Shown here in pieces: positions 1-64,000 of a stretch of DNA of 64,000 bases. A program made the position numbers and the translations under genes. Source of the stretch: Winogradskyella echinorum (GTDB taxonomy: Bacteria > Bacteroidota > Bacteroidia > Flavobacteriales > Flavobacteriaceae); NCBI RefSeq assembly GCF_014297365.1, contig NZ_JACOQD010000006.1:62001-126000 (forward strand), read 5' to 3'. The notes beneath the pieces were generated by a model that worked only from the letters and a program-made list of their open reading frames with translations, was not told the origin of the DNA and made no database searches. How positions within the stretch are numbered: position 1 is the first letter of the stretch; every line of letters begins with the position of its first letter.

Positions 1-1
1 T

Positions 2-649
2 AAGATCGCAGAGTATATTTACGATTTTGAAATTGAACAACCAGAATGGTTTGAAGATCATTTTAATAATGAAAATGGCAAACATAAGGGCCAAGGCATG
101 GGAAAAGGAATGGGACGAGGAAAAGGAAAACAAAATCAACAAGCACAAACTAATTTTAAAGAGTTACCTTATGGTGAACGTGGTTTAAAATATGCCTTAA
201 CAACAAAGGCTGTTTTAGGTGAAAATTTAATGGGAACCATTCAAAAAAAAGGAATTTTAGAGGCTTTAACTTTTTGTAACGAGCGTGCTTATCCTTTAAC
301 CGATAGTATGGCTGTTGTGCATAACGCTGATATTAAGCGCGTGTCGGATAAACCAAGAAATCCTAATAATAAAGCCAATGCAGAAGAGCTAGGTTACATT
401 AATACATTTAAACAGGTTGCGGCAAAGAATGAACAGGCAAGTCCAATTGTAAAAGAAATTGATGGTAAAGTAAGGGTTTATTATCCAATTACGACCAATA
501 CGATGTGTCTTCAATGCCATGGGAAGCCCAATGAGACATTACAACCTACAACTTTAGCCAAAATAAAGAGTTTATATCCTTTAGATAAAGCAATAGGTTA
601 TAATGTAAATGAAGTTAGAGGTATTTGGAATATCACTTTCGATAAATAA
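2..649 (+). CDS. c-type heme protein with DUF3365 (Tll0287-like) domain, 5' partial
   Basis: The reading frame is open to the left edge of the window, so the true start lies outside. The part before base 98 (ending in residues such as YIYDFEIEQPEWFEDHF) looks like the last helix of a class I cytochrome c. A Gly/Lys-rich linker (GKGMGRGKGK) follows at about 98-130, then a DUF3365 domain with the heme motif CLQCH encoded at 506-520. DUF3365 domains are heme-binding PAS-like sensor or electron-transfer domains of the cell envelope. I infer a two-heme envelope protein. It lies 12 bp upstream of the thioredoxin gene, so the two are probably co-transcribed. The signal peptide and first heme site cannot be seen. 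Confidence 0.8.
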   Translation, partial: KIAEYIYDFEIEQPEWFEDHFNNENGKHKGQGMGKGMGRGKGKQNQQAQTNFKELPYGERGLKYALTTKAVLGENLMGTIQKKGILEALTFCNERAYPLTDSMAVVHNADIKRVSDKPRNPNNKANAEELGYINTFKQVAAKNEQASPIVKEIDGKVRVYYPITTNTMCLQCHGKPNETLQPTTLAKIKSLYPLDKAIGYNVNEVRGIWNITFDK

Positions 650-661
650 AATAAGCAAGGA

Positions 662-958
662 ATGAGCAAATTTTCAGAAATAATAAGTAAAGATCAACCG
701 GTTTTAGTTGACTTTTTTGCAGAATGGTGTGGTCCATGTAAAATGTTGAGTCCTATTTTAAAACAAGTTAAAGATGCCTTAGGCGAAGATGTTACAATCA
801 TAAAAATTGATGTGGATAAGAATCAATCTTTAGCTTCAAAATATCAGGTTAGAGGTGTGCCAACAATGTTATTATTTAAAAACGGTAAACAGGTCTGGAG
901 ACAATCTGGAGTACTACAAAAAGATGACATTATTAATGTTATAAAATCATCGAGTTAA
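662..958 (+). CDS. trxA: thioredoxin
   Basis: The protein has 98 residues, the normal size for a single-domain thioredoxin. The redox site WCGPC has its cysteines at residues 23 and 26, and the cis-proline loop (GVPT) is present near residue 67. No signal peptide is seen, so it should act in the cytoplasm as a general disulfide reductase. It starts 12 bp after the heme-protein gene in the same direction. In this neighbourhood (peroxiredoxin, sulfide-quinone reductase-like enzyme) it may reduce peroxiredoxin or persulfides, but that is inference. The trxA symbol is by family only; the genome may hold other thioredoxins. Confidence 0.9.
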   Translation: MSKFSEIISKDQPVLVDFFAEWCGPCKMLSPILKQVKDALGEDVTIIKIDVDKNQSLASKYQVRGVPTMLLFKNGKQVWRQSGVLQKDDIINVIKSSS

Positions 959-984
959 TTTCAAATATAAATATTGATATTTTT

Positions 985-1037
985 TTGTCAATAATGACAA
1001 ATGTCATGTTTCATAAAGTATTAAGTAGCTAATTTTA
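985..1037 (+). promoter_or_regulatory. Two overlapping dyads plus -7 element upstream of the 56-aa membrane protein gene
   Basis: TTGTCA-ATAA-TGACAA (985-1000) overlaps ATGAC-AAAT-GTCAT (994-1007), both perfect inverted repeats. The second dyad is centred at 1000.5. The -7-like element TAATTTTA starts at 1030, which is 29.5 bp after that centre, the same distance as at four other promoters in this region. The half site ATGAC matches GTAAC at three of five positions. I infer a Crp/Fnr-type class II activator site. Confidence 0.55.
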
Positions 1038-1063
1038 TACTCAGAAAAAAATAGATAAATTAT

Positions 1064-1234
1064 ATGATTAATACTTCAATAGCATTGTATAGTTGGACAA
1101 ATGGAGTTGTAATGATTGCAATTTTCGCAGTAGTCTGTATAACATTAGTAGGAATACTAATTAATTTTATGTCTAAGGGTAAAAGTAAGGATGTGTCTGA
1201 TAATATAAATGAAAAGGATAGCACAGAATACTAA
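1064..1234 (+). CDS. small single-pass membrane protein, 56 aa
   Basis: This is a complete short ORF with an ATG start and TAA stop. It encodes a short N-terminal stretch, one strongly hydrophobic segment (about residues 15-36, including VVMIAIFAVVCITLVGILI) and a charged tail rich in Lys, Asp and Glu. I do not recognise the family. It has its own dyad-plus-promoter upstream and its own intrinsic terminator downstream, which supports a real monocistronic gene. By size and position near cydAB it could be a small accessory subunit of a respiratory complex, but nothing in the sequence proves this. The N-out/C-in topology suggested by the charged tail is inference. Confidence 0.7.
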   Translation: MINTSIALYSWTNGVVMIAIFAVVCITLVGILINFMSKGKSKDVSDNINEKDSTEY

Positions 1235-1255
1235 TTAAAACTAATTATAAATTTA

Positions 1256-1293
1256 AAAAGAGGGTAGTCAACTATGGGTTATCCTCTTTTTTT
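1256..1293 (+). terminator. Intrinsic terminator after the 56-aa membrane protein gene
   Basis: AAGAGGGTA (1258-1266) pairs with TATCCTCTT (1280-1288), with one G-U pair, and is followed by a run of T. It separates the small gene from the peroxiredoxin promoter. Confidence 0.75.
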
Positions 1294-1323
1294 GTTCTAA
1301 ACCAGCATATTAGACAGTTATGA

Positions 1324-1367
1324 GTAACATAAGTTACATTGATAAATTCTATTGTAGCTTAAATTTG
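1324..1367 (+). promoter_or_regulatory. Crp/Fnr-type operator and promoter of the peroxiredoxin gene
   Basis: A perfect dyad GTAAC-ATAA-GTTAC lies at 1324-1337. A canonical Bacteroidota promoter follows: TTG at 1339-1341, 18 bp, then TAAATTTG at 1360-1367. The dyad centre (1330.5) is 29.5 bp before the -7 element, so about -41 from the expected start of transcription. That is the class II activation position for Crp/Fnr proteins. The cognate regulator is not in the window. Confidence 0.8.
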
Positions 1368-1395
1368 GTATAAATTAATCAAATACTTAAAAGTT

Positions 1396-2121
1396 ATGAA
1401 TACGACAGAAACAATAAAAGAAGAGCAAGTATTTTCAATGCCAAGAATTGGAGATAAAGCACCAGAATTTAAAGCAGTGACCACACAAGGAGAAATTAAT
1501 TATCCTTCTGACTATAAAGGTAAATGGTCAATTTTATTTAGTCACCCAGCAGATTTTACACCAGTATGTTCATCTGAGTTTATGACGTTTGCGCATTTAG
1601 AGGAAAAATTTGAAAAAGCAAACTGTAGTCTTATCGGTTTATCTATTGATGGTTTATATAGCCATATTGCATGGTTAAGAACCATTAAAGATAAAATTGA
1701 GTTTAACGGCATGAAAAACATAGAAGTAAAGTTCCCTTTAATTGAAGATATATCTATGGATGTTGCCAAAAGATATGGTATGATTCAGCCTGGTGAAAGC
1801 AAAACACAAGCCGTGAGAGCTGTCTTTTTTGTAGATCCTCATGAAACAGTAAGAGCAATTATATATTACCCTTTAAGTTTAGGTCGTAACTTTGATGAGT
1901 TATATAGAGCCCTTATTGCTATGCAAACTTCAGACAAATTTAATGTCGCAACTCCAGCAGACTGGAATCCAGGTGACGACGTTATAGTATCTCCAGCAGG
2001 ATCTTGTGGTGTAGCCGAGGAACGAATGACGTCTACCGAAGATTTAGATTGTAAAGACTGGTTTTTCTGCACTAAAAAATTAGATAAAGATTTAGTGATT
2101 AAAGAAGTTTTAAAAGCGTAA
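1396..2121 (+). CDS. peroxiredoxin, Prx6-like 2-Cys type
   Basis: The protein has 241 residues and belongs to the AhpC/TSA family. The peroxidatic site is PADFTPVC, with Cys58. Two further cysteines near the C terminus (Cys219 and Cys225, in CKDWFFC) match the resolving-cysteine region of the longer archaeal and bacterial Prx6-type enzymes. It has no signal peptide and should reduce hydrogen peroxide or organic peroxides in the cytoplasm, probably with electrons from the neighbouring thioredoxin (inference). The gene is monocistronic: a canonical promoter with a perfect operator lies upstream and a strong terminator downstream. Confidence 0.92.
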   Translation: MNTTETIKEEQVFSMPRIGDKAPEFKAVTTQGEINYPSDYKGKWSILFSHPADFTPVCSSEFMTFAHLEEKFEKANCSLIGLSIDGLYSHIAWLRTIKDKIEFNGMKNIEVKFPLIEDISMDVAKRYGMIQPGESKTQAVRAVFFVDPHETVRAIIYYPLSLGRNFDELYRALIAMQTSDKFNVATPADWNPGDDVIVSPAGSCGVAEERMTSTEDLDCKDWFFCTKKLDKDLVIKEVLKA

Positions 2122-2128
2122 GTAAATA

Positions 2129-2158
2129 AAAAAAGAGCCTCTAAAAGAGGCTTTTTTT
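2129..2158 (+). terminator. Intrinsic terminator after the peroxiredoxin gene
   Basis: AGCCTCT (2136-2142) and AGAGGCT (2146-2152) form a perfect stem with a three-base loop, followed by seven T. The cydAB operator begins at the very next base (2159). Confidence 0.9.
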
Positions 2159-2202
2159 GTGATAAAAGTTACTTAAGGATTGCAATTTGCTTCGTATTTT
2201 TG
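2159..2202 (+). promoter_or_regulatory. Degenerate Crp/Fnr-type operator and promoter of cydAB
   Basis: GTGAT-AAAA-GTTAC lies at 2159-2172; the right half is perfect and the left half matches GTAAC at three of five positions. An exact -7 element TATTTTTG starts at 2195, which is 29.5 bp after the dyad centre, as at the other sites. I infer the same regulator with lower affinity. Confidence 0.65.
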
Positions 2203-2221
2203 AATAACATAAAAAATAGAT

Positions 2222-3556
2222 ATGGAAGACATCCTATTCTATGATAGAATGCAGTTTGCATTTACTATCACATTTCACTACTTATTTCCGCAATTAACCA
2301 TGGGATTATCATTAATGATAGTCTATTTTAAATGGAAATTTCTTAGATCTAAAATTGAAAAATATAACGATGCTGCAAAATTCTGGATGAAGATTTTTGC
2401 TCTCAATTTTGCCATGGGAGTTGTAACTGGTATTCCTATGGAATTTCAATTTGGTACTAATTGGGCAAAATTTTCAGAGCTGACAGGTGGTATTATCGGT
2501 CAGACGTTGGCTATGGAAGGTATGTTTTCCTTCTTTTTAGAATCGTCCTTTTTAGGACTTTTTTTATTTGGAGAAAAGTTATTAGGGCATAAGCTTCATT
2601 TTATAACAGGATTTCTTGTATTCTTGGGGTCTTGGGCTAGTGGATACTTAATTATAGCCACACACTCGTGGATGCAATATCCCGTAGGTTATGAGGTCTT
2701 AGAAAATGGAAAATTTATACTCAATAATTTTGGAGCTCTATTTTCTAACCCTTGGTTATTACCATCGTATTTACATAATCAGGCAGCTTCTTTAGTAACG
2801 TCTTCATTTGTGGTTGCGGCTGTCGGTGCATTTTATTTGTTGAATAATAAGCACAACGAATTCGGAAAGTTATTTGTAAAAACAGGTGTTATTTTCGGAT
2901 TAATATCTAGTTTGTTAGTAGCATTTCCTACAGGAGATTGGGCTGCTAAAAATGTAGCAGAGCATCAACCTGTAACTTTTGCTGCTATGGAAGGCATTTT
3001 TGAAACTGAAGAAGGTGGCTCAGAAATAGTTCTTATTGGTCAGCCAAACATGTTAGAGAAAAAGCTAGATAACAAAATTGCAGTGCCAAATATTTTAAGT
3101 TTTCTAACGTATCAAGAGTGGGATGCACAAATAAAAGGTTTAAACGAATTTGATGAAAGTGTGCATCCAACCAATGTGCCTGGTCTATATTATTCGTACC
3201 ATATCATGGTAGGATTAGGAACCATTTTTATAGGATTAATGCTCTTAGCCGTGGTACAATTATTTAGAAAACGATTATACAAGACCAAATGGATTTTATG
3301 GTCGCTTATGTTTATGTTGCCATTTCCATATATTGCCAATACTACAGGTTGGTACACAGCAGAGTTGGGTAGACAACCTTGGTTAGTTTATAATTTATTA
3401 AGAACTGCAGATGGCGCTTCACCAACGGTTTCATCTGGTAATACTTTGTTCACCTTACTCGGTTTTATAGGTTTATATCTGCTATTAGGGTTACTATTTT
3501 TAATGTTAGCCGGAAAAATAATTAATAAAGGACCGCAACTAAATCAACAACACTAA
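2222..3556 (+). CDS. cydA: cytochrome bd ubiquinol oxidase subunit I
   Basis: The protein has 444 residues and is a multi-pass inner membrane protein. It carries the N-terminal heme b595 ligand His19 (in FHYLFPQLTMG) and the conserved GRQPW motif at residues 383-387, which belongs to the quinol-oxidising side. The Q-loop is of the short kind. With CydB it reduces oxygen to water with quinol electrons; bd oxidases have high oxygen affinity and are known to resist sulfide and nitric oxide. cydB starts two bases after the stop, so they form an operon. Its promoter carries the operator described at 2159. Confidence 0.97.
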   Translation: MEDILFYDRMQFAFTITFHYLFPQLTMGLSLMIVYFKWKFLRSKIEKYNDAAKFWMKIFALNFAMGVVTGIPMEFQFGTNWAKFSELTGGIIGQTLAMEGMFSFFLESSFLGLFLFGEKLLGHKLHFITGFLVFLGSWASGYLIIATHSWMQYPVGYEVLENGKFILNNFGALFSNPWLLPSYLHNQAASLVTSSFVVAAVGAFYLLNNKHNEFGKLFVKTGVIFGLISSLLVAFPTGDWAAKNVAEHQPVTFAAMEGIFETEEGGSEIVLIGQPNMLEKKLDNKIAVPNILSFLTYQEWDAQIKGLNEFDESVHPTNVPGLYYSYHIMVGLGTIFIGLMLLAVVQLFRKRLYKTKWILWSLMFMLPFPYIANTTGWYTAELGRQPWLVYNLLRTADGASPTVSSGNTLFTLLGFIGLYLLLGLLFLMLAGKIINKGPQLNQQH

Positions 3557-3558
3557 TT

Positions 3559-4635
3559 ATGGAATTATTTTGGTATATCGTTTTAATGACAATGTTAGCT
3601 GTCTATGTAATTTTAGATGGTTACGATTTTGGTGCAGGTATTATTCATTTATTTTTTGCTAAAGAAGAAAAAGATAAAAAAGCAATTACAAATGCTATTG
3701 GTCCTTTTTGGGATGCTAATGAAGTATGGCTCATTGCAGCAGGAGGTGTTTTGTTTTTTGCATTTCCAACACTTTATGCGTCCTCTTTTAGCGGATTTTA
3801 TTTACCATTAATTATGATTTTGTGGTTACTCATTTTTAGAGCTATCGGATTAGAACTTAGAGGTCAAATTCATAATAGAATATGGGAAATCATATGGGAT
3901 AAAGCCTTTGGTATCGCCAGCTTTTTATTAGCACTCTTTTTTGGTGTAGCCTTAGGTAATGTAGTAAGAGGTGTTAACTTAGGAAATGTTGTTAACGGAG
4001 TATCTACACAAGAAGCACATTATTTCTTCTTACCACTTTGGAATCCAACTTTTAGTCCACAAGCAGAACAATTAGGAATACTTGATTGGTTTACCGTTTT
4101 ATTAGGAATTGTTGGAGTAGTGGCTTTAACTATTCATGGTGCTAACTGGATAATTTTTAAGACAAATGCAGATATTAACGAAAAACTAAAAAGAGTAGTT
4201 TTCAATCTTAATTTTGTGTTATTAGCTTTAGTAATTGTTTCACTTTTAATATGGCATGTTATAGAACCACAACCATTTCATAATTTTTTCAAATATCCTT
4301 GGCTATGGATTTTTCCTGTTATCACATTTACAGGTTTGTTTGGCTTATTTAAAGTAAAAAGTTTTAAGCAACATGGTAAAGGCTTTCTATTTTCATCCTT
4401 GTTTTTGGGAGGTGGATTAGCATCGACAGTAGCTTCAATTTTCCCTAAAGTATTACCGTCTACCAATAGCGTTAATCCAGATTTAACACTGTATAATGTA
4501 GCTGCTCATGAATATGGATTGTCTGTTGGAGTGTACTGGTTTATTATTGCTATAATTCTAGTGATTACATATTTCACTATTCAATATCGTGTATTTAAAG
4601 GGAAAATGGACGATGTTGGTTATGGTGAGCATTAA
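3559..4635 (+). CDS. cydB: cytochrome bd ubiquinol oxidase subunit II
   Basis: The protein has 358 residues with about eight hydrophobic segments. The family motif DGYDFGAG lies at residues 20-27 and is followed by the conserved stretch with GPFWDANEVW. It pairs with CydA in the bd oxidase. The gene follows cydA with a two-base gap and is followed 16 bp later by a small membrane protein gene that may be a third operon member. The small CydX subunit is not obvious here. Confidence 0.96.
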   Translation: MELFWYIVLMTMLAVYVILDGYDFGAGIIHLFFAKEEKDKKAITNAIGPFWDANEVWLIAAGGVLFFAFPTLYASSFSGFYLPLIMILWLLIFRAIGLELRGQIHNRIWEIIWDKAFGIASFLLALFFGVALGNVVRGVNLGNVVNGVSTQEAHYFFLPLWNPTFSPQAEQLGILDWFTVLLGIVGVVALTIHGANWIIFKTNADINEKLKRVVFNLNFVLLALVIVSLLIWHVIEPQPFHNFFKYPWLWIFPVITFTGLFGLFKVKSFKQHGKGFLFSSLFLGGGLASTVASIFPKVLPSTNSVNPDLTLYNVAAHEYGLSVGVYWFIIAIILVITYFTIQYRVFKGKMDDVGYGEH

Positions 4636-4651
4636 TTAAAGCAGCAACGTT

Positions 4652-4957
4652 ATGACAGGTACTTTAATTTCTTTAATCAGTATTTTTATAGGAATTATTG
4701 CAGCAAATTTATTGGCCTATTTCAAGAAGAAATATTCTTTTGGTTTTACTGGCAACACTTTAATTGGTGTATTTGGAAGTCTCCTATTTATTAAAACTTT
4801 CGGAAGATTAGGTGTTGATCCTTGGTCTATAATGAAGAATGGCGATTTTGATGGTTTTTTACTCATGGTTAATTTATTAGTGTCTGCTATAGGAAGTACA
4901 ATTTTTATGATTCTTTTTAAAAAGATGTATTTATTAATAAATAAAGCAAGTTCATAA
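4652..4957 (+). CDS. small membrane protein of unknown function, 101 aa, downstream of cydAB
   Basis: The protein has three probable transmembrane segments (about residues 3-22, 33-50 and 68-95), a Lys-rich loop (KKKYSFG) and few charged residues otherwise. The Gly-rich pattern GFTGNTLIGVFGSLLF resembles small GlsB/YeaQ-like membrane proteins, but I cannot assign it to that family with confidence. It starts 16 bp after cydB on the same strand, so it is most likely the third gene of the cyd operon. A role in bd oxidase assembly is possible but unproven. Confidence 0.75.
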   Translation: MTGTLISLISIFIGIIAANLLAYFKKKYSFGFTGNTLIGVFGSLLFIKTFGRLGVDPWSIMKNGDFDGFLLMVNLLVSAIGSTIFMILFKKMYLLINKASS

Positions 4958-4971
4958 CACCTTCACCTTGT

Positions 4972-5015
4972 GTAACTAAAGTTACCATCGCTTTTAAGTA
5001 GTTAGACTACCTTTA
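4972..5015 (+). promoter_or_regulatory. Crp/Fnr-type operator and promoter of the SQR-like gene
   Basis: A perfect dyad GTAAC-TAAA-GTTAC lies at 4972-4985. A near-consensus -7 element TACCTTTA starts at 5008, again 29.5 bp after the dyad centre. The ATG follows at 5031. Confidence 0.78.
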
Positions 5016-5030
5016 ATTAAAATTAAAGTC

Positions 5031-6488
5031 ATGTCTAAAATTGTCATTTTAGGAGCCGGAATTTCTGGTCATGTAGCAGCATCACATTTAAGAAGAAAGT
5101 TGTCTAAAGAACATGAGGTTATTGTGGTTTCACCCAATACTAATTATCAATGGATTCCTTCAAATATTTGGGTAGGAATAGGCAGAATGAAATCAGAAAA
5201 AATTTTATTTCCATTAGCACCTTTATATAAAAAGAAGGGTATAGGTTACAAGCAGGCAAAGGCTCTTTCTTTCTATCCAGAAGGAGATAAAGATGAACAA
5301 AAACCCTATGTTTTAGCGGAATATGTTACTGGTGAAAAACAAGGACAACGAGAAAAAGTAACTTATGATTATCTTATAAATGCCACAGGTCCAAAACTTA
5401 ATTTTGAAGCTACTGAAGGATTGATTCCTGGTAAAAACAAAACGTATTCTGTTTGTACTTATACACATGCAGATCATGCTTGGGAAGGATTAAATGAGGT
5501 TATACAGCAAATGAAGGCTGGTAAGAAAGCGAAAATACTAATTGGTACAGGTCATGCAAAATCAACGTGCCAAGGTGCAGCTTTTGAGTATATCTTAAAT
5601 GTTGAACAAGAATTACGTAAGCACAATGTACGAGATATGGCTGAAGTTACATGGATTTCTAACGAATACCGACTAGGTGATTTCGGAATGGATGGTATGC
5701 TAATGAGTTATGGAAGTATGACTATGAAATCTAGCGAAATGGTTGAGATGATTTTTGAAGATCGTGATATCAAATGGATTCTTGGTGCTGGTGTTAATAA
5801 AATAGAAGATGGTATAGCGTATTACGAGAATTTGGAAGGCGAACATAAATCGGAGACATACGATTTTGCAATGCTTATTCCATCATTTTCTGGTCATGGT
5901 TTCAAGGCATACGATAAAAATGAAAACGACATAACAGAGAAATTGTTTAAAGGTTTTATGGTTGTAGATGCTGATTATACACCAAAACCATATGAGGAAT
6001 GGTCAGTAAAGGATTGGCCAGAAACGTATCAAAACCCAACATATAAAAACATTTTTGCTCCTGGTATTGCATTTGCGCCTCCTCATACGATATCTAAACC
6101 GAGGAAAAGCAAAAGCGGTACAGATATATTTCCTGCTCCTCCAAGAACAGGAATGCCTTCTGGTATTACAGCAAAATTGGTAGCAGATAACATTATAGAT
6201 TCAATTAAGAACGGTAAAGAATCGTTAAAACATAAGGGTTCTATGGGAAACATGGGCGCTGCATGTATTGCATCAGCTGGTTTTGGAATGACGTCTGGAA
6301 GCGGTGTAAGCATCACAACTTTTCCGATTGTGCCAGATTACGAAAAGTACCCAAAGACACAAGGAAGACAATTAGGTAAAACGTTTGGAGAAATAGGTTT
6401 GGCAGGTCACTGGTTAAAGCTGGCCTTACATCACGCCTTTATTTATAAAGCTAAAATGCGTCCATTTTGGTGGTTAATACCCGAATAA
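5031..6488 (+). CDS. sulfide:quinone oxidoreductase-like FAD-dependent oxidoreductase
   Basis: The protein has 485 residues. An N-terminal FAD-binding motif (GAGISGHVAA) is followed by a second nucleotide-binding region. Three cysteines, Cys142, Cys180 (in TCQGAAFE) and Cys412, are spaced like the three redox cysteines of sulfide:quinone reductases; the C-x-G-A-A-F-E context is typical. The C-terminal tail (WWLIPE, preceded by an amphipathic helix) fits membrane attachment. The known family reaction is oxidation of sulfide to polysulfide or persulfide with electrons to quinone; related flavoproteins have other roles, so substrate is inferred. Its own operator and the neighbouring bd oxidase support a sulfide or redox stress role. 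Confidence 0.82.
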   Translation: MSKIVILGAGISGHVAASHLRRKLSKEHEVIVVSPNTNYQWIPSNIWVGIGRMKSEKILFPLAPLYKKKGIGYKQAKALSFYPEGDKDEQKPYVLAEYVTGEKQGQREKVTYDYLINATGPKLNFEATEGLIPGKNKTYSVCTYTHADHAWEGLNEVIQQMKAGKKAKILIGTGHAKSTCQGAAFEYILNVEQELRKHNVRDMAEVTWISNEYRLGDFGMDGMLMSYGSMTMKSSEMVEMIFEDRDIKWILGAGVNKIEDGIAYYENLEGEHKSETYDFAMLIPSFSGHGFKAYDKNENDITEKLFKGFMVVDADYTPKPYEEWSVKDWPETYQNPTYKNIFAPGIAFAPPHTISKPRKSKSGTDIFPAPPRTGMPSGITAKLVADNIIDSIKNGKESLKHKGSMGNMGAACIASAGFGMTSGSGVSITTFPIVPDYEKYPKTQGRQLGKTFGEIGLAGHWLKLALHHAFIYKAKMRPFWWLIPE

Positions 6489-6500
6489 ACATTTAAGATT

Positions 6501-6638
6501 ATGACACAAAGAATTTCAAAATATCAAAGATTTAAAATGATGAATCCAATCATTCAGTTTTTCAAATTCATTTACTTAAGTATTAAAATAATGATTGTTG
6601 TAGCTGGAGGACACGGAGGCACTAGAAAAGTAAACTGA
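6501..6638 (+). CDS. small protein, 45 aa, downstream of the SQR-like gene
   Basis: This short ORF starts 12 bp after the SQR-like stop codon and ends just before a strong hairpin, as expected for the last gene of an operon. The protein is basic, with a central hydrophobic stretch (FFKFIYLSIKIMIVVAGG) and a C-terminal GGHGGTRK motif. I do not recognise it. It could be a small membrane-associated partner of the flavoprotein. Confidence is limited because it is short and has no recognised family. Confidence 0.5.
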   Translation: MTQRISKYQRFKMMNPIIQFFKFIYLSIKIMIVVAGGHGGTRKVN

Positions 6639-6666
6639 TGTGGTTGTCAGTTTTTGGTTGGTTTAT

Positions 6667-6700
6667 TAAAGGCATTTATAAGTAATTATAGATGCCTTTA
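6667..6700. terminator. Bidirectional hairpin between convergent genes
   Basis: TAAAGGCAT (6667-6675) pairs perfectly with ATGCCTTTA (6692-6700); pairing continues inward to a stem of about 15 pairs with a four-base loop. It lies between the rightward 45-aa gene and the leftward hydrolase gene and can serve both. Confidence 0.8.
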
Positions 6701-6718
6701 TATTTTATAATTTAATAT

Positions 6719-7717
6719 TTAATTCCCCTTAAGTCGTTTCCATAAATCGGTTAATAGTTTTTTGCCGTCGCGTCTATCTTTTTGTACTTCTTCAAATTGT
6801 ACTTTGTCATTATCATTTACAATTATTTTATATTTAAACACAAAGTTTTCAGAATTTGGCTCTAAGCTCATTAAACCAAATCTTAAATCGTTAAAATAAT
6901 AATCTTCATTAACCTTATTAATTGTATACCAGCCTTCACATGTTTTTATCATACGTAATACATCTTCATTAGTTTTTAAATCTCCTAATAAATCATGTCG
7001 TTTAGGGTATATCTCAAAACGAATTGGTTTCGTGTCAAAAAATGAATAATTCCCTAATAAATAGGCATCATTAGTTTCTATATTAGCACTCCAAAGGATT
7101 GTATTTAATGGTGAGGGCCTTGTGTCTATTTTTAGATAATTTATGTTTTGTTCTTTTAAAGCAGATTCAAATTTTGTGAAAGCCAGCCATTTTAAAAAAA
7201 ACGTAATTACCAAATAGAAAGTACTTATTAATAGGCCAAGGTTATTATATAACCTTCGTTTTTTAGTATGACGTTTATGCCGCATGGCAAGAATTAAAAA
7301 TATTAAAAATGGTAGCGTATAAAGTGGATCGATAACAAATATGGTTTTAAATGCTAGCCTAATATCAAATGGCCAGAATAACTGTGTTCCCCATGTAGTA
7401 TGAGCATCTAAGATAGGATGTGTTACAAAAGCCCAAAAGAATAAAGAGAACCAACCCTTAAAACTCTTATAGGATTCAAATCGCGAAATTATCCAACCGA
7501 ATATAACTGCAAAAAGAATAGAAAATATAATTGAATGTGTAAATCCGCGATGTATCGACAATGCAGTTACAGTATCTGTAAAATGAGAGGCTAACACATC
7601 TAAATCTGGTATTGTACCAGCAATAGCACCATAAAGCATCGCTTTATTACCAACTTTTCTCCCTAATACAGCTTCACCAACAGCTGCGCCTAATACAATT
7701 TGAGTAAGTGAATCCAT
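6719..7717 (-). CDS. membrane-bound metal-dependent hydrolase, YdjM/DUF457 family
   Basis: The protein has 332 residues. The N-terminal half carries the family's candidate metal ligands: PDLD (37-40), HRGFTHS (56-62) and HPILDAH (100-106), set between four or five transmembrane segments. The C-terminal half is a soluble domain of about 150 residues without recognised motifs. Members of this family are inner membrane proteins of uncertain substrate. The gene is divergent from the efflux operon. Its start at MDSLTQIVLG fits the family's usual N terminus. Confidence 0.85.
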   Translation of the reverse strand: MDSLTQIVLGAAVGEAVLGRKVGNKAMLYGAIAGTIPDLDVLASHFTDTVTALSIHRGFTHSIIFSILFAVIFGWIISRFESYKSFKGWFSLFFWAFVTHPILDAHTTWGTQLFWPFDIRLAFKTIFVIDPLYTLPFLIFLILAMRHKRHTKKRRLYNNLGLLISTFYLVITFFLKWLAFTKFESALKEQNINYLKIDTRPSPLNTILWSANIETNDAYLLGNYSFFDTKPIRFEIYPKRHDLLGDLKTNEDVLRMIKTCEGWYTINKVNEDYYFNDLRFGLMSLEPNSENFVFKYKIIVNDNDKVQFEEVQKDRRDGKKLLTDLWKRLKGN

Positions 7718-7784
7718 ATATAAAGCAAAAGTAAGATATACATATTAAACTTTTATAAAGTTTTAAATCATTGCGACTTGGTAA

Positions 7785-7828
7785 GTAACCTTTGTTACTA
7801 ACAAACATATAGTTAGCATCTATTTTTG
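7785..7828 (+). promoter_or_regulatory. Crp/Fnr-type operator and promoter of the efflux operon
   Basis: A perfect dyad GTAAC-CTTT-GTTAC lies at 7785-7798, and an exact -7 element TATTTTTG starts at 7821, 29.5 bp after the dyad centre. The site sits in the divergent gap to the membrane hydrolase gene; by spacing it serves the rightward TolC gene. Confidence 0.8.
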
Positions 7829-7847
7829 TAGCATAAATATTTAATTA

Positions 7848-9155
7848 ATGAAATTACAAGTTTACATATCATTATTTCTTATTGCTAGTACTATTTCAGT
7901 AAAAGGGCAAGATCTTGTGCCAATTACAAAATCTGAAGTTTTAATTAAAGTTTCAGAAAATAATACAAGTATTAAAATTTCTGAAGAAGAATTTAAACAA
8001 GCCAAAGCAGATTTTAGACAAACCAATGCTGTGTTTTTACCAAACATTACAGCTAGTCATACAGCTATAGCGACAACTAATCCTTTAATAGCTTTTGGTT
8101 CTAAATTAAATCAGGAAATTTTAACACAAAACGATTTTAATCCTGCGCTATTAAATGACCCTTCGCAGATTGAAAACTACGCAACTAAATTCGAAATTCA
8201 ACAACCATTAATCAATTTTGATGGTATGTATCAACGTAAAGCGGCTAAATCTAAAATGGAAGCAATGTCTTTAAAGACGGAGCACACACAAGATTATTTA
8301 GCTTTTGAAGTGGAGAAAGCATACATGCAATTACAATTAGCTTATAAAGCAGTAGAAGTTTTAGAAACGGCTTTAGAAGCGGCAAATGCTAATAAAAAAT
8401 TGGCGGACAATAGATTTAAACAAGGGTATTTGCAACGTGCAGATGTGCTAAATGTTGAAGTGCGTGTTACTGAGGTAAAAAATCAATTACAATCAGCAAA
8501 AAGCAATGTGCAGAATGCCTCAAATTATTTATCATTTTTAATGAATGATGAAAGTTATGTGATTTACACTCCAACAGATGAATTAGAGATTACAACAACT
8601 ACAATTAATGATAAATCAATTTCCGAAAATCGTTCAGATATTAAAGCCATGCAATTAGCCTCTAACGCTTATGAAGCTATGAATAAAGCTGATAAAATGG
8701 CATTTCTTCCAAGATTGAATGCATTTGGTAGTTATGAGTTGTACGATGACCAAATTTTTCAAGCCGACGCTAATGGTTATTTATTTGGAGCACAATTAAG
8801 TTGGGATGTTTTTCAAGGGTCTAAACGTTTTGGAAAAGCCCAAAAGAGTAAAGCTGAATTTGAAAAATCTAAACTAGAATACAAGCAATATGTATCACAA
8901 AGTAATTTAGAATTAAACAAAGCGAAACGTGCATTTATGGATGCAGAAAATAAATTACAGTTAAACACTTTAGCCTTGGAACAATCTGAAGAATCTTTAA
9001 GAATTAGAACCAATAGATTTAAAGAAGGATTAGAAAAAACGTCTGATTTATTGATAGCTGAAACACAATATGCTCAAAAGCAATTAGAGTATTATCAAAC
9101 TATTTTTGAATACAATTACGCACAAGCTTATTTACAATTTTTAACTAAAGAATAA
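7848..9155 (+). CDS. TolC-family outer membrane efflux protein
   Basis: The protein has 435 residues. A signal peptide (residues 1-20, ending VKG before QD) is followed by two repeats of long amphipathic helices rich in Ala, Gln, Lys and Glu, the pattern of OEP/TolC channels. It should form the trimeric outer membrane exit duct for the RND pump encoded downstream. It is the first gene of the operon and carries the operator at 7785. The 44-64 bp gap to the adaptor gene contains imperfect repeats of the type AACCAAGA. Confidence 0.92.
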   Translation: MKLQVYISLFLIASTISVKGQDLVPITKSEVLIKVSENNTSIKISEEEFKQAKADFRQTNAVFLPNITASHTAIATTNPLIAFGSKLNQEILTQNDFNPALLNDPSQIENYATKFEIQQPLINFDGMYQRKAAKSKMEAMSLKTEHTQDYLAFEVEKAYMQLQLAYKAVEVLETALEAANANKKLADNRFKQGYLQRADVLNVEVRVTEVKNQLQSAKSNVQNASNYLSFLMNDESYVIYTPTDELEITTTTINDKSISENRSDIKAMQLASNAYEAMNKADKMAFLPRLNAFGSYELYDDQIFQADANGYLFGAQLSWDVFQGSKRFGKAQKSKAEFEKSKLEYKQYVSQSNLELNKAKRAFMDAENKLQLNTLALEQSEESLRIRTNRFKEGLEKTSDLLIAETQYAQKQLEYYQTIFEYNYAQAYLQFLTKE

Positions 9156-9219
9156 AAGAGAACCAAGATAAAAGAACCAAGAGCAAAGACTAATAGACTT
9201 GCTTATAAAAGATATAAAA

Positions 9220-10299
9220 ATGAATAAAAAAATATATACCATAGTTGCATTTACTTTAACCTTGTTATTAGCGAGCTGCGGAAGTGAAGATAAAAAAGCA
9301 GTTGAAGATAATTCGCCAGCAATTGTTGTAAAAACCAGTCAGGTAGAAGCTAATACCAATAGTCCGTTTTTAGCGGTTAGTGGAAAAATTCAAGCTGCAA
9401 ATAGTGCAGATTTAAGTACCAGAATGATGGGTTATGTGAATAAAGTACACGTTAATGTTGGTGATAAAGTACGTAAAGGACAATTATTAGTGTCTATTAA
9501 TAATAGCGATTTGCAAGCCAAACGCGCACAAGTAAATGCAGGTATTACAGAAGCAACAGCTGCTTTTAATAATGCACAAAAAGATTACAATCGATTTAAG
9601 AATTTATTTGCAGAGAATAGCGCATCTCAGAAAGAAATGGATGATATGACGGCTAATTATGAAATGGCAAAAGCACGATTAGAATCTGCTAACCAAATGA
9701 AAAATGAAGTCAATGCACAATTTACATATAGTAATATTACAGCACCTTTTAACGGAATCATTACAAGTAAAAATGTAGAAGCTGGTAATATGGCAAATCC
9801 AGGCGCACCATTAATTAGTATGGAAACGCCAGGCCATTTTGAAGTAATGGCCATGGTACCAGAATCTGAAATTTCTGCGATTAAAAAAGGAACTACTGTT
9901 GACGTATTGGTGAAATCAATTAATCAAACCTTAAAAGGAAAAGTAGCCGAAGTAAGTACATCTGCCAAAAACACAGGTGGACAATATTTAGTAAAAATAG
10001 CATTAGACAAAACAGAAGCTAATATTTTATCTGGCATGTTTACAACGGTTCAATTTCCTGTAGAAAGAAAAGCAGCGACAGCAATGGTTTTAATTCCAAC
10101 AGATGCTATTATAACAAACGGACAATTATCTGGTGTATATACCGTAAGTCAAAGTAATACAGCATTATTACGTTGGTTACGTTTAGGAAGAACCTTTGGA
10201 GACCAAGTAGAAGTATTATCGGGTTTAAATGGAGATGAAGCTTATATCGTTTCTGCTGAAGGAAAACTTTATAATGGAGCTAAAATCAGTGTTCAGTAA
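9220..10299 (+). CDS. RND efflux periplasmic adaptor (membrane fusion) lipoprotein
   Basis: I chose the ATG at 9220 over an in-frame TTG at 9199, because it gives a clean lipoprotein signal peptide with the lipobox LASC (Cys20). The 359-residue product has the biotinyl-lipoyl-like half motif (GYVNKVHVNVGDKVRKGQ), a helical hairpin (about residues 90-160) and beta-barrel and membrane-proximal domains. It bridges the inner membrane pump and the TolC channel. It is anchored to the inner membrane by lipid. It is the second gene of the operon. Confidence 0.93.
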   Translation: MNKKIYTIVAFTLTLLLASCGSEDKKAVEDNSPAIVVKTSQVEANTNSPFLAVSGKIQAANSADLSTRMMGYVNKVHVNVGDKVRKGQLLVSINNSDLQAKRAQVNAGITEATAAFNNAQKDYNRFKNLFAENSASQKEMDDMTANYEMAKARLESANQMKNEVNAQFTYSNITAPFNGIITSKNVEAGNMANPGAPLISMETPGHFEVMAMVPESEISAIKKGTTVDVLVKSINQTLKGKVAEVSTSAKNTGGQYLVKIALDKTEANILSGMFTTVQFPVERKAATAMVLIPTDAIITNGQLSGVYTVSQSNTALLRWLRLGRTFGDQVEVLSGLNGDEAYIVSAEGKLYNGAKISVQ

Positions 10300-10397
10300 A
10301 CAGTCGCAGTTTTCAGTATCGGGTCAAGTAAAATAAAAGAATAACACAAATAAGAGAAAGCAGTAAAAGTAACAGTTTTCAGTTTATCCCGTAATGA

Positions 10398-10514
10398 TTT
10401 TCCCCTTTGGGGAATTAAAGGGGCTTAAAAATATTATTAACTAAAAAAATCCCATAACAGTTTTTCCCCGAGCTTGTGCAGAGCGCAGTCGAAGTAGGGA
10501 AATTAAAAGGGGCC
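10398..10514 (+). repeat. Two adjacent copies of a hairpin-type intergenic repeat, the second with a nested element
   Basis: The 219-bp gap between adaptor and pump genes has no ORF. Copy 1 (10398-10424) reads TTTTCCCC-TTT-GGGGAA then TTAAAGGGGC. Copy 2 (10461-10514) has the same arms, but its loop is replaced by 27 bp (10470-10496) containing GAGCGCAGTCGAAGT, a relative of the dispersed CTTCGACTACGCTCAG repeat. The AAAAGGGG end of copy 2 lies about 7 bp before the pump ATG and may act as its ribosome binding site. Upstream (10300-10390) are CAGTTTTCAGT words. Confidence 0.75.
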
Positions 10515-10518
10515 AATT

Positions 10519-13500
10519 ATGAAAGAAGGAATCGCAGGTAAAATCGCCAAAGTCTTTATGCAATCGAAGCTTACAGTGCTTTTGATGATTGTATTTATGG
10601 TGGTTGGTGTATATAGTTCGTTTTTAATTCCGCGTGAAGAAGAACCACAAATCGATGTGCCAATGGCAGACATTTTTGTAGGTTATCCTGGCGCAAGTCC
10701 TACAGAAGTAGAGTCTCGAGTTATTAAGCCTTTAGAGCAATTAATCTCAAATATTAAAGGTGTAGAATATGTGTATTCTACGTCTATGAAGGAGCAAGGT
10801 ATGGTAATCGTACAGTTCTATGTAGGCGAAGATATTGAGCGTTCGTTTGTAAAGATGTACAACGAAATCAATAAACACATGGACCAAATGCCAGCTGGTG
10901 TTACGTTTCCTTTAGTGAAAACACGAGCTATTGACGATGTGCCAATGCTGGGTTTAACCTTGTGGAGTGAGAATTACGACGATTACCAACTCAACCAAAT
11001 GGCTCAAGAATTAGAAGCCGAAATTAAAAAGGTAAATGATGTTGCTATTACACATAAAATTGGTGGAAGAGACCGTCAATTACGTGTGGTTATAGATAAA
11101 GATAAACTAGCAGCGAGCGGATTAGATTTCTTGTCAGTTTCCGAAATGATTAAGGCCAACAACAGTCAATTAAGTGCTGGAAGTTTTGATAAAAGTGATA
11201 CAGAATTTTTGGTAAACACTGGGAAATTTTTAGAATCGGTTACAGATGTAGAAAATTTAGTGGTTGGTGTGCAACAGAATCAACCGATTTATTTAAAGCA
11301 AGTCGCTAAGATTATTGATGGTCCAGAAGTACCTCAAAATTATGTGAGTTTAGGTTTTGGTAAAGGAAGCGAAGCATCTGCTGAATATAAATCCGAATAT
11401 CCTGCAGTTACTATCTCTGTTGCCAAAAGAAAAGGCGCAGATGCTATGAAAATTGCAGAAGTAATCATTGATAAGGTAGACCATTTACGTACTACTTTAA
11501 TTCCAGATGATGTCCATGTAGAAATCACAAGAAATTACGGAGAAACGGCATCTCATAAAGTATCAGAATTATTATTGCACCTTATAGGCTCTATCATTGC
11601 GGTAACCATTGTTGTAATGTTAGCCATGGGTTGGCGTGGTGGTTTAGTTGTATTTCTATCAGTGCCAATTACATTTGCATTAACGCTGTTGAGTTACTAC
11701 ATGATGGATTATACGTTGAACAGAATCACCTTATTTGCTTTAGTATTTGTTACAGGTATTGTGGTCGATGATTCCATTATTATTGCTGAGAACATGCATA
11801 GGCATTTTAAAATGAAACGCTTGCCATTTAAACAAGCCGCTTTATATGCCATTAACGAAGTAGGTAACCCAACTATTTTAGCAACGTTTACGGTAATTGC
11901 TTCTGTATTACCAATGGCTTTTGTTTCTGGATTAATGGGACCATATATGGCACCTATGCCAATTGGAGCATCTATAGCCATGATTTTATCATTATTCGTA
12001 GCGTTAACCATTACACCATATTTAGGTTATATTTTCTTAAGAGAGAAGGACAAGAAAGGTGAAGAAGAAAAACCTGAAAAAGCAATAGAAGACACCCTTA
12101 TTTATAGAGTTTACAATAAGTTTGAAAGACCTCTTTTAGAAAGTAAAGGAAAACGATGGTTATTTTTATTGGGAACCTTCGCTGTATTATTAGGAACTAT
12201 GGCATTGTTTTTTACCAATTCAGTAGCTGTAAAAATGTTACCTTTTGATAATAAGAATGAATTTCAGGTGGTGATTGATATGCCAGAAGGTACAACCCTA
12301 GAAAGAACAGGTGTAGTTGCTCAAGAGATTTCTCAATATTTATCTAATAGACCAGAAGTGGTTAATTACCAAAATTATGTTGGGACGTCTGCGCCAATAA
12401 CCTTTAACGGATTGGTAAGACATTACGATTTGCGTGGCGGAAGTAATATGGCAGATATTCAAGTGAATTTATTGTCTAAAGAAGACCGTTCAGCACAAAG
12501 TCATGATATTGCTAAATTACTACGTCCAGATATTCAGAAAATAGCGGCGAAATATAATGCCAATGTGAAGTTGGTAGAAGTGCCACCAGGACCACCAGTA
12601 TTATCTACTATCGTAGCTGAAATATATGGACCTGATTACGATGAGCAAATTAGAGTAGCCAGTCACGTTCAAGATATTTTGAAAAATACAGCTGATGTGG
12701 TGGATATTGATTGGATGGTTGAAGATGACCAAACGGAATATCAATTCGATATTAATAAAGAAAAAGCGATGTTATATGGTGTGGCACCACAGCAAATAGC
12801 CTATACCATGAATATGGCTTTATCTAATAGAGCGATTACTACTTTGTATGACGAAGATGCTGTAAACCAAATTGGTTTGGTATTAGCTTTAGATGAAAAG
12901 GAGAAATCTACTATTACTGATATTTCGCAATTAAAGGTGAAATCTAAAATGGGAAATATGGTGCCAATTTCAGATTTAGTAGATATTTCTCAAAACACAG
13001 CAGCGAAAAGTATTTATCATAAAAACCAGAAACGTGTGGTCTATGTCATGGCAGATATGGCTGGAGAATTAGAAAGTCCTGCGTATGCCATTTTAGGAAT
13101 GGAAAAGAAGTTGAAAGAAATTTCACTACCACAAGGCTATGAGATTAATGAGATGTATTTAGGTCAGCCTGAATTTGAAGATGATTATACTGTAAAATGG
13201 GATGGAGAATGGCAAATTACATTAGAAGTCTTTAGAGATTTAGGTATCGCATTTTTAGGAGCCATTATCTTGATTTATATTTTAATTGTAGGTTGGTTTC
13301 AAAACTTTAAAGCACCAGTGGTAATGATGGTAGCCATTCCATTGTCATTAATTGGTATCATTTTAGGACACTGGATAATGGGAGCATTTTTTACAGCAAC
13401 TTCATTTATAGGGATGATTGCTTTAGCAGGAATCATGGTAAGAAATTCAGTATTACTTATAGACTTTATCAACTTAAGAACAGCTGAAGGTATACCATTA

Positions 13501-13713
13501 AAACAAGCAGCTATTGAAGCAGGAGCTGTGAGAACAACACCAATTTTACTAACAGCAGGAACAGTTGTTATTGGAGCATTTGTCATCTTGTTCGACCCAA
13601 TTTTCCAAGGATTAGCCATTTCATTAATGGGAGGAACCATTGTGTCCACAGTATTAACATTATTGGTTGTGCCATTAGTGTATTATATGATAGAGAAGAA
13701 GAATTTTAAATAA
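10519..13713 (+). CDS. RND efflux pump permease (AcrB/HAE1 type)
   Basis: The protein has 1064 residues, normal for the family. It shows the internal duplication of RND pumps: TM1 near residue 20, a first large periplasmic domain, TM2-6 (about 360-505) with the family signature around GIVVDDSIIIAE, a second TM7 near 550, a second periplasmic domain, and TM8-12 (about 915-1055). The N-terminal PREEEPQIDVPM stretch is typical of flavobacterial HAE1-like pumps. It expels small molecules by proton exchange together with the two genes before it. The substrate cannot be told from sequence; the linked redox genes suggest toxic or reactive compounds (inference). Confidence 0.93.
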   Translation: MKEGIAGKIAKVFMQSKLTVLLMIVFMVVGVYSSFLIPREEEPQIDVPMADIFVGYPGASPTEVESRVIKPLEQLISNIKGVEYVYSTSMKEQGMVIVQFYVGEDIERSFVKMYNEINKHMDQMPAGVTFPLVKTRAIDDVPMLGLTLWSENYDDYQLNQMAQELEAEIKKVNDVAITHKIGGRDRQLRVVIDKDKLAASGLDFLSVSEMIKANNSQLSAGSFDKSDTEFLVNTGKFLESVTDVENLVVGVQQNQPIYLKQVAKIIDGPEVPQNYVSLGFGKGSEASAEYKSEYPAVTISVAKRKGADAMKIAEVIIDKVDHLRTTLIPDDVHVEITRNYGETASHKVSELLLHLIGSIIAVTIVVMLAMGWRGGLVVFLSVPITFALTLLSYYMMDYTLNRITLFALVFVTGIVVDDSIIIAENMHRHFKMKRLPFKQAALYAINEVGNPTILATFTVIASVLPMAFVSGLMGPYMAPMPIGASIAMILSLFVALTITPYLGYIFLREKDKKGEEEKPEKAIEDTLIYRVYNKFERPLLESKGKRWLFLLGTFAVLLGTMALFFTNSVAVKMLPFDNKNEFQVVIDMPEGTTLERTGVVAQEISQYLSNRPEVVNYQNYVGTSAPITFNGLVRHYDLRGGSNMADIQVNLLSKEDRSAQSHDIAKLLRPDIQKIAAKYNANVKLVEVPPGPPVLSTIVAEIYGPDYDEQIRVASHVQDILKNTADVVDIDWMVEDDQTEYQFDINKEKAMLYGVAPQQIAYTMNMALSNRAITTLYDEDAVNQIGLVLALDEKEKSTITDISQLKVKSKMGNMVPISDLVDISQNTAAKSIYHKNQKRVVYVMADMAGELESPAYAILGMEKKLKEISLPQGYEINEMYLGQPEFEDDYTVKWDGEWQITLEVFRDLGIAFLGAIILIYILIVGWFQNFKAPVVMMVAIPLSLIGIILGHWIMGAFFTATSFIGMIALAGIMVRNSVLLIDFINLRTAEGIPLKQAAIEAGAVRTTPILLTAGTVVIGAFVILFDPIFQGLAISLMGGTIVSTVLTLLVVPLVYYMIEKKNFK

Positions 13714-13721
13714 TAGAAATC

Positions 13722-13994
13722 ATGAAATTAGTAATTGTTACCGCAGTAGAACAGTTCGAAATGGTGATTCTCAAACTTTTTAAAAAGGCAGATATAGAAA
13801 ACTTTAGTAGTTCTGAAATTGATGGACATAAAAATAGTTCGTCTTTATTAATGGCTTCTAATTGGTTTCCAGCAGAAAAAGGAGGAAATGAATCTAGCAT
13901 GTTCTTTTCATTTACTGATGAAGAGCGCATTGATGCCTTGTTTGAAGCTATAAAAGAATTTAATAAAAATTTAGAAACTAACAATCCTTTATAG
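13722..13994 (+). CDS. PII-like (ferredoxin-fold) small protein, 90 aa
   Basis: It starts 8 bp after the pump stop codon, so it is the fourth gene of the operon. The N terminus MKLVIVTAVEQFEMVILKLF followed by a beta strand and an acidic C-terminal helix resembles small PII-like proteins, the kind (for example DUF3240) often found after RND pump genes in other bacteria. No T-loop of classical GlnB is evident. A regulatory role on the pump is plausible but not shown. An overlapping antisense ORF of similar length (13706-13984) is ignored as a shadow. Confidence 0.75.
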   Translation: MKLVIVTAVEQFEMVILKLFKKADIENFSSSEIDGHKNSSSLLMASNWFPAEKGGNESSMFFSFTDEERIDALFEAIKEFNKNLETNNPL

Positions 13995-14044
13995 GCGATT
14001 GTAGTTCCTATTGAAAAATTTGTATAAATTAAAAAATAATTAAA

Positions 14045-14254
14045 ATGTTAAATACATATTTTAGAGTAATTGTGGGTTTTATGGTGCTATTAAGCGTTGT
14101 TTTAACCGTATATGTTAATCCAAATTGGATGTGGTTTACTGTATTTATTGGCTTAAATTTAATTCAGTCTGCATTTACAAAATGGTGCTTATTAGAGACA
14201 ATTTTAATGAAACTAGGAGTGAAAATAGAGGATGAAAGTTGTTCTTCTTGTTAA
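14045..14254 (+). CDS. DUF2892 (YgaP-like) small membrane protein
   Basis: The protein has 69 residues with two closely spaced transmembrane segments (about 5-24 and 29-46), then WCLLETILMKLGVK and a C-terminal CSSC. This layout matches DUF2892, the membrane part of the YgaP rhodanese, which is found often with sulfur-handling genes. It follows the PII-like gene by 50 bp in the same direction and probably ends the operon. The C-terminal Cys-x-x-Cys may bind metal or carry sulfur (inference). Confidence 0.82.
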   Translation: MLNTYFRVIVGFMVLLSVVLTVYVNPNWMWFTVFIGLNLIQSAFTKWCLLETILMKLGVKIEDESCSSC

Positions 14255-14317
14255 TTTGAATTTCAATTTGTAACATTTTTAATCAATTTGCGTCCTATAG
14301 GTGTAAAATTATTAATC

Positions 14318-14677
14318 ATGGAATCAAATTATCACACACTTAAACGCACAGACAATCAATTATTAGTTATAACACATTTATCGCAGTTATTAACTTATGT
14401 TACAGGATTTGGCGGACTAATTGCTCCATTAATTATTTGGGCAACACAAAAAGATAAAGTCGTAGATATGGATGCTCATGGAAAATCTATTGTAAATTTT
14501 CAATTAAGTATTCTTATATATTCTATTATAAGTGTTCCTTTAATATTTGTTGGAATAGGAATTCTTACACTGATATTGATTGGAATCTTAGCATTTGTTA
14601 TGCCGATTATAAACGGTGTAAAAGCTAGTAATGGCGAATTACCGAGCTATCCATTGTCTATTAATTTTGTTAGTTAG
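14318..14677 (+). CDS. DUF4870 membrane protein
   Basis: I chose the ATG at 14318 over an in-frame TTG at 14288, because the protein then starts MESNYHTLKRTDNQ, the usual form of DUF4870 proteins. The 119 residues contain a conserved N-terminal HLSQLL helix, GFGGLIAPLIIW, a D-x-HGKSIVNFQLS motif and two C-terminal membrane helices ending in the PSYPL motif. The function is unknown. It lies 63 bp after the DUF2892 gene and is followed by a strong terminator. It may be a separate unit. Confidence 0.85.
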   Translation: MESNYHTLKRTDNQLLVITHLSQLLTYVTGFGGLIAPLIIWATQKDKVVDMDAHGKSIVNFQLSILIYSIISVPLIFVGIGILTLILIGILAFVMPIINGVKASNGELPSYPLSINFVS

Positions 14678-14698
14678 TTATTAAAGAAAATGGAATTT

Positions 14699-14727
14699 AA
14701 AAGGCTCACCAAGTGGTGAGCCTTTTT
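14699..14727. terminator. Hairpin terminator between DUF4870 gene and dnaN
   Basis: AAAGGCTCACC (14700-14710) and GGTGAGCCTTT (14715-14725) form a perfect 11-bp stem with an AAGT loop and flanking A and T runs. It can stop transcription from both convergent genes. Confidence 0.92.
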
Positions 14728-14756
14728 ATGTTGAGAAAATTTGCAAGAACCCTCTG

Positions 14757-15875
14757 CTAATTATTGAGCATCACAGGCATAACCAGCATAGTCACGTGCT
14801 CGCCTTCATCTAAACCATCAATTGGTGTTAGAATACCTGCTCTGTTTGGTAAACTCATTTCTAACTGCACGTTATCTGAGTTTAAGTTATTAATCATTTC
14901 TGTTAAGAAACGAGAGTTAAAGCCAATTTGCATATCGTCCCCTTGATAATCACAAGTTAGACGTTCTTCGGCTTTGTTACTATAATCGATATCTTCTGCA
15001 GAAATATTTAATTCTGCACCAGCAATTTTTAAACGTATTTGATGGGTAGTTTTGTTAGAGAAAATACTAACACGGCGAACAGAGTTTAAAAACTGTGTTC
15101 TGTCAATAACTAATTTATTAGGATTTTCTTTAGGGATAACGGCTTCGTAGTTTGGATATTTTCCATCAATTAAACGACAAATCAATACTGAATTTTCAAA
15201 AGTGAACTTGGCGTTAGACTCGTTGTATTCAACTAATACATCATTATCACTTCCGGCTAAAATTCCTTTTAAAAGGTTAAGAGGTTTTTTAGGCATAATA
15301 AATTCTGCCGTCTCAGAAGCACTGACATCATCCCTTGTGTATTTCACTAATTTGTGGGCATCTGTAGCCACAAAAGTTAGGTTGTCTTGCGAGAACTGAA
15401 AGAAAACACCACTCATTACAGGTCTTAAATCATCATTGCCAGCTGCAAAAATGGTTTTACTTATAGCAGTTGCTAAAATATCACCCATTATAGTTGTTGT
15501 ACTTGCATCTTCTACAGAGACTGCGTTAGGAAATTCAGCACCATCAGCATAAGCTAAAGCATATTTACCATGGTTAGAACTAATTTCTACTGTATTGTTT
15601 TCTTCTACAACAAAGGTTAAAGGCTGTTCAGGAAATGTCTTTAAAGTGTCTAAAAGTAATCTGGCTGGTAATGCAATACTACCTTCAGAATCACTTTCTA
15701 CATCCATAGTAGAAGACATTGTGGTTTCTAAATCACTTGCCGAAATCGTTAATTTTGAATGGCTTAGTTCAAATAAGAAATTATCTAAAATTGGTAGTGT
15801 ATTACTGTTATTAATAACACCTCCTAATACTTGAAGCTGTTTTAATAAATATGTACTTGAAACAATAAATTTCAT
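14757..15875 (-). CDS. dnaN: DNA polymerase III subunit beta (sliding clamp)
   Basis: The protein has 372 residues, typical for the family, with three repeated clamp domains of about 120 residues each. Recognisable clamp stretches include ATDAHKLVKYTRDD and the C-terminal motif with MLVMPVML. The dimer encircles DNA and holds the replicase. The gene is leftward and not next to dnaA in this window. An exact -7 element on the minus strand (15914-15921) lies 39 bp before the start. Confidence 0.97.
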   Translation of the reverse strand: MKFIVSSTYLLKQLQVLGGVINNSNTLPILDNFLFELSHSKLTISASDLETTMSSTMDVESDSEGSIALPARLLLDTLKTFPEQPLTFVVEENNTVEISSNHGKYALAYADGAEFPNAVSVEDASTTTIMGDILATAISKTIFAAGNDDLRPVMSGVFFQFSQDNLTFVATDAHKLVKYTRDDVSASETAEFIMPKKPLNLLKGILAGSDNDVLVEYNESNAKFTFENSVLICRLIDGKYPNYEAVIPKENPNKLVIDRTQFLNSVRRVSIFSNKTTHQIRLKIAGAELNISAEDIDYSNKAEERLTCDYQGDDMQIGFNSRFLTEMINNLNSDNVQLEMSLPNRAGILTPIDGLDEGEHVTMLVMPVMLNN

Positions 15876-15913
15876 GCTGAATAAATATGTGTGTTTACTT
15901 TTAGTTTGCCTTA

Positions 15914-15921
15914 CAAATATA
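15914..15921 (-). promoter_or_regulatory. Candidate -7 promoter element of dnaN
   Basis: On the minus strand the sequence TATATTTG matches TAnnTTTG exactly and lies 38 bp before the dnaN start codon. No well-spaced TTG (-33) is obvious, so this call is weak. Confidence 0.4.
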
Positions 15922-16009
15922 TCTCAATAGAAGGGTTTTATAAAACAAACTTATTAACAAATTGTTCTCTCTAAATTGAAAATCTTTAAGCTTTAAAAAC
16001 TTAAGGCAA

Positions 16010-17683
16010 TTAAGCGTATTTTTTCTTTCTAAAGTAGTTAAAAACAAATCCGAATAATGCAAGTATAACTAAAGGTAATACAATGTTTATAAGCTGCCAT
16101 TTACCTTTATTGTCTTTAATTTTATCGGCATCTAAAAAGGCAATATTAATTTCTTTAGCCCTAATGTTTATAAGTCCTGTATCATCTAAAAGATAATTAA
16201 CGGTGTTTAAAAGAAATTCTTTGTTTCCAAATGCCTTACCTGTGAGTTGATCAAAACCTAGTTCTTGAGGTCTATTTCTTATAACTTCGTTTTTAATAAT
16301 GTCGCCATCTGAAATAACAACCATTTTCGTAGGTTTACTTTGAGATTGAAAATTATTGACCTTAAATGGTAAAACACGTTTATCATACACCGAAGTAAAT
16401 TCGCCTTCTAACAGCACAGCTAAGTTTTGTGGTCCAGAATTATAGGTAGCTTCATCAGGTGCCTTGGTAACGTCTGCTAAAGAAATTGTGGTTAAGGCGC
16501 CTTCTAATTTAGATTTTGGAGAACTCTGTAATAAAATTGTTTTTTTAATACCATTTTTTAAAGTATCAATCGGACTTGCAAAATCAAACTTTACTAAGTT
16601 TAGATTCTTTGTAATTGAATGTTTAGGATTTGAAGCTGCTAATGGAGAATATTGCCACTGTAAAGGTTGCATTTGTGCTTGAGTGCCTTCTCCAATGGCC
16701 AACATAATTGGTGCCGAAAATAAATCTTTTACTAAAGTAGGATTGACTCTAAATCCATATTTAAAGAAAAAATCATTCAACTTTAAATCTCTCATTATAG
16801 ATACAGCTGTTCCTCTAACATTTTTTAAACTGTCTTGATCCATAACAACAGATTCTGTAAGCCAAAGACTTTTACCACCAGACATGGTATATTGGTCTAA
16901 AACTAATTTTTCGTTTTCTGTAAATGCTTCGCTTGGTTTGGCAGCAACAATTAAATCGTATTGTTTTAATTTATCTAAAGTGCCTTGAGGATTCGATGCA
17001 ACACTATCTAAAGTAAATTGCGCTAAATTATAATAGGGTTTTATAGTTTGTAAAAAATCAGCAATGTATAGATCTCCTAATTCTCCATTACCTTTTAAAA
17101 TGGCAATCTTTTTAGCTTTAGGGTTTACCAATTTATTAAAACCATCAGCAAACGCATACTCTAAAGATTGTACAGAATTAGTGATTTGTTCTTGTAAGCC
17201 TTGAGTAATGCTACGTTTTAATAATGGGATTTTAACTCTTTCATCTTTATAAGTTGCATAAGCCCATGGAAAAATAATGTCTTGAGTTACTTTGCCAGTA
17301 CTGTTGTCAGTGTTTATGTAAGGCTCTAATCCTTGTCTTGTTAACTCTTCAATATATTGTTGACGAGTACTTTCGTCTTCAATAGGATTAATATAATTGA
17401 TAAATATCTGATTGGTTTCTAGTTGAAATTCTTCAATTATTTGTCGCACTTCAGTTTGAAGTAATCTAAATTCTGAAGGAAAATCACCTTCTAAAAACAC
17501 ATCGATAATTAAAGGTGAATCTAAATCACTAATCATTGATTTTGAGACTTCAGATAGTGTATAGCGTTTATCTTTAGTTAAATCGAAGCGTTCATAGGCT
17601 TTGCTGGAAATAATGTTAACTAAAATTAGTCCAACAATAACAGCAAGAATATACAGTATAGATTTATTCTTCTTCATTCTCAA
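16010..17683 (-). CDS. gldG: gliding motility-associated ABC transporter substrate-binding protein GldG
   Basis: The protein has 557 residues. An N-terminal membrane segment (about 8-25) is followed by the family start AYERFDLTKDKRYTLSEVS, a large ABC_transp_aux domain, and a C-terminal membrane helix before a KKKYA tail. GldG works with GldF and the ATPase GldA, known to be needed for gliding and Type IX-linked functions in Flavobacterium. gldA is not in the window. The start overlaps the preceding gene by 20 bp (14 bp if the ATG at 17677 is used). The usual direct gldF-gldG junction is interrupted here by one gene. Confidence 0.93.
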   Translation of the reverse strand: MRMKKNKSILYILAVIVGLILVNIISSKAYERFDLTKDKRYTLSEVSKSMISDLDSPLIIDVFLEGDFPSEFRLLQTEVRQIIEEFQLETNQIFINYINPIEDESTRQQYIEELTRQGLEPYINTDNSTGKVTQDIIFPWAYATYKDERVKIPLLKRSITQGLQEQITNSVQSLEYAFADGFNKLVNPKAKKIAILKGNGELGDLYIADFLQTIKPYYNLAQFTLDSVASNPQGTLDKLKQYDLIVAAKPSEAFTENEKLVLDQYTMSGGKSLWLTESVVMDQDSLKNVRGTAVSIMRDLKLNDFFFKYGFRVNPTLVKDLFSAPIMLAIGEGTQAQMQPLQWQYSPLAASNPKHSITKNLNLVKFDFASPIDTLKNGIKKTILLQSSPKSKLEGALTTISLADVTKAPDEATYNSGPQNLAVLLEGEFTSVYDKRVLPFKVNNFQSQSKPTKMVVISDGDIIKNEVIRNRPQELGFDQLTGKAFGNKEFLLNTVNYLLDDTGLINIRAKEINIAFLDADKIKDNKGKWQLINIVLPLVILALFGFVFNYFRKKKYA

Positions 17684-18161
17684 ATTTTATTTCTTCTTGA
17701 TAAGGTCTTAATGCAACGACTTTATCATTTTTAAACGTAATTTCTACACAGTCTTTTTTATCATTAAAAGCACCAGGTTCAATACCTAGACCATAATTCC
17801 ATTTATTAGAATCGTGAGCCTTTTTTCCGTCATCCCAAGACAACCATTCTTCTTCACCTAAGAGATGAGTTATTTTTTCTTTAGATAAACCAATCAATGT
17901 ATCAGAGGTTATTGTGTTATCTATCATTTCGTAGCGCAGTGCTGGTTTTTCTGTCCAAGCTTCGCTATCAAAATATTTTTGATGATGGTAACTGCTAATA
18001 ATGTTTATAAAAGGGTAAAACATATAGAAATACACAAAAGGTGTTAATACCAAACTAATTAAAGCAGATAACCATTTTCGCTTATCTACTGTATTTAAAA
18101 ACAGGAATAGTAGAATAAATACTACTATCATAAAAATGACTAAAAAGGGTGTAATAATCAT
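17664..18161 (-). CDS. membrane-anchored protein of unknown function between gldF and gldG, 165 aa
   Basis: The protein has two N-terminal membrane segments (about residues 3-22 and 31-55) and a soluble C-terminal part with TLIGLSKEKITHLLGEE, then WNYGLG and a final strand with FKNDKVVALR. This pattern resembles the fold of small BamE/SmpA-like lipoprotein domains, but the likeness is loose. Its ATG shares one base with the gldF stop (TAATG) and its end overlaps gldG, so it is translationally coupled to both. A role linked to the Gld transporter is inferred from position only. Confidence 0.8.
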   Translation of the reverse strand: MIITPFLVIFMIVVFILLFLFLNTVDKRKWLSALISLVLTPFVYFYMFYPFINIISSYHHQKYFDSEAWTEKPALRYEMIDNTITSDTLIGLSKEKITHLLGEEEWLSWDDGKKAHDSNKWNYGLGIEPGAFNDKKDCVEITFKNDKVVALRPYQEEIKFENEEE

Positions 18162-18886
18162 TAGTTTTGTTTTTGAATTCTAAGTTTTGTGAATAATAAA
18201 AAGGCAAGCGCAACACTAATAAAATATACCAAATCCCTTGTGTCTATAACACCACGACTCATACTGTTATAATGAGAAGCCATACCTAAATCTTCCATAT
18301 ATACTAAATCACCAAAGATGTAGTAGTTAGAAAGCCCTTCAAAACCAAAGTAAAAAAAGAAGCAAATAAATACTGCGATAATAAAAGCCACAATCTGATT
18401 ATCAGATAGGGTAGAAGCAAAAACTCCAATGGCTGTGTAAGCTGCAACTAAAAACAAGAGTCCAAAATAAGAGCCTATGGTGCTTCCCATATCAAGATTA
18501 CCTTGTGGATTTCCTAACTGAGAAACGGTATAAACATATATTAAGGTTGGCAATAATGCTATAAGGATTAAAACAAACGCACCAAAGTACTTACCTAATA
18601 CTATCTGAAAATGAGAAATAGGCTTTGTTACTAATAATTCTAAAGTGCCTTGTTTCTTTTCATCACTAAAACTACGCATCGTAACAGCAGGCACCAAAAA
18701 GATTAAAATCCAAGGCCCTAATAGGAAGAAAGACGATAAGTTAGCTCTACCATTATCTAGTAAATTAAATTCCCCTTTAAAAACCCATAGAAAGAGTCCG
18801 TTTAACAATAGAAACACGGCTATTACCAAATAACCTATCGGTGAGGCGAAAAAGGTGTTTATTTCTTTTTTTAAAATTGCAATCAT
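18161..18886 (-). CDS. gldF: gliding motility-associated ABC transporter permease GldF
   Basis: The protein has 241 residues and six transmembrane segments of the ABC-2 permease type. The N-terminal [17 protein letters not shown] and the central [20 protein letters not shown] are typical of GldF. It forms the membrane channel part of the GldAFG transporter. It is the first gene of the gldF-X-gldG operon. An array of nine heptamers lies about 46 bp upstream of its start. Confidence 0.94.
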
Positions 18887-18932
18887 TTTATTTTTTTAAT
18901 AATTCAGCCGCAAATACACGAATATTAATTTT

Positions 18933-18995
18933 GCTTACTGCTTACTGCTTACTGCTTACTGCTTACTGCTTACTGCTTACTGCTTACTGCTTACT
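18933..18995. repeat. Tandem heptamer array, nine copies of GCTTACT
   Basis: Bases 18933-18995 are nine perfect copies of the 7-bp unit GCTTACT (AGTAAGC on the minus strand). The array starts at the stop codon of the monooxygenase gene (18991-18993 lies in the last copy) and fills the gap to gldF. A second array with the same unit is at 24100-24169. Confidence 0.97.
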
Positions 18996-19287
18996 TGAGC
19001 GAAGCGAGTTTATCCACACTCCAAGCTTCAGGCTTATCGTTAAACAACAGTTTAGTCTTAGCCCAAACACTTTTAAATAATTCTGAATGTCTGTACGTAT
19101 TTAAATCTGCTTCAGAGTCCCAATAACTATACGTAAAAAATATATTGGTATTGTTCTGGTCGCGATACAATTCTAAAAAATTACAGCCTTCAAAATTTCG
19201 AATCTCAGTTTTTACAGTTTCAAAATTAGCCAAGAATTCTTCAATCTTCGACGGATCAAAACTCATTTTTACAATTCTTACTAACAT
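18991..19287 (-). CDS. antibiotic biosynthesis monooxygenase (ABM) domain protein
   Basis: The protein has 98 residues and the ferredoxin-like ABM fold: first strand [10 protein letters not shown], helix [26 protein letters not shown], strand FFTYSYWDS and helix [14 protein letters not shown]. Such small proteins are cofactor-free oxygenases or signal-type dimers; many act on quinols or have unknown substrates. The stop codon lies inside the heptamer array, so the C terminus (SVDKLASLK) directly borders the repeat. Confidence 0.85.
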
Positions 19288-19407
19288 ATTATTAAAAGCT
19301 TTTAGTAATTCCTCTGCAGAGCAAAGGACTTTCTCACTTTTGTGAGTATTACTTATTATTTTTTTTACTTCAACTTAAACATTTTTTCCTTCGTGCGTTA
19401 ACTAAAA

Positions 19408-20271
19408 CTATGACGAGCGTGTATGAGAAGGACTAAGTATGGGCAAAAAGTTAACAGTTACTGTATCCATAGTTTTTAAACCCATTAAAGTAGAGGCACT
19501 ACCAACAGTAGTACAATTACTCTTATAAACTGCTATTTCTAAATACCCAGAAGAGTTAAATACTACAAGACCTTTACCTTCATCATTTCGTTTAGATTCA
19601 TCTAATTCAAAATTTACAATATCGCTATACTTACTATATATTTTTTTGAATTTATGGTTTCTAGCTGATATTTCATAAGACCTCGTTTTTTGGACTTCTT
19701 CAAAAAACTTTTGTTTAATATTAGTAACTACATTTCCGTAATTATCGATGTAGATTACACTACCTATAATTTGATTCTGTTCGTCATTAACAAACGGAAT
19801 TAAATTCTTAATCGGTTTTATAGTGTTAATAACTTTTCCAATAATCTCTAAAGTCCCTCCTCTTGCAATATGGCAGGCTACTTTAACAAAAACATCTAAC
19901 ACAGGGAAGCTAGTCTCTATCTTATCGTGGATGTTTATTTCTACAATCTTTTCTGGCACAATCTCAGCACAAATCATACTCATTATACCATTATTAGCAC
20001 ATATAAAGTAATGGTCATCTAACTTAACTGCAACGTGCTTGTTTTCAGGACTTAACTCAGAGTCAATTCCTATAATATGAATCGTTCCTTTTGGGAAACT
20101 GCTATAGGCATTTAATATAATATAAGCCGCTTCAGAAATATTAAAAGGTGATACCGAATGTGAAACATCTACAATTCTCACATCCGAAAGTTCACTGTAA
20201 ATAGCACCTTTTATTGCGCCAGCAAAGTGATCTTTTTCTCCAAAATCAGTCGTTAAAGTGATTATTGCCAT
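19408..20271 (-). CDS. SAM hydroxide adenosyltransferase (DUF62) family protein
   Basis: The protein has 287 residues. It starts with the family motif ITLTTDFG, with Asp9, and shows the conserved stretches VDVSHSVSPFNISEAAYIL, CANNGIMSMI and VIYIDNYGNVVTNI typical of the duf62/fluorinase fold. Characterised relatives hydrolyse S-adenosylmethionine to adenosine and methionine. It lacks the loop insertion of true fluorinases as far as I can tell. It is divergent from the PhoH gene. Confidence 0.93.
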   Translation of the reverse strand: MAIITLTTDFGEKDHFAGAIKGAIYSELSDVRIVDVSHSVSPFNISEAAYIILNAYSSFPKGTIHIIGIDSELSPENKHVAVKLDDHYFICANNGIMSMICAEIVPEKIVEINIHDKIETSFPVLDVFVKVACHIARGGTLEIIGKVINTIKPIKNLIPFVNDEQNQIIGSVIYIDNYGNVVTNIKQKFFEEVQKTRSYEISARNHKFKKIYSKYSDIVNFELDESKRNDEGKGLVVFNSSGYLEIAVYKSNCTTVGSASTLMGLKTMDTVTVNFLPILSPSHTRSS

Positions 20272-20317
20272 GGAATGATTGTTGATATTTTTTTAAGAAT
20301 TATGGTTGTAAAATTAT

Positions 20318-20337
20318 TAGATTTGTGTGTACACAAA
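20318..20337 (+). promoter_or_regulatory. Candidate promoter with palindrome upstream of the PhoH gene
   Basis: An exact -7 element TAGATTTG lies at 20318-20325. It overlaps the palindrome TTTGTG-TGTA-CACAAA (20322-20337), which would sit at the transcription start. No clear TTG at the right spacing is seen, so the call is tentative. Confidence 0.35.
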
Positions 20338-20381
20338 ACTAATAAAAGAAATCAGATTAATACACTAAATAAAGCACGCTT

Positions 20382-21335
20382 TTGAACGAACTTATCCTAG
20401 AACTCGAAGAAATTACTCCAAAAGAATTTTTCGGCCCACAAAATGCAAATATTGAACTTCTAAAAAAGTATTTTCCAAAACTTAAAATTGTAGCCAGAGG
20501 CAATAAATTAAAGGCCTATGGTGACGAAGATTTACTCGAAGAGTTTGATCATAGAATGACCATGCTTATGAAACATTTTGGAAAGTATAATAAACTAGAT
20601 GAAAATGTTATAGAGCGTGTACTTACAAGTAATAGCAGCGAAGATTACAACACTTCTGCTAAGAGTGGTGAAGTTATTGTGCACGGAGTTGGTGGTAAGC
20701 TTATTAAGGCACAAACTGCAAATCAGCGTAAACTTGTTGAGAGCGTACGTAAAAATGATATGGTATTTGCTATTGGTCCTGCTGGTACAGGGAAAACCTA
20801 TACTGGAGTAGCTTTGGCAGTACAAGCACTAAAAAGTAAAGAAGTAAAGCGTATAATTTTAACTCGACCTGCTGTGGAAGCTGGTGAGAATTTAGGATTT
20901 CTGCCTGGTGATTTAAAAGAAAAATTAGATCCTTATATGCAACCGTTATATGATGCTTTGCGAGATATGATTCCGGCAGAAAAGCTAGAAAATTATATAG
21001 AAAAAGGTGTGATTCAAATTGCTCCATTAGCTTTTATGCGTGGCCGTACTCTAGATAATGCTTTTGTGATTTTAGATGAAGGACAAAATACAACGCATGC
21101 CCAAATGAAAATGTTCTTAACTCGTATGGGTAAAAATGCTAAGTTTTTGTTGACAGGAGATCCTGGTCAGGTAGATTTACCACGTCGTACTATTTCTGGA
21201 CTTAAAGAAGCGCTTTTAGTTCTTAAAAATATTGAAGGTATTGGCATGATTTATTTAGATGATAAAGACGTGATTCGTCACAAATTAGTTAAGAAAGTAA
21301 TTTCGGCTTATAAAAGTATTGAGAATAGGGATTAA
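20382..21335 (+). CDS. PhoH-like ATPase
   Basis: The protein has 317 residues. The Walker A motif GPAGTGKT lies at 132-139 and the Walker B motif VILDEGQN ends at 235. An N-terminal domain of about 110 residues precedes the ATPase domain, as in flavobacterial PhoH proteins. The start codon is TTG, and the resulting N terminus MNELILELEEITPKEFFG fits the family, so I keep it. PhoH proteins are ATP-binding, helicase-like proteins with a role in RNA handling. The gene is divergent from the SAM hydrolase gene. Confidence 0.94.
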   Translation: MNELILELEEITPKEFFGPQNANIELLKKYFPKLKIVARGNKLKAYGDEDLLEEFDHRMTMLMKHFGKYNKLDENVIERVLTSNSSEDYNTSAKSGEVIVHGVGGKLIKAQTANQRKLVESVRKNDMVFAIGPAGTGKTYTGVALAVQALKSKEVKRIILTRPAVEAGENLGFLPGDLKEKLDPYMQPLYDALRDMIPAEKLENYIEKGVIQIAPLAFMRGRTLDNAFVILDEGQNTTHAQMKMFLTRMGKNAKFLLTGDPGQVDLPRRTISGLKEALLVLKNIEGIGMIYLDDKDVIRHKLVKKVISAYKSIENRD

Positions 21336-21384
21336 TTTTTTTAGGAGCTATTTCCAGCTTTCCGCTATATCTTTTTATTTGCTG

Positions 21385-21402
21385 ACTTCGACTACGCTCA
21401 GT
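21385..21402. repeat. Dispersed intergenic repeat ACTTCGACTACGCTCAGT
   Basis: This 18-bp word occurs identically at 23456-23473, and a shortened relative (GAGCGCAGTCGAAGT) occurs in reverse at 10481-10495. The 172-bp gap 21336-21507 has no ORF and ends in simple words such as AAAAGCTAAAAGCTAAG before purC. Confidence 0.85.
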
Positions 21403-21507
21403 CACCAAATAAAAAGGATGCCGCTTCAATCTGGGCTAGGGCTTAATCTAAAAGTAATAAGCATAACAAACTAATAGCTAATATCCAAAAGCTAAAAGCT
21501 AAGTAAA

Positions 21508-22461
21508 ATGAGTGATACCATAATAGATACCAATTTCAATTTTCCTAATCAGAAATCTGTTTACAAAGGAAAAGTAAGAGAAGTTTATAACATTAATGAT
21601 GAGCAGTTAGTAATGGTTGCAACAGACCGTTTAAGTGCTTTTGATGTGGTGATGCCAAAAGGAATCCCTTTTAAAGGGCAAATCTTGAATCAGATTGCGA
21701 CAAAGATGATGAAAGATACTGAAGATTTAGTGCCAAATTGGTTGGTTGCTACACCAGATCCTAATGTTGCTGTTGGACATTTATGTGATCCTTTTAAAGT
21801 AGAAATGGTAATACGTGGCTATATGTCTGGTCATGCTGCACGAGAATATAAAGCAGGAAAGCGAATGCTTTGTGGAGTCGAAATGCCTGAAGGTATGAAA
21901 GAAAACGACAAGTTTCCACAACCTATAATAACACCAGCAACAAAAGCAGAAATGGGCGACCATGATGAAGATATTTCTCGTGAAGATATATTAGCAAGAG
22001 GTATTGTTTCTGAAAAGGATTATTTAATTCTTGAAGATTATACTAGAAAGTTATTTCAACGCGGAACAGAAATCGCAGCAGAACGTGGTCTAATCCTAGT
22101 AGATACTAAATACGAATTCGGAAAAACCAAAGACGGTAAAATAGTATTGATTGACGAAATCCATACACCAGATTCCTCACGTTATTTTTATGCAGAAGGT
22201 TACCAAGAGCGACAAGATAGAGGTGAAGCTCAAAAGCAGTTGTCTAAAGAATTTGTGCGTCAATGGTTAATTTCAAATGATTTTCAAGGTTTAGAAGGAC
22301 AAACGGTGCCATTTATGAGTGATGCGTATATTGAAACTGTTAGCGAGCGTTATATTGAGCTTTATGAAAATATTACAGGTGAGACCTTTGTAAAAGCTGA
22401 TGTAAATGATATTCAGAATAGGATTGAGGCTAATATTTTGAGGTATTTGGAAGGTGTTTAG
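21508..22461 (+). CDS. purC: phosphoribosylaminoimidazolesuccinocarboxamide synthase
   Basis: The protein has 317 residues, the longer type of SAICAR synthase (the short bacterial type is about 240). It shows YKGKVREVY near the N terminus, [20 protein letters not shown] and the signature [11 protein letters not shown], with [12 protein letters not shown]. It joins aspartate to CAIR in purine synthesis. It is preceded by repeat-rich DNA and followed by a repeat cluster, so it is probably transcribed alone. No purine riboswitch is seen upstream. Confidence 0.97.
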
Positions 22462-22462
22462 T

Positions 22463-22612
22463 TGTTTATTCGTTGAGTTGTTAAGTCGTTGAATTGCTAA
22501 AGCGTTTTTTTTTATTAATTGTTTAGTCATTTAGTTGTCATGCTGAACTTGTTTCAGCATCTATTTTTTGAGACGATATTCTGAAACAAGTTAGGAATAA
22601 CGAAAAATTCAT
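22463..22612. repeat. Intergenic repeat cluster with the palindrome ATGCTGAACTTGTTTCAGCAT
   Basis: Bases 22463-22500 hold imperfect words of the type GTTTATTCGTTGA-GTTGTTAAGTCGTTGA. Bases 22540-22560 are a perfect 8-bp stem palindrome with loop CTTGT. A degenerate reverse copy (CTGAAACAAGTTAGGAATAACG) follows at 22580-22601. Related copies lie at 23374-23490 and 39241-39260. Confidence 0.75.
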
Positions 22613-22613
22613 A

Positions 22614-23330
22614 TCAATACTTTTTCTTACTTCCTTTAATCCCCGTTGCACAACCAAAAAAATATTCAACATATTCAACTTCAAATTCTGACTTGTCAAA
22701 AATTTGATGAACATTTCTTGAATTTCCATATTCTTCTGTGTAAACACCTAACATTTTATAAGTCTCAGGGTTTCCAAGAAATAGCTTTCCTATTATTGGA
22801 ATAATATTTTTAAGGTAAAACATATAAAAAGGTTTAAGTATTTTACTATTAGTAACAGAAACATCAATAAGCGAAAATTTGCCACCTGGTTTTAGAATTC
22901 GATCAATTTCATATACCAATTTTTTAAGTTGTTCGTCATCAAAAGTCTTTAATCCAAAACCAGAAATAACATAATCTGCAGTTTCGTTTGCGATTGAGTT
23001 TTTAAAGACATTTTCTTTAAGTATTTCAATTGATGAGTTTTTAAAATTCCTTTTGTTTTTCTCAGCACGATTTACCATTTCGGTAGAGAAGTCTAGTCCA
23101 ATTAATTTTGAATTTTTATCCGATTTTTTTAAAATATGTTTCCAGCATTCACCCATACCAGTCATTAAATCGACTACTGTTTTTCCTTTTTCTATATTAA
23201 TTTCCTCTACACATTGCCTTCTCCATCTTTCACTAAATCCAAAGGATGTTATAAAGTTCATGTTAGAATAGGAACTACTCATTCTATCAAATAGACTTTC
23301 AACAAATTTAGGTTCATAGATTTCTTTCAT
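22614..23330 (-). CDS. class I SAM-dependent methyltransferase, UbiE/MenG-like
   Basis: The protein has 238 residues. Motif I (VVDLMTGMGE) lies at about 52-61, the acidic residue of motif II in IGLDFS, and the post-I region DYVISGFGLKTF with DRILKPGGKFSLIDVS matches the UbiE/COQ5 group. The N-terminal VESLFDRMSSSYSNMN is also typical. Residue choice in motif I (TGMG, not GTG) differs from true MenG, so the substrate is uncertain. The gene is flanked on both sides by repeat clusters, and true menaquinone MenG may lie elsewhere in the genome. Confidence 0.85.
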   Translation of the reverse strand: MKEIYEPKFVESLFDRMSSSYSNMNFITSFGFSERWRRQCVEEINIEKGKTVVDLMTGMGECWKHILKKSDKNSKLIGLDFSTEMVNRAEKNKRNFKNSSIEILKENVFKNSIANETADYVISGFGLKTFDDEQLKKLVYEIDRILKPGGKFSLIDVSVTNSKILKPFYMFYLKNIIPIIGKLFLGNPETYKMLGVYTEEYGNSRNVHQIFDKSEFEVEYVEYFFGCATGIKGSKKKY

Positions 23331-23373
23331 TTTTTATTCTAAACGGAATTATTAGTAATTGTTTATTTCTTTG

Positions 23374-23490
23374 TCATGTTGAACTACCATACTAAGCTTG
23401 TTTACAGTAAGTTTCATGATCTAATGTTACATCAAATATGAGATTCTGAAACAACACTTCGACTACGCTCAGTATAGCAATTCAGAATGA
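23374..23490. repeat. Degenerate copy of the CTGAACTTGTTTCAG repeat joined to ACTTCGACTACGCTCAGT
   Basis: The gap 23331-23496 has no ORF. It contains TCATGTTGAACTACC, then AGCTTGTTTACAG, then GAGATTCTGAAACAACACTTCGACTACGCTCAG, so the two repeat families of this window are directly joined here. Confidence 0.65.
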
Positions 23491-23496
23491 TACAAC

Positions 23497-24021
23497 TTAA
23501 TATTTCTCTTTTAAAATCTTAGTATGATGCTCTACGTGGTGTGCTGTCCACATAATAATTTCGCGTACAGGCATTTTACCCATTAGCGGATGTGGTAGTA
23601 TTACCGTGTCTAAATTAGTATCACTGATTTTCTTGGTCTTGTATTGTAGTTTTTTACTTTCGGTTTGAAGTCGGTTTAAAATGTAGTGCTTATCAGCTAG
23701 TGTTGGCACTTTCATATTTTGAGAGCCTTTAAAAGTTTTGCCTTTAGCATCCAATAACCGTTCTTGATAACGTTTTACTATAGCATCGTAATCTCTAACG
23801 GGTCTGTTAGCTTTACCAAATTTAAAGCGTAAAAGAAATTTAGGCATGCTCAATGCATCATTGAGTGGTTTAACACTTTGAAGTAAATGCAGGGCTTGTT
23901 GTCCTTGCGTCCATTTACCTTCTGGTCCTTGTGTCCAAGATTCTTTAGGTTGTTGTTCTAACCACGAAATTAATTCAGAATGTTTGGCTTCAATTAGATC
24001 CGCAATAGCTTCTTTATCCAT
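23497..24021 (-). CDS. DinB-like four-helix protein
   Basis: The protein has 174 residues. The histidine pattern of DinB-like metal-binding bundles is visible: His45 in GQQALHLLQSV and the C-terminal WTAHHVEHHTKIL with His161, His162, His165 and His166. Such proteins are metal-dependent transferases or of unknown function. A second, unrelated DinB-like protein (DUF1572) occurs at 48282. No partner gene is evident nearby. Confidence 0.82.
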   Translation of the reverse strand: MDKEAIADLIEAKHSELISWLEQQPKESWTQGPEGKWTQGQQALHLLQSVKPLNDALSMPKFLLRFKFGKANRPVRDYDAIVKRYQERLLDAKGKTFKGSQNMKVPTLADKHYILNRLQTESKKLQYKTKKISDTNLDTVILPHPLMGKMPVREIIMWTAHHVEHHTKILKEKY

Positions 24022-24086
24022 AGTTAAGAATTTGATAAAGAAAAGATAGGTAAAAAAAGGTTTAGTTGTTTATCCGTTATGTAGTG

Positions 24087-24169
24087 GATTCGTTTATTTG
24101 CTTATTGCTTATTGCTTATTGCTTATTGCTTATTGCTTACTGCTTACTGCTTACTGCTTACTGCTTACT
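24087..24169. repeat. Word GATTCGTTTATTTG joined to a heptamer array (5x GCTTATT, 5x GCTTACT)
   Basis: Bases 24100-24169 are ten perfect heptamers: five GCTTATT then five GCTTACT. The 14-bp word GATTCGTTTATTTG at 24087-24100 leads into the array and occurs again at 25480-25493, beside the four-helix-bundle gene. The array lies 5 bp after the stop codon of the DUF6048 gene (leftward). Confidence 0.95.
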
Positions 24170-24174
24170 TCACA

Positions 24175-24933
24175 CTATTCATCCACTTCCTTCTCCTGAA
24201 CTACAATTTTATCCTTTTTAAATATTGGAACTAGGTAAGATAAATTGAATCCAAAGCCACCACCAAAACGACCACTATCATAAGTTCTATTAAATCCTGG
24301 AATGTATAAATTCTCGTATTCGTTGGGTTCAGTTTCAGTAATTAGAGCTTTTAGTTGCACATTGATACCAGCAAAGAAATTATTGAATAATTCAGCCTTT
24401 AATCCGATTTGTACTTCAGCCCATATGGCTGTTAAACCTTTAAATTCCTGACCTTCTTCTATTGAAACTTGTTCATTCCAATATTGGTTATTTACATTAT
24501 AAATATCGTAACTATTAAGTGTTTGACTAAATGTACTTGCACCAACTCTAAAACCAGCGTAAATCATGTTTTCCATGTCTAGCCAATTTTTGTACATATT
24601 AAGATCTACACCACCTTTAAAGTAACTTCCTTTAGTGGTATTATCTAAAACTTCATTTACTATAGTGCGTTCTTCATTACCAATTTCACCAGCTAAGTAC
24701 AATTTTTTTGAGAGACGATAATCACCCATAATCTCAAAACCTGTGTAGTTATCCTCAAAAAAAGTACGAGCTAATTTACTGAGGTCTGCTCCAAGACGTA
24801 GTCCATACTTTTGCTTAAAAACTAAGGTGTCTTTTACGGTTTTCTTTTTTTCTTGTGCTAATGCTATTGTAGAAAACAACAGCAAAATCACTATACATCT
24901 AGTGAAAGATGCGAACGTGTACTGTGTTTTCAT
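24175..24933 (-). CDS. DUF6048 family outer membrane-type protein
   Basis: The protein has 252 residues with a signal peptide (to about residue 26, STIALAQ). The body alternates polar and aromatic residues like a beta barrel, with stretches such as LGADLSKLARTFFEDNYTGFEI and GGGFGFNLSYLVPIF. DUF6048 genes are known to follow DUF6452 genes in Flavobacteriia, as here, with a 35-bp overlap. The function is unknown. It is the last gene of a leftward run that starts at rlmD. Confidence 0.85.
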   Translation of the reverse strand: MKTQYTFASFTRCIVILLLFSTIALAQEKKKTVKDTLVFKQKYGLRLGADLSKLARTFFEDNYTGFEIMGDYRLSKKLYLAGEIGNEERTIVNEVLDNTTKGSYFKGGVDLNMYKNWLDMENMIYAGFRVGASTFSQTLNSYDIYNVNNQYWNEQVSIEEGQEFKGLTAIWAEVQIGLKAELFNNFFAGINVQLKALITETEPNEYENLYIPGFNRTYDSGRFGGGFGFNLSYLVPIFKKDKIVVQEKEVDE

Positions 24934-25456
24934 TTTCTATTTGTGTTTCATCTACGGTTATTGAACTTATCCAAGTATCACCATCATTATCAAAACTCAT
25001 TTCTAACTCATTAAAAATACTTCTATAACCGCAAGCTCTTGATACATATATTTCTTCAGATAAGTATGTTATTTCTAAAATATCAATGTTAGAGTTTGTG
25101 GTGTCGTCTGTATCTAAACGTAAGTTGGTGTCTTTTTCTAAAACAAAACGTGTTGTTGTCCTTTCTTCACCTGCTTCTGGTTCAATCTTTAATGGTAATT
25201 CCGCAGCACTTACATTGACGTTATAAACAATGGTAGTATCGGAATCTTCAGTTGGTTCAACAACCAATCCTTCACCATATACAGTAAGTCTAGGTACGCT
25301 CTTTAAATCATCTGGACTTTCAATATCATAGAACTCTATCAGTAAACGCGGTGTAGTGATTGTAGATTCTGCACAGATATCGTCGCGCTCGCAATTTTGT
25401 AAATTCAATAAAGCTATAAGGCTTAGAATATATATGATGTTGTATTTTGTTTTCAT
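24899..25456 (-). CDS. DUF6452 family lipoprotein
   Basis: I chose the ATG at 25456 rather than 25468, which removes MRRL and gives a clean lipoprotein signal with lipobox LQNC. The mature part begins ERDDICAESTITTPRLLIEFYD, the hallmark of DUF6452. The product has 185 residues. The next gene (DUF6048) overlaps its end, so the two are coupled. In other Flavobacteriia this pair sits directly beside rlmD; here a four-helix-bundle gene is inserted between them. Confidence 0.87.
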   Translation of the reverse strand: MKTKYNIIYILSLIALLNLQNCERDDICAESTITTPRLLIEFYDIESPDDLKSVPRLTVYGEGLVVEPTEDSDTTIVYNVNVSAAELPLKIEPEAGEERTTTRFVLEKDTNLRLDTDDTTNSNIDILEITYLSEEIYVSRACGYRSIFNELEMSFDNDGDTWISSITVDETQIENENTVHVRIFH

Positions 25457-25476
25457 TAACCTTCTCATAGAATTGA

Positions 25477-25885
25477 GTTGATTCGTTTATTTGTTTAGTT
25501 GGTAATTACGTAATGCATTTAGCATATTAGTAATTTTTTCAATTTTTGTTCTTGCTAAGATATAATCATTCTCAGATATAAAACCTAAATCTTTACCTAT
25601 TATCAATTGATTTAAAACTTCCATAGCTGAGCTAAATGAAATTGTAGTGAAATGCGCTTTATCTTTTTGAGTTTTTCTAGAAGTACCCTCAGCTAAATTT
25701 GATGAAATTGAGATAGAAGCTCTTCGTAATTGACTTATTAATCCAAATTTTTCTTCCTTAGGGAAGGATTCAGTTATCAAATATATTGATTTCACTAACT
25801 CAACAGACTCTTTCCAAACTTCTAATTTCTCAAATGAATATATTTTCATTTTATGATAAACAAATCAACGAATAAACAAATTAAC
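25477..25885. repeat. Imperfect 22-bp inverted repeats bounding the four-helix-bundle gene
   Basis: The left copy is 25477-25498 and the right copy, reversed, is 25864-25885; 18 of 22 positions agree. The left copy covers the stop codon of the four-helix-bundle gene, and the right copy covers the stop codon of rlmD. The enclosed 409 bp contain only that gene. Confidence 0.65.
25487..25849 (-). CDS. four-helix-bundle protein (23S rRNA intervening-sequence type)
   Basis: The protein has 120 residues and the family's marks: FEKLEVWKESVELVKSIY at the start, then LISQLRRASISISSNLAEG and a C-terminal helix. The family was first seen in intervening sequences of 23S rRNA genes and forms pentameric four-helix bundles; related Avd proteins help retroelements. 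Here it is not in an rRNA gene, but between rlmD and DUF6452, two genes that are usually adjacent. The imperfect inverted repeats around it suggest a movable cassette (inference). Confidence 0.92.
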   Translation of the reverse strand: MKIYSFEKLEVWKESVELVKSIYLITESFPKEEKFGLISQLRRASISISSNLAEGTSRKTQKDKAHFTTISFSSAMEVLNQLIIGKDLGFISENDYILARTKIEKITNMLNALRNYQLNK

Positions 25886-27335
25886 CTTTTTCAAATAGTA
25901 CTACCGTTTCAATATGCGCTGTATGAGGAAATTGATCGACTAAACTTATTTTTTTAATCTCATAACCAGCTTCCATTAACTGCTCAGTATCTCTAGCTTG
26001 TGTCGCCGGATTACAAGATACATAAACCAAACGGTCTGCATTTAGGTTTATTATTTTTTTAAGAGTTTTTGGCGCAATACCAGCTCTAGCAGGATCTAAA
26101 ATAATGGTTCTTATTTTATTGGTGTATTCTGGGTGTTCATTTAAAAATTTACCAACGTCTGCTGCGTAAAACTTTAACCCTTTAATATTATTGCGTTTAG
26201 CATTTTCCTTCGCGTCTTCAATAGCTGAAGCTACTATATCTACACCTACAATTTTAGTGTTGTTAGCTTTGCTTGCTATTATTTGCCCTATAGTACCTGT
26301 ACCACAAAACAAATCTAAAACAACAGTATTATCAATAGCTTCTTTATTTTCTAAAGCATAGTCAACAACTTTAGAATAGAGTTTTTCGGCACATTTTGGA
26401 TTGGTTTGAAAAAAGCTTTTCATGCTAATTTCAAAATTTAAACCTAAAAGTTCTTCAACAATTTTATCGTCACCGTAAACTAAAGATATATCTCCGGTTG
26501 TGGCTATAGTTCTGTCTCCTACTTCATCATTAATCGTATGTAACAATCCTGCTACCCGATCACCAAATAATTCAACCAAATAACCGGCAAATTTATCTAA
26601 ATCGAATTTTGGTAAATCGTAAGACGTCGTTACTAAATTGAATAACAACTTATTGGTTTTGTAAGATTTTCTAACCACAAAATATCTAAAAAAGCCTACG
26701 CGTTGTGGAGCATGCCAAGGTGCTAAACCTGTTGCTTCGCAATAATTTCTAATATCTTTTAAGTGATTTTCTAATTCAGCATCAAATAATCCGGAATCAC
26801 TATTTAGGTTGTCACCACACCACCAAGTTCCGCGCTTTTTAAATCCAAGCGTAAACTCATCTACATCAGTTTTTAATTTACGATTATAGCCAATGGCAGA
26901 AAAACCATATTCCATTTTATTTCTGTAATGGAAGGTATTAGGTGAATCTACAAATTCGTCAAACTTATCTTCAATGTTAGCGACTTTACCAATACGCTTA
27001 AATAACTCTAAGGTGCTTTGTTTTTTATAATTGTGTTGCTTTTCTATAGGTAATTGCATGTATGGCGCACCAGGAATATCTTGATAGGGCATGTCAACTT
27101 CATCTTCCGAAGGTTTTAAAATCTCAAAAAGTTTACCTTCAGCATACTTTTTACTCGATTTCTTTATTTGAGCCTTAACCAATTGTCCTGGTAATGTATT
27201 AGGAACAAAAACAACAAATTCACCATGTTCGTTACGGATACGACCAATCCCTTTTCCACCAAAAGCGTAATCTTCAATTAAGATCTCAATAATTTGGCCG
27301 CGTTTAACAAATTTATTACGTTCTCTTTTTGGCAT
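25881..27335 (-). CDS. rlmD: 23S rRNA (uracil-C5)-methyltransferase
   Basis: The protein has 484 residues. An N-terminal TRAM domain (about 8-66) is followed by a central domain and a SAM-binding domain with FFQTNP, LDLFCGTGTIG and DPARAGI. The catalytic cysteine is in YVSCNPAT (Cys441). The family methylates uracil 1939 or 747 of 23S rRNA. The four-cysteine iron-sulfur pattern of E. coli RlmD is not obvious. The stop codon lies in an inverted repeat shared with the downstream gene. Confidence 0.93.
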   Translation of the reverse strand: MPKRERNKFVKRGQIIEILIEDYAFGGKGIGRIRNEHGEFVVFVPNTLPGQLVKAQIKKSSKKYAEGKLFEILKPSEDEVDMPYQDIPGAPYMQLPIEKQHNYKKQSTLELFKRIGKVANIEDKFDEFVDSPNTFHYRNKMEYGFSAIGYNRKLKTDVDEFTLGFKKRGTWWCGDNLNSDSGLFDAELENHLKDIRNYCEATGLAPWHAPQRVGFFRYFVVRKSYKTNKLLFNLVTTSYDLPKFDLDKFAGYLVELFGDRVAGLLHTINDEVGDRTIATTGDISLVYGDDKIVEELLGLNFEISMKSFFQTNPKCAEKLYSKVVDYALENKEAIDNTVVLDLFCGTGTIGQIIASKANNTKIVGVDIVASAIEDAKENAKRNNIKGLKFYAADVGKFLNEHPEYTNKIRTIILDPARAGIAPKTLKKIINLNADRLVYVSCNPATQARDTEQLMEAGYEIKKISLVDQFPHTAHIETVVLFEKG

Positions 27336-27439
27336 TTTTTTGAATAATTTGAGTGCAAAGATATTCTTATTTTATAAATAGGTAAGCGGAAAAGTATCTG
27401 TATAATTAGATTATCTTTAAAAGATTTCTAAGTCAATTT

Positions 27440-27466
27440 TGAACCTTTTTTTAATTCTACGTCTTT
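27440..27466 (+). promoter_or_regulatory. Candidate ECF-type promoter of the SRPBCC-sigma operon
   Basis: TGAACC (27440-27445) and CGTCTT (27460-27465) resemble the -35 (GAAC) and -10 (CGTC) elements used by many ECF sigma factors. They lie about 100 bp before the first gene. Autoregulation by the sigma factor encoded in the operon would explain it. The rest of the gap 27336-27563 shows nothing else. Confidence 0.35.
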
Positions 27467-27563
27467 AGAGTATGAAACATTAATGTTTAGAAATACAAAT
27501 TGTATCGTATAACTACTTTTTGAATGTTCCATCTGACTATAAGATTAAAATAGATATCACCAT

Positions 27564-28070
27564 ATGAAGGTTATAAATATCCATAAAAGAACCATCCTAG
27601 AACCTAAGAAAAAGGTGTCTCAACTATTTAAAACTTTAGCAACTAATAATGATTTGGTTTGGCCCACAGAGAATTGGCCAGCCATACGGTTTAAAGAAGG
27701 ATTAAAAATTGAGAGTAGAGGTGATCATGGACGTATTCGTTATACTATAATTGAATTTATTGAAGGAGACTACATTAAGTTTCAATTTTCTAAACCAGAA
27801 GGCTTTAATGGTATTCATGAATTTAAAATAAATTCTATTGATGCAAATAGTACCGAAATATGCCATAAAATAATAGCTAATTCGTCTTTAAAAGCAAGTT
27901 TCTTTTGGGTGTTTGTTATACGTTGGCTTCATGATGCTTTAATTGAAGATGCTTTTGATAAGGTTGAAAATCATTTTTTAACACGTAAGAAAGAAACACC
28001 GTATAATGTGTGGGTGAAACTTTTGAGAGAAATATATAAAAGAAAATCGTTTCAAATTAAACATAGTTAA
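27564..28070 (+). CDS. SRPBCC (START-like) domain protein
   Basis: The protein has 168 residues. It has the helix-grip layout: a first strand (MKVINIHKRTILEPKKKVSQLF), the motif NDLVWPTENWPAIRFKEGL, several strands, and a long C-terminal helix (FFWVFVIRWLHDALIEDAFDKVE). Such domains bind hydrophobic ligands. It is the first gene of an operon with the sigma factor, whose TTG start follows its stop codon directly. It could sense a ligand for the sigma circuit, but this is speculation. Confidence 0.78.
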   Translation: MKVINIHKRTILEPKKKVSQLFKTLATNNDLVWPTENWPAIRFKEGLKIESRGDHGRIRYTIIEFIEGDYIKFQFSKPEGFNGIHEFKINSIDANSTEICHKIIANSSLKASFFWVFVIRWLHDALIEDAFDKVENHFLTRKKETPYNVWVKLLREIYKRKSFQIKHS

Positions 28071-28622
28071 TTGAAAACTGACCAACGTATAGATGAAAAT
28101 TTAGTTAATGCTTACAAAGCTGGTGATAAAAAAGCGCTTGCAATGTTGGTAAAGCGATGGCACAAGCTGTTTTGTGATAAAGCCTACTGGATAATAAAGG
28201 ATAAAGATGCGGCAAAAGATATTGCTCAAGACAGTTGGACGATTATAATCAATAAAATAGACAGACTTAATGATCCTAAACAGTTTAAATATTGGGCTTA
28301 TAGAATTGTTTGTAACAAATCTACAGATTGGTTGCGACTGCAAGCTAAAACTCAAAAAAATAATATTCGAGATAATTTTGAAATTAAAAGTGAAGAACAA
28401 CAATATTCAGAAAATGAACATTTAAAACTTTCGCTTTTAAAAGCAATAAATGAATTACCAAAAAATCAAAAACTAGTTGTTAAGCTATTTTATACGGAAT
28501 CGTATAGTTTAAAGCAAATCAGTGAAATATTAAACATTTCAGTAGGAACAGCAAAGTCAAGATTATTTCACGCAAGAGAAAAATTAAAAATAACATTAAA
28601 AAAGATAGATTATGAAAACTAA
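28071..28622 (+). CDS. RNA polymerase sigma factor, ECF (sigma-70) family
   Basis: The protein has 183 residues with region 2 (about 10-80, DKDAAKDIAQDSWTIIINKI) and region 4 (about 120-178, LPKNQKLVVKLFYTESYSLK, then ISVGTAKSRLFHAREKLK). An in-frame stop precedes base 28071, so the TTG there is the first possible start. The next gene overlaps it by 11 bp. No classical anti-sigma factor is encoded nearby; the downstream membrane protein may take that role. Confidence 0.93.
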   Translation: MKTDQRIDENLVNAYKAGDKKALAMLVKRWHKLFCDKAYWIIKDKDAAKDIAQDSWTIIINKIDRLNDPKQFKYWAYRIVCNKSTDWLRLQAKTQKNNIRDNFEIKSEEQQYSENEHLKLSLLKAINELPKNQKLVVKLFYTESYSLKQISEILNISVGTAKSRLFHAREKLKITLKKIDYEN

Positions 28623-28998
28623 TATGGAAGACATAGACAAATTAATAAAAGATACGTTAACAGAAGAAGAAGCTAAATTTTATGATTCTCTTGATGAGCA
28701 AAGCGTATTTGCAATGATTGCAGGATTGTATAAAGGGAAAAATTTATGGTTTACAATCGTAATGCATGTTGTAAACATTGTTGCATTCGGACTTATGATT
28801 TACTGCCTAATACAGACATTTGATGCAGAAAACACTAATGATCTTATGTTATGGATTGCAGGTTTTTTTATTTGTTTTATTACCATGAGTATGCTAAAAA
28901 TATATGCTTGGATGCAAATTCATAGAAACGCATTAACTAGAGAAATAAAGAGACTAGAACTACAAGTGTCATCTCTTTCATCGAAAATAGCTGAGTAA
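28612..28998 (+). CDS. DUF6768-like membrane protein, candidate partner of the ECF sigma factor
   Basis: The protein has 128 residues: an acidic N-terminal region (MEDIDKLIKDTLTEEEAKFYDSLDEQS), two membrane segments (about 45-66 and 77-97) and a C-terminal coiled-coil helix. I recognise the N-terminal pattern as that of DUF6768, though from memory only. It overlaps the sigma gene, so it is translationally coupled. The soluble acidic head and membrane anchor would suit an anti-sigma-like protein (inference). An ATG at 28624 is an alternative start. Confidence 0.8.
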   Translation: MKTNMEDIDKLIKDTLTEEEAKFYDSLDEQSVFAMIAGLYKGKNLWFTIVMHVVNIVAFGLMIYCLIQTFDAENTNDLMLWIAGFFICFITMSMLKIYAWMQIHRNALTREIKRLELQVSSLSSKIAE

Positions 28999-29133
28999 GT
29001 TTTAAATCACTAGATTATTTAGTAATTTGCAGGCTCTTAGGGATGATTTCTTTCCCACGCTGAATTTTCAAAACTATTGAAAGGATAAAGGTAGATAAGG
29101 AATGGTTATTTTATTAATTTAAAACAAATTAAA

Positions 29134-30411
29134 ATGGCTGTTTTAGACCAATTAACTTCGCAACAAGCGATCGATTTAGAAAACAAGTATGGTGCGCACA
29201 ATTACCATCCATTACCAGTAGTACTGAGTAGAGGAGAAGGTGTGTATGTTTGGGATGTAGAAGGTAAAAAGTATTACGATTTTTTATCTGCATACTCAGC
29301 AGTAAATCAAGGACATTGTCATCCAAAAATTGTTGGTGCTATGACCAACCAAGCTCAGACTTTAACGCTTACTTCGAGAGCTTTTTATAATGATATGCTC
29401 GGTAAGTTTGAAAAGTATGCTACGGAAACGTTTCATTATGACAAATTATTACCAATGAATACTGGAGCTGAGGCCGTGGAAACTGCTTTAAAACTCTGTA
29501 GAAAATGGGCTTATGAAGTAAAAGGAATTGATGAAAATGAAGCTGAAATTGTGGTTTGTGAAAATAACTTCCATGGAAGAACAACAACTATAATTTCGTT
29601 TAGTAACGATCCTGTTGCTCGTAAAAACTTTGGGCCATATACTAATGGATTTATTAAAATTGAATATGATAATTTAGAAGCTTTAGAAGATACATTAAAA
29701 GCGAATTCTAATGTCGCAGGTTTCTTAGTAGAGCCAATTCAAGGTGAAGCTGGAGTTTATGTGCCAAGTGATGGTTATTTGGCAAAGGCAAAAGCTTTGT
29801 GCGAAAAGTATAATGTATTATTTATTGCAGATGAAGTACAAACGGGTATTGGTAGAACAGGTCGTTTATTAGCAACTTGTGGCAATTGTAATTGTGCAGA
29901 AAAACATTGTTCTGGTACTCCAGAAGTGAAAGCCGATATTTTAATATTAGGTAAAGCATTAAGTGGCGGCGCATATCCTGTATCTGCTGTTTTGGCTAAC
30001 GATAACATTATGAATGTTATAAAACCAGGAAATCATGGAAGTACTTTTGGCGGAAACCCTATTGCTGCAGCTGTTGGCATAGCCGCTTTAGAAGTCATTA
30101 AAGATGAAGAATTAGCAGATAATGCACAAAAATTAGGAGAATTATTTAGAGCAGAATTGTCAAAGTTTATAGAAACTACAACTGTTGTGAGTGGAATTAG
30201 AGGAAAAGGGCTTTTAAATGCTATTTTAATAAATGATACAGAGGAAAGTGAAACGGCTTGGAATATCTGTATGCGTTTACGAGATAATGGCTTGTTAGCA
30301 AAACCAACTCACGGAAATATTATACGTTTTGCACCACCTTTAGTAATGAATGAAGAACAATTATTAGATTGTGTGTCTATAATAATTAAGACTCTAAAGG
30401 AATTTGAATAA
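29134..30411 (+). CDS. rocD: ornithine aminotransferase with cysteine-rich insertion
   Basis: The protein has 425 residues and is a class III PLP aminotransferase. The PLP lysine is Lys274 in [16 protein letters not shown], and [13 protein letters not shown] precedes it. It converts ornithine and 2-oxoglutarate to glutamate semialdehyde and glutamate. Between RTGRLLAT and the PLP lysine lies an insertion with Cys249, Cys252, Cys254 and Cys259 ([11 protein letters not shown]). Most ornithine aminotransferases have only a short loop here. The cysteine spacing suggests metal binding. The gene is transcribed alone, with a strong terminator. Confidence 0.95.
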
Positions 30412-30428
30412 AAAAATAATTTGAATTA

Positions 30429-30463
30429 AAAAAAATACCACTTGATCGAGTGGTATTTTTTTA
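30429..30463. terminator. Bidirectional terminator after rocD
   Basis: AAAAATACCACT (30431-30442) and AGTGGTATTTTT (30449-30460) form a perfect 12-bp stem with loop TGATCG. It lies between rocD and the leftward CCC-motif gene. Confidence 0.92.
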
Positions 30464-30480
30464 ATGTGTAATTTTTAATA

Positions 30481-30843
30481 TTATCTACATCCAGCATCTC
30501 TAGCTGCTTGGTAAATTTGTTCCATAGATTCAGCCGGAACATTAGGGTTATCTTCAAACATTCCTATATACCAATCAAAGAATAAGCAAGGGTTAACAAG
30601 TACCCAAATAATAAAGGCCAATCCAATAAACGATATAATTAAAGAAATAATTGAAAATGTTCTAGCACTTTTCATAGCAGAACCATTGCTGTATGTTTCA
30701 GGGCTTTCATTGTATTTTTTAAGTTCTTTATTAGCAATTACAATAGCTATAATTGCAGAAATAGTTCCTATACCATAGACGCAGCAACATACTATTCCTA
30801 AAATAGATAAAATGATTACGAGTGTTGTATTAAGTTTTTGCAT
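30481..30843 (-). CDS. CCC-motif membrane protein
   Basis: The protein has 120 residues with an N-terminal membrane helix holding three cysteines in a row (residues 19-21, GIVCCCVYGIG), a short basic loop (KELKKYNESPETY), and a second membrane pair (about 60-88). This is the arrangement of the flavobacterial CCC-motif family, of unknown function. It lies 13 bp downstream of the DUF2752 gene, a pairing often seen in the group. Confidence 0.85.
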   Translation of the reverse strand: MQKLNTTLVIILSILGIVCCCVYGIGTISAIIAIVIANKELKKYNESPETYSNGSAMKSARTFSIISLIISFIGLAFIIWVLVNPCLFFDWYIGMFEDNPNVPAESMEQIYQAARDAGCR

Positions 30844-30856
30844 GAAATTAGGTTAT

Positions 30857-31156
30857 TTAGTGGACAAACATTTTTATTATATAACTGGTAACAGCAACTA
30901 AAAGCGTTAAAGCTGCTAAGATTAGTTTTGCTTTTTCACCATGCTTTATGGTGGTAAACCTGTCAAAAATAAGAAAAACAAACAGAAATAGCATAGGATA
31001 TATAGCAGGATACATAATAAATGCATCTACAAACTGCCCTTTAATAAGTAAAACTATAGACCGTTGTAGTCCACAACCCATACACTCAAAGCCTAAAAAT
31101 GTTTTATTTAGACAAGGTAACATGTAATCTTCTATACCACTCATTAGTAATTGCAT
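30857..31156 (-). CDS. DUF2752 membrane protein
   Basis: The protein has 99 residues. The motif CMGCGLQRS with Cys25 and Cys28, preceded by LGFE, is the hallmark of DUF2752, followed by two or three membrane helices. The function is unknown. It is the first gene of a leftward pair with the CCC-motif protein. The gap to the rightward gene at 31249 is short and holds both promoters. Confidence 0.88.
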   Translation of the reverse strand: MQLLMSGIEDYMLPCLNKTFLGFECMGCGLQRSIVLLIKGQFVDAFIMYPAIYPMLFLFVFLIFDRFTTIKHGEKAKLILAALTLLVAVTSYIIKMFVH

Positions 31157-31248
31157 GGTGCTAAATTAAGTATTTGCTAAATACTTTTATAATTACACTA
31201 GTAAATTATTGTAAACCGTATTTTTGTAAAATATTTAATTGTATAACT

Positions 31249-31461
31249 ATGAATATTTCTAGAATTATAAACTTTGTGTGTATTGTAGCAGGTGGAGTTG
31301 TAGCATTATATGCTCAGGCACAAAAACAACAAAACACCTATTTGTTAATGGGAGGAATAGTTTTATTAATGTTAGGAATTTACAGAACCTCTAGGAACAT
31401 TCCTAGTAAGTATGATAAGCAAGAAGAAGAGACTTTTATAAAGACAGAAGATGAAGATTAA
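31249..31461 (+). CDS. small membrane protein, 70 aa
   Basis: I chose the ATG at 31249 over an in-frame upstream start at 31174, because an exact -7 element TATTTTTG lies at 31219-31226 and would be inside the longer gene. The product has two membrane segments (about 5-22 and 30-44) and an acidic tail (KQEEETFIKTEDED). I do not recognise it. It overlaps the Smr gene by 11 bp, so the two are coupled. Confidence 0.7.
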   Translation: MNISRIINFVCIVAGGVVALYAQAQKQQNTYLLMGGIVLLMLGIYRTSRNIPSKYDKQEEETFIKTEDED

Positions 31462-32008
31462 ACTTGGTGACGCAGTTGAAGCTATAGATGATGCCATCTC
31501 TGGAATAGTAACAAAGATTTCTGAAAATACAATTACTATTGAAGATGCTGATGGTTTCGAATTTCAGTTTGAAGCCAACGAACTTATGCATTCGGTTAAT
31601 GAGTATACAATAGATAATGCCATTTACAATTCTGATATAGAAGCTGTAAAAAAAGAAAAAGAAAGTAAAAAAAGAAAGCCAACAATTGCAGTTAAACCAA
31701 AAGAGCGACACGCACCTAAATTTGAAGTCGATTTACATATTCACCACTTAACAGAATCTACAAGAGGCATGTCTAATTACGATATGCTTAATCTACAACT
31801 TGATACAGCAAGACGGCAGTTAGAATTTGCAATTAAAAAGCGTATTCCTAAAATTGTATTTATCCATGGAGTAGGCGAAGGAGTGCTTAAACAAGAACTA
31901 GAAACTCTTTTTGGTCGCTATAATAATATTAAATTTTACGATGCAGACTATAAAACCTATGGACTTGGTGCTACTGAAGTAAGAATTTTTCAGAATGTTG
32001 AGGCTTAG
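31451..32008 (+). CDS. Smr/MutS2-type domain protein
   Basis: The protein has 185 residues. The N-terminal part (1-60) is a small beta-rich domain, a basic linker follows (KKEKESKKRKP), and the C-terminal Smr domain has DLHIH (94-98) and HGVGEG (139-144). Smr domains are nucleases or RNA- and DNA-binding modules. It lacks the MutS ATPase part, so it is a stand-alone Smr protein as is common in Bacteroidota. Its stop codon overlaps the stop of the convergent lipoprotein gene. Confidence 0.9.
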   Translation: MKIKLGDAVEAIDDAISGIVTKISENTITIEDADGFEFQFEANELMHSVNEYTIDNAIYNSDIEAVKKEKESKKRKPTIAVKPKERHAPKFEVDLHIHHLTESTRGMSNYDMLNLQLDTARRQLEFAIKKRIPKIVFIHGVGEGVLKQELETLFGRYNNIKFYDADYKTYGLGATEVRIFQNVEA

Positions 32009-32940
32009 TCTTCTTCTTCTTCTTCTTCTTCTAATTCTATGTTAATTGAATAAGTTAAAATTCCTAAATCCAATTGAGGTGATGATAAAATGTCTAGGTT
32101 AAAATTTGTAATAAAAAAACTGGCAGTTATTGTTCTGGTGTATTCATTGGTTTCTAATAAACCTGGTGAATCATAAACTGTTGTCTCTAACGGGTTTAAA
32201 TAATGCGCAATTACCATGTCTTCGGCATTAGTATTTTGGTCATTTCGAGGATTTTTATCTCCATTTTCATCTTCTAGTATGGTGTTAATTCCATCACCAT
32301 CATCATCAATATCCAAATAATCTAGTATTAAATCACCATCAGTGTCTAAAGTAGGATTACCCTCATCATCAATTTCTCCAGTTTCAAACTTTGTTAATAC
32401 GTTGTCATTATCATCATCTTCATCTTGGTAATTAGGTATTCCATCTCCGTCAAAATCTTCAGCATTTGGATAATTACCGTTTTCATCCATTTCGCCACGT
32501 CCTTCTATATCACTTGGTATACCGTCTTCATCATCATCGTCAACATTTACGGTTACATAAATAGTTCCAGATTCAGCCTCGTGGTCATCAATAATATTTA
32601 GAGTACCAGGTGCAATAGCTTCGCATAATTCATTAGTCCCAACAGCACGATTATATGTTCTATAAATGAAACGGTTGGTCGATCCATTAATAGTATATTC
32701 ATGAGGTGTATCAGCAGGTGTAGGTTCCGTGTAAGGAAATTCTTGATTTGTACTTCGAGGAATAATTACAGATAAAGATTCATTAGGATCTTCACGTAAA
32801 TCGAAAATTAAAAATGAGTCTATATTGTTGTCACAATAATTAAGTTCCTTGTCAAATTCTAAGTCCACTGTAATAATATCACCATCATCACAAGCAACTA
32901 AAAAGACTAAACAAAGTAGGATATAAATTTGACGCATCAT
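32005..32940 (-). CDS. lipoprotein with thrombospondin-type-3-like calcium-binding repeats
   Basis: I chose the ATG at 32940, not 32991, because it gives a lipoprotein signal peptide with lipobox LVAC. The product has 311 residues. The middle (about residues 130-230) holds repeated D-x-D-x-D-G motifs such as DFDGDGIPNYQDEDDDNDN and DIDDDGDGINTILEDENGDK, which bind calcium in surface proteins. A beta-rich C-terminal domain ends in a run of Glu encoded by seven or so repeats of one triplet (32009-32031). It is probably exposed on the cell surface. No partner gene is evident. Confidence 0.85.
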   Translation of the reverse strand: MMRQIYILLCLVFLVACDDGDIITVDLEFDKELNYCDNNIDSFLIFDLREDPNESLSVIIPRSTNQEFPYTEPTPADTPHEYTINGSTNRFIYRTYNRAVGTNELCEAIAPGTLNIIDDHEAESGTIYVTVNVDDDDEDGIPSDIEGRGEMDENGNYPNAEDFDGDGIPNYQDEDDDNDNVLTKFETGEIDDEGNPTLDTDGDLILDYLDIDDDGDGINTILEDENGDKNPRNDQNTNAEDMVIAHYLNPLETTVYDSPGLLETNEYTRTITASFFITNFNLDILSSPQLDLGILTYSINIELEEEEEEED

Positions 32941-33026
32941 AGATTCAATTTTAAACAAAAATAAAGGATTTGTAAAATTATAACGTAGCATTAACTAAAT
33001 AATTTTATTTACAATATTTTTGCATT

Positions 33027-34172
33027 ATGAACTCAGTATATTTAGATAATGCCGCGACGACGGCTTTACGTCCAGAGGTGATAGAACGCATAACCAATGT
33101 TCTACAGGAGAATTATGGTAATGCATCATCAACACACAGTTTTGGGCGCTCATCTAAAGCACTTTTAGAGCAATGTCGTAAAAATATTGCCTCATACTTT
33201 AATGTGTCCGCTGCCGAAATTATTTTTACTTCGGGTGGTACAGAAGCCGATAACTTAGCTTTAAGAAGTGTCGTTAGAGATAGAGGAATTACTGAGATTA
33301 TTACTTCTAGAATTGAACATCATGCTGTTTTACATACAGCAGAGCAATTGCAAACAGAATATGGTGTAGAGTTAAAATATGTGGATTTAGATGATTGTGG
33401 CTTAATAAACTATACACATTTAGAAGAACTTTTGCAGTCATCTAAAAAGGCTGTAGTTAGTTTAATGCATATAAATAATGAGGTTGGTAATATTTTAGAT
33501 ATTGAAAAAGTAGCTCAACTTTGTAAAACGCATAATGCTTTGTTTCATAGTGATATGGTACAATCGGTTGGGCATTACAAAATTGATTTAAAAGAAATTG
33601 CTATAGATTTTATGGCAGCAAGTGCTCATAAATTTCATGGACCCAAAGGTGTTGGATTTTGCTTTGTAAGAAAAGAATCTGGTCTAAAACCTTTAATTTT
33701 TGGAGGCGAGCAAGAGAGGGGTTATAGGGCTGGTACTGAGTCTATTCATAATATTGTAGGAATGGATGAAGCGCTTAAAATAGCTTACGCTAATCTTGAA
33801 ACAGAAAAGAAATATGTTTCAGATTTAAAAGCTTATTTCATTCAGCAATTAAAAGCTTATATTCCAAATGTTGGTTTTAATGGTGGTTGCGAAGATGAAG
33901 TAAATAGCACCTATACTTTGGTAAATATATGTTTACCTATAGCACCAGAAAAAGCACCGATGTTACAATTTCAACTCGATTTAAAAGGTATTGCTTGTTC
34001 TAAAGGAAGTGCTTGCCAAAGTGGTAGTTCGCAAAATTCACATGTATTAACTGCTATCTTAGATGAGAGTATGTTGAGTAAACCATCTGTACGCTTTTCA
34101 TTTAGTATTTTTAATAAAAAAGACGAATTAGATTATGTGGTTTCTGTATTAAAGGAATTTGTTAATTCTTAA
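33027..34172 (+). CDS. cysteine desulfurase, NifS/IscS type
   Basis: The protein has 381 residues. The PLP lysine is Lys202 in SAHKFHGPKG, HSDMVQS precedes it, and the catalytic cysteine lies in GSACQSGS (Cys330; Cys324 is also near). It takes sulfur from cysteine for iron-sulfur clusters and thio-cofactors. The fold-type motif YLDNAATT starts the protein. No isc or suf genes lie beside it. It ends 11 bp before the convergent TonB-dependent receptor gene. Confidence 0.95.
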   Translation: MNSVYLDNAATTALRPEVIERITNVLQENYGNASSTHSFGRSSKALLEQCRKNIASYFNVSAAEIIFTSGGTEADNLALRSVVRDRGITEIITSRIEHHAVLHTAEQLQTEYGVELKYVDLDDCGLINYTHLEELLQSSKKAVVSLMHINNEVGNILDIEKVAQLCKTHNALFHSDMVQSVGHYKIDLKEIAIDFMAASAHKFHGPKGVGFCFVRKESGLKPLIFGGEQERGYRAGTESIHNIVGMDEALKIAYANLETEKKYVSDLKAYFIQQLKAYIPNVGFNGGCEDEVNSTYTLVNICLPIAPEKAPMLQFQLDLKGIACSKGSACQSGSSQNSHVLTAILDESMLSKPSVRFSFSIFNKKDELDYVVSVLKEFVNS

Positions 34173-34183
34173 TCACTTCACAA

Positions 34184-36649
34184 TTAAAACCTAGCCGACA
34201 ATCTTAAATTAAACACACGAGGCGTTAAGTAATTAGGAATAGCGAATTGGCGTTTTGTATAAACATCTCTCACCCAAGTATTGGTAATAGAGTTTTGGTT
34301 GTTAAACATGTTGTAGATTTCGAAACCGATAGACAGTTCTCTTAATGCTTTTTTCCATTTAGAATTATAGGTTTTTTCAGGATTTACTAATTGTAATGAA
34401 ACACCCAAATCTGCACGTCTATAATCACGTAAACGTATTTGATAATCGTAAGGATCTGCATAGCTTGGAGAACCACCTGGTACACCTGTATTATAAACCA
34501 AGTTTAAATACATTTTTAAATCTGGCATATTTGGTACATAATCCTGAAACAAGGCACCAAACTTTAAGCGTTGGTCGGTTGGTCTGGCAATGTAGCCACG
34601 ATTATTAATATTCTCTTCAGTTTTTAAATAACCAAAACTAAACCATGATTCAGTTCCAGGTACAAATTCACCATTAAGCCGCAAATCTAAACCGTAGGCA
34701 TAAGCTTCAGCATTATTGTCTGCTCTGTATCTTATTCTTACATTTTCGAGCGTATAAGGATTTACATCAGATAGGCCTTTGTAATATGCTTCAGTAACTA
34801 ATTTAAAAGGTCTATCCCATATCTCGAAACTGTATTCGTTTCCTAATACAATATGAAATGATTTTTGCGCTTTTACATTAGGTTGTACTGCACCTGAAGA
34901 ATCTCTTAATTCTCTGTAAAATGGTGGTTGGTAATACAATCCACCAGCAACTCTAAATAGCATATCTTTTTCCCAATCTGGTTTTATAGCAAATTGAGCT
35001 CTAGGACTAAATACTGTCTGTGAGTTACTTTCGATAGCATCTCCATTTACTGTCCAGCTATGCGCACGTACGCCTACATTATAAAACACTTCGTTGTTGT
35101 CCCATTCTGTACGTTTACTGTACTGTACAAAAGCTTGTAAGCGATCTATTTGTACTTTGTTTAAAGCTCTAATATTTTCAAAAGCTGTTAAAGGACCAGA
35201 AAAAGGCTCGTAAGGTTGAAGATTAGGCTGACTAAAATTTGGTGGTCTAATTGAAAAACCTGCAGAATCAATAACCTCATACTCTACAAGTCGATCTCTA
35301 ATATCTTCGTGTGTATACTTTACGGACCATTCAACCGTACTTTCATCATCAATAGTGTAATCTCCTCTATGCTCTGCATTAACGATTAAGGCGTCTAAAT
35401 CATTGCGAGCATGAGTTAATTGAGAACCAATGCCTTCACTAAATTCTACTTCACCTAAATTCTCATCTCCAATATTTGTATTTACTTCGCCTAAACGATA
35501 TTGAGCAAAAATATCGAAGTACTCTTGCTCTGTTGTATGATAAGCTGAAGCAATAAGTTTAAGTGTTAAATCTTCGTTGACAAAGTAATTGGTCTTAAAA
35601 GCTCCAAAATAGGTTTGATACTCATCTTTTTCTTGTCCATCATAAAAAACTAAAAGCGCAACTGGTTCTTGTAACGTTCCAAAATTGGTTTGCCTGTTTT
35701 CAGGTTGAAAGTTGTATTTGTTTAACGAAATGTTCCCCAAAAAATTAAGATGAAATTTACTAGAAAAGCGATACGTTAAATAGGTTTGAGCATCCGCAAA
35801 AACAGGTTCTACATTACCTTCGGTTTCTAGGTTATTTAGTATTAAACTATTGTCTCTGTAGCGTACGCCTGCAATGCCTGAAAACTTACCATCTTTAGAA
35901 ACGGTTTCGGCTGCAACACTTCCACCCAAAAGGCTTAAATCTGTTCTAATACCAAAATCTACTGGGTTTCTATACGTAATATCTAATACAGAAGATAACT
36001 TATCTCCATATTTAGCTTGAAATCCACCAGCAGAAAAATCTACATTTTGTACTAAATCTGTATTTACAAAACTTAATCCTTCTTGGTTACCAGAGCGAAT
36101 TAAAAAGGGTCTATACACTTCAATTTCGTTCACATACACCAAGTTTTCATCAAAATTTCCTCCTCTAACAGAATATTGGGTACTTAGTTCGTTAGAAATG
36201 TTTACACCAGGTAAGGTTTTTAGAATATTTTCAACACCAGGTTGGGCGCCTTTAATGGTTCTTATCATTTGAGGAGAAATAGAAGTGACTCCATCTACAG
36301 ATTGCCGAGTATTAGTATTTATTACTACTGTGGCAATTTGCTCTACTTCAATGAGCATAACAGGATTGTATTCTAACTCTTGGCCATTTTTAAGATTAAA
36401 TCTCTGCTCAATAAGACCATGTGAAACATGAGTAAATTTAACAATGACTTCTACTCCAGAAGGAATTGTAAGTTCATAAAATCCGTTTTCATTGGTGGCC
36501 GTACCTTCGCCAGTACTCGCTTTTATATTTACATTTTCTATAGGTTTGTTGGCTTCATCTAAAATAACACCTCTAATAATAGCAGATTGCGAAAAGGAAA
36601 GCAAACTAAAAAGTAAGCTAAGTAGGACGATAAAATGTAAGCGTTTCAA
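34184..36649 (-). CDS. TonB-dependent receptor with carboxypeptidase-like domain
   Basis: The protein has 821 residues. A signal peptide (to about residue 21) is followed by a carboxypeptidase-regulatory-like domain (about 23-108), a plug domain (about 115-235; KTLPGVNISNELSTQYSVRGG) and a 22-strand-type barrel ending in RLSARF. Such receptors import siderophores, vitamins, peptides or glycans. No SusD-like gene lies beside it, so it is not a sugar-utilisation pair. The substrate cannot be told. It ends a leftward pair with the M23 peptidase gene 11 bp upstream. Confidence 0.93.
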   Translation of the reverse strand: MKRLHFIVLLSLLFSLLSFSQSAIIRGVILDEANKPIENVNIKASTGEGTATNENGFYELTIPSGVEVIVKFTHVSHGLIEQRFNLKNGQELEYNPVMLIEVEQIATVVINTNTRQSVDGVTSISPQMIRTIKGAQPGVENILKTLPGVNISNELSTQYSVRGGNFDENLVYVNEIEVYRPFLIRSGNQEGLSFVNTDLVQNVDFSAGGFQAKYGDKLSSVLDITYRNPVDFGIRTDLSLLGGSVAAETVSKDGKFSGIAGVRYRDNSLILNNLETEGNVEPVFADAQTYLTYRFSSKFHLNFLGNISLNKYNFQPENRQTNFGTLQEPVALLVFYDGQEKDEYQTYFGAFKTNYFVNEDLTLKLIASAYHTTEQEYFDIFAQYRLGEVNTNIGDENLGEVEFSEGIGSQLTHARNDLDALIVNAEHRGDYTIDDESTVEWSVKYTHEDIRDRLVEYEVIDSAGFSIRPPNFSQPNLQPYEPFSGPLTAFENIRALNKVQIDRLQAFVQYSKRTEWDNNEVFYNVGVRAHSWTVNGDAIESNSQTVFSPRAQFAIKPDWEKDMLFRVAGGLYYQPPFYRELRDSSGAVQPNVKAQKSFHIVLGNEYSFEIWDRPFKLVTEAYYKGLSDVNPYTLENVRIRYRADNNAEAYAYGLDLRLNGEFVPGTESWFSFGYLKTEENINNRGYIARPTDQRLKFGALFQDYVPNMPDLKMYLNLVYNTGVPGGSPSYADPYDYQIRLRDYRRADLGVSLQLVNPEKTYNSKWKKALRELSIGFEIYNMFNNQNSITNTWVRDVYTKRQFAIPNYLTPRVFNLRLSARF

Positions 36650-36660
36650 ATAGTTTAGTT

Positions 36661-38352
36661 TTATTTTCTATAAAATATTGCTTCAAATGTAGAACTATTT
36701 CCAACATTATCTGTTACAATTATTTTTAATTCGTTCTTGGTATCCTTAACGATATTATCGTTAAAATCGTGTACTAAAGTGTTAGTTTTATAATCGTACT
36801 CCATTAAAATCCATTTACCATTCACTGTAGCTCTGTATTTACTAATACCAGACATTTCATCTTCAATTTTTACTTTTAAATAACGGTATTTGCTTAACCA
36901 TTTTTTATCTTGAAAGTTAATAGGTGTAATTGTTGGTGCAACAGTATCTATAGCTAAAGTATAGGTGCCAAATTCTTTACTGCCAGCGCTAAGAATATTA
37001 CCTTTTCGTTTGGTTGAAACATAGTAAGGTTTTTTATAATTGCCGTATAATTTTGCAATAAATATTTTATCCTGATGCTCAGACTTGTAGTTACTTAAAT
37101 CATAATTGATATAAAAATTCTTTTGCAGTGGAATGTTGTCTTTATGCAGATGTAAAGTATCCGAAGTAACTTTAAAATCAATAAAAGCATCTTCATATAA
37201 GGTATTGTCATAAAAGTTAACTTTTATGTTACCAGAACTTAAGGTTGTGGCTTTATCGCTGTAAACCAATGATTTGTTAGAAAAGTCTTCGTCTTCAATT
37301 TCCTTTTCTGCAGTTTCGTACTTCCCTTTAACAGGTATCGTTACCCAAGTTTCATTTTGTTTAAAATCTCGTATTCTAATCTTATAAACTGAAGACGTAC
37401 TATCCTCAACTCTAACGTAGCCATTATCATCTGCATCTTTATAAAGACTTAAAGGGTTGTTTTTTTCAATAAATAACTTCTGAATTCTAGATTTTTTTGT
37501 CTTAAAATACTCGTAATCAATTAGTCTTTTTATATGCTTAGATTCAGAAAAACTAAAACGCTTAAAATCTATTTCTAGACTTTTATTGCCATTAAAAAAG
37601 GTTTGAATATTACTTACTCCATTATTATTTGGCGCTAAATCTTGCTTATCATAAGAAGTGACACCAAAACCAATATTGCCGTATGCTGAAATTTTTTCAA
37701 CCTCATAATCACCAGTTTTCTGTGGAATTAAACGTAGTGCCACACGTTCGTTTTTACCATTAATTAATGCATTTTCATCCTTAGGATACGCATATACAGC
37801 AGACACAAAAGGGGCTTTGGTATCTTTTACATCCATACCAAATAGCATCGGATTCATAGGTCGTTCTTGGTTGTCTCTAATCTCAAAATGTAAATGTGGT
37901 CCACCAGAACCTCCTGTATTACCAGAATAAGCAATTACCTCATTAGGTTGAATAATAAGTTCTTCTGAATTTGGAAATACTTCAACCTCAAAACTTTCCT
38001 TATCGTACTGACATTGTTTTATGTAGTCTTCTAAACGTTTTGAAAACTTCTGTAAATGTCCATAAACCGTAGTATAACCATTTGGGTGTGTTATATATAT
38101 CGCTTTTCCATACCCAAAATGAGAAATTTTTATTCGGCTAATATAACCTTCAGCCGAAGCATAAACCTTTAAACCTTCTCTTCGCTGTGTTTTTATATCT
38201 AAACCTCCGTGAAAATGCGCAGACCGTAACTCTGCAAATGTGCCAGAAAGCACCATGGTAATATCTAAAGGATTTCTAAAATAGTCTTGAGGATATTCTG
38301 ATTGTGAATACATAGAGCACGACACAAGGAATAGGAGCAAAAATTTTTTCAT
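36661..38352 (-). CDS. M23 family metallopeptidase
   Basis: I chose the ATG at 38352, not 38454, because it gives a signal peptide (MKKFLLLFLVSCSMYSQ). The product has 563 residues. Zinc ligands are visible in AHFHGGLD (His48 and Asp52) and GPHLHFE, the LytM/peptidase M23 motif. The N-terminal half is the peptidase and the C-terminal half is a beta-rich extension of about 350 residues. It probably cuts cell-wall cross-links, or regulates such an enzyme, in the periplasm. It is divergent from the coiled-coil/zapA operon. Confidence 0.9.
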   Translation of the reverse strand: MKKFLLLFLVSCSMYSQSEYPQDYFRNPLDITMVLSGTFAELRSAHFHGGLDIKTQRREGLKVYASAEGYISRIKISHFGYGKAIYITHPNGYTTVYGHLQKFSKRLEDYIKQCQYDKESFEVEVFPNSEELIIQPNEVIAYSGNTGGSGGPHLHFEIRDNQERPMNPMLFGMDVKDTKAPFVSAVYAYPKDENALINGKNERVALRLIPQKTGDYEVEKISAYGNIGFGVTSYDKQDLAPNNNGVSNIQTFFNGNKSLEIDFKRFSFSESKHIKRLIDYEYFKTKKSRIQKLFIEKNNPLSLYKDADDNGYVRVEDSTSSVYKIRIRDFKQNETWVTIPVKGKYETAEKEIEDEDFSNKSLVYSDKATTLSSGNIKVNFYDNTLYEDAFIDFKVTSDTLHLHKDNIPLQKNFYINYDLSNYKSEHQDKIFIAKLYGNYKKPYYVSTKRKGNILSAGSKEFGTYTLAIDTVAPTITPINFQDKKWLSKYRYLKVKIEDEMSGISKYRATVNGKWILMEYDYKTNTLVHDFNDNIVKDTKNELKIIVTDNVGNSSTFEAIFYRK

Positions 38353-38474
38353 ACAATGGACAATTGTAGCTAAAATATTAATTTGATAGCGATATGCAAA
38401 TGATAAAACAGTATTATTTTTGTAACGGTTTAATTCTTTTGATGTTATGCTCATTAAAAATAATTGTAAAAGAA

Positions 38475-38505
38475 TTGTATTTTTTCATTAGGTATGTTAA
38501 CTTTG
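38475..38505 (+). promoter_or_regulatory. Promoter of the coiled-coil/zapA operon
   Basis: TTG (38475-38477) and the exact -7 element TAACTTTG (38498-38505) are 20 bp apart, the Bacteroidota housekeeping pattern. The first ATG follows at 38530. Confidence 0.7.
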
Positions 38506-38529
38506 TTTCAATAGTATTGAATTACTTTA

Positions 38530-38820
38530 ATGAGTAAAATAGAAGACATTGTTGATGCTTTAGAAAATAAAATCAGTAAGATTTTACATAAGCAAGAGGT
38601 TTTAAATCAAACCAATGCTAAACTTTCTAAACAATTAGAGGAGCAGCAACAAAAGCTACTTGAACAGCAAGAGGAAATAGAATCTTGGGTAGAAAGGTAT
38701 GATACACTCAAAATGGCAAATTCAATGCTTGGTAGTGACGAAAATAAACGAGAAACGAAGCTCAAAATAAATGCACTTATTAGAGATATTGACCATTGTA
38801 TAGGGCAACTCTCAGAATAA
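38530..38820 (+). CDS. coiled-coil protein, 96 aa, upstream of zapA
   Basis: The protein is almost entirely a coiled coil from residue 3 to about 65 (repeats rich in Gln, Glu, Leu and Lys, such as KQLEEQQQKLLEQQEEIE), followed by a short C-terminal helix. It has no signal peptide. The position 19 bp before zapA and the coiled-coil make a ZapB-like partner of ZapA plausible, but I cannot show homology. It is the first gene after the promoter at 38475. Confidence 0.82.
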   Translation: MSKIEDIVDALENKISKILHKQEVLNQTNAKLSKQLEEQQQKLLEQQEEIESWVERYDTLKMANSMLGSDENKRETKLKINALIRDIDHCIGQLSE

Positions 38821-38839
38821 TGTTGTAAATTTAGATTAA

Positions 38840-39127
38840 ATGCCAGAACAATTAAAAATTAAGCTTTCAATTGCAAATAGGGTTTATCCATTAACAATTA
38901 ACCCAAGCCAAGAAGAAGGTTTACGTAAAGCCACAAAAAAAATTGAGGCCATGATTGGGCAATTTGAGCAGAATTATTCTGTAAGAGATAAGCAAGATGT
39001 ATTAGCTATGTGTGCTTTGCAGTTTGCAGCTCAAGTAGAGCAAAAGTCAATAGATAAAGAGTATGTTAATGAAGAGGTCCAAGAGAAGTTAGAAGCTTTA
39101 AATGAACTTTTAAATCAGCATATTTAA
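38840..39127 (+). CDS. zapA: cell division protein ZapA
   Basis: The protein has 95 residues, the usual length. The start with LKIKLSIANRVYPLTINPSQEEGLRKA and the coiled-coil C-terminal half match ZapA. It binds and bundles FtsZ filaments at the division site. It follows the coiled-coil gene by 19 bp. A candidate 6S-like RNA starts 31 bp after its stop, which recalls the zapA-ssrS neighbourhood known from Proteobacteria. Confidence 0.9.
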   Translation: MPEQLKIKLSIANRVYPLTINPSQEEGLRKATKKIEAMIGQFEQNYSVRDKQDVLAMCALQFAAQVEQKSIDKEYVNEEVQEKLEALNELLNQHI

Positions 39128-39157
39128 CTCGTACGTTCTTTAAAATATAAGGTTACT

Positions 39158-39349
39158 GCCTACATTAGTTACATTTTTTGATAAACTCAACGTTAATTCT
39201 TTAAAAAGGGTGAGTTGAAGTTGTAAAATCGTGCTGTTAGTGCCGAACTTGTTTCGGTATCTTAGACAGATTTTTGATCAGCTTGTTAGCCCTAAACTTG
39301 TTTTTAAGGAGTTTATACAAAACCGATAACTGATGTAGGCTTTTTTTTT
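39158..39349 (+). ncRNA. ssrS: Candidate 6S-like regulatory RNA between zapA and rny
   Basis: This 192-nt stretch has no ORF but folds into a long rod. GCCTACATTAGTTA (39158-39171) pairs with 39327-39340 over 14 bp, with one G-U pair, followed by nine T as terminator. Inward, TTTTG (39176-39180) pairs with CAAAA (39318-39322) and ATAAACT (39181-39187) with AGTTTAT (39310-39316). After an 11-nt one-sided bulge (39188-39198), CTTTAAAAA (39199-39207) pairs with 39301-39309. A rod with a central bubble is the shape of 6S RNA. The apical part contains a copy of a dispersed palindrome (39241-39260). Homology to 6S-Flavo was not tested. Confidence 0.6.
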
Positions 39350-39350
39350 A

Positions 39351-39401
39351 GTACAATTTTAATTTTAAATGAATTGTACATATCTCAATTTTAAATTGAG
39401 A
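39351..39401 (+). promoter_or_regulatory. Two adjacent inverted repeats in the rny leader
   Basis: GTACAATT (39351-39358) and AATTGTAC (39372-39379) form an 8-bp dyad. TCTCAAT (39383-39389) and ATTGAGA (39395-39401) form a second hairpin. Both lie directly after the terminator of the candidate RNA and 45-95 bp before the rny start. They could be an operator or an RNA structure for control of rny. Confidence 0.45.
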
Positions 39402-39445
39402 ACTTTTTGATTATAAGTCAAAACAACTAAAACTAAACAACAAAC

Positions 39446-41023
39446 ATGGACACTAACACAATTTTATACATTGTTGGGGGAGTAGTATTAGGACTAATAC
39501 TAGGATATATTATAGCAAAATCATTAGCAAAAGGTAATGCGTCAAAACTAATATCTAATGCAGAAAATGAGTCTAATTCAATTTTGAAACAGGCTAAATT
39601 AGATGCTGAGTCTATAAAAAAGGATAAAATACTTCAAGCAAAAGAAAAATTTATAGAGTTAAAAGCAGAGCACGAAAAAGTCATTTTATCTCGCGATAAA
39701 AAAATGGCTGAAGCCGAAAAAAGAATTAGAGATAAAGAGTCTCAAATTTCTAATGAATTATCAAAATCAAAGAAAGCTAATCAATCTTTAGAATCTAAAA
39801 TAAAAGACTACGAATTTAGACTTGAGTTTGTAGAAAAAAAGAAAGAAGAATTAGAAAAGGCACATAAAAGCCAAATAAAACAATTAGAAGTTATTTCTTC
39901 ATTATCTGCTGAAGAAGCAAAGGAACAATTAGTAGCATCACTTAAAGAAGAGGCTAAAACCGATGCTATGGCCTTTATCCAAGATCATATTGAAGAAGCT
40001 AAATTAACGGCTCAACAAGAAGCTAAAAAAATTATAATAAATACAATTCAGCGTATCGGTACAGAAGAAGCTGTAGATAACTGTGTGTCTGTTTTTAATA
40101 TAGAATCTGATGATGTTAAGGGTAGAATAATTGGTAGAGAAGGAAGAAATATTAGAGCAATAGAAGCTGCAACTGGAGTAGAAATTATTGTAGATGATAC
40201 ACCAGAAGCTATAATTTTATCTTGTTTCGATTCTGTGAGACGTGAGATTGCTCGTTTATCATTACATAAGTTAGTTACAGATGGAAGAATACATCCTGCA
40301 CGAATTGAAGAAGTTGTAAGAAAGACACAAAAGCAAATTGAACAAGAAATCATAGAAGTTGGAAAACGTACCGTTATCGATTTAGGAATTCATGGATTGC
40401 ACCCAGAATTAATTAAGATGGTTGGTCGTATGAAATATAGATCTTCATATGGGCAAAACTTATTACAACACTCTCGTGAAGTTGCAAAACTTTGTGGAGT
40501 AATGGCTGCAGAATTAGGATTAAATCCAAAATTAGCAAAACGCGCTGGTTTATTGCACGATATAGGTAAAGTGCCATCTTCTGAAACAGATGTAGAAACA
40601 CCTCACGCTATATTAGGTATGCAATGGGCAGAAAAGCATGGTGAAAAACCAGAAGTTTGTAATGCCATAGGTGCTCACCACGATGAGATAGAAATGACTA
40701 CCTTATTATCGCCAATCATTCAGGTTTGTGATGCTATTTCTGGTGCAAGACCTGGAGCAAGACGTCAAGTATTAGATTCTTATATACAACGTCTTAAAGA
40801 TTTAGAAGATGTAGCATTTGGCTTTACTGGCGTAAAGAAAGCTTATGCGATACAAGCTGGTAGAGAACTACGTGTTATTGTAGAAAGTGAAAAAGTATCT
40901 GATGATAAAGCTGCTAGTTTATCGTTTGAGATTTCTCAGAAAATACAAACTGATATGACATATCCTGGACAGGTTAAAGTCACTGTAATTAGAGAAACTA
41001 GAGCAGTTAATATTGCAAAATAA
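39446..41023 (+). CDS. rny: ribonuclease Y
   Basis: The protein has 525 residues. An N-terminal membrane anchor (about 5-25) is followed by a long coiled coil (about 30-160), a KH domain with [15 protein letters not shown] (about 225-240), an HD domain with LLHDIGK, and the family C terminus. It is a membrane-bound endonuclease that starts mRNA decay. The gene is alone between the candidate 6S-like RNA and the convergent xerD gene and has a strong terminator. Confidence 0.97.
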
Positions 41024-41048
41024 ATTACTAACTAACTCAAATATTTCT

Positions 41049-41084
41049 AAAAAGGTAATCGAGACATTGATTACCTTTTTTATT
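41049..41084. terminator. Terminator between rny and xerD
   Basis: AAAAAGGTAATC (41049-41060) and GATTACCTTTTT (41069-41080) form a perfect 12-bp stem with an 8-nt loop. It touches the stop codon of the convergent xerD gene. Confidence 0.93.
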
Positions 41085-41988
41085 TTCTAGGATGGTACTT
41101 ATTAAGTACATCACTTAAATGAGATCTATCTACATGCATGTAGATTTCGGTAGTAGTAATACTCTCATGACCAAGCATCATTTGTATAGCTCTAAGATCT
41201 GCACCATTTTCTAAAAGATGAGTAGCAAATGAATGTCTAAATGTATGTGGAGATACATTTTTATTTAAGCCAGCCTTCTCTACTAACTTTTTTATAATTG
41301 TAAAAATCATTGCACGTGTTAGCTTTTTACCTTTGTAGTTTAAAAATAAAATATCCTTAGAATTGGGTTGAGTATCTATATGATTTCTAATATCAATCCA
41401 TATATTTATAAACTTCTGTGTTGATGGACCAATAGGAACAAAACGCTGTTTATCACCTTTACCAGTTACTTTAATAAAACCTTCGTCAAAAAATAAGTCT
41501 GAAATTTTTAGTTCTATAAGCTCACTAACTCTTAGGCCACAACTGTATAAGGTTTCTATAATTGCTCTATTACGTTCTCCGAGATTAACACCATTGTATT
41601 GGTAACTGAGGTCAATTGTATTTATTAAGTTGTCAATATCCTCAATAGATAAAACGTCTGGTAGTTTTCTTCCCAATCGAGGTGATTCAATTAAATCTAG
41701 AGGATTAGTTTTTCGATAATTTTCAAAAATTAAATAATCAAAAAAATTTCGAAGTCCAGAGATTAGTCTGGCTTGCGATCTCGCATTTATAGATTTAGAA
41801 ACAGAATATATAAATTGTTTAACAATCTCATTGTCAATAGAAATAGGCGAAATATTTATTGTGTTTTCTTCAAGGTATTGAATGAGCTTTTTTATATCAT
41901 AACAATAGTTTTCTATAGAATTGTTAGATAAACCACGTTCAATTTGTAGATAATGCTTGTAATCTAATATTGCTTGTTGCCATTTCAT
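41080..41988 (-). CDS. xerD: site-specific tyrosine recombinase XerD
   Basis: The protein has 302 residues: an N-terminal SAM-like domain (1-90) and a C-terminal catalytic domain. Catalytic residues are visible in CGLRVSELIELK (Arg), HTFRHSFATHLL (His, Arg), LGHESITTTEIY (His, Tyr283). With XerC it resolves chromosome dimers at dif. Its length and neighbours (rny, aroQ) fit the chromosomal enzyme, not a mobile-element integrase. No dif site was recognised nearby. Confidence 0.93.
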   Translation of the reverse strand: MKWQQAILDYKHYLQIERGLSNNSIENYCYDIKKLIQYLEENTINISPISIDNEIVKQFIYSVSKSINARSQARLISGLRNFFDYLIFENYRKTNPLDLIESPRLGRKLPDVLSIEDIDNLINTIDLSYQYNGVNLGERNRAIIETLYSCGLRVSELIELKISDLFFDEGFIKVTGKGDKQRFVPIGPSTQKFINIWIDIRNHIDTQPNSKDILFLNYKGKKLTRAMIFTIIKKLVEKAGLNKNVSPHTFRHSFATHLLENGADLRAIQMMLGHESITTTEIYMHVDRSHLSDVLNKYHPRK

Positions 41989-42207
41989 GCTTAAAAATAG
42001 GGATTTATAACGTTATTTTTGATGAAAATACTATGCAGTTCATCGTGTTTAGATATAAAATTGTTAATAAAAAATTTTGTAAATTATTGAAAATCAAATA
42101 TTTAAAACAGATTGTTTGTAAAATTGTTAATAACTAGGTCTAGAAACTTTATTATTTCAAAAAAAAGGCTTTAGTTTGTAGTAATCAATTTTAAAACTTA
42201 ATTAATT

Positions 42208-42732
42208 ATGAAAAAATTATTTTTAGCTGCATTTGCAGTATTTGCTTTTGCAAGTGTAAATGCACAATCTTTTGGTGCTTTAGGAGGATTATCAATGTTA
42301 ACAGCAAAAGCTGAAGCTGGTGGTTTTGATGCATCAGATTCTGAAACAGGTTTTCATTTAGGTGTTTTTGCTGAGTTAGAAGTTTCTGATCAGTTTGCTA
42401 TTCAACCTGAATTAACTTACACTATCGCAGGTGACGTTTCTATAATTGGACTTAATGCTATTGCTAAGTACAATGTTTCTGAGGAATTTAATATTCAATT
42501 AGGTCCACAAATAGGATTTATTGGAGGTGATGTTGGAGACGCGATTGACGATTTTGATGATGACGGAACAAAATTAAATTTACAGTTAGCTATAGGTGCT
42601 GGATACAATATTAGTGAGGAACTTTTTGTACAAGCACGATATGGTTTTCAATTAAATGATCATTATACTGGTGATGAAGATGCGTCTTTTAAAATTTCTG
42701 GATTTAGTGCTGGTGTTGGATATAGATTCTAA
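42208..42732 (+). CDS. outer membrane beta-barrel protein (paralogue 1)
   Basis: The protein has 174 residues. A signal peptide ends at about residue 19 (FASVNAQ) and the protein ends in GVGYRF, the C-terminal aromatic signal for barrel insertion. The body holds alternating strands with Gly and aromatic residues (FHLGVFAELEVSDQFAIQPEL). It is one of four related small barrels at 42208, 42885, 43621 and 44881. The function is unknown. Its own terminator follows at 42753. Confidence 0.87.
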   Translation: MKKLFLAAFAVFAFASVNAQSFGALGGLSMLTAKAEAGGFDASDSETGFHLGVFAELEVSDQFAIQPELTYTIAGDVSIIGLNAIAKYNVSEEFNIQLGPQIGFIGGDVGDAIDDFDDDGTKLNLQLAIGAGYNISEELFVQARYGFQLNDHYTGDEDASFKISGFSAGVGYRF

Positions 42733-42752
42733 ACTATAGACATATATAATTT

Positions 42753-42780
42753 AAAAGAGGCAATTTTGCCTCTTTTTTTA
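42753..42780 (+). terminator. Terminator after barrel paralogue 1
   Basis: AAAAGAGGCAA and TTGCCTCTTTT form an 11-bp stem with a two-base TT centre (shorter as a real loop), followed by T residues. Confidence 0.85.
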
Positions 42781-42884
42781 TTTATATAATATAGACTTTA
42801 TAGTATAATATTTAACAACTTATTATGTAAATATTATGAGTTAAGATTTACATTTGATCTTATAATCAAATTAAAAATATAAAC

Positions 42885-43454
42885 ATGAAAAAAATATTCT
42901 TGTCAATCGCTGTAGCTTTTATAGCCTTTATTAACGTAAATGCTCAAGACGATAGTTCTATGGCAACTTCTGAGCCAAAATTTGGTATTAAGGCTGGTTA
43001 CTCATCTACCATCTTAAGTGTTTCTGTGGATGGTACTTCTGCCTCAGAGGATGTGTCAGGCTTTTATATAGGAGCTTTCGGTGAATTTAGTTTGTCAGAA
43101 AAAATAAACTTACAACCAGAGTTACATTTTGGTAACTATAGTCAAGATGGTGAAAGCACTGGAGTTTTACTCGTACCAGTATTATTTAAATATAAAGCAA
43201 ATGAAAAGTTTGGTTTATTGGCTGGTCCGCAATTAGATTACTTATTAAATGAAGAGGATTCTGAAGGATTAAAACGATTAGGATTAGGTATTGCTCTTGG
43301 TATGTCTTATGATATTGATGAAAATGTTTTTATTGACGCAAGATATGCATTTGGACTTTCAGATAGATTGGATGGCGATTTAGAAGATTTTGAAGATTTT
43401 AATGTAAAAGCTAAATTTAATTACTTTCAGATAGGTTTAGGATATAGATTCTAA
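42885..43454 (+). CDS. outer membrane beta-barrel protein (paralogue 2)
   Basis: The protein has 189 residues with a signal peptide (ending FINVNAQ, about residue 21) and the C-terminal GLGYRF. Central strands such as FYIGAFGEFSLSEKINLQPELHFG match the paralogue at 42208. An exact -7 element TACATTTG lies at 42849-42856. A perfect 12-bp hairpin at 43476-43502 follows. It is transcribed alone. The function is unknown. Confidence 0.87.
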   Translation: MKKIFLSIAVAFIAFINVNAQDDSSMATSEPKFGIKAGYSSTILSVSVDGTSASEDVSGFYIGAFGEFSLSEKINLQPELHFGNYSQDGESTGVLLVPVLFKYKANEKFGLLAGPQLDYLLNEEDSEGLKRLGLGIALGMSYDIDENVFIDARYAFGLSDRLDGDLEDFEDFNVKAKFNYFQIGLGYRF

Positions 43455-43475
43455 ATGATATTTTTATAACAGTTT

Positions 43476-43502
43476 GATAAAGAGGTGAATCACCTCTTTA
43501 TC
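43476..43502 (+). terminator. Hairpin after barrel paralogue 2
   Basis: GATAAAGAGGTG (43476-43487) and CACCTCTTTATC (43491-43502) form a perfect 12-bp stem with a three-base loop. The T run is weak, so termination is likely but less certain. Confidence 0.7.
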
Positions 43503-43558
43503 TGTTTAAATAACTTAATTTATCGATGAAATACTGTTAATTTTAACATAAAATAGAA

Positions 43559-43587
43559 TTGTACTATAAATCTAAAACATACATTTG
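43559..43587 (+). promoter_or_regulatory. Promoter of barrel paralogue 3
   Basis: TTG at 43559-43561 and an exact TACATTTG at 43580-43587 are separated by 18 bp, the canonical Bacteroidota spacing. Confidence 0.72.
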
Positions 43588-43620
43588 TCGACCAAATTAA
43601 TTTAAAATATAAACTTAAAA

Positions 43621-44166
43621 ATGAAAAAATTATTACTTATGGCTGCTGTAGCAGTCTTCGGATTTACAAATGTAAACGCACAAGATGACGATTCTAATGG
43701 CGGACAAACATCAAAAGGAAAATGGTTAATCGAGGCTAATACAGGTAATGCTATGTTAGGTACTACAGGTATTTATTTTGCTTCTAGCGATGGATCTTCA
43801 GAGTACAACATCGGTTTAGATGGAGGTTATTTTATTATGGATGACTTAGCAATTAAAGCTGGTTTAGGTTACGGTGGATTTAGCCCGGATGAAGGTGATG
43901 CAGCAAGCAGCTTTTCTTACCGTTTTGGTGCTAAGTATTATGTAAATAGTATGATTCCTGTAACAGTAGATTTAACTGGTGCTTCTGGTGAAGATGTTTA
44001 TGGTGATGAAACACCATTATGGTTAGGTTTAGGTGCTGGTTATGCTTGGTTTGTTAGTAATAATATTTCAATTGAGCCAGGTTTAAGATACAACTTATCT
44101 TTAAATGAAGATTATACTGATGAAGGTGTATTACAATTCAATGTTGGTTTCGCTTTACATTTCTAG
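43621..44166 (+). CDS. outer membrane beta-barrel protein (paralogue 3)
   Basis: The protein has 181 residues with a signal peptide ending FTNVNAQ, near residue 21. It ends in NVGFALHF, with the C-terminal Phe of barrel proteins. Its middle (GLGYGGFSPDEGDAASSFSYRFGAKYYV) is more distant from paralogues 1 and 2. It has its own promoter and terminator. The function is unknown. Confidence 0.85.
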   Translation: MKKLLLMAAVAVFGFTNVNAQDDDSNGGQTSKGKWLIEANTGNAMLGTTGIYFASSDGSSEYNIGLDGGYFIMDDLAIKAGLGYGGFSPDEGDAASSFSYRFGAKYYVNSMIPVTVDLTGASGEDVYGDETPLWLGLGAGYAWFVSNNISIEPGLRYNLSLNEDYTDEGVLQFNVGFALHF

Positions 44167-44188
44167 TATTGATTTTAAAATATTTATT

Positions 44189-44217
44189 AAAACCGAAGCA
44201 ACTGCTTCGGTTTTTTT
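44189..44217 (+). terminator. Terminator after barrel paralogue 3
   Basis: AAAACCGAAGC (44189-44199) and GCTTCGGTTTT (44204-44214) form an 11-bp stem with a four-base loop and a T run. Confidence 0.92.
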
Positions 44218-44243
44218 ATGCTTAGAATTTATATATTTACCTT

Positions 44244-44660
44244 ATGAAAAAACTTATCATCATCAATGGTCCTAACATAAATCTCTTAGGTAAACGAGAA
44301 ACTAATATATACGGTAATTTAACGTTTACTGAGTTTTTTGAAACTGTGGTTAAAAAATACTCTAACGTTACTTTAGAACATTATCAGTCTAATATAGAAG
44401 GTGAACTCATAGATAAAATACAAGAGGTTGGTTATTCTTATGATGGTATAATATTAAACGCAGCAGCATATACACATACTTCTGTTGGTATTGGTGATGC
44501 GATAAAAGCTATTGAAACACCAGTTGTAGAAGTTCATATTTCAAATACGTTTTCAAGAGAAGAGTTTAGGCATCAATCTTACATTTCCCCTAATGCCAAA
44601 GGAGTAATTTTAGGTTTTGGTTTACAAAGCTATGAATTAGCTATTCAGAGTTTTCTATAA
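44244..44660 (+). CDS. aroQ: 3-dehydroquinate dehydratase, type II
   Basis: The protein has 138 residues. It starts MKKLIIINGPNINLLGKRET, with the conserved catalytic-loop region and Tyr23, and contains INAAAYTHTS and VEVHISNTFSREEFRHQSY of the type II family. It removes water from 3-dehydroquinate in the shikimate pathway. In related genomes aroQ often lies near xerD; here three barrel genes separate them. The promoter is weak to the eye (TATATTTA). Confidence 0.96.
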   Translation: MKKLIIINGPNINLLGKRETNIYGNLTFTEFFETVVKKYSNVTLEHYQSNIEGELIDKIQEVGYSYDGIILNAAAYTHTSVGIGDAIKAIETPVVEVHISNTFSREEFRHQSYISPNAKGVILGFGLQSYELAIQSFL

Positions 44661-44673
44661 AAGCCTATCCTAA

Positions 44674-44690
44674 CCTTCCCAGAGGGAAGG
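44674..44690. repeat. Short palindrome CCTTCCC-AGA-GGGAAGG after aroQ
   Basis: A perfect 7-bp stem lies 13 bp after aroQ without a T run. The form resembles the C-run/G-run hairpin repeats in the efflux operon (10398). The rest of the gap 44661-44880 holds an exact -7 element TAGGTTTG at 44843-44850 for the next gene. Confidence 0.55.
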
Positions 44691-44880
44691 AATTCTCACT
44701 GTTACTTTTATATAGTCCTCTTTGTTTGAAAAAATTTGTTAAAGAGAATTTGTCATAAAAAATTAAGTCTTTTCACAAGAGATTAACGTTCTCTTTCATT
44801 TTGATTGTGATTTAGTTAGGATTAATTAACAACTTACCAGAGTAGGTTTGTGCTTATTAATTTCTAACAATCAATCAATT

Positions 44881-45414
44881 ATGAGAAAATTATGCTTTAC
44901 TACATTACTAATTTGTGCAATTTCTATTACAGCTGCACAAGATTCTTCTGATTTAAATAGTTCTATGTTCGATTTCGGAATTAGACATGGTTATAGTAAT
45001 TGGGATATTTCCACTGATTATAGTGGTTATAATAATTTTCAACTTTATGCAGGCTTATTTGTTGAAACCAATTTTTCAGAACGACTCGGAATAAGGTTAG
45101 AAACAAATTATTCGCGACGAGGTTTAATAGAGGTGCCACTACTTTTGAAATATAAAATTTCAGATAAATTTGAATTTTACGGAGGAACAGAACTTATTTA
45201 TTCCTTTGATAGTTATGATAACTATAATGCTAAAGATAAAGAATTTGGCGGTTCATTTATATTTGGGATGCAATACAATATTAATAAGCATTGGTTTATA
45301 GAAGTACGTTATAATCATGGTTTTACAGATCAGTTTTCAATTGGCCGCTATGGAGAATCTCCAATGTTTGGCAAAAAAAGAACCATAAGTTTTGGAGTTG
45401 GTTATAAATTCTAA
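44881..45414 (+). CDS. outer membrane beta-barrel protein (paralogue 4)
   Basis: I chose the ATG at 44881 over the in-frame 44848 because it gives a signal peptide (MRKLCFTTLLICAISITAAQ). The product has 177 residues and ends in FGVGYKF. Strands such as LYAGLFVETNFSERLGIRLET and the QYNINKHWFIEVRYNHGF near the C terminus match paralogue 2. A TAGGTTTG element lies 31 bp upstream. A bidirectional terminator follows. Confidence 0.85.
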   Translation: MRKLCFTTLLICAISITAAQDSSDLNSSMFDFGIRHGYSNWDISTDYSGYNNFQLYAGLFVETNFSERLGIRLETNYSRRGLIEVPLLLKYKISDKFEFYGGTELIYSFDSYDNYNAKDKEFGGSFIFGMQYNINKHWFIEVRYNHGFTDQFSIGRYGESPMFGKKRTISFGVGYKF

Positions 45415-45418
45415 ACAT

Positions 45419-45454
45419 AAAAAATGCGATTCATTTCTGAATCGCATTTTTTAA
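45419..45454. terminator. Terminator between barrel paralogue 4 and lpdA
   Basis: AAAATGCGATTCA (45421-45433) and TGAATCGCATTTT (45438-45450) form a perfect 13-bp stem with loop TTTC and flanking A and T runs. Confidence 0.95.
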
Positions 45455-45466
45455 TTTTCTTCTATC

Positions 45467-46843
45467 TTAAAGATGTATAACTTCATCATAGGCAGCAGCA
45501 ACAGCTTCCATTACAGCTTCACTCATGGTTGGGTGAGGATGCACTGCTTTTAAAACTTCGTGTCCTGTAGTCTCTAATTTACGACCTAAAACTGCTTCAG
45601 CAATCATATCAGTTACACCAGCTCCAATCATATGGCAACCTAACCATTCTCCGTATTTAGCATCAAAAATTACTTTTACAAACCCTTCCTTATTTCCACC
45701 AGCACTTGCCTTACCAGAAGCAGAGAATGGAAATTTACCAATCTTTACATCTAAGCCTTGCGCTTTTGCTTGTTCTTCCGTTAAACCAACAGAGGCAATT
45801 TCTGGTGTACAATAAGTACAACCAGGAATATTACCATAATCTAAGGCTTCTACATGCTGACCTGCAATTTTTTCTACGCAAAGAATAGCTTCAGCTGAAG
45901 CAACATGTGCTAGTGCTTGTCCTGGAGTAACATCGCCAATCGCGTAGTAACCAGGAATATTTGTTTGATAGTAATCGTTTACTAGAATTTTGTCTCTATC
46001 TACAGCGATACCAACATTTTCTAGACCTATATTTTCAATATTAGATTTAATACCAACAGCAGAAAGTACAATATCTGCTTCTAATATTTCTTCACCTTTT
46101 TTAGTTTTTACAGTAGCCTTCACACCTTTACCAGAAGTGTCAACAGAAGTCACTTCAGCAGATGTCATTATTTTAATGCCGCTTTTCTTAAAGCTACGCT
46201 CTAATTGTTTAGAGACTTCGTTATCTTCTACAGGTACAATTTTATCTAAATATTCTACGATGGTAACTTCAGTGCCCATTGAGTTATAGAAATAAGCAAA
46301 CTCTACACCGATAGCTCCAGAACCAACAACAATTAATTTTTTAGGTTGTTTGTCCAAGTTCATTGCTTGTCTATAACCAATTACTTTTTTACCATCTTGT
46401 GGTAAGCTTGGTAATTCTCTAGAGCGAGCACCAGTTGCTATTATAATATGATCCGCAGAATATTCTGTACCATCAACATCTACTTTCTTTCCGGTTTTAA
46501 TAGTACCGTAACCTTCAATGACGTCGATTTTATTCTTTTTCATTAAAAATTTAACACCATTACTCATGCCGTCCGCAACACCACGACTACGCTTTACGAC
46601 AGCATCAAAATCGTGTTCGGCATCTTTAACTTTTAGTCCGTAATCTTCAGCATGCTTAAGATATTCAAAAACTTGAGCAGACTTTAAAAGTGCTTTAGTA
46701 GGTATACAACCCCAATTTAGGCAAATACCTCCTAAACTTTCTTTTTCTATAATGGCTGTTTTAAAACCTAATTGCGAAGCTCTAATTGCTGCAACATATC
46801 CACCAGGACCACTTCCTAAAACTATAATATCGTATTTACTCAT
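45467..46843 (-). CDS. lpdA: dihydrolipoyl dehydrogenase
   Basis: The protein has 458 residues. FAD motif GSGPGG (10-15), redox-active cysteines Cys41 and Cys46 in GGICLNWGC, NAD motif near 172-180 (VVGSGAIGVEFA), and the C-terminal HPHPTMSEA with the catalytic histidine are all present. It reoxidises lipoamide in 2-oxoacid dehydrogenase and glycine cleavage complexes. It is transcribed leftward and alone. No E1 or E2 gene lies beside it. Confidence 0.96.
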   Translation of the reverse strand: MSKYDIIVLGSGPGGYVAAIRASQLGFKTAIIEKESLGGICLNWGCIPTKALLKSAQVFEYLKHAEDYGLKVKDAEHDFDAVVKRSRGVADGMSNGVKFLMKKNKIDVIEGYGTIKTGKKVDVDGTEYSADHIIIATGARSRELPSLPQDGKKVIGYRQAMNLDKQPKKLIVVGSGAIGVEFAYFYNSMGTEVTIVEYLDKIVPVEDNEVSKQLERSFKKSGIKIMTSAEVTSVDTSGKGVKATVKTKKGEEILEADIVLSAVGIKSNIENIGLENVGIAVDRDKILVNDYYQTNIPGYYAIGDVTPGQALAHVASAEAILCVEKIAGQHVEALDYGNIPGCTYCTPEIASVGLTEEQAKAQGLDVKIGKFPFSASGKASAGGNKEGFVKVIFDAKYGEWLGCHMIGAGVTDMIAEAVLGRKLETTGHEVLKAVHPHPTMSEAVMEAVAAAYDEVIHL

Positions 46844-46973
46844 GCGTAAGTTTTTTAGTTGAATTTTGAAGCTACGAATTTACGAAATCGAATTTGAATA
46901 TTAAATTTTAATTAAGCGATACTAAAGTCTTATTTGAAAAGTTATATTTTAGTATCTAAAACCAACTTGAATT

Positions 46974-48269
46974 ATGAAAATCAACCCTCTTATTTTAATT
47001 CTTATTGTTTGCACATTTTTTTCGTGCAATAATGATTCAAATGAAAAAAATACTGGGTTAGACAAAACTGTTTTAAAAGGTTGTGTTATCGGAAGAGATA
47101 GTGATACACTATTGCTGGTTAAATCTATTGGTGACGCCAGAAGTGAAACAATTGCTAAAATACCAATTTATAATTGGGAATTTTATTATGAATTTAAAAC
47201 AGATACAATTGAAGCGTATGATTTAATTTTTAAAGAAGAACATGATGATGGAGGTTGGATGCCAATGCGTTTTTTTTCTGAAAAAGATACTATTCGTATA
47301 ACACTACACTCAATGGAAGAGTTTAGTGAAAATAAATTAATTGGTGGTAAATTAAATTTTGAGTATAGTTACTTTTTCAATAATATTTCGAAACCTTACC
47401 AAAAAAACCTTGATAAGGTTTATAAAATGTTTGATAGTATTTCTTACGATAAAATGAACTCAAGGGCGTATAATAGAGTTGTCAAAAAATTAAAGAGTAG
47501 TAATACACACGAGCAAAATGTTGTTATATATAAAGAGATGAACGACCTAAAAAAAAATAATTTACATAGAAGTGATTTAGGCAAGCAAATTGATTCTCTA
47601 GTTGATATTGCTCAAAATAAGTATTTGATAAGTAAATATAACTACATAAAGAAGAATCCAAGTATTGTATCATATTCTCTCTTAATAGATGATATAATGG
47701 GTTTAGAATACAATAAAGTTCCGAAAGAAAAAGTTATACTAGCTTTAAATGATTTAAAAAAAGTTTATCCTAATCATCCATATACTAAATTAGGTGAAAA
47801 TTTATGGATTGGTTATACAGAATTGAAGTCTGGTGGCCAATATATTAATTTTTCTGCACCTGATATTAATGGCATATCTTACGAATTGAAACCAATAGTG
47901 GAGGCTAATGATATTGTACTTCTAGATTTATGGGCAACGTGGTGCGGACCTTGTATAGCGCGCTCTCGATTGATACGTCCTATATATGAAAAATATAAGG
48001 ATAAAGGCTTTGAAATTTTAGGAGTTGCAGGTGAGCATAAAAATTTGGATGCTTACAGTGAATTTATGGCTAAAGAACAATGGCCATGGTTAAACCTTAT
48101 TGAATTAGACAAAAAAAATAAAATTTGGGAAAAGTATAATGTTATGAATGGAGGAGGAGGAATGTTCCTTATTGATAAATCTGGAGAGATTCTAGCCGTA
48201 GATCCAAGTGCTGAAGAGGTAGAAGCAATATTAAAAGAAAAGTTAGAAACTAACACCTTAAAAGTCTAG
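46974..48269 (+). CDS. TlpA-like thiol-disulfide oxidoreductase lipoprotein with DUF4369-like domain
   Basis: The protein has 431 residues. The signal peptide ends in the lipobox TFFSC. The N-terminal 200 residues resemble DUF4369, often joined to TlpA domains in Bacteroidota. A helical region follows, then a thioredoxin-like domain from about 290 with WATWCGPC (Cys324, Cys327). It should reduce or exchange disulfides in the periplasm, anchored by lipid. The last codons and stop are repeated in tandem (see 48258). Confidence 0.88.
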   Translation: MKINPLILILIVCTFFSCNNDSNEKNTGLDKTVLKGCVIGRDSDTLLLVKSIGDARSETIAKIPIYNWEFYYEFKTDTIEAYDLIFKEEHDDGGWMPMRFFSEKDTIRITLHSMEEFSENKLIGGKLNFEYSYFFNNISKPYQKNLDKVYKMFDSISYDKMNSRAYNRVVKKLKSSNTHEQNVVIYKEMNDLKKNNLHRSDLGKQIDSLVDIAQNKYLISKYNYIKKNPSIVSYSLLIDDIMGLEYNKVPKEKVILALNDLKKVYPNHPYTKLGENLWIGYTELKSGGQYINFSAPDINGISYELKPIVEANDIVLLDLWATWCGPCIARSRLIRPIYEKYKDKGFEILGVAGEHKNLDAYSEFMAKEQWPWLNLIELDKKNKIWEKYNVMNGGGGMFLIDKSGEILAVDPSAEEVEAILKEKLETNTLKV

Positions 48270-48290
48270 TTAAAAGTCTAGTTAAAGGTC
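48258..48290. repeat. Tandem 12-bp repeat over two convergent stop codons
   Basis: TTAAAAGTCTAG occurs twice in a row (48258-48269 and 48270-48281) and a third partial copy, TTAAAGGTC, follows to 48290. The first copy encodes Leu-Lys-Val-stop of the rightward gene; the TTA of the third gives the stop of the leftward gene. Confidence 0.9.
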
Positions 48291-48830
48291 TTCCGTAAAA
48301 TGTGTTCTACTTTTATCTTTTGAGAACTTATCATTGTTATAAGCTTTAGATTTTCCTTTTGCAATTGAAAGTGATTTCCAATCAGCACCTTTTACCAATT
48401 TACCTATAAATACAATTTGCCCTACATGATATGCATAGTGCATCATTTGCCTGTTAATAGCTTCTGTAACTGTATGGCCTTGGTTTCTTATGTAGATAAT
48501 TTGTTCTAAATCTTCAACTTGGTTTAAAGCTTCAAAGAGACAATTCCATCCTTTGTTCCAATCATCAATTAGTTTTTGTTTAGAATTGAATGTATCTCTA
48601 AATTCTTCATCGCGATTTCGCCATTCTTTTTCACCATCTTCAGTTAAAAAGTTTGTCCAGCGACTGAGCATATTACCAACAAGGTGCTTTACTATTATAG
48701 AAATAGAGTTAGAATCTTTTACAAATTCTTTTTTTAATTCTTCTAAGGTAAGTTGATCAATTGTTTTATCACCAAGAGATTTATAGTATTGAAATTGTTT
48801 TATGCTACTATTAAGGTAAGAGTTTTTCAT
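48282..48830 (-). CDS. DUF1572 (DinB-like) family protein
   Basis: The protein has 182 residues. The motifs NSISIIVKHLVGNMLSRWTNFLTEDGEKEWRNRDEEF and MMHYAYHVGQIVFIGK are the DUF1572 marks, with histidines at the metal-binding positions of the DinB fold. The function is not known. It ends in the tandem repeat shared with the convergent TlpA-like gene. The HTH gene lies 24 bp upstream in the same direction. Confidence 0.9.
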   Translation of the reverse strand: MKNSYLNSSIKQFQYYKSLGDKTIDQLTLEELKKEFVKDSNSISIIVKHLVGNMLSRWTNFLTEDGEKEWRNRDEEFRDTFNSKQKLIDDWNKGWNCLFEALNQVEDLEQIIYIRNQGHTVTEAINRQMMHYAYHVGQIVFIGKLVKGADWKSLSIAKGKSKAYNNDKFSKDKSRTHFTEDL

Positions 48831-48854
48831 ACTTTGAAATATGTCTCTGAGTGG

Positions 48855-49115
48855 TTAAGATTTTGTTTTGTTATAAGTCTTATGTTCTATGTTTTTCTTT
48901 TTTAATAAGGCATAGAATTTACGTGGAGAAATCTTTAAGTCTCTTGTAATCTCGCTGACTTTTTTCTTTCCTTTCTTATAGAGCTTTAAATTTTCGTTTA
49001 CTTTTTTATTGAAGTAATGGTCTTTAAGTTTTTCTACAACTTGTAATTCGGTTAATTTAGATGATGCCACATAGTTATCTATTTCAGATTTAATAGTGTT
49101 CAAATTAGTTTTCAT
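48855..49115 (-). CDS. small basic protein with probable helix-turn-helix, 86 aa
   Basis: The protein is basic and helical. Residues 50-75 (VSEITRDLKISPRKFYALLKKKNI) look like a helix-turn-helix of the resolvase/Hin type, so DNA binding is likely. It is not a recombinase, since no catalytic domain is present. I do not recognise the family. It lies upstream of the DUF1572 gene with a 24-bp gap and may be co-transcribed with it. Confidence 0.7.
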   Translation of the reverse strand: MKTNLNTIKSEIDNYVASSKLTELQVVEKLKDHYFNKKVNENLKLYKKGKKKVSEITRDLKISPRKFYALLKKKNIEHKTYNKTKS

Positions 49116-49224
49116 AAGGGTTAGAAATTTGTATTGTAAGGGTTAATAAAAAATGTACTAAGTAAAATTATGTGCTAATTACTTAAGTTATAAAAATAAA
49201 TGAATCTAAATTAAAGGATTATGT

Positions 49225-49710
49225 TTACTCCTTACTTGGTACAAATTTTAAAGCTACACCGTTAATACAATGACGCTTACCAGTAGTTTCTTTTGGCCCA
49301 TCATTGAATACATGCCCTAAGTGACCTCCGCAAGTAGCACAATGTTCTTCATCTCTACTGTATCCTAACTTGGTGTCTGTACCGTAAGCTACATTACCTT
49401 TAATTTCTCTATCAAAACTTGGCCAGCCTGTACCAGAATCAAATTTGTGTTCACTTTTAAATAAAGGTGTATCACATGCCGCACAATGGTAAACTCCTTT
49501 TTTGTAATTTTTATTCAATGGGCTAGAAAATGGTCGTTCAGTTCCTGCTTCCCTTAAAACATAGTATTGTTTTTCAGTTAGTTGTGCTTTCCATTCGGCT
49601 TCAGTTTTAGTAACTGTAAAAGTTTCTTTTTCTTTGGTTTCTGTTTTTTGAGCTGAGCTATTACAGCTAAGAAACAAACCAATTAAAGTTAATAATGCTA
49701 TCTTTTTCAT
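49225..49710 (-). CDS. msrB: peptide-methionine (R)-S-oxide reductase, lipoprotein form
   Basis: The protein has 161 residues. A lipoprotein signal peptide (lipobox LFLSC, Cys16) is followed by the MsrB domain: zinc cysteines Cys76, Cys79, Cys124 and Cys127 and the catalytic Cys148 in RHCINGVAL. It repairs oxidised methionine, here presumably in the periplasm. MsrA is not fused or adjacent. The gap to glgA (49711-49862) shows no clear promoter beyond AT-rich DNA. Confidence 0.95.
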   Translation of the reverse strand: MKKIALLTLIGLFLSCNSSAQKTETKEKETFTVTKTEAEWKAQLTEKQYYVLREAGTERPFSSPLNKNYKKGVYHCAACDTPLFKSEHKFDSGTGWPSFDREIKGNVAYGTDTKLGYSRDEEHCATCGGHLGHVFNDGPKETTGKRHCINGVALKFVPSKE

Positions 49711-49862
49711 GTCTTAAATTTACGAAGTTTTATTTTTAAATTGGTCGTATTGGAGTTTTAATAATTACGAAATCGATTTCATTTTTATTTTGAGTAATAT
49801 TCTTCTTATTATAATATGTCTTTGATTTTTTTATTGTTAAATTTAACAACAACAAGTAGGTA

Positions 49863-51272
49863 ATGTCAATGAAAATTATACATATTAGTGCAGAATGTTA
49901 TCCAATAGCAAAAGTAGGTGGTTTGGCTGATGTTGTAGGCGCATTGCCAAAGTACCAAAATGAGATAGGAGCTAATAGTTCTGTTATAATGCCATTTTAT
50001 AACAATAAATTTACCCAAGCTCATAAATTTACTTCAATTTATCAGTCTAAAGTAAAATTGGGAAATGACGACATCGATTTTGAAATTTTAAAAATTAAAG
50101 GTTCTGTTTTAGAGTTTGATGTTTATTTTGTACACATAGAAGAATTACTTTACAGCGAAAATGTATATACAGAAAACGATATTAATCGATTTTTAGCCTT
50201 TCAAATTGCAGCATTAGATTGGATATTAACTTTAAAAGAGAAGCCAAATTATATTCATTCTCATGATCACCATACAGGTTTAATACCTTTTATGGCTCAA
50301 GAAAGTTATAAGTACGAATCTTTAAATAAAATTCCTGTTATTACCACAATACATAATGCGCAATACCAAGGTTGGATGCCTTATGATAATATCTATAAAA
50401 TCCCAAGATTTAATATTGAAAAAGTTGGACTTTTACTTTGGGATGATATGATTAATCCATTGGCAGCAGCAATAAAATGTGCTTGGCGTGTTACAACCGT
50501 ATCACCAAGTTATATGGAAGAATTAAAATATAATGCTAATGGTTTAGAGTCACTTTTGTCTCATGAAAGCTCTAAAGCTATAGGGATTTTAAACGGTATA
50601 GACTCTGAGGTCTGGAACCCGGAAACTGATAAATATATACTTAAAAATTATAGAAAATCTACGGTAGAATCTGGCAAAAAGGCTAATAAAAAATGGTTGT
50701 GCAATGAGTTTAATTTAGACGAAAGCAAACCATTGTTTGCATTTATTGGTCGATTAGTAGGTGAAAAAGGCGCAGAACTTTTACCTTATGCCTTAGATTA
50801 TGCATTGAGTACTAAAGATATATCGGTGATTGTATTAGGTTCAGGACATGAACAAACTGAAAAAGAATTATCTGGATTAGTAGCCAGGCATTCTGGTAGT
50901 TATAATGCATTTATTGGCTATGACGAAAAACTATCGCATATTATTTATGCAGGTGCTGATTTTTTATTAATGCCATCTCGTGTAGAGCCTTGTGGCTTAA
51001 ACCAAATGTATTCATTAAGATATGGAACAGTACCAATTGTAAGACGTATTGGTGGATTAAAAGATACAGTTATAGATATAGGAGATAATGGTTTTGGTAT
51101 TTGCCATAATGAAGTATCAGTACAAGATATTGTTGTTGCAATTAGTAGAGCAAAAGACTTTTATAAAAAGCAAAAAGAATTTAAAGCAAATAGAAAGCAT
51201 ATAATGAGTATTGACCACTCTTGGAAAGTCTCAGCAAAAGCATATATAAATTTATATAATTTAATTACATAA
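49863..51272 (+). CDS. glgA: glycogen synthase
   Basis: The protein has 469 residues, usual for bacterial GlgA (GT5). The ADP-glucose-binding KVGGL lies at 17-21 and the catalytic-site MPSRVEPCGLNQMYSLRYG near 365-385. It adds glucose from ADP-glucose to glycogen. The next gene, glgC, supplies the substrate. A downstream in-frame ATG at 49869 is an alternative start (MSMKII versus MKII). Confidence 0.96.
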   Translation: MSMKIIHISAECYPIAKVGGLADVVGALPKYQNEIGANSSVIMPFYNNKFTQAHKFTSIYQSKVKLGNDDIDFEILKIKGSVLEFDVYFVHIEELLYSENVYTENDINRFLAFQIAALDWILTLKEKPNYIHSHDHHTGLIPFMAQESYKYESLNKIPVITTIHNAQYQGWMPYDNIYKIPRFNIEKVGLLLWDDMINPLAAAIKCAWRVTTVSPSYMEELKYNANGLESLLSHESSKAIGILNGIDSEVWNPETDKYILKNYRKSTVESGKKANKKWLCNEFNLDESKPLFAFIGRLVGEKGAELLPYALDYALSTKDISVIVLGSGHEQTEKELSGLVARHSGSYNAFIGYDEKLSHIIYAGADFLLMPSRVEPCGLNQMYSLRYGTVPIVRRIGGLKDTVIDIGDNGFGICHNEVSVQDIVVAISRAKDFYKKQKEFKANRKHIMSIDHSWKVSAKAYINLYNLIT

Positions 51273-51327
51273 TCGATACTGAATTATACAGAAATGAACT
51301 AATATATTAACTAAACTAAACAAAGCT

Positions 51328-52593
51328 ATGATAAACAATGAAGTATTGTCAATTATACTTGGTGGCGGCCAAGGTTCTCGTTTATATCCTCTAACTGCAG
51401 ATAGATCAAAGCCAGCGGTACCAATTGCAGGTAAATATAGATTGGTAGATATACCAATTTCTAACTGTATCAATTCAGATATTAAAAGAATGTACGTTTT
51501 AACGCAGTTTAATTCGGCATCATTAAATAGACATATAAAAAACACCTATCATTTTAGTTTTTTTAGCTCTGCATTTGTGGATGTGCTAGCAGCAGAGCAA
51601 ACCATTAAGAGTGATAAATGGTTTCAAGGAACGGCAGATGCTGTGAGGCAGAGTATGCATCATTTTCTTCAACATGAATTTGAATATGCTTTAATACTTT
51701 CTGGTGACCAGTTGTATCAAATGGATTACAACAAAATGATTGAAGCTCACATCGAAGCCAATGCAGATATTTCTGTAGGAACTTATCCTGTTAATGCTAA
51801 AGATGGTACGTCTTTCGGAATTTTAAAAACTGATGATGAAAATAGAATTACATCTTTTATAGAAAAACCATCAGCAGATGTTATTGTAGATTGGAAGTCT
51901 GAGGTTAGCGTTGAAATGAAACAACAAGGTAGAGAGTACCTAGGCTCTACAGGTATCTATATCTTTAATAAAGACTTACTTGTTGAATTGATGAATGATG
52001 AAAGCACGGTAGATTTTGGTAAAGAAATTATTCCTCAAAATATAGATAAGCTAAAGGTTATAAGCTATCCTTTTGAGGGTTACTGGACAGATATAGGTAA
52101 TATAGATTCATTTTTTGAAGCTAACTTAGGCTTAACGGATGATATACCTCAATTCAATTTATTCGACTTAAATAATAGAGTTTATACCAATGCACGTATC
52201 TTACCAACATCAAAAGTTTCTGGTACAACATTAAACAAAGCTGTTATTGCAGAAGGGTGTATAATACAAGCAGCAACTATTGAAAAATCTGTTATTGGTA
52301 TAAGATCTCGTATAGGTAAAGAAACTACAGTCATTAACACTTATATGATGGGTAGTGATACCTACGAATCTTTAGAGGATATTGAATCTAAAAAGATCGG
52401 TGTTTTAATGGGAATAGGAGAGCGTTGTTTCATTAAAAATACCATTTTAGATAAAAACTGTAGAATTGGGGATGATGTTAGAATTAATGGAGGCAAGCAT
52501 CTAGAAGACACAGAAACCGATCAATATGTTATAAAAGATGGAATTGTAGTCGTAAAAAAGGATGCTGTAATTCCTCACGGAACGATTATATAA
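51328..52593 (+). CDS. glgC: glucose-1-phosphate adenylyltransferase
   Basis: The protein has 421 residues. The nucleotide-binding GGGQGSRLYPLT lies at 12-23, followed by SKPAVPIAGKYRLVDIPISN, and a left-handed beta-helix domain ends it. It makes ADP-glucose from glucose-1-phosphate and ATP, the committed step of glycogen synthesis. It follows glgA by 55 bp. The gene converges with the trehalose enzyme gene. Confidence 0.97.
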   Translation: MINNEVLSIILGGGQGSRLYPLTADRSKPAVPIAGKYRLVDIPISNCINSDIKRMYVLTQFNSASLNRHIKNTYHFSFFSSAFVDVLAAEQTIKSDKWFQGTADAVRQSMHHFLQHEFEYALILSGDQLYQMDYNKMIEAHIEANADISVGTYPVNAKDGTSFGILKTDDENRITSFIEKPSADVIVDWKSEVSVEMKQQGREYLGSTGIYIFNKDLLVELMNDESTVDFGKEIIPQNIDKLKVISYPFEGYWTDIGNIDSFFEANLGLTDDIPQFNLFDLNNRVYTNARILPTSKVSGTTLNKAVIAEGCIIQAATIEKSVIGIRSRIGKETTVINTYMMGSDTYESLEDIESKKIGVLMGIGERCFIKNTILDKNCRIGDDVRINGGKHLEDTETDQYVIKDGIVVVKKDAVIPHGTII

Positions 52594-52632
52594 ACACAAA
52601 GATTTATTAATCTCTGATTTTTTAAGATAATA

Positions 52633-54822
52633 TTATTGGATGAGTTGCTGTAAAAGTTCTCGGACTTTTGCAGTATCTTGTATTTGATATTTTGCTTTTG
52701 TTTTAGTGAAGCCAACTTTTATGGTGTAAGCCCAATCTGGTGCTTCTTCAAACATATATTCGTCTGTCCAGTCATCGCCAAAAATGCTAACAAAATCATA
52801 ATTGTCTTGGGTTAGGAGACGACTTACAACGCGTCCTTTATTAACATTACTGCTCTTTATTTCTATAACTTTATTGCCTTTAAGAATTGAGAGGCCATTG
52901 TTGGCAACCATACTTGTAAGTACTGTGTTTAGTTCTATGGTACGGATTTTAGCTAACTCTGGGTCGGCCTTTCTGTAATGCCAAGCTAAAGAATAGTTTT
53001 TCGTTTCTATAAATGTACCCGGTGTTCTGTCTACAAAAGTTTCCAAGATTGGTCTTATGCTTTGCATCCAATCTGTTTTTATGCGTTCTAAAGCATCCCA
53101 CACTTTGTTTTTATACAACCAAACTCCGTGATCAGTTACTAAATTATAAGGTTTGTGCCCAAACCAACGCTGAAAAGTATCTTTATCACGTCCACTTATA
53201 AGTACCAAAGTTGTTTTCTCTTGTAGCTTATCCAATAGATTAAATAAAGCCTCATCTGGTTCAGCATCTTGTGGATTGTCCTTAAAACCTACAAGTGTTC
53301 CATCATAATCCAAAAGCAGCAGTCTTTTGTTTTTTTCTTTAAATGTTGAAATTAAATCCGCTTCATATTCCTCAGTGAGCTTTTTCGTTACATTTTCATT
53401 TTTAGAGTTTTTGGTATCTTCTAACGCCTTTAAAAACTCATCAGCCCATTTTTCAACATCATACCGTTTTAAACGCTTTTGCAAGAATTTTATTCTTGTT
53501 TGTTGTTCTTCCAAAGGCATTGTTAAGGCATGCTTTAGGCTAACGGCAAAATCTTCAAAACTATTTGGGTTTATTAAAAGCGCTTCGTTCATTTCTTTAG
53601 AAGCACCAGCCATTTCACTTAGTATTAAAACACCATTGCCTTTTGTTCTGGTCGCAACGTATTCTTTGGCCACTAAGTTCATACCATCTCGTATTGGTGT
53701 TATTAAGGCTACATCAGAGCAGGTGTATAATTCAATTAAATTATTAAATGGCATAGACCTGTAGAAATACCAAATAGGTGTCCAGCTAACTGTGGCAAAC
53801 TTTCCGTTTATTCTACCAACAAGTTCGTCAGTTTCGCGTTTCAACTTTTGATATTGAGGAACGTTAGAACGGGACGGAACAGCAAGCATTACCAACCTCA
53901 CTTTTTCCTTGTATTCTGGGTAATTGTCTAAAAAATACTCAAACGCTTTGATTCTGTTGGGAATTCCTTTTGTGTAGTCCATTCTATCAATAGATAAAAT
54001 CAACTTTTTATCATCAGAGGTATGTTCTTCTAACCGTTTTCTTAAATCAGACTTTTCTTTCGAATCATTGTCGTGCTCTAGTGCGGCATTATAAAATTTG
54101 TCATAATCAATTCCCATTGGGAAAGAATCCACCTTAATTATTCTATCGTGATAACTGATTTCATTAAACTGAACTTCTAAGCGCATTATTCGCTTTACTG
54201 AGCTTAAAAAATGACGCTCGTAGTCGTATGTATGAAATCCTAACAAATCTGCACCTAGCATTCCTGTTAAAATTTCTTCACGCCAAGGAAACGTTCTAAA
54301 AATCTCGTAAGACGGAAAAGGTATATGTAAAAAGAACCCAATAGTAGTATTTGGTTTTTTGTTTTTTATGAGTTGCGGCAATAATAACAATTGATAATCA
54401 TGAACCCAAACCGTATCGCCATCTTCTAAATTTTCAATAACAACTTCGGCAAATTTTTCATTTACGCGTTTATAAGCTTCCCATTCCTTTTGTTCAAAGT
54501 TTGTGTATTCCATAAAATAATGGAACAATGGCCATAACGCTCTATTACTAAAACCCTCATAATATTCCTCAATATCCTCATTGGTAAGTGGAACAGAAAC
54601 ACATTTTTCATTTCTAATTTTAGACTGTATTTGGTCGGAAAGCTCTGGATCTAAGTTATTTTCAGGAATTCCAGACCAACCAACCCAAATGCCGTTGCCC
54701 TCTGCGTGTACTGATTTCATGCCTGTTGCCAAACCGCCTACACTTGGTACAACATTAAAGGAATTATTCTGAATTGATACTTGAAGAGGTAGCCGATTAG
54801 AAACAATTATGGTTTTATTCAT
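52633..54822 (-). CDS. otsAB: bifunctional trehalose-6-phosphate synthase/phosphatase
   Basis: The protein has 729 residues and is a fusion. The N-terminal GT20 domain (about 1-470) has the VGWSG and the VWVHDYQLLLLP motifs. The C-terminal HAD phosphatase domain starts near 500, with LLLDYDGT (Asp505, Asp507) and GDDWTDEYM (682-690). It makes trehalose-6-phosphate from UDP-glucose and glucose-6-phosphate, then removes the phosphate. It is transcribed against the glycogen genes, so it may be separately controlled. Confidence 0.95.
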   Translation of the reverse strand: MNKTIIVSNRLPLQVSIQNNSFNVVPSVGGLATGMKSVHAEGNGIWVGWSGIPENNLDPELSDQIQSKIRNEKCVSVPLTNEDIEEYYEGFSNRALWPLFHYFMEYTNFEQKEWEAYKRVNEKFAEVVIENLEDGDTVWVHDYQLLLLPQLIKNKKPNTTIGFFLHIPFPSYEIFRTFPWREEILTGMLGADLLGFHTYDYERHFLSSVKRIMRLEVQFNEISYHDRIIKVDSFPMGIDYDKFYNAALEHDNDSKEKSDLRKRLEEHTSDDKKLILSIDRMDYTKGIPNRIKAFEYFLDNYPEYKEKVRLVMLAVPSRSNVPQYQKLKRETDELVGRINGKFATVSWTPIWYFYRSMPFNNLIELYTCSDVALITPIRDGMNLVAKEYVATRTKGNGVLILSEMAGASKEMNEALLINPNSFEDFAVSLKHALTMPLEEQQTRIKFLQKRLKRYDVEKWADEFLKALEDTKNSKNENVTKKLTEEYEADLISTFKEKNKRLLLLDYDGTLVGFKDNPQDAEPDEALFNLLDKLQEKTTLVLISGRDKDTFQRWFGHKPYNLVTDHGVWLYKNKVWDALERIKTDWMQSIRPILETFVDRTPGTFIETKNYSLAWHYRKADPELAKIRTIELNTVLTSMVANNGLSILKGNKVIEIKSSNVNKGRVVSRLLTQDNYDFVSIFGDDWTDEYMFEEAPDWAYTIKVGFTKTKAKYQIQDTAKVRELLQQLIQ

Positions 54823-54903
54823 AGAAATTATTTGTGCTAGTTGAAAGGTTTTCGTTAATTTAAGGAAAATAAAAGGTTTTACATTTTAAAAAACAAAGAT
54901 TTA

Positions 54904-56703
54904 ATGAATAATTTAGACTATGGTGTTATTGGTAATTGTAGAAGTGCCGCTTTAGTTTCAAAAAATGGTTCAATGGATTGGTGCTGTCTACCTCAATTTG
55001 ATTCGCCATCCGTCTTCGGAAAGCTATTAGATGAAAAAATAGGTGGTTCCTTTGGTTTTGAAGTAGATGATAGTTACCAAATACAACAGTATTACATTGA
55101 GAATACGGTTATTTTGGTTACAAGGTTCAGTAATGGATTAGATACGTTTGAGGTGAGGGACTTTATGCCACGATACTATAACAATAACGGATCTTATAAT
55201 GCACCACCAGAATTTATTAGGTATATTAAATATATTTCTGGTAAACCAACGATTAAGGCTATATACAATCCAAGATTAGAATATGCCAAAGGGGAAACAA
55301 AAACCTATATAAAAAATGATTTTGTTGTAAGCTTAACAGATAATGAAGCCTATGACACCTTGTTTATGTACACTGATTTTGAAAAAGAAAAGGTCATAAA
55401 AGGCGAGGAATTAGAAATTAAATCAGATCATTTCTTTCTTGTAGGTTATCACGAAAAATTATTTGTTCCAACCTTAAAAATGGCATTTTTAGAGCACGAG
55501 CGTACCAAAGTGTACTGGCTTAATTGGTTAGAGCGCACAACATCCTATAAAAAATACAACAAGCAAATTGCAAGAAGCGCAATGACATTAAAGTTGCTTA
55601 GTTATGATAAAACAGGAGCCATTTTAGCTGCTATAACCACATCTTTACCAGAAACCATTGGAGAAGTAAGAAATTGGGATTACCGTTTTTGTTGGATTAG
55701 AGATGCATCAATGGTTATTAAGGTAATGTCCACTTTGGGACACAAAAACATTGCGAAGCGTTATCTAAAATTCATTATAGATTTAATTCCAGATAAAGAT
55801 GAAAAACTTCAGATAATGTATGGTATCAATGGCGAGAAAAAGTTGACCGAAACATTCTTAGACCATTTGTCGGGTTACAAAGATTCTAGTCCTGTTAGGA
55901 TAGGAAACGCTGCTTATATGCAAAAGCAAAATGATATTTATGGTATCCTTATGGATATGATACATCAATTATTACTGAACTTTAATAATGATATAGAAAA
56001 TGGTGAAGCACTTTGGAATATTACCAAAGGAATCGTTTGGACGGTCGATAAACACTGGCAAGAACCAGATAAGGGTATTTGGGAGTTTAGATCAGAAGAC
56101 CAACATTTTACATTCTCTAAGGTGTTATGTTGGACAGCCGTTGATAAAGCAATTAAAGTTGCAAAATTATTAGGTAAGACCTCGAAATTAGCACGCTGGC
56201 AATTGTTAGAAGAGACCATAAAGGCAGATATAATGGAAAACGCTTGGAGCGATACTGCGCAAGCCTTTACCCAAGCTTATGGAACTGATGATTTAGACGC
56301 TTCGGTTTTATTAATGGAATCTTACGGTTTTATAGATGCAAAGCATCCTAAGTTTGTAAGCACTGTAAAAGCTATCGGACGAGAGCTGTCTTATGAAGGC
56401 TTATTGTATCGTTATAAAAACCAAGATGATTTTGGTTTACCATCGTCATCATTCACAATTTGTACGTTTTGGTACATCAATAGTCTGTACAAAATAGGAG
56501 AGGAGAAAAAAGCCGTTGACCATTTTGAAAAATTATTGTCTTACAGTAATCATTTAGGTTTGTTTAGTGAAGATTTAGATTTTAAAACCAAGCGATTGTT
56601 GGGTAATTTCCCTCAGGCATATTCGCATTTGGCTTTAATTGAAACAGCAATAAATCTTTCTAAAACAACGAAAGATGAAAAAATAAAGGATGTATTGTTT
56701 TAA
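54904..56703 (+). CDS. glycoside hydrolase family 15 protein (glucoamylase or trehalase)
   Basis: The protein has 599 residues. The N-terminal beta domain starts YGVIGNCRSAALVSKNGSMDWCCLP, and the catalytic (alpha/alpha)6 domain includes GEVRNWDYRFCWIRDAS. GH15 enzymes cleave glucose from glycogen, or in several bacteria split trehalose. The adjacent trehalose synthase gene makes trehalase possible; the adjacent glgB supports glucoamylase. No signal peptide is seen, so it acts in the cytoplasm. It is divergent from the trehalose gene. Confidence 0.9.
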   Translation: MNNLDYGVIGNCRSAALVSKNGSMDWCCLPQFDSPSVFGKLLDEKIGGSFGFEVDDSYQIQQYYIENTVILVTRFSNGLDTFEVRDFMPRYYNNNGSYNAPPEFIRYIKYISGKPTIKAIYNPRLEYAKGETKTYIKNDFVVSLTDNEAYDTLFMYTDFEKEKVIKGEELEIKSDHFFLVGYHEKLFVPTLKMAFLEHERTKVYWLNWLERTTSYKKYNKQIARSAMTLKLLSYDKTGAILAAITTSLPETIGEVRNWDYRFCWIRDASMVIKVMSTLGHKNIAKRYLKFIIDLIPDKDEKLQIMYGINGEKKLTETFLDHLSGYKDSSPVRIGNAAYMQKQNDIYGILMDMIHQLLLNFNNDIENGEALWNITKGIVWTVDKHWQEPDKGIWEFRSEDQHFTFSKVLCWTAVDKAIKVAKLLGKTSKLARWQLLEETIKADIMENAWSDTAQAFTQAYGTDDLDASVLLMESYGFIDAKHPKFVSTVKAIGRELSYEGLLYRYKNQDDFGLPSSSFTICTFWYINSLYKIGEEKKAVDHFEKLLSYSNHLGLFSEDLDFKTKRLLGNFPQAYSHLALIETAINLSKTTKDEKIKDVLF

Positions 56704-56823
56704 GAGATGAAAACTCATTACAGCAAAAATCGCAAGAAGGTAAATTATAACTACCTTGCATTAAATTTGGGATGTTGTGAAAAACAATACAGTTTAATAT
56801 CCCAACATCGTTAACAATAGTTT

Positions 56824-58734
56824 ATGGCAGAAGTTATCCCTTATAGTTTATTTACTGATTTTGATATCAATTTATTTAAATCCGGCAAGCATTATCGCCT
56901 CTACGAAAAGTTTGGTTCTCATATTACAACCATAGACGGAGTAGAGGGTGTTTATTTTGCAGTTTGGGCGCCAAGTGCAAAAATGGTTTCTGTAATAGGG
57001 GATTTTAATTTTTGGACCGAAGGAGAGCATAAATTGAATGTTCGATGGGATTCTAGTGGTATTTGGGAGGGCTTTATTCCAGGTGCAGGTAAGGGTAGTG
57101 TATACAAATACAAAATTTTAAGTAGTATAAATGATTTAAAAACTGAAAAAGCAGATCCTTATGCTAGGCGTGCAGAGCATAACCCAAAAACAGCTTCAAT
57201 TGTTTGGGATGATACTTATAAGTGGAAGGATGAAAAATGGATGAAAAAACGTAAAAAGCATAATGCTTTAGATGCTCCATATTCTGTTTACGAAGTACAT
57301 TTAGGCTCTTGGAAACGAAAAGTTGAAGAAAACCGTTTTATGTCTTATACAGAAATGGCTGATGAATTAGTCAAGTATGTAAAGGACATGAATTTTACAC
57401 ATGTAGAGTTAATGCCAATTATGGAATTTCCTTATGACCCTTCTTGGGGTTATCAAGTAACTGGTTATTTTGCTCCTACTTCTCGATTTGGTTATCCTGA
57501 AGAATTTAAATTATTAGTTGATAAATTACACCAAAACGATATTGGAATTATTCTAGATTGGGTACCATCACATTTCCCCGAAGATGTACATGGACTTGGC
57601 TTTTTTGATGGTTCCGCACTTTATGAACATCCAGATAAACGCAAAGGTTATCACCAGGACTGGAAGAGCTTAATTTTTAATTACGGACGCAACGAAGTAA
57701 AATCATTTTTAATTAGTAATGCCATATTTTGGTTAGATCAGTTTCATGCAGATGGATTACGCGTAGATGCAGTGGCTTCAATGCTATTTTTAGACTACAG
57801 TAGAGAAGATGGCGAATGGGAACCAAATATGTTTGGTGGAAGAGAAAACCTTGAGGCTATGTCATTTTTAAGGGAAATGAATGAAGCTGTGTATTTAGCA
57901 TTTCCAGATGTACAAACTATTGCCGAAGAATCTACAGCTTTTCCAATGGTATCAAAACCTACAGATATCGGTGGTTTAGGGTTTGGAATGAAGTGGATGA
58001 TGGGTTGGATGCATGATACTTTAGATTATTTTAAAAAAGAACCAATATATAGACAATATCACCAAAACGATTTAACATTCTCAATGACATACGCATTTAC
58101 AGAGAATTTTATGCTTCCTTTAAGTCATGATGAAGTGGTTTATGGCAAATGCTCCATTTTAGGAAGAATGCCTGGTGATGAGTGGCAGCGATTTGCAAAT
58201 TTAAGATTGCTTTACAGCTACATGTTTACACACCCAGGAACTAACATACTATTTCAAGGTAGTGAATTTGGGCAAAGTGAAGAATGGAATTTTCAAGCTA
58301 GTTTAGATTGGCATTTATTACAATACGAGCCACATAAAGGTATACAGGCTTTGGTTAAAGATTTAAATACGCTTTATAAAAATGAGCCTGCTTTATACCA
58401 AAAGCAATTTTCTGGTGAAGGTTTTGAATGGATTGATTATGGTGATTCACAAAATTCAGTTTTCACTTATATTCGAAAAGGTGAGAATAAGAAAGATGAT
58501 ATTTTAGTGGCTTGTAATATGACACCAAATCCACAGAAAAATTATAAAATAGGAACTCCAAGAAAAGGTAAGCTAAAAGAAATTTTTAATAGCGATTCAA
58601 AAAAATACTTTGGAACAGGTAACTATAAAAATAAAACTAAATCAACTAAGGCTAAGCCTTGGAATTACAGGGATAATTCTTTAGATATCATTATTCCTCC
58701 ATTAGGTATGGTTGCTTTTAAATATTCTGAATAA
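56824..58734 (+). CDS. glgB: 1,4-alpha-glucan branching enzyme
   Basis: The protein has 636 residues. An N-terminal CBM48 domain (about 25-120) is followed by the GH13 catalytic domain with DGLRVDAV (nucleophile Asp315) and LSHDEVVYGK. It makes alpha-1,6 branches in glycogen. The gap to GH15 (56704-56823) contains a small stem AAGGTA-TACCTT but no ORF. It is rightward, in line with GH15 and the genes after it. Confidence 0.97.
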   Translation: MAEVIPYSLFTDFDINLFKSGKHYRLYEKFGSHITTIDGVEGVYFAVWAPSAKMVSVIGDFNFWTEGEHKLNVRWDSSGIWEGFIPGAGKGSVYKYKILSSINDLKTEKADPYARRAEHNPKTASIVWDDTYKWKDEKWMKKRKKHNALDAPYSVYEVHLGSWKRKVEENRFMSYTEMADELVKYVKDMNFTHVELMPIMEFPYDPSWGYQVTGYFAPTSRFGYPEEFKLLVDKLHQNDIGIILDWVPSHFPEDVHGLGFFDGSALYEHPDKRKGYHQDWKSLIFNYGRNEVKSFLISNAIFWLDQFHADGLRVDAVASMLFLDYSREDGEWEPNMFGGRENLEAMSFLREMNEAVYLAFPDVQTIAEESTAFPMVSKPTDIGGLGFGMKWMMGWMHDTLDYFKKEPIYRQYHQNDLTFSMTYAFTENFMLPLSHDEVVYGKCSILGRMPGDEWQRFANLRLLYSYMFTHPGTNILFQGSEFGQSEEWNFQASLDWHLLQYEPHKGIQALVKDLNTLYKNEPALYQKQFSGEGFEWIDYGDSQNSVFTYIRKGENKKDDILVACNMTPNPQKNYKIGTPRKGKLKEIFNSDSKKYFGTGNYKNKTKSTKAKPWNYRDNSLDIIIPPLGMVAFKYSE

Positions 58735-58768
58735 TTAGTAAGCAAATTTATTAATCCCATTATTTCTA

Positions 58769-59176
58769 ATGAATAAGGTAACAAAAGGTGCTTTTTTAAA
58801 ATATGGCATACCTTGTCTTGCTGTAATCCTTATTATTATACAAATAATTTTGGTAAATACGCATCAACTCAGCAAATGGAAGGGTGGAGGTTATGGAATG
58901 TATACTGAAATTCATTATTATTATAATCAAATATACATCCCAGGTTTAACTGTAGATTCTTTAATTACCAATAACCAAGATATGAGAGCTACTCTTGGTC
59001 GATTAAAATTAATGCCTAATAAAAATAATCTTAATAAGGCAGCAAGACTTGTTCTTAAATCTACTGAGAGAGATAGTGTTCATATTCAAATATGGAAACC
59101 AATTGTAAATTCTCAAAATGGTGAATATTCTAGATATTTAGTCAGTGAAATTTATTTAAAAAAATCTGAATTGTGA
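58769..59176 (+). CDS. membrane-anchored protein of unknown function, 135 aa
   Basis: The protein has one N-terminal membrane segment (about residues 12-30) and a periplasmic domain of about 100 residues with GGYGMYTEIHYYYNQ and a final strand IQIWKPIV. I do not recognise a family. Its stop overlaps the GTG start of the next gene by four bases, so the two are coupled. It lies 34 bp after glgB, so it may belong to the glycogen operon. Confidence 0.7.
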   Translation: MNKVTKGAFLKYGIPCLAVILIIIQIILVNTHQLSKWKGGGYGMYTEIHYYYNQIYIPGLTVDSLITNNQDMRATLGRLKLMPNKNNLNKAARLVLKSTERDSVHIQIWKPIVNSQNGEYSRYLVSEIYLKKSEL

Positions 59177-60027
59177 ATTATTGGTCAGCTATAGAAAATA
59201 AATTGAAAGACCATATCGAGACAGCCATACAACTGCTGCTCATAATACTTAGTGTATACATATTTTTCACGGCAGAAGACCACCGAATTTGGAAAGTCCC
59301 TATACTTTTTTTAGGCTTAATAAGTTGGTTTTTCTTTCATAAAAAAACAAAGCATCCTATTATTTGGATTTTACTCTTTTTACTTCTGATTTTTGACCTT
59401 AGTCATTCATATTTCTGGCTAGCAAATCATCATTTTATGCTAATGTTTTTGGTGTTAATAGTGATCTCTTATAGTTATCATAGACAAAGTGAGGTTCTTT
59501 TAAAAAATGTGCAACTTCTTTTAGCTTTTGTGATACTGGCTTCAGTCATTCAAAAAATTACCTCCAGTCAGTTTATGAGTGGTAACTTTAATTACTACAT
59601 GATTAACAGGGGAACACTATTTGGTAATTTTCTAAATTTTTTTCCAGAAAATCATGAGATAGCAAAAAGAAATGTAGAAAGTTTCATAGCTTTAAATGCT
59701 ACTGACCCAAATTTACACCAAAGTATTATCATTAAGAATGTTAATCCAAATGTGAGATTAATAAGTATTATTTTGGTTTGGGGAACTATTATATTAGAAT
59801 CAATAGTAGCGTTTGCCATATTATGGAAGCCAAAGAGCACATGGACTCATGTTTTTTTTACAACAATGATTGTTGGGATACTTATAACAAGGCTTGAAAC
59901 TGGGTTTATGGCATTGTTAGCTATTTGTGGTATATTTTTATGTAGAAATCTTAAATTAAGATTATTTAATGTATTAGTTGTACTTGGTTGTGCGGCATTA
60001 ATAATTACTAAATACGGATATCACTAA
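59173..60027 (+). CDS. polytopic membrane protein of unknown function, 284 aa
   Basis: The start codon is GTG, overlapping the preceding stop (GTGA). The product has eight or so membrane segments and a soluble loop in the middle (about 128-180; QKITSSQFMSGNFNYYMINRG). The layout slightly recalls HTTM-type proteins, but this is not firm. It is coupled to the 135-aa gene and lies before GH31. No motif shows a catalytic role. Confidence 0.7.
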   Translation: MNYWSAIENKLKDHIETAIQLLLIILSVYIFFTAEDHRIWKVPILFLGLISWFFFHKKTKHPIIWILLFLLLIFDLSHSYFWLANHHFMLMFLVLIVISYSYHRQSEVLLKNVQLLLAFVILASVIQKITSSQFMSGNFNYYMINRGTLFGNFLNFFPENHEIAKRNVESFIALNATDPNLHQSIIIKNVNPNVRLISIILVWGTIILESIVAFAILWKPKSTWTHVFFTTMIVGILITRLETGFMALLAICGIFLCRNLKLRLFNVLVVLGCAALIITKYGYH

Positions 60028-60214
60028 TAGTTATAAAAGTATATATTATAAATGCATTATTGGTAAAAATAACCCTTAAAATTCTTATAATCGTAAAATC
60101 GGAACCCGAAAACGATATAGTTAATAACAATACTTAATAAGCGCTCTCCACCCTTTTATTTATTGGATTTTTTCCGTTTTTTTGTAGTTGATTCTTTTGA
60201 TAGAAAGCTAACAT

Positions 60215-62626
60215 ATGATAGTAAATACAGAACTTGAAAATAAAGGAAATTTATTCCCTTTAAATATTATAGATTTTAAAAAAGATGTTGATAAGCTATA
60301 CTTTACTGCAATTAACGATGTTATACTAGAGTTAACAGTTGTTAGAGATAGTTTACTTCGTTTTAGATATACTACAGTAGGCAACTTTAATAACGATTTT
60401 TCTTATGCCATAACTAAATATGCGAGTATTGGTTATAATAAATTAGAGATTACCGAAAATGAAAAGTGTTACGAAGTTGTTACTTCAAAATTGCGTTGCG
60501 AAATTTCTAAAGATGATATGAGAGTATCCATCTATGATGTTGTAGATGGAACATTAATAAATCAAGATGAAAGTGGTTTTCATTGGGAAGAAAGTTATGA
60601 ATATGGTGGTAACATCGTAAAAATGAGTAAAGTTTCTAATGATGGAGAAAGTTATTATGGTCTTGGTGATAAACCAAACCATTTAAACTTAAAAGGAAAA
60701 CGTTACAGCAATTGGGCAACAGATTCTTATGCTTATGGTAAAGATACAGACCCTATATATAAAGCTATTCCTTTTTATACTGGTTTACACCATGGAAAAG
60801 CCTACGGTATTTTCTTTGATAATAGCTTTATGTCTTCATTCGATTTTGCCCAAGAACGAAGAAACGTTACGAGCTTTTGGGCACAAGGAGGTGAGATGAA
60901 TTATTATTTCTTCTATGGGCCAAAAATGAACGATGTAGTAGAAAGTTATACAGACTTAACAGGTAAACCTCATCATTTGCCACCACTTTGGGCATTAGGA
61001 TTTCACCAATGTAAATGGAGTTATTATCCAGAATCTAAAGTAAAAGAGATTACATCCACTTTTAGAAAACTTCAAATTCCATGTGATGCTATTTATTTAG
61101 ATATTGATTATATGGATGGGTTTCGTTGTTTTACTTGGAATAAGGAGTACTTCCCAGATCCAAAACGAATGGTTAAGGAATTAATGGACGATGGTTTTAA
61201 AACTGTTGCCATCATTGATCCAGGAATTAAAATAGATAAAGACTATTCGGTTTTTAGAGAAGCCTTAGAAAAAGATTATTTCTGCAAACGTGCAGATGGT
61301 GATTATATGAAAGGTAAAGTTTGGCCAGGGGAATGTTATTTTCCAGATTTTACAAATCCTGAAGTAAGAGAATGGTGGTCTGGATTGTTTCAAGAATTGA
61401 TAGAAGACATTGGCGTAAAAGGGGTTTGGAATGATATGAATGAGCCTGCCGTAATGGAGGTGCCTAATAAAACATTTCCAGACGATGTGCGTCACGATTA
61501 CGATGGTAATCCTTGTAGTCATAGAAAGGCACATAATATTTATGGTATGCAGATGGCGCGAGCTACATACCAAGGGTTAAAAAAATATTCTTATCCAAAA
61601 CGACCTTTTGTAATTACACGTTCTGCTTATTCTGGTACACAACGTTACACGTCTACTTGGACAGGAGATAACGTAGCAACATGGGAGCATTTATGGATTG
61701 CAAATATACAAGCGCAACGTATGGCAATGTCTGGATTCTCATTTGCTGGTAGTGATATTGGTGGATTTGCAGAGCAACCACAAGGAGAATTATTTACACG
61801 TTGGATTCAACTTGGAATTTTTCATCCGTTTTTTAGAGTGCATTCTTCTGGTGACCATGGTGATCAAGAACCTTGGGCTTTTGATGAAGATGTCACAGAT
61901 ATAGTGAGAAAATTTATTGAAATACGATACCAATTATTACCTTATTTATATACCTCATTTTGGAACTATGTTGAAAACGGAACTCCGTTACTAAAATCAC
62001 TTGTTTTATATGATCAGGCAGATGTGCAGACACATTATAGAACAGATGAATTTGTTTTTGGACAACAAATTTTAGCTTGTCCCGTATTAGAACCAAATGC
62101 TAAAGGAAGACGTATGTATATTCCTAAAGGTAAATGGTATAATTTCTGGTCAGATGAAATTGTTAAAGGAGGAAAGGAAATGTGGGTGGATGCAGATATC
62201 GATAGCATGCCAATTTTTATAAAAGAAGGAGCCATAATTCCTAAATATCCTATTCAGCAATACGTTGGGGAAAAAGAAATAACAGAAATTTCACTAGATG
62301 TTTACTACAAAAAAGGTAAAGAAAACAGTCAATTGTTTAGTGATGCTAATGATGGTTTCGATTACACTAAAGGACGTTATAGTTTAAGAAACTTTACACT
62401 TACAGGTAGAGATAATGAGTTAATCATTAATCAGCATAAAGAAGGTAAATTTATTACGCCATATAATACCTTCAAGGTACAGATTCACGGTTTACCATTT
62501 GAGATTTATGAAATTCAAATAGATAATGAAACGATTTCTTTAGAGCATTTAAAATCAAATGGTACAAGCTCTTTTGTTGTAGATAAGAACTTTTCTGAGT
62601 TACATATCTTAGGAAAAAAGGAATAA
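60215..62626 (+). CDS. glycoside hydrolase family 31 alpha-glucosidase
   Basis: The protein has 803 residues. An N-terminal beta domain is followed by the catalytic barrel with the nucleophile Asp407 in WNDMNEP and FHPFFRVHSSGDH near residue 545. It removes terminal alpha-1,4-linked glucose. It lacks a signal peptide, so it works in the cytoplasm on glycogen fragments or maltose. The gap 60028-60214 has no gene; it precedes a rightward start. Confidence 0.95.
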   Translation: MIVNTELENKGNLFPLNIIDFKKDVDKLYFTAINDVILELTVVRDSLLRFRYTTVGNFNNDFSYAITKYASIGYNKLEITENEKCYEVVTSKLRCEISKDDMRVSIYDVVDGTLINQDESGFHWEESYEYGGNIVKMSKVSNDGESYYGLGDKPNHLNLKGKRYSNWATDSYAYGKDTDPIYKAIPFYTGLHHGKAYGIFFDNSFMSSFDFAQERRNVTSFWAQGGEMNYYFFYGPKMNDVVESYTDLTGKPHHLPPLWALGFHQCKWSYYPESKVKEITSTFRKLQIPCDAIYLDIDYMDGFRCFTWNKEYFPDPKRMVKELMDDGFKTVAIIDPGIKIDKDYSVFREALEKDYFCKRADGDYMKGKVWPGECYFPDFTNPEVREWWSGLFQELIEDIGVKGVWNDMNEPAVMEVPNKTFPDDVRHDYDGNPCSHRKAHNIYGMQMARATYQGLKKYSYPKRPFVITRSAYSGTQRYTSTWTGDNVATWEHLWIANIQAQRMAMSGFSFAGSDIGGFAEQPQGELFTRWIQLGIFHPFFRVHSSGDHGDQEPWAFDEDVTDIVRKFIEIRYQLLPYLYTSFWNYVENGTPLLKSLVLYDQADVQTHYRTDEFVFGQQILACPVLEPNAKGRRMYIPKGKWYNFWSDEIVKGGKEMWVDADIDSMPIFIKEGAIIPKYPIQQYVGEKEITEISLDVYYKKGKENSQLFSDANDGFDYTKGRYSLRNFTLTGRDNELIINQHKEGKFITPYNTFKVQIHGLPFEIYEIQIDNETISLEHLKSNGTSSFVVDKNFSELHILGKKE

Positions 62627-62710
62627 TGATAGTGACCTATTCTTTGTTTAGGTGTCTAATAAATGCAAATTGATTTTTGTATTTTAGTAACTATTATAAA
62701 ACCATTAGCT

Positions 62711-63538
62711 ATGAATTTGAAAAAAATATTATTAAACCTTGGAGTTTTAGCCATTATTGTTTCTTGTGCTACAAATCCATTTACAGGTAAAAAAACCTTA
62801 GCATTTGTAAGTAACGATCAATTATTTCCATCTGCTTTTGCGCAATATAATCAGGTATTAACTGAAAATAAAGTTGTTACAGGTACAGCAGATGCTAATA
62901 TGATTACTCGTGTTGGTCAACGTATTGCTGTAGCTGCAGAACGTTATTTAAACGCAAATGGTTTTCAAGGATATTTAGATGATTATAAATGGGAATATAC
63001 TTTAATAGAGTCCGAACAAGTAAATGCGTGGTGTATGCCAGGTGGTAAAATCGCATTTTACACTGGGATTTTGCCTATAGCTGCAAACGAAACAGGTGTT
63101 GCAGCAATTATGGGTCACGAAGTTGCGCATGCTTTGGCTAATCATGGTCAGCAACGTATGAGTGCAGCTTATTTACAGCAAGGATTAGCCGTAGCAGGTA
63201 ATATTGCTTTAGCTAAAGACGAACAAGCACTAGGAATTTTTAACCAATCTTATGGTATTGTTTCTAATGTAGCAGGAATGTTACCTTTTAGCAGAAGCCA
63301 TGAAACTGAAGCAGATAAAATAGGTATCTATTTAATGGCAATAGCAGGTTACAATCCAAGTGAAGCATCTGTACTTTGGGAGCGAATGAAAGCGAATAGT
63401 GGAGGACAAGCACCACCAGAATTTTTAAGTACACACCCAAGTAATGATTCTAGGATACAAAACTTAAAAGCTTTAGCACCAAAAGCTGTAGCTGAGGCTA
63501 AGAAATTTGGCATTACAAGTTTTAGACCAATAAATTAA
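62711..63538 (+). CDS. M48 family metallopeptidase, lipoprotein
   Basis: I chose the ATG at 62711 over the in-frame 62663, which gives a lipoprotein signal peptide with lipobox IVSC (Cys19). The product has 275 residues. Zinc motif HEVAH lies at residues 136-140, with the third ligand in ETEADKIG. Related M48 lipoproteins (BepA/LoiP-like) cut misfolded outer membrane proteins. It is in an operon of its own, with a terminator downstream. Confidence 0.93.
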   Translation: MNLKKILLNLGVLAIIVSCATNPFTGKKTLAFVSNDQLFPSAFAQYNQVLTENKVVTGTADANMITRVGQRIAVAAERYLNANGFQGYLDDYKWEYTLIESEQVNAWCMPGGKIAFYTGILPIAANETGVAAIMGHEVAHALANHGQQRMSAAYLQQGLAVAGNIALAKDEQALGIFNQSYGIVSNVAGMLPFSRSHETEADKIGIYLMAIAGYNPSEASVLWERMKANSGGQAPPEFLSTHPSNDSRIQNLKALAPKAVAEAKKFGITSFRPIN

Positions 63539-63569
63539 TATAGAGTTTATAAATATTTAATTACTTTAG

Positions 63570-63597
63570 AAGCTGCTCAATAAGAGCAGCTTTTTTT
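63570..63597 (+). terminator. Terminator after the M48 peptidase gene
   Basis: AAGCTGCTC (63570-63578) and GAGCAGCTT (63584-63592) form a 9-bp stem with a five-base loop and a T run. Confidence 0.92.
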
Positions 63598-63609
63598 ATT
63601 TTAATATTT

Positions 63610-64000
63610 ATGGGAGAACTTAAAAAGGGAAGTAAAAAGCTTCTTAATGCTTGGGCATTTTACGATTGGGCAAATTCGGTGTATACACTAACAATCGCAT
63701 CTTCAATATTTCCAATATTTTACTCCGCACTTTTTTTAGGGCAAACTGAAAAAACAGTAGTGGCTTTTGGGATGGTTTTTAAAAGTACAGCATTAATTAC
63801 CTATGTTACGGCGTTTACATTTTTGGTGGTAGCTTTTACATCTCCAATTTTATCGGGTATTGCAGATTATGTTGGTAATAAAAAGAATTTTATGAAGTTC
63901 TTTTGCTATGTCGGTGGTGCTGGTTGCATTGGGTTGTATTGGTTTAGTATTGATAATATTCATATTAGTCTTCTTTTCTATTTTATGGGATTAATTGGGT
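63610..64000 (+). CDS. MFS transporter, UMF1/Atg22-like, 3' partial
   Basis: The frame is open to the window edge; about 130 residues are visible. The start KLLNAWAFYDWANSVYTLTI is the family signature of UMF1 transporters, followed by membrane helices and the motif ADYVGNKK after helix 3. The substrate is unknown in bacteria. The ATG is 12 bp after the terminator stem. The rest of the gene lies outside the window. Confidence 0.88.
   Translation, partial: MGELKKGSKKLLNAWAFYDWANSVYTLTIASSIFPIFYSALFLGQTEKTVVAFGMVFKSTALITYVTAFTFLVVAFTSPILSGIADYVGNKKNFMKFFCYVGGAGCIGLYWFSIDNIHISLLFYFMGLIG

Follow-up and report, generated by a model that had tools for sequence, protein, structure and literature searches.

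The locus raises the question of whether the dyads that precede five of its promoters are operators of one Crp/Fnr-type regulon, and which protein would bind them. The window is the whole stretch of 64,000 nucleotides of Winogradskyella echinorum that was analysed.

Dyads, promoter elements and genes of the window

Dyads and their -7 elements:
994..1007, + strand: ATGAC-AAAT-GTCAT; -7 element TAATTTTA at 1030-1037; promoter of the small membrane protein; probable Fnr-type class II site (second regulon)
1324..1337, + strand: GTAAC-ATAA-GTTAC; -7 element TAAATTTG at 1360-1367; peroxiredoxin promoter
2159..2172, + strand: GTGAT-AAAA-GTTAC; -7 element TATTTTTG at 2195-2202; cydAB promoter
4972..4985, + strand: GTAAC-TAAA-GTTAC; -7 element TACCTTTA at 5008-5015; SQR promoter
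7785..7798, + strand: GTAAC-CTTT-GTTAC; -7 element TATTTTTG at 7821-7828; promoter of the TolC-RND operon

Genes:
1..649, + strand: cytochrome c/Tll0287-like protein, 3' part; the gene begins upstream of the window and follows a rhodanese gene that has a site of its own
662..958, + strand: thioredoxin (PF00085, 110 bits, cut-off 23.5)
1064..1234, + strand: small membrane protein (smallTM), 56 aa; matches no Pfam or NCBIfam family and is judged a membrane protein by reading
1396..2121, + strand: peroxiredoxin with 1-Cys Prx C-terminal domain (NF009668, 319.6 bits, cut-off 211; PF00578, PF10417)
2222..3556, + strand: cytochrome bd oxidase subunit I, cydA (PF01654, 488 bits)
3559..4635, + strand: cytochrome bd oxidase subunit II, cydB (PF02322, 263 bits)
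4652..4957, + strand: 101-aa protein behind cydB (hyp101); no Pfam or NCBIfam match
5031..6488, + strand: sulfide:quinone oxidoreductase (SQR)-like flavoprotein (PF07992; closest solved structures, sulfide-quinone reductases, E 2.6e-34)
6501..6638, + strand: conserved small protein, 45 aa, C-terminus GGHGGTRKVN; no Pfam match
7848..9155, + strand: TolC-like outer membrane efflux protein, gene 1 of the RND operon (PF02321, 150 bits)
9220..10299, + strand (start codon approximate): RND adaptor protein (PF16576, 80 bits; PF13437)
10519..13713, + strand: RND efflux permease (NF033617, 481 bits, under the cut-off of 1250)
14045..14254, + strand: YgaP-like transmembrane protein (PF11127, 46 bits, cut-off 25.3)

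The assignments of SQR and of persulfide dioxygenase (PDO) are by similarity; the SQR-like protein scores 55.7 bits against the NCBIfam SQR model, far under its cut-off of 525.

According to the original prediction, the centre of each of the five dyads lies 29.5 bp before the first T of TAnnTTTR, and the coordinates confirm this at all five sites. The window contains 18 RTRAY-N4-RTYAY dyads (both strands); the element is found five times at a 22-bp spacer versus a mean of 0.075 times per other spacer (0-80). No match at spacer 22 was obtained in 60 dinucleotide shuffles of the window, in which the highest count at any spacer was 2. In the accessible part of a study of F. psychrophilum (PMC9723704), TAnnTTTG is located at -12 to -5 from mapped starts; with the 29.5-bp distance, this would place the dyad centre at -41.5, in agreement with the class II Crp/Fnr geometry that had been proposed (dyad near -41).

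The dyad by itself is weaker evidence than the dyad with its fixed spacing. With up to two mismatches, 44 bare dyads match in the window, 26.6 being expected. Eight perfect dyads are found in the whole genome. Four are located inside C7:61155-69798, including one that lies 0.85 kb before the window, upstream of the rhodanese gene, where TAATTTTG follows at 29.5. At the remaining four perfect dyads, TAnnTTTR is absent from this position on both strands. With at most one mismatch, the genome carries 157 dyads, fewer than its reversed control (177), and among 120 genomes of the family the number of perfect dyads is lower than in the reversed control in 77, higher in 38 and equal in 5. Since counts fall below the control in the own genome and in these 77, the genome-wide count of bare dyads is weak proof.

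Conservation in relatives

Loci were sampled from 20 of the 23 other SQR-bearing genomes of the genus (without G162, G163 and G165) and from 20 of the 23 other SQR-bearing genomes of the family (without G001, G051 and G056). Among 218 oriented perfect dyads from 120 loci outside the own genome, many of them of close relatives, TAnnTTTR follows at the 22-bp spacer in 81, and no other spacer between 0 and 79 accounts for more than 2 dyads. After thinning to less than 75% identity, the 159 remaining sites show a spacer with little sequence information, A at +1 in 64% and no -33 element.

Promoters were tallied over the 260 bp upstream of orthologs with at least 45% identity (40% for smallTM), accepting 9 of 10 dyad letters and C as first base of the -7 element. 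Conservation of the dyads in orthologous promoters, proposed as a check, is found in many of them. GTRAC-type sites precede tolC in 25 of 26 cases, all at spacer 22 and with no ATGAY-type site, and peroxiredoxin in 8 of 11 (spacer 22 in all 8). Close cydA orthologs have them in 7 of 8 promoters at spacer 21-23 (spacer 22 in 3); more distant cydA and peroxiredoxin relatives, of which some have their own sites, are only partly included in these tallies. The 40 SQR promoters comprise 24 of GTRAC type at spacer 22 (5 of these with CA instead of TA in the -7 element), 5 of ATGAY type and 11 with neither motif. In the same 40 loci, the GTRAC tallies are 5/6 for rhodanese, 5/10 for PDO, 5/8 for tauE and 4/10 for the cytochrome, and low for thioredoxin (1/7) and yeeE (0/1); no site was found before genes internal to operons (cydB, hyp101, acrA, acrB and the two small genes behind acrB; 0/72). 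The GTAAC motif is absent from part of the expected places.

A candidate regulator with conserved cysteines

The candidate crp gene (contig C1, locus L021:8453-9088) is located directly upstream of two yeeE-type genes (PF04143), tauE (PF01925) and a PDO-like gene encoding a metallo-beta-lactamase/rhodanese protein. Its product belongs to the Crp/Fnr superfamily, its cNMP-binding domain (PF00027, 37.6 bits) and its Crp-type winged helix (PF13545, 45.1 bits) both scoring above cut-off, and an ortholog is predicted to fold like CRP and NtcA (Foldseek probability 1.00, TM-score about 0.5-0.7 against their structures). Three cysteines, C78, C84 and C85 (C-x5-CC), are all present in 126 of 131 orthologs; the model is least certain in this loop (pLDDT 77 for residues 71-80, 67 for 81-90). 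CRP position 181 is occupied by Val in 128 of the 131, by Glu in 2 and by Ile in 1.

Sites follow this gene in relatives. Forty Crp loci were picked across the range of match scores; the analysis of the region after crp covered 130 loci, of which L154 has no crp. A GTAAC-type dyad is found no more than 330 bp beyond the stop codon of crp in 91 of 129 loci, with the -7 element at 21-23 in 85, and is missing downstream of crp in the other 38. At control ORF ends the corresponding counts are 55/930 and 19/930; these ends may hold real sites, so the comparison is conservative. In the own genome, the site before yeeE departs from the perfect dyad (GTAAC-TTTT-GTAAC, spacer 21), and the one before the PDO gene (ATGAT-AATT-ATCAC) is nearer the Fnr type.

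A search for a Crp/Fnr gene beside orthologous clusters had also been proposed, and one was found: in six named loci, crp lies together with genes of the window cluster within a single 20-kb stretch (SQR and RND genes in two, RND genes in four). Among 120 genera, all 24 that bear SQR have a Crp relative, which is weak evidence by itself because 110 of the 120 have one. Both genes are on a shared contig in 15 of the 24 and are at most 40 kb apart in all 15; in the own genome they are on separate contigs. Perfect dyads number 0.88 per Mb in the 10 genomes without a Crp match versus 1.82 in the 110 with a match (p = 0.0005), a difference that may be due in part to the smaller size of the former.

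The subfamily matches in 64 of 198 sampled Bacteroidota genomes, for which 30 loci (one of them from the own genome) were retrieved. Outside the family, 3 of 16 Crp loci have a GTAAC site within the 1.5-kb flanks covered, all at spacer 23. Val-181 as full explanation of GTAAC was rejected: it fails outside the family, where some Glu-bearing relatives are also near GTAAC sites (L233, L235, L236, L240).

Proposed function and signal

Given the sites, their spacing and conservation, the linkage and the conserved cysteines observed, the protein encoded at L021 is probably a Crp/Fnr activator of defence against sulfide or sulfane sulfur, acting at sites centred at -41.5. The four GTAAC-type sites and the rhodanese site before the window would be class II operators of a single regulon, at which the dimer, beside RNA polymerase, would stand in for the missing upstream promoter element. 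SQR, rhodanese and PDO would oxidize and transfer sulfur, YeeE and TauE would transport sulfur compounds, cytochrome bd would sustain respiration in the presence of sulfide, and protection of the cell would fall to peroxiredoxin and the RND pump. SQR and PDO (both by similarity), the sulfur transporters and cydAB match known sulfide- or persulfide-responsive regulons of bacteria. Sulfane sulfur would most likely be sensed via C78, C84 and C85, which are at the position of the phosphate-binding loop for the cyclic nucleotide in CRP. It is plausible, and put forward tentatively, that in this Bacteroidota subfamily the cyclic-nucleotide pocket has become a thiol sensor, whose C-x5-CC would take up sulfane sulfur, upon which the dimer, as a class II activator, would switch on sulfide oxidation and a respiration that withstands sulfide.

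The regulon and regulator could be right and the signal another one (nitric oxide, peroxide, oxygen limitation or general thiol stress, via the cysteines or a metal). Peroxiredoxin, cytochrome bd and the efflux pump are compatible with several stresses, and the accessible part of PMC1274295 counts HcpR, DNR and NnrR among factors of nitrogen-oxide metabolism. Such a signal is unlikely, given that the majority of the targets deal with sulfur (PDO-like, rhodanese, YeeE, TauE and SQR-like proteins; sulfate permeases in some relatives) and that hcp is absent from the own genome (no Prismane match, PF03063; control rings matched in 5 of 14).

Two classes of sites

One regulon of five, as originally predicted, is not borne out, since the site classes split by gene: the 994 site has a second, Fnr-type motif that shares the geometry only. 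Its orthologous promoters are of ATGAY type in 7 of 7 (2 perfect, 5 with one mismatch) and of GTRAC type in none. The sites at Fnr-type genes themselves are of ATGAY or CTGAT type (L022:7283 before ccoS/ccoN; stress genes at L023), and the half-sites downstream of the cysteine-bearing Crp are mostly GTAAC. Judged from the sequences, the sites at 1324, 2159, 4972 and 7785 are likely to form one regulon and the 994 site to be the target of an Fnr-type regulator whose geometry is identical.

A single oxygen- or redox-sensing Fnr-like regulator of all five sites, of which GTAAC and ATGAC would be mere variants, would account for the 22-bp spacer common to both classes, for the hybrid sites (GTGAT..GTTAC at 2159, ATGAT..ATCAC before the own PDO gene) and for the ATGAY-type sites of 5 of 40 SQR promoters; candidates for it would be the C3 response-regulator fusion and the C4 protein, whose gene neighbours those of a metal P-type ATPase and cco. 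Fnr control of cydAB is common. The split by gene (smallTM 7/7 ATGAY-type versus tolC 25/26 GTRAC-type) and the different sites at the Fnr-type genes and after the cysteine-bearing Crp nevertheless make this reading improbable. That the GTAAC sites belong to the Crp protein of C8 (L024:4073-4744; helix SRPTLNIL), which has proline at CRP position 181 like HcpR2, whose consensus GTAACnnnnGTTAC is tied to Pro-181 in the accessible part of PMC1274295, is very improbable and was rejected on distribution: close orthologs (at least 64% identity) occur in just 4 of 20 SQR-bearing genomes (20 of 24 tested, without G001, G051, G056 and G112), the remaining 16 all have one or more perfect GTAAC dyads at spacer 22, and no GTAAC site with spacer 22 was found in the 8 kb surrounding the C8 gene.

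Comparison with known systems

The analysis provides a candidate regulator, an exact operator at a fixed promoter position, a list of targets and candidate sensor residues. Flavobacteria abound in the sea, both in surface waters and in sediments. There they meet sulfide, and in the open-licence literature searched no mechanism of flavobacterial sulfide sensing and no Crp/Fnr regulator of sulfide defence was found.

In the own genome, the Fnr-type regulators encoded beside cbb3 oxidase genes are likewise of the Crp/Fnr family and have identical class II spacing. They differ in their sites (ATGAY or CTGAT type), in having, by reading, E as recognition residue and in their targets (ccoS/ccoN, by reading; Usp, PF00582; S30AE/HPF, PF02482; smallTM). 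Two Crp/Fnr regulons with a common promoter geometry and different half-sites would be a natural example of class II activation at the unusual promoter of the Bacteroidota.

In NtcA, the cyanobacterial nitrogen regulator, helix positions 180/181 are R-V, and the site, GTA-N8-TAC, is located near -41.5. The candidate resembles it in these residues and in the site, and the NtcA model (TIGR03697) is its best NCBIfam match; at 51 bits it is far under the equivalog cut-off of 244.95, as it is for CRP (NF008732, 50.3 versus 266 bits), and its targets and phylum are others. Its cysteines presumably take the place of the 2-oxoglutarate site of NtcA.

The regulon had been called undescribed; within the literature searched this stands for the regulator and its targets, but not for the dyad consensus, which is the published motif of HcpR2. 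In the accessible part of Rodionov et al. (2005, PMC1274295), HcpR2 is a Crp/Fnr regulator of hcp with consensus GTAACnnnnGTTAC, to which the GTAAC-N4-GTTAC of the window is identical, and with Pro-181; in most Bacteroides hcp is its sole target. The canonical Fnr cysteine motif is seen neither there nor, by alignment, in the candidate, which differs in its Val (rarely Glu or Ile), three other conserved cysteines and sulfur targets. Membership in HcpR2 was rejected, despite the identical motif, because the own genome has no hcp and the regulator no Pro-181.

BigR is a repressor of the ArsR family and CstR one of the CsoR family; FisR is a sigma-54 activator, whereas the regulator proposed here would be a class II activator of the Crp/Fnr family. 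The job is the same: in the accessible part of PMC7315123, a very similar gene set is under FisR and BigR in the sulfide response of A. baumannii, and the targets listed for FisR, BigR and CstR (A. baumannii, S. aureus) include SQR, PDO, TauE, yeeE-yedE-pdo2 and cydAB. If true, the proposed regulon would be a Crp/Fnr solution to a job handled elsewhere by FisR, CstR and BigR/SqrR.

Dyads and promoter geometry

In five promoters of the window, the centre of an inverted repeat (dyad) lies 29.5 bp upstream of the first T of the -7 element TAnnTTTR, i.e. a 22-bp spacer separates dyad and element (5/5).
994: small membrane protein gene
1324: peroxiredoxin gene (prx)
2159: cydAB
4972: gene of an SQR-like flavoprotein (assigned by similarity only)
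7785: tolC-RND operon

The identical distance claimed in the original prediction was read directly and withstands a shuffle control: TAnnTTTR is found five times at spacer 22 versus a mean of 0.075 per other spacer, and 60 shuffles of the window gave none at spacer 22 and at most two at any spacer. The predicted position near -41 also holds. Since TAnnTTTG occupies -12 to -5 relative to F. psychrophilum transcription starts (PMC9723704), the dyad centre would be at -41.5, a class II position.

The genome contains eight perfect dyads, half of them within one 8.6-kb stretch; these include the one found, with the same spacing, upstream of a rhodanese gene just before the window. Two very large, presumably NRPS/PKS-like genes and a gene taken to be phosphopantetheinyl transferase-like are located directly 5′ of the sulfur cluster (L020:5560-17063, contig C7, before the window).

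The fixed spacing was recovered in relatives. In 120 loci (many from close relatives; own genome excluded), 81/218 oriented perfect dyads have TAnnTTTR at spacer 22, and no other spacer (0-79) reaches more than two. In 80 named Crp-gene loci, RTRAY-N4-RTYAY followed by TAnnTTTR peaks at spacers 22 (76) and 21 (33), the next-highest count being 12 (spacers 5-60). In 159 sites thinned to <75% identity, the spacer sequence is still low in information, a -33 element is absent and +1 is A in 64%. The dyad is not enriched genome-wide: whole-genome counts were below the reversed control in 77/120 genomes.

Two motifs, one geometry

The five sites share their geometry, as predicted, but not their motif: the 994 site is ATGAY-type in 7/7 orthologs (two perfect, five with one mismatch) and GTRAC-type in none of the seven. 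Other ATGAY- or CTGAT-type dyads of the genome with a 22-bp spacer are:
L022:7283: ATGAY-type, ahead of genes that we take to be ccoS/ccoN-like, near an Fnr-like regulator (contig C4)
L023:2508, 2950, 4407, 7092: ATGAC- or CTGAT-type, ahead of Usp and S30AE genes, near a response-regulator/Crp fusion (contig C3)

These dyads point to a second regulon, of Fnr type, that would comprise the ccoS/ccoN-like, Usp and S30AE genes. Since the ATGAY type is found both in orthologs of the 994 site and at Fnr-type genes, the likeliest reading of this site is an Fnr-type operator. Hybrid sites precede cydA (GTGAT..GTTAC) and the PDO-like gene of this genome (ATGAT..ATCAC).

Candidate regulator

Four Crp/Fnr genes are found in the genome, whose closest named matches point to a Winogradskyella-like flavobacterium. 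The candidate, on contig C1 (L021:8453-9088; up to 85% protein identity to the nearest named loci, in Winogradskyella), is followed by two yeeE-type sulfur-transport genes (PF04143), tauE (PF01925) and a gene encoding a PDO-like protein. A GTRAC-type dyad lies within 330 bp past the crp stop codon in 91/129 ortholog loci (none in 38/129), with a -7 element at spacer 21-23 in 85/129; the corresponding counts for 930 control ORF ends are 55 and 19. Crp relatives were found in 110/120 family genera and SQR in 24, all 24 with Crp; both are on one contig in 15/24, always <40 kb apart (15/15). Perfect dyads number 0.88 per Mb in the ten genomes lacking a Crp match, which are also smaller, versus 1.82 in those with one (p = 0.0005). 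In a check proposed with the original prediction, crp was found to accompany parts of the window's cluster, within one 20-kb stretch in six named loci:
L088, L095 (Algibacter): SQR and RND genes
L090 (Jejuia), L096 (Algibacter), L105, L106 (Hyunsoonleella): RND genes
In these loci, crp directly follows the cluster in L088, L105 and L106, and almost directly in L095.

The Crp of contig C8, which has a proline helix as in HcpR2 (published regulator of hcp), was rejected as regulator of the GTAAC sites: close orthologs occur in only 4/20 SQR genomes tested, and each of the other 16 has perfect sites with a 22-bp spacer.

Shortly before the crp-yeeE-tauE-PDO operon there are genes for a transposase (PF01527) and a serine recombinase (PF00239), the latter ending ~125 bp ahead of crp (L021:506-8328); the operon thus adjoins a possible mobile element.

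Putative target genes

Upstream GTRAC-type dyads with a -7 element at spacer 21-23, counted in 40 SQR loci outside this genome, 20 of them within the genus and 20 beyond it
tolC: 25/26 orthologs
SQR: 24/40 (five with CA instead of TA in -7); ATGAY-type in five, and neither type in 11/40
prx: 8/11
cydA: 7/8 (three at spacer 22)
rhodanese: 5/6
PDO: 5/10
tauE: 5/8
cytochrome: 4/10
thioredoxin: 1/7
yeeE: 0/1
Operon-internal genes: cydB 0/8; hyp101 (101-aa protein, behind cydB) 0/6; acrA 0/24; acrB 0/20; two small genes behind acrB 0/14

In some relatives, the dyad is also present ahead of a sulfate permease gene (PF00916), a DUF2202 gene and the gene of an ArsR-family regulator.

A 45-aa protein with C-terminus GGHGGTRKVN is encoded directly 3′ of SQR (window 6501-6638, +); it matches no Pfam family, a similar protein is found in 37/40 related SQR loci, and it is possibly a small partner of SQR. 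SQR is present in 24/68 same-genus genomes, which suggests that the sulfide cluster is often gained or lost.

Signal and recognition

The likeliest signal of the candidate Crp is, we infer, a sulfane-sulfur thiol switch. C78, C84 and C85 are all retained in 126/131 orthologs. A phylum-wide sample gave a Crp match in 64/198 genomes; among 30 loci inspected (own genome included), all three cysteines are kept in 26 (counted by hand) and a PDO-, YeeE-, TauE-, SQR- or rhodanese-like gene lies within ~1.5 kb in 23. Outside the family, a GTAAC site is found in only 3/16 loci, at spacer 23. In a predicted ortholog model (mean pLDDT 86), the cysteines are grouped around a short helix of the beta roll. 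This region, the least certain of the model, corresponds to the phosphate-binding loop of CRP. GTAAC sites are also found near relatives that carry Glu at position 181, so the residue at this position would not fully account for site recognition.

Comparison with known systems

Of the regulon predicted as undescribed, the combination appears new among the open-licence papers searched; the DNA letters are not, being the HcpR2 consensus GTAACnnnnGTTAC (PMC1274295, as for the other HcpR2 features). However, the HcpR2 target hcp is missing from this genome, and Pro-181, present in HcpR2, is absent from the candidate family. NtcA is the best NCBIfam match of the candidate, yet far under the NtcA cut-off. 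The A. baumannii sulfide response (SQR, PDO, TauE, yeeE-yedE-pdo2, cydAB), as described in PMC7315123, has a gene set very similar to the predicted targets but acts via FisR and BigR. The job, the DNA letters and the fold are thus each already known; what would be new is their combination in this candidate regulator and its putative targets.
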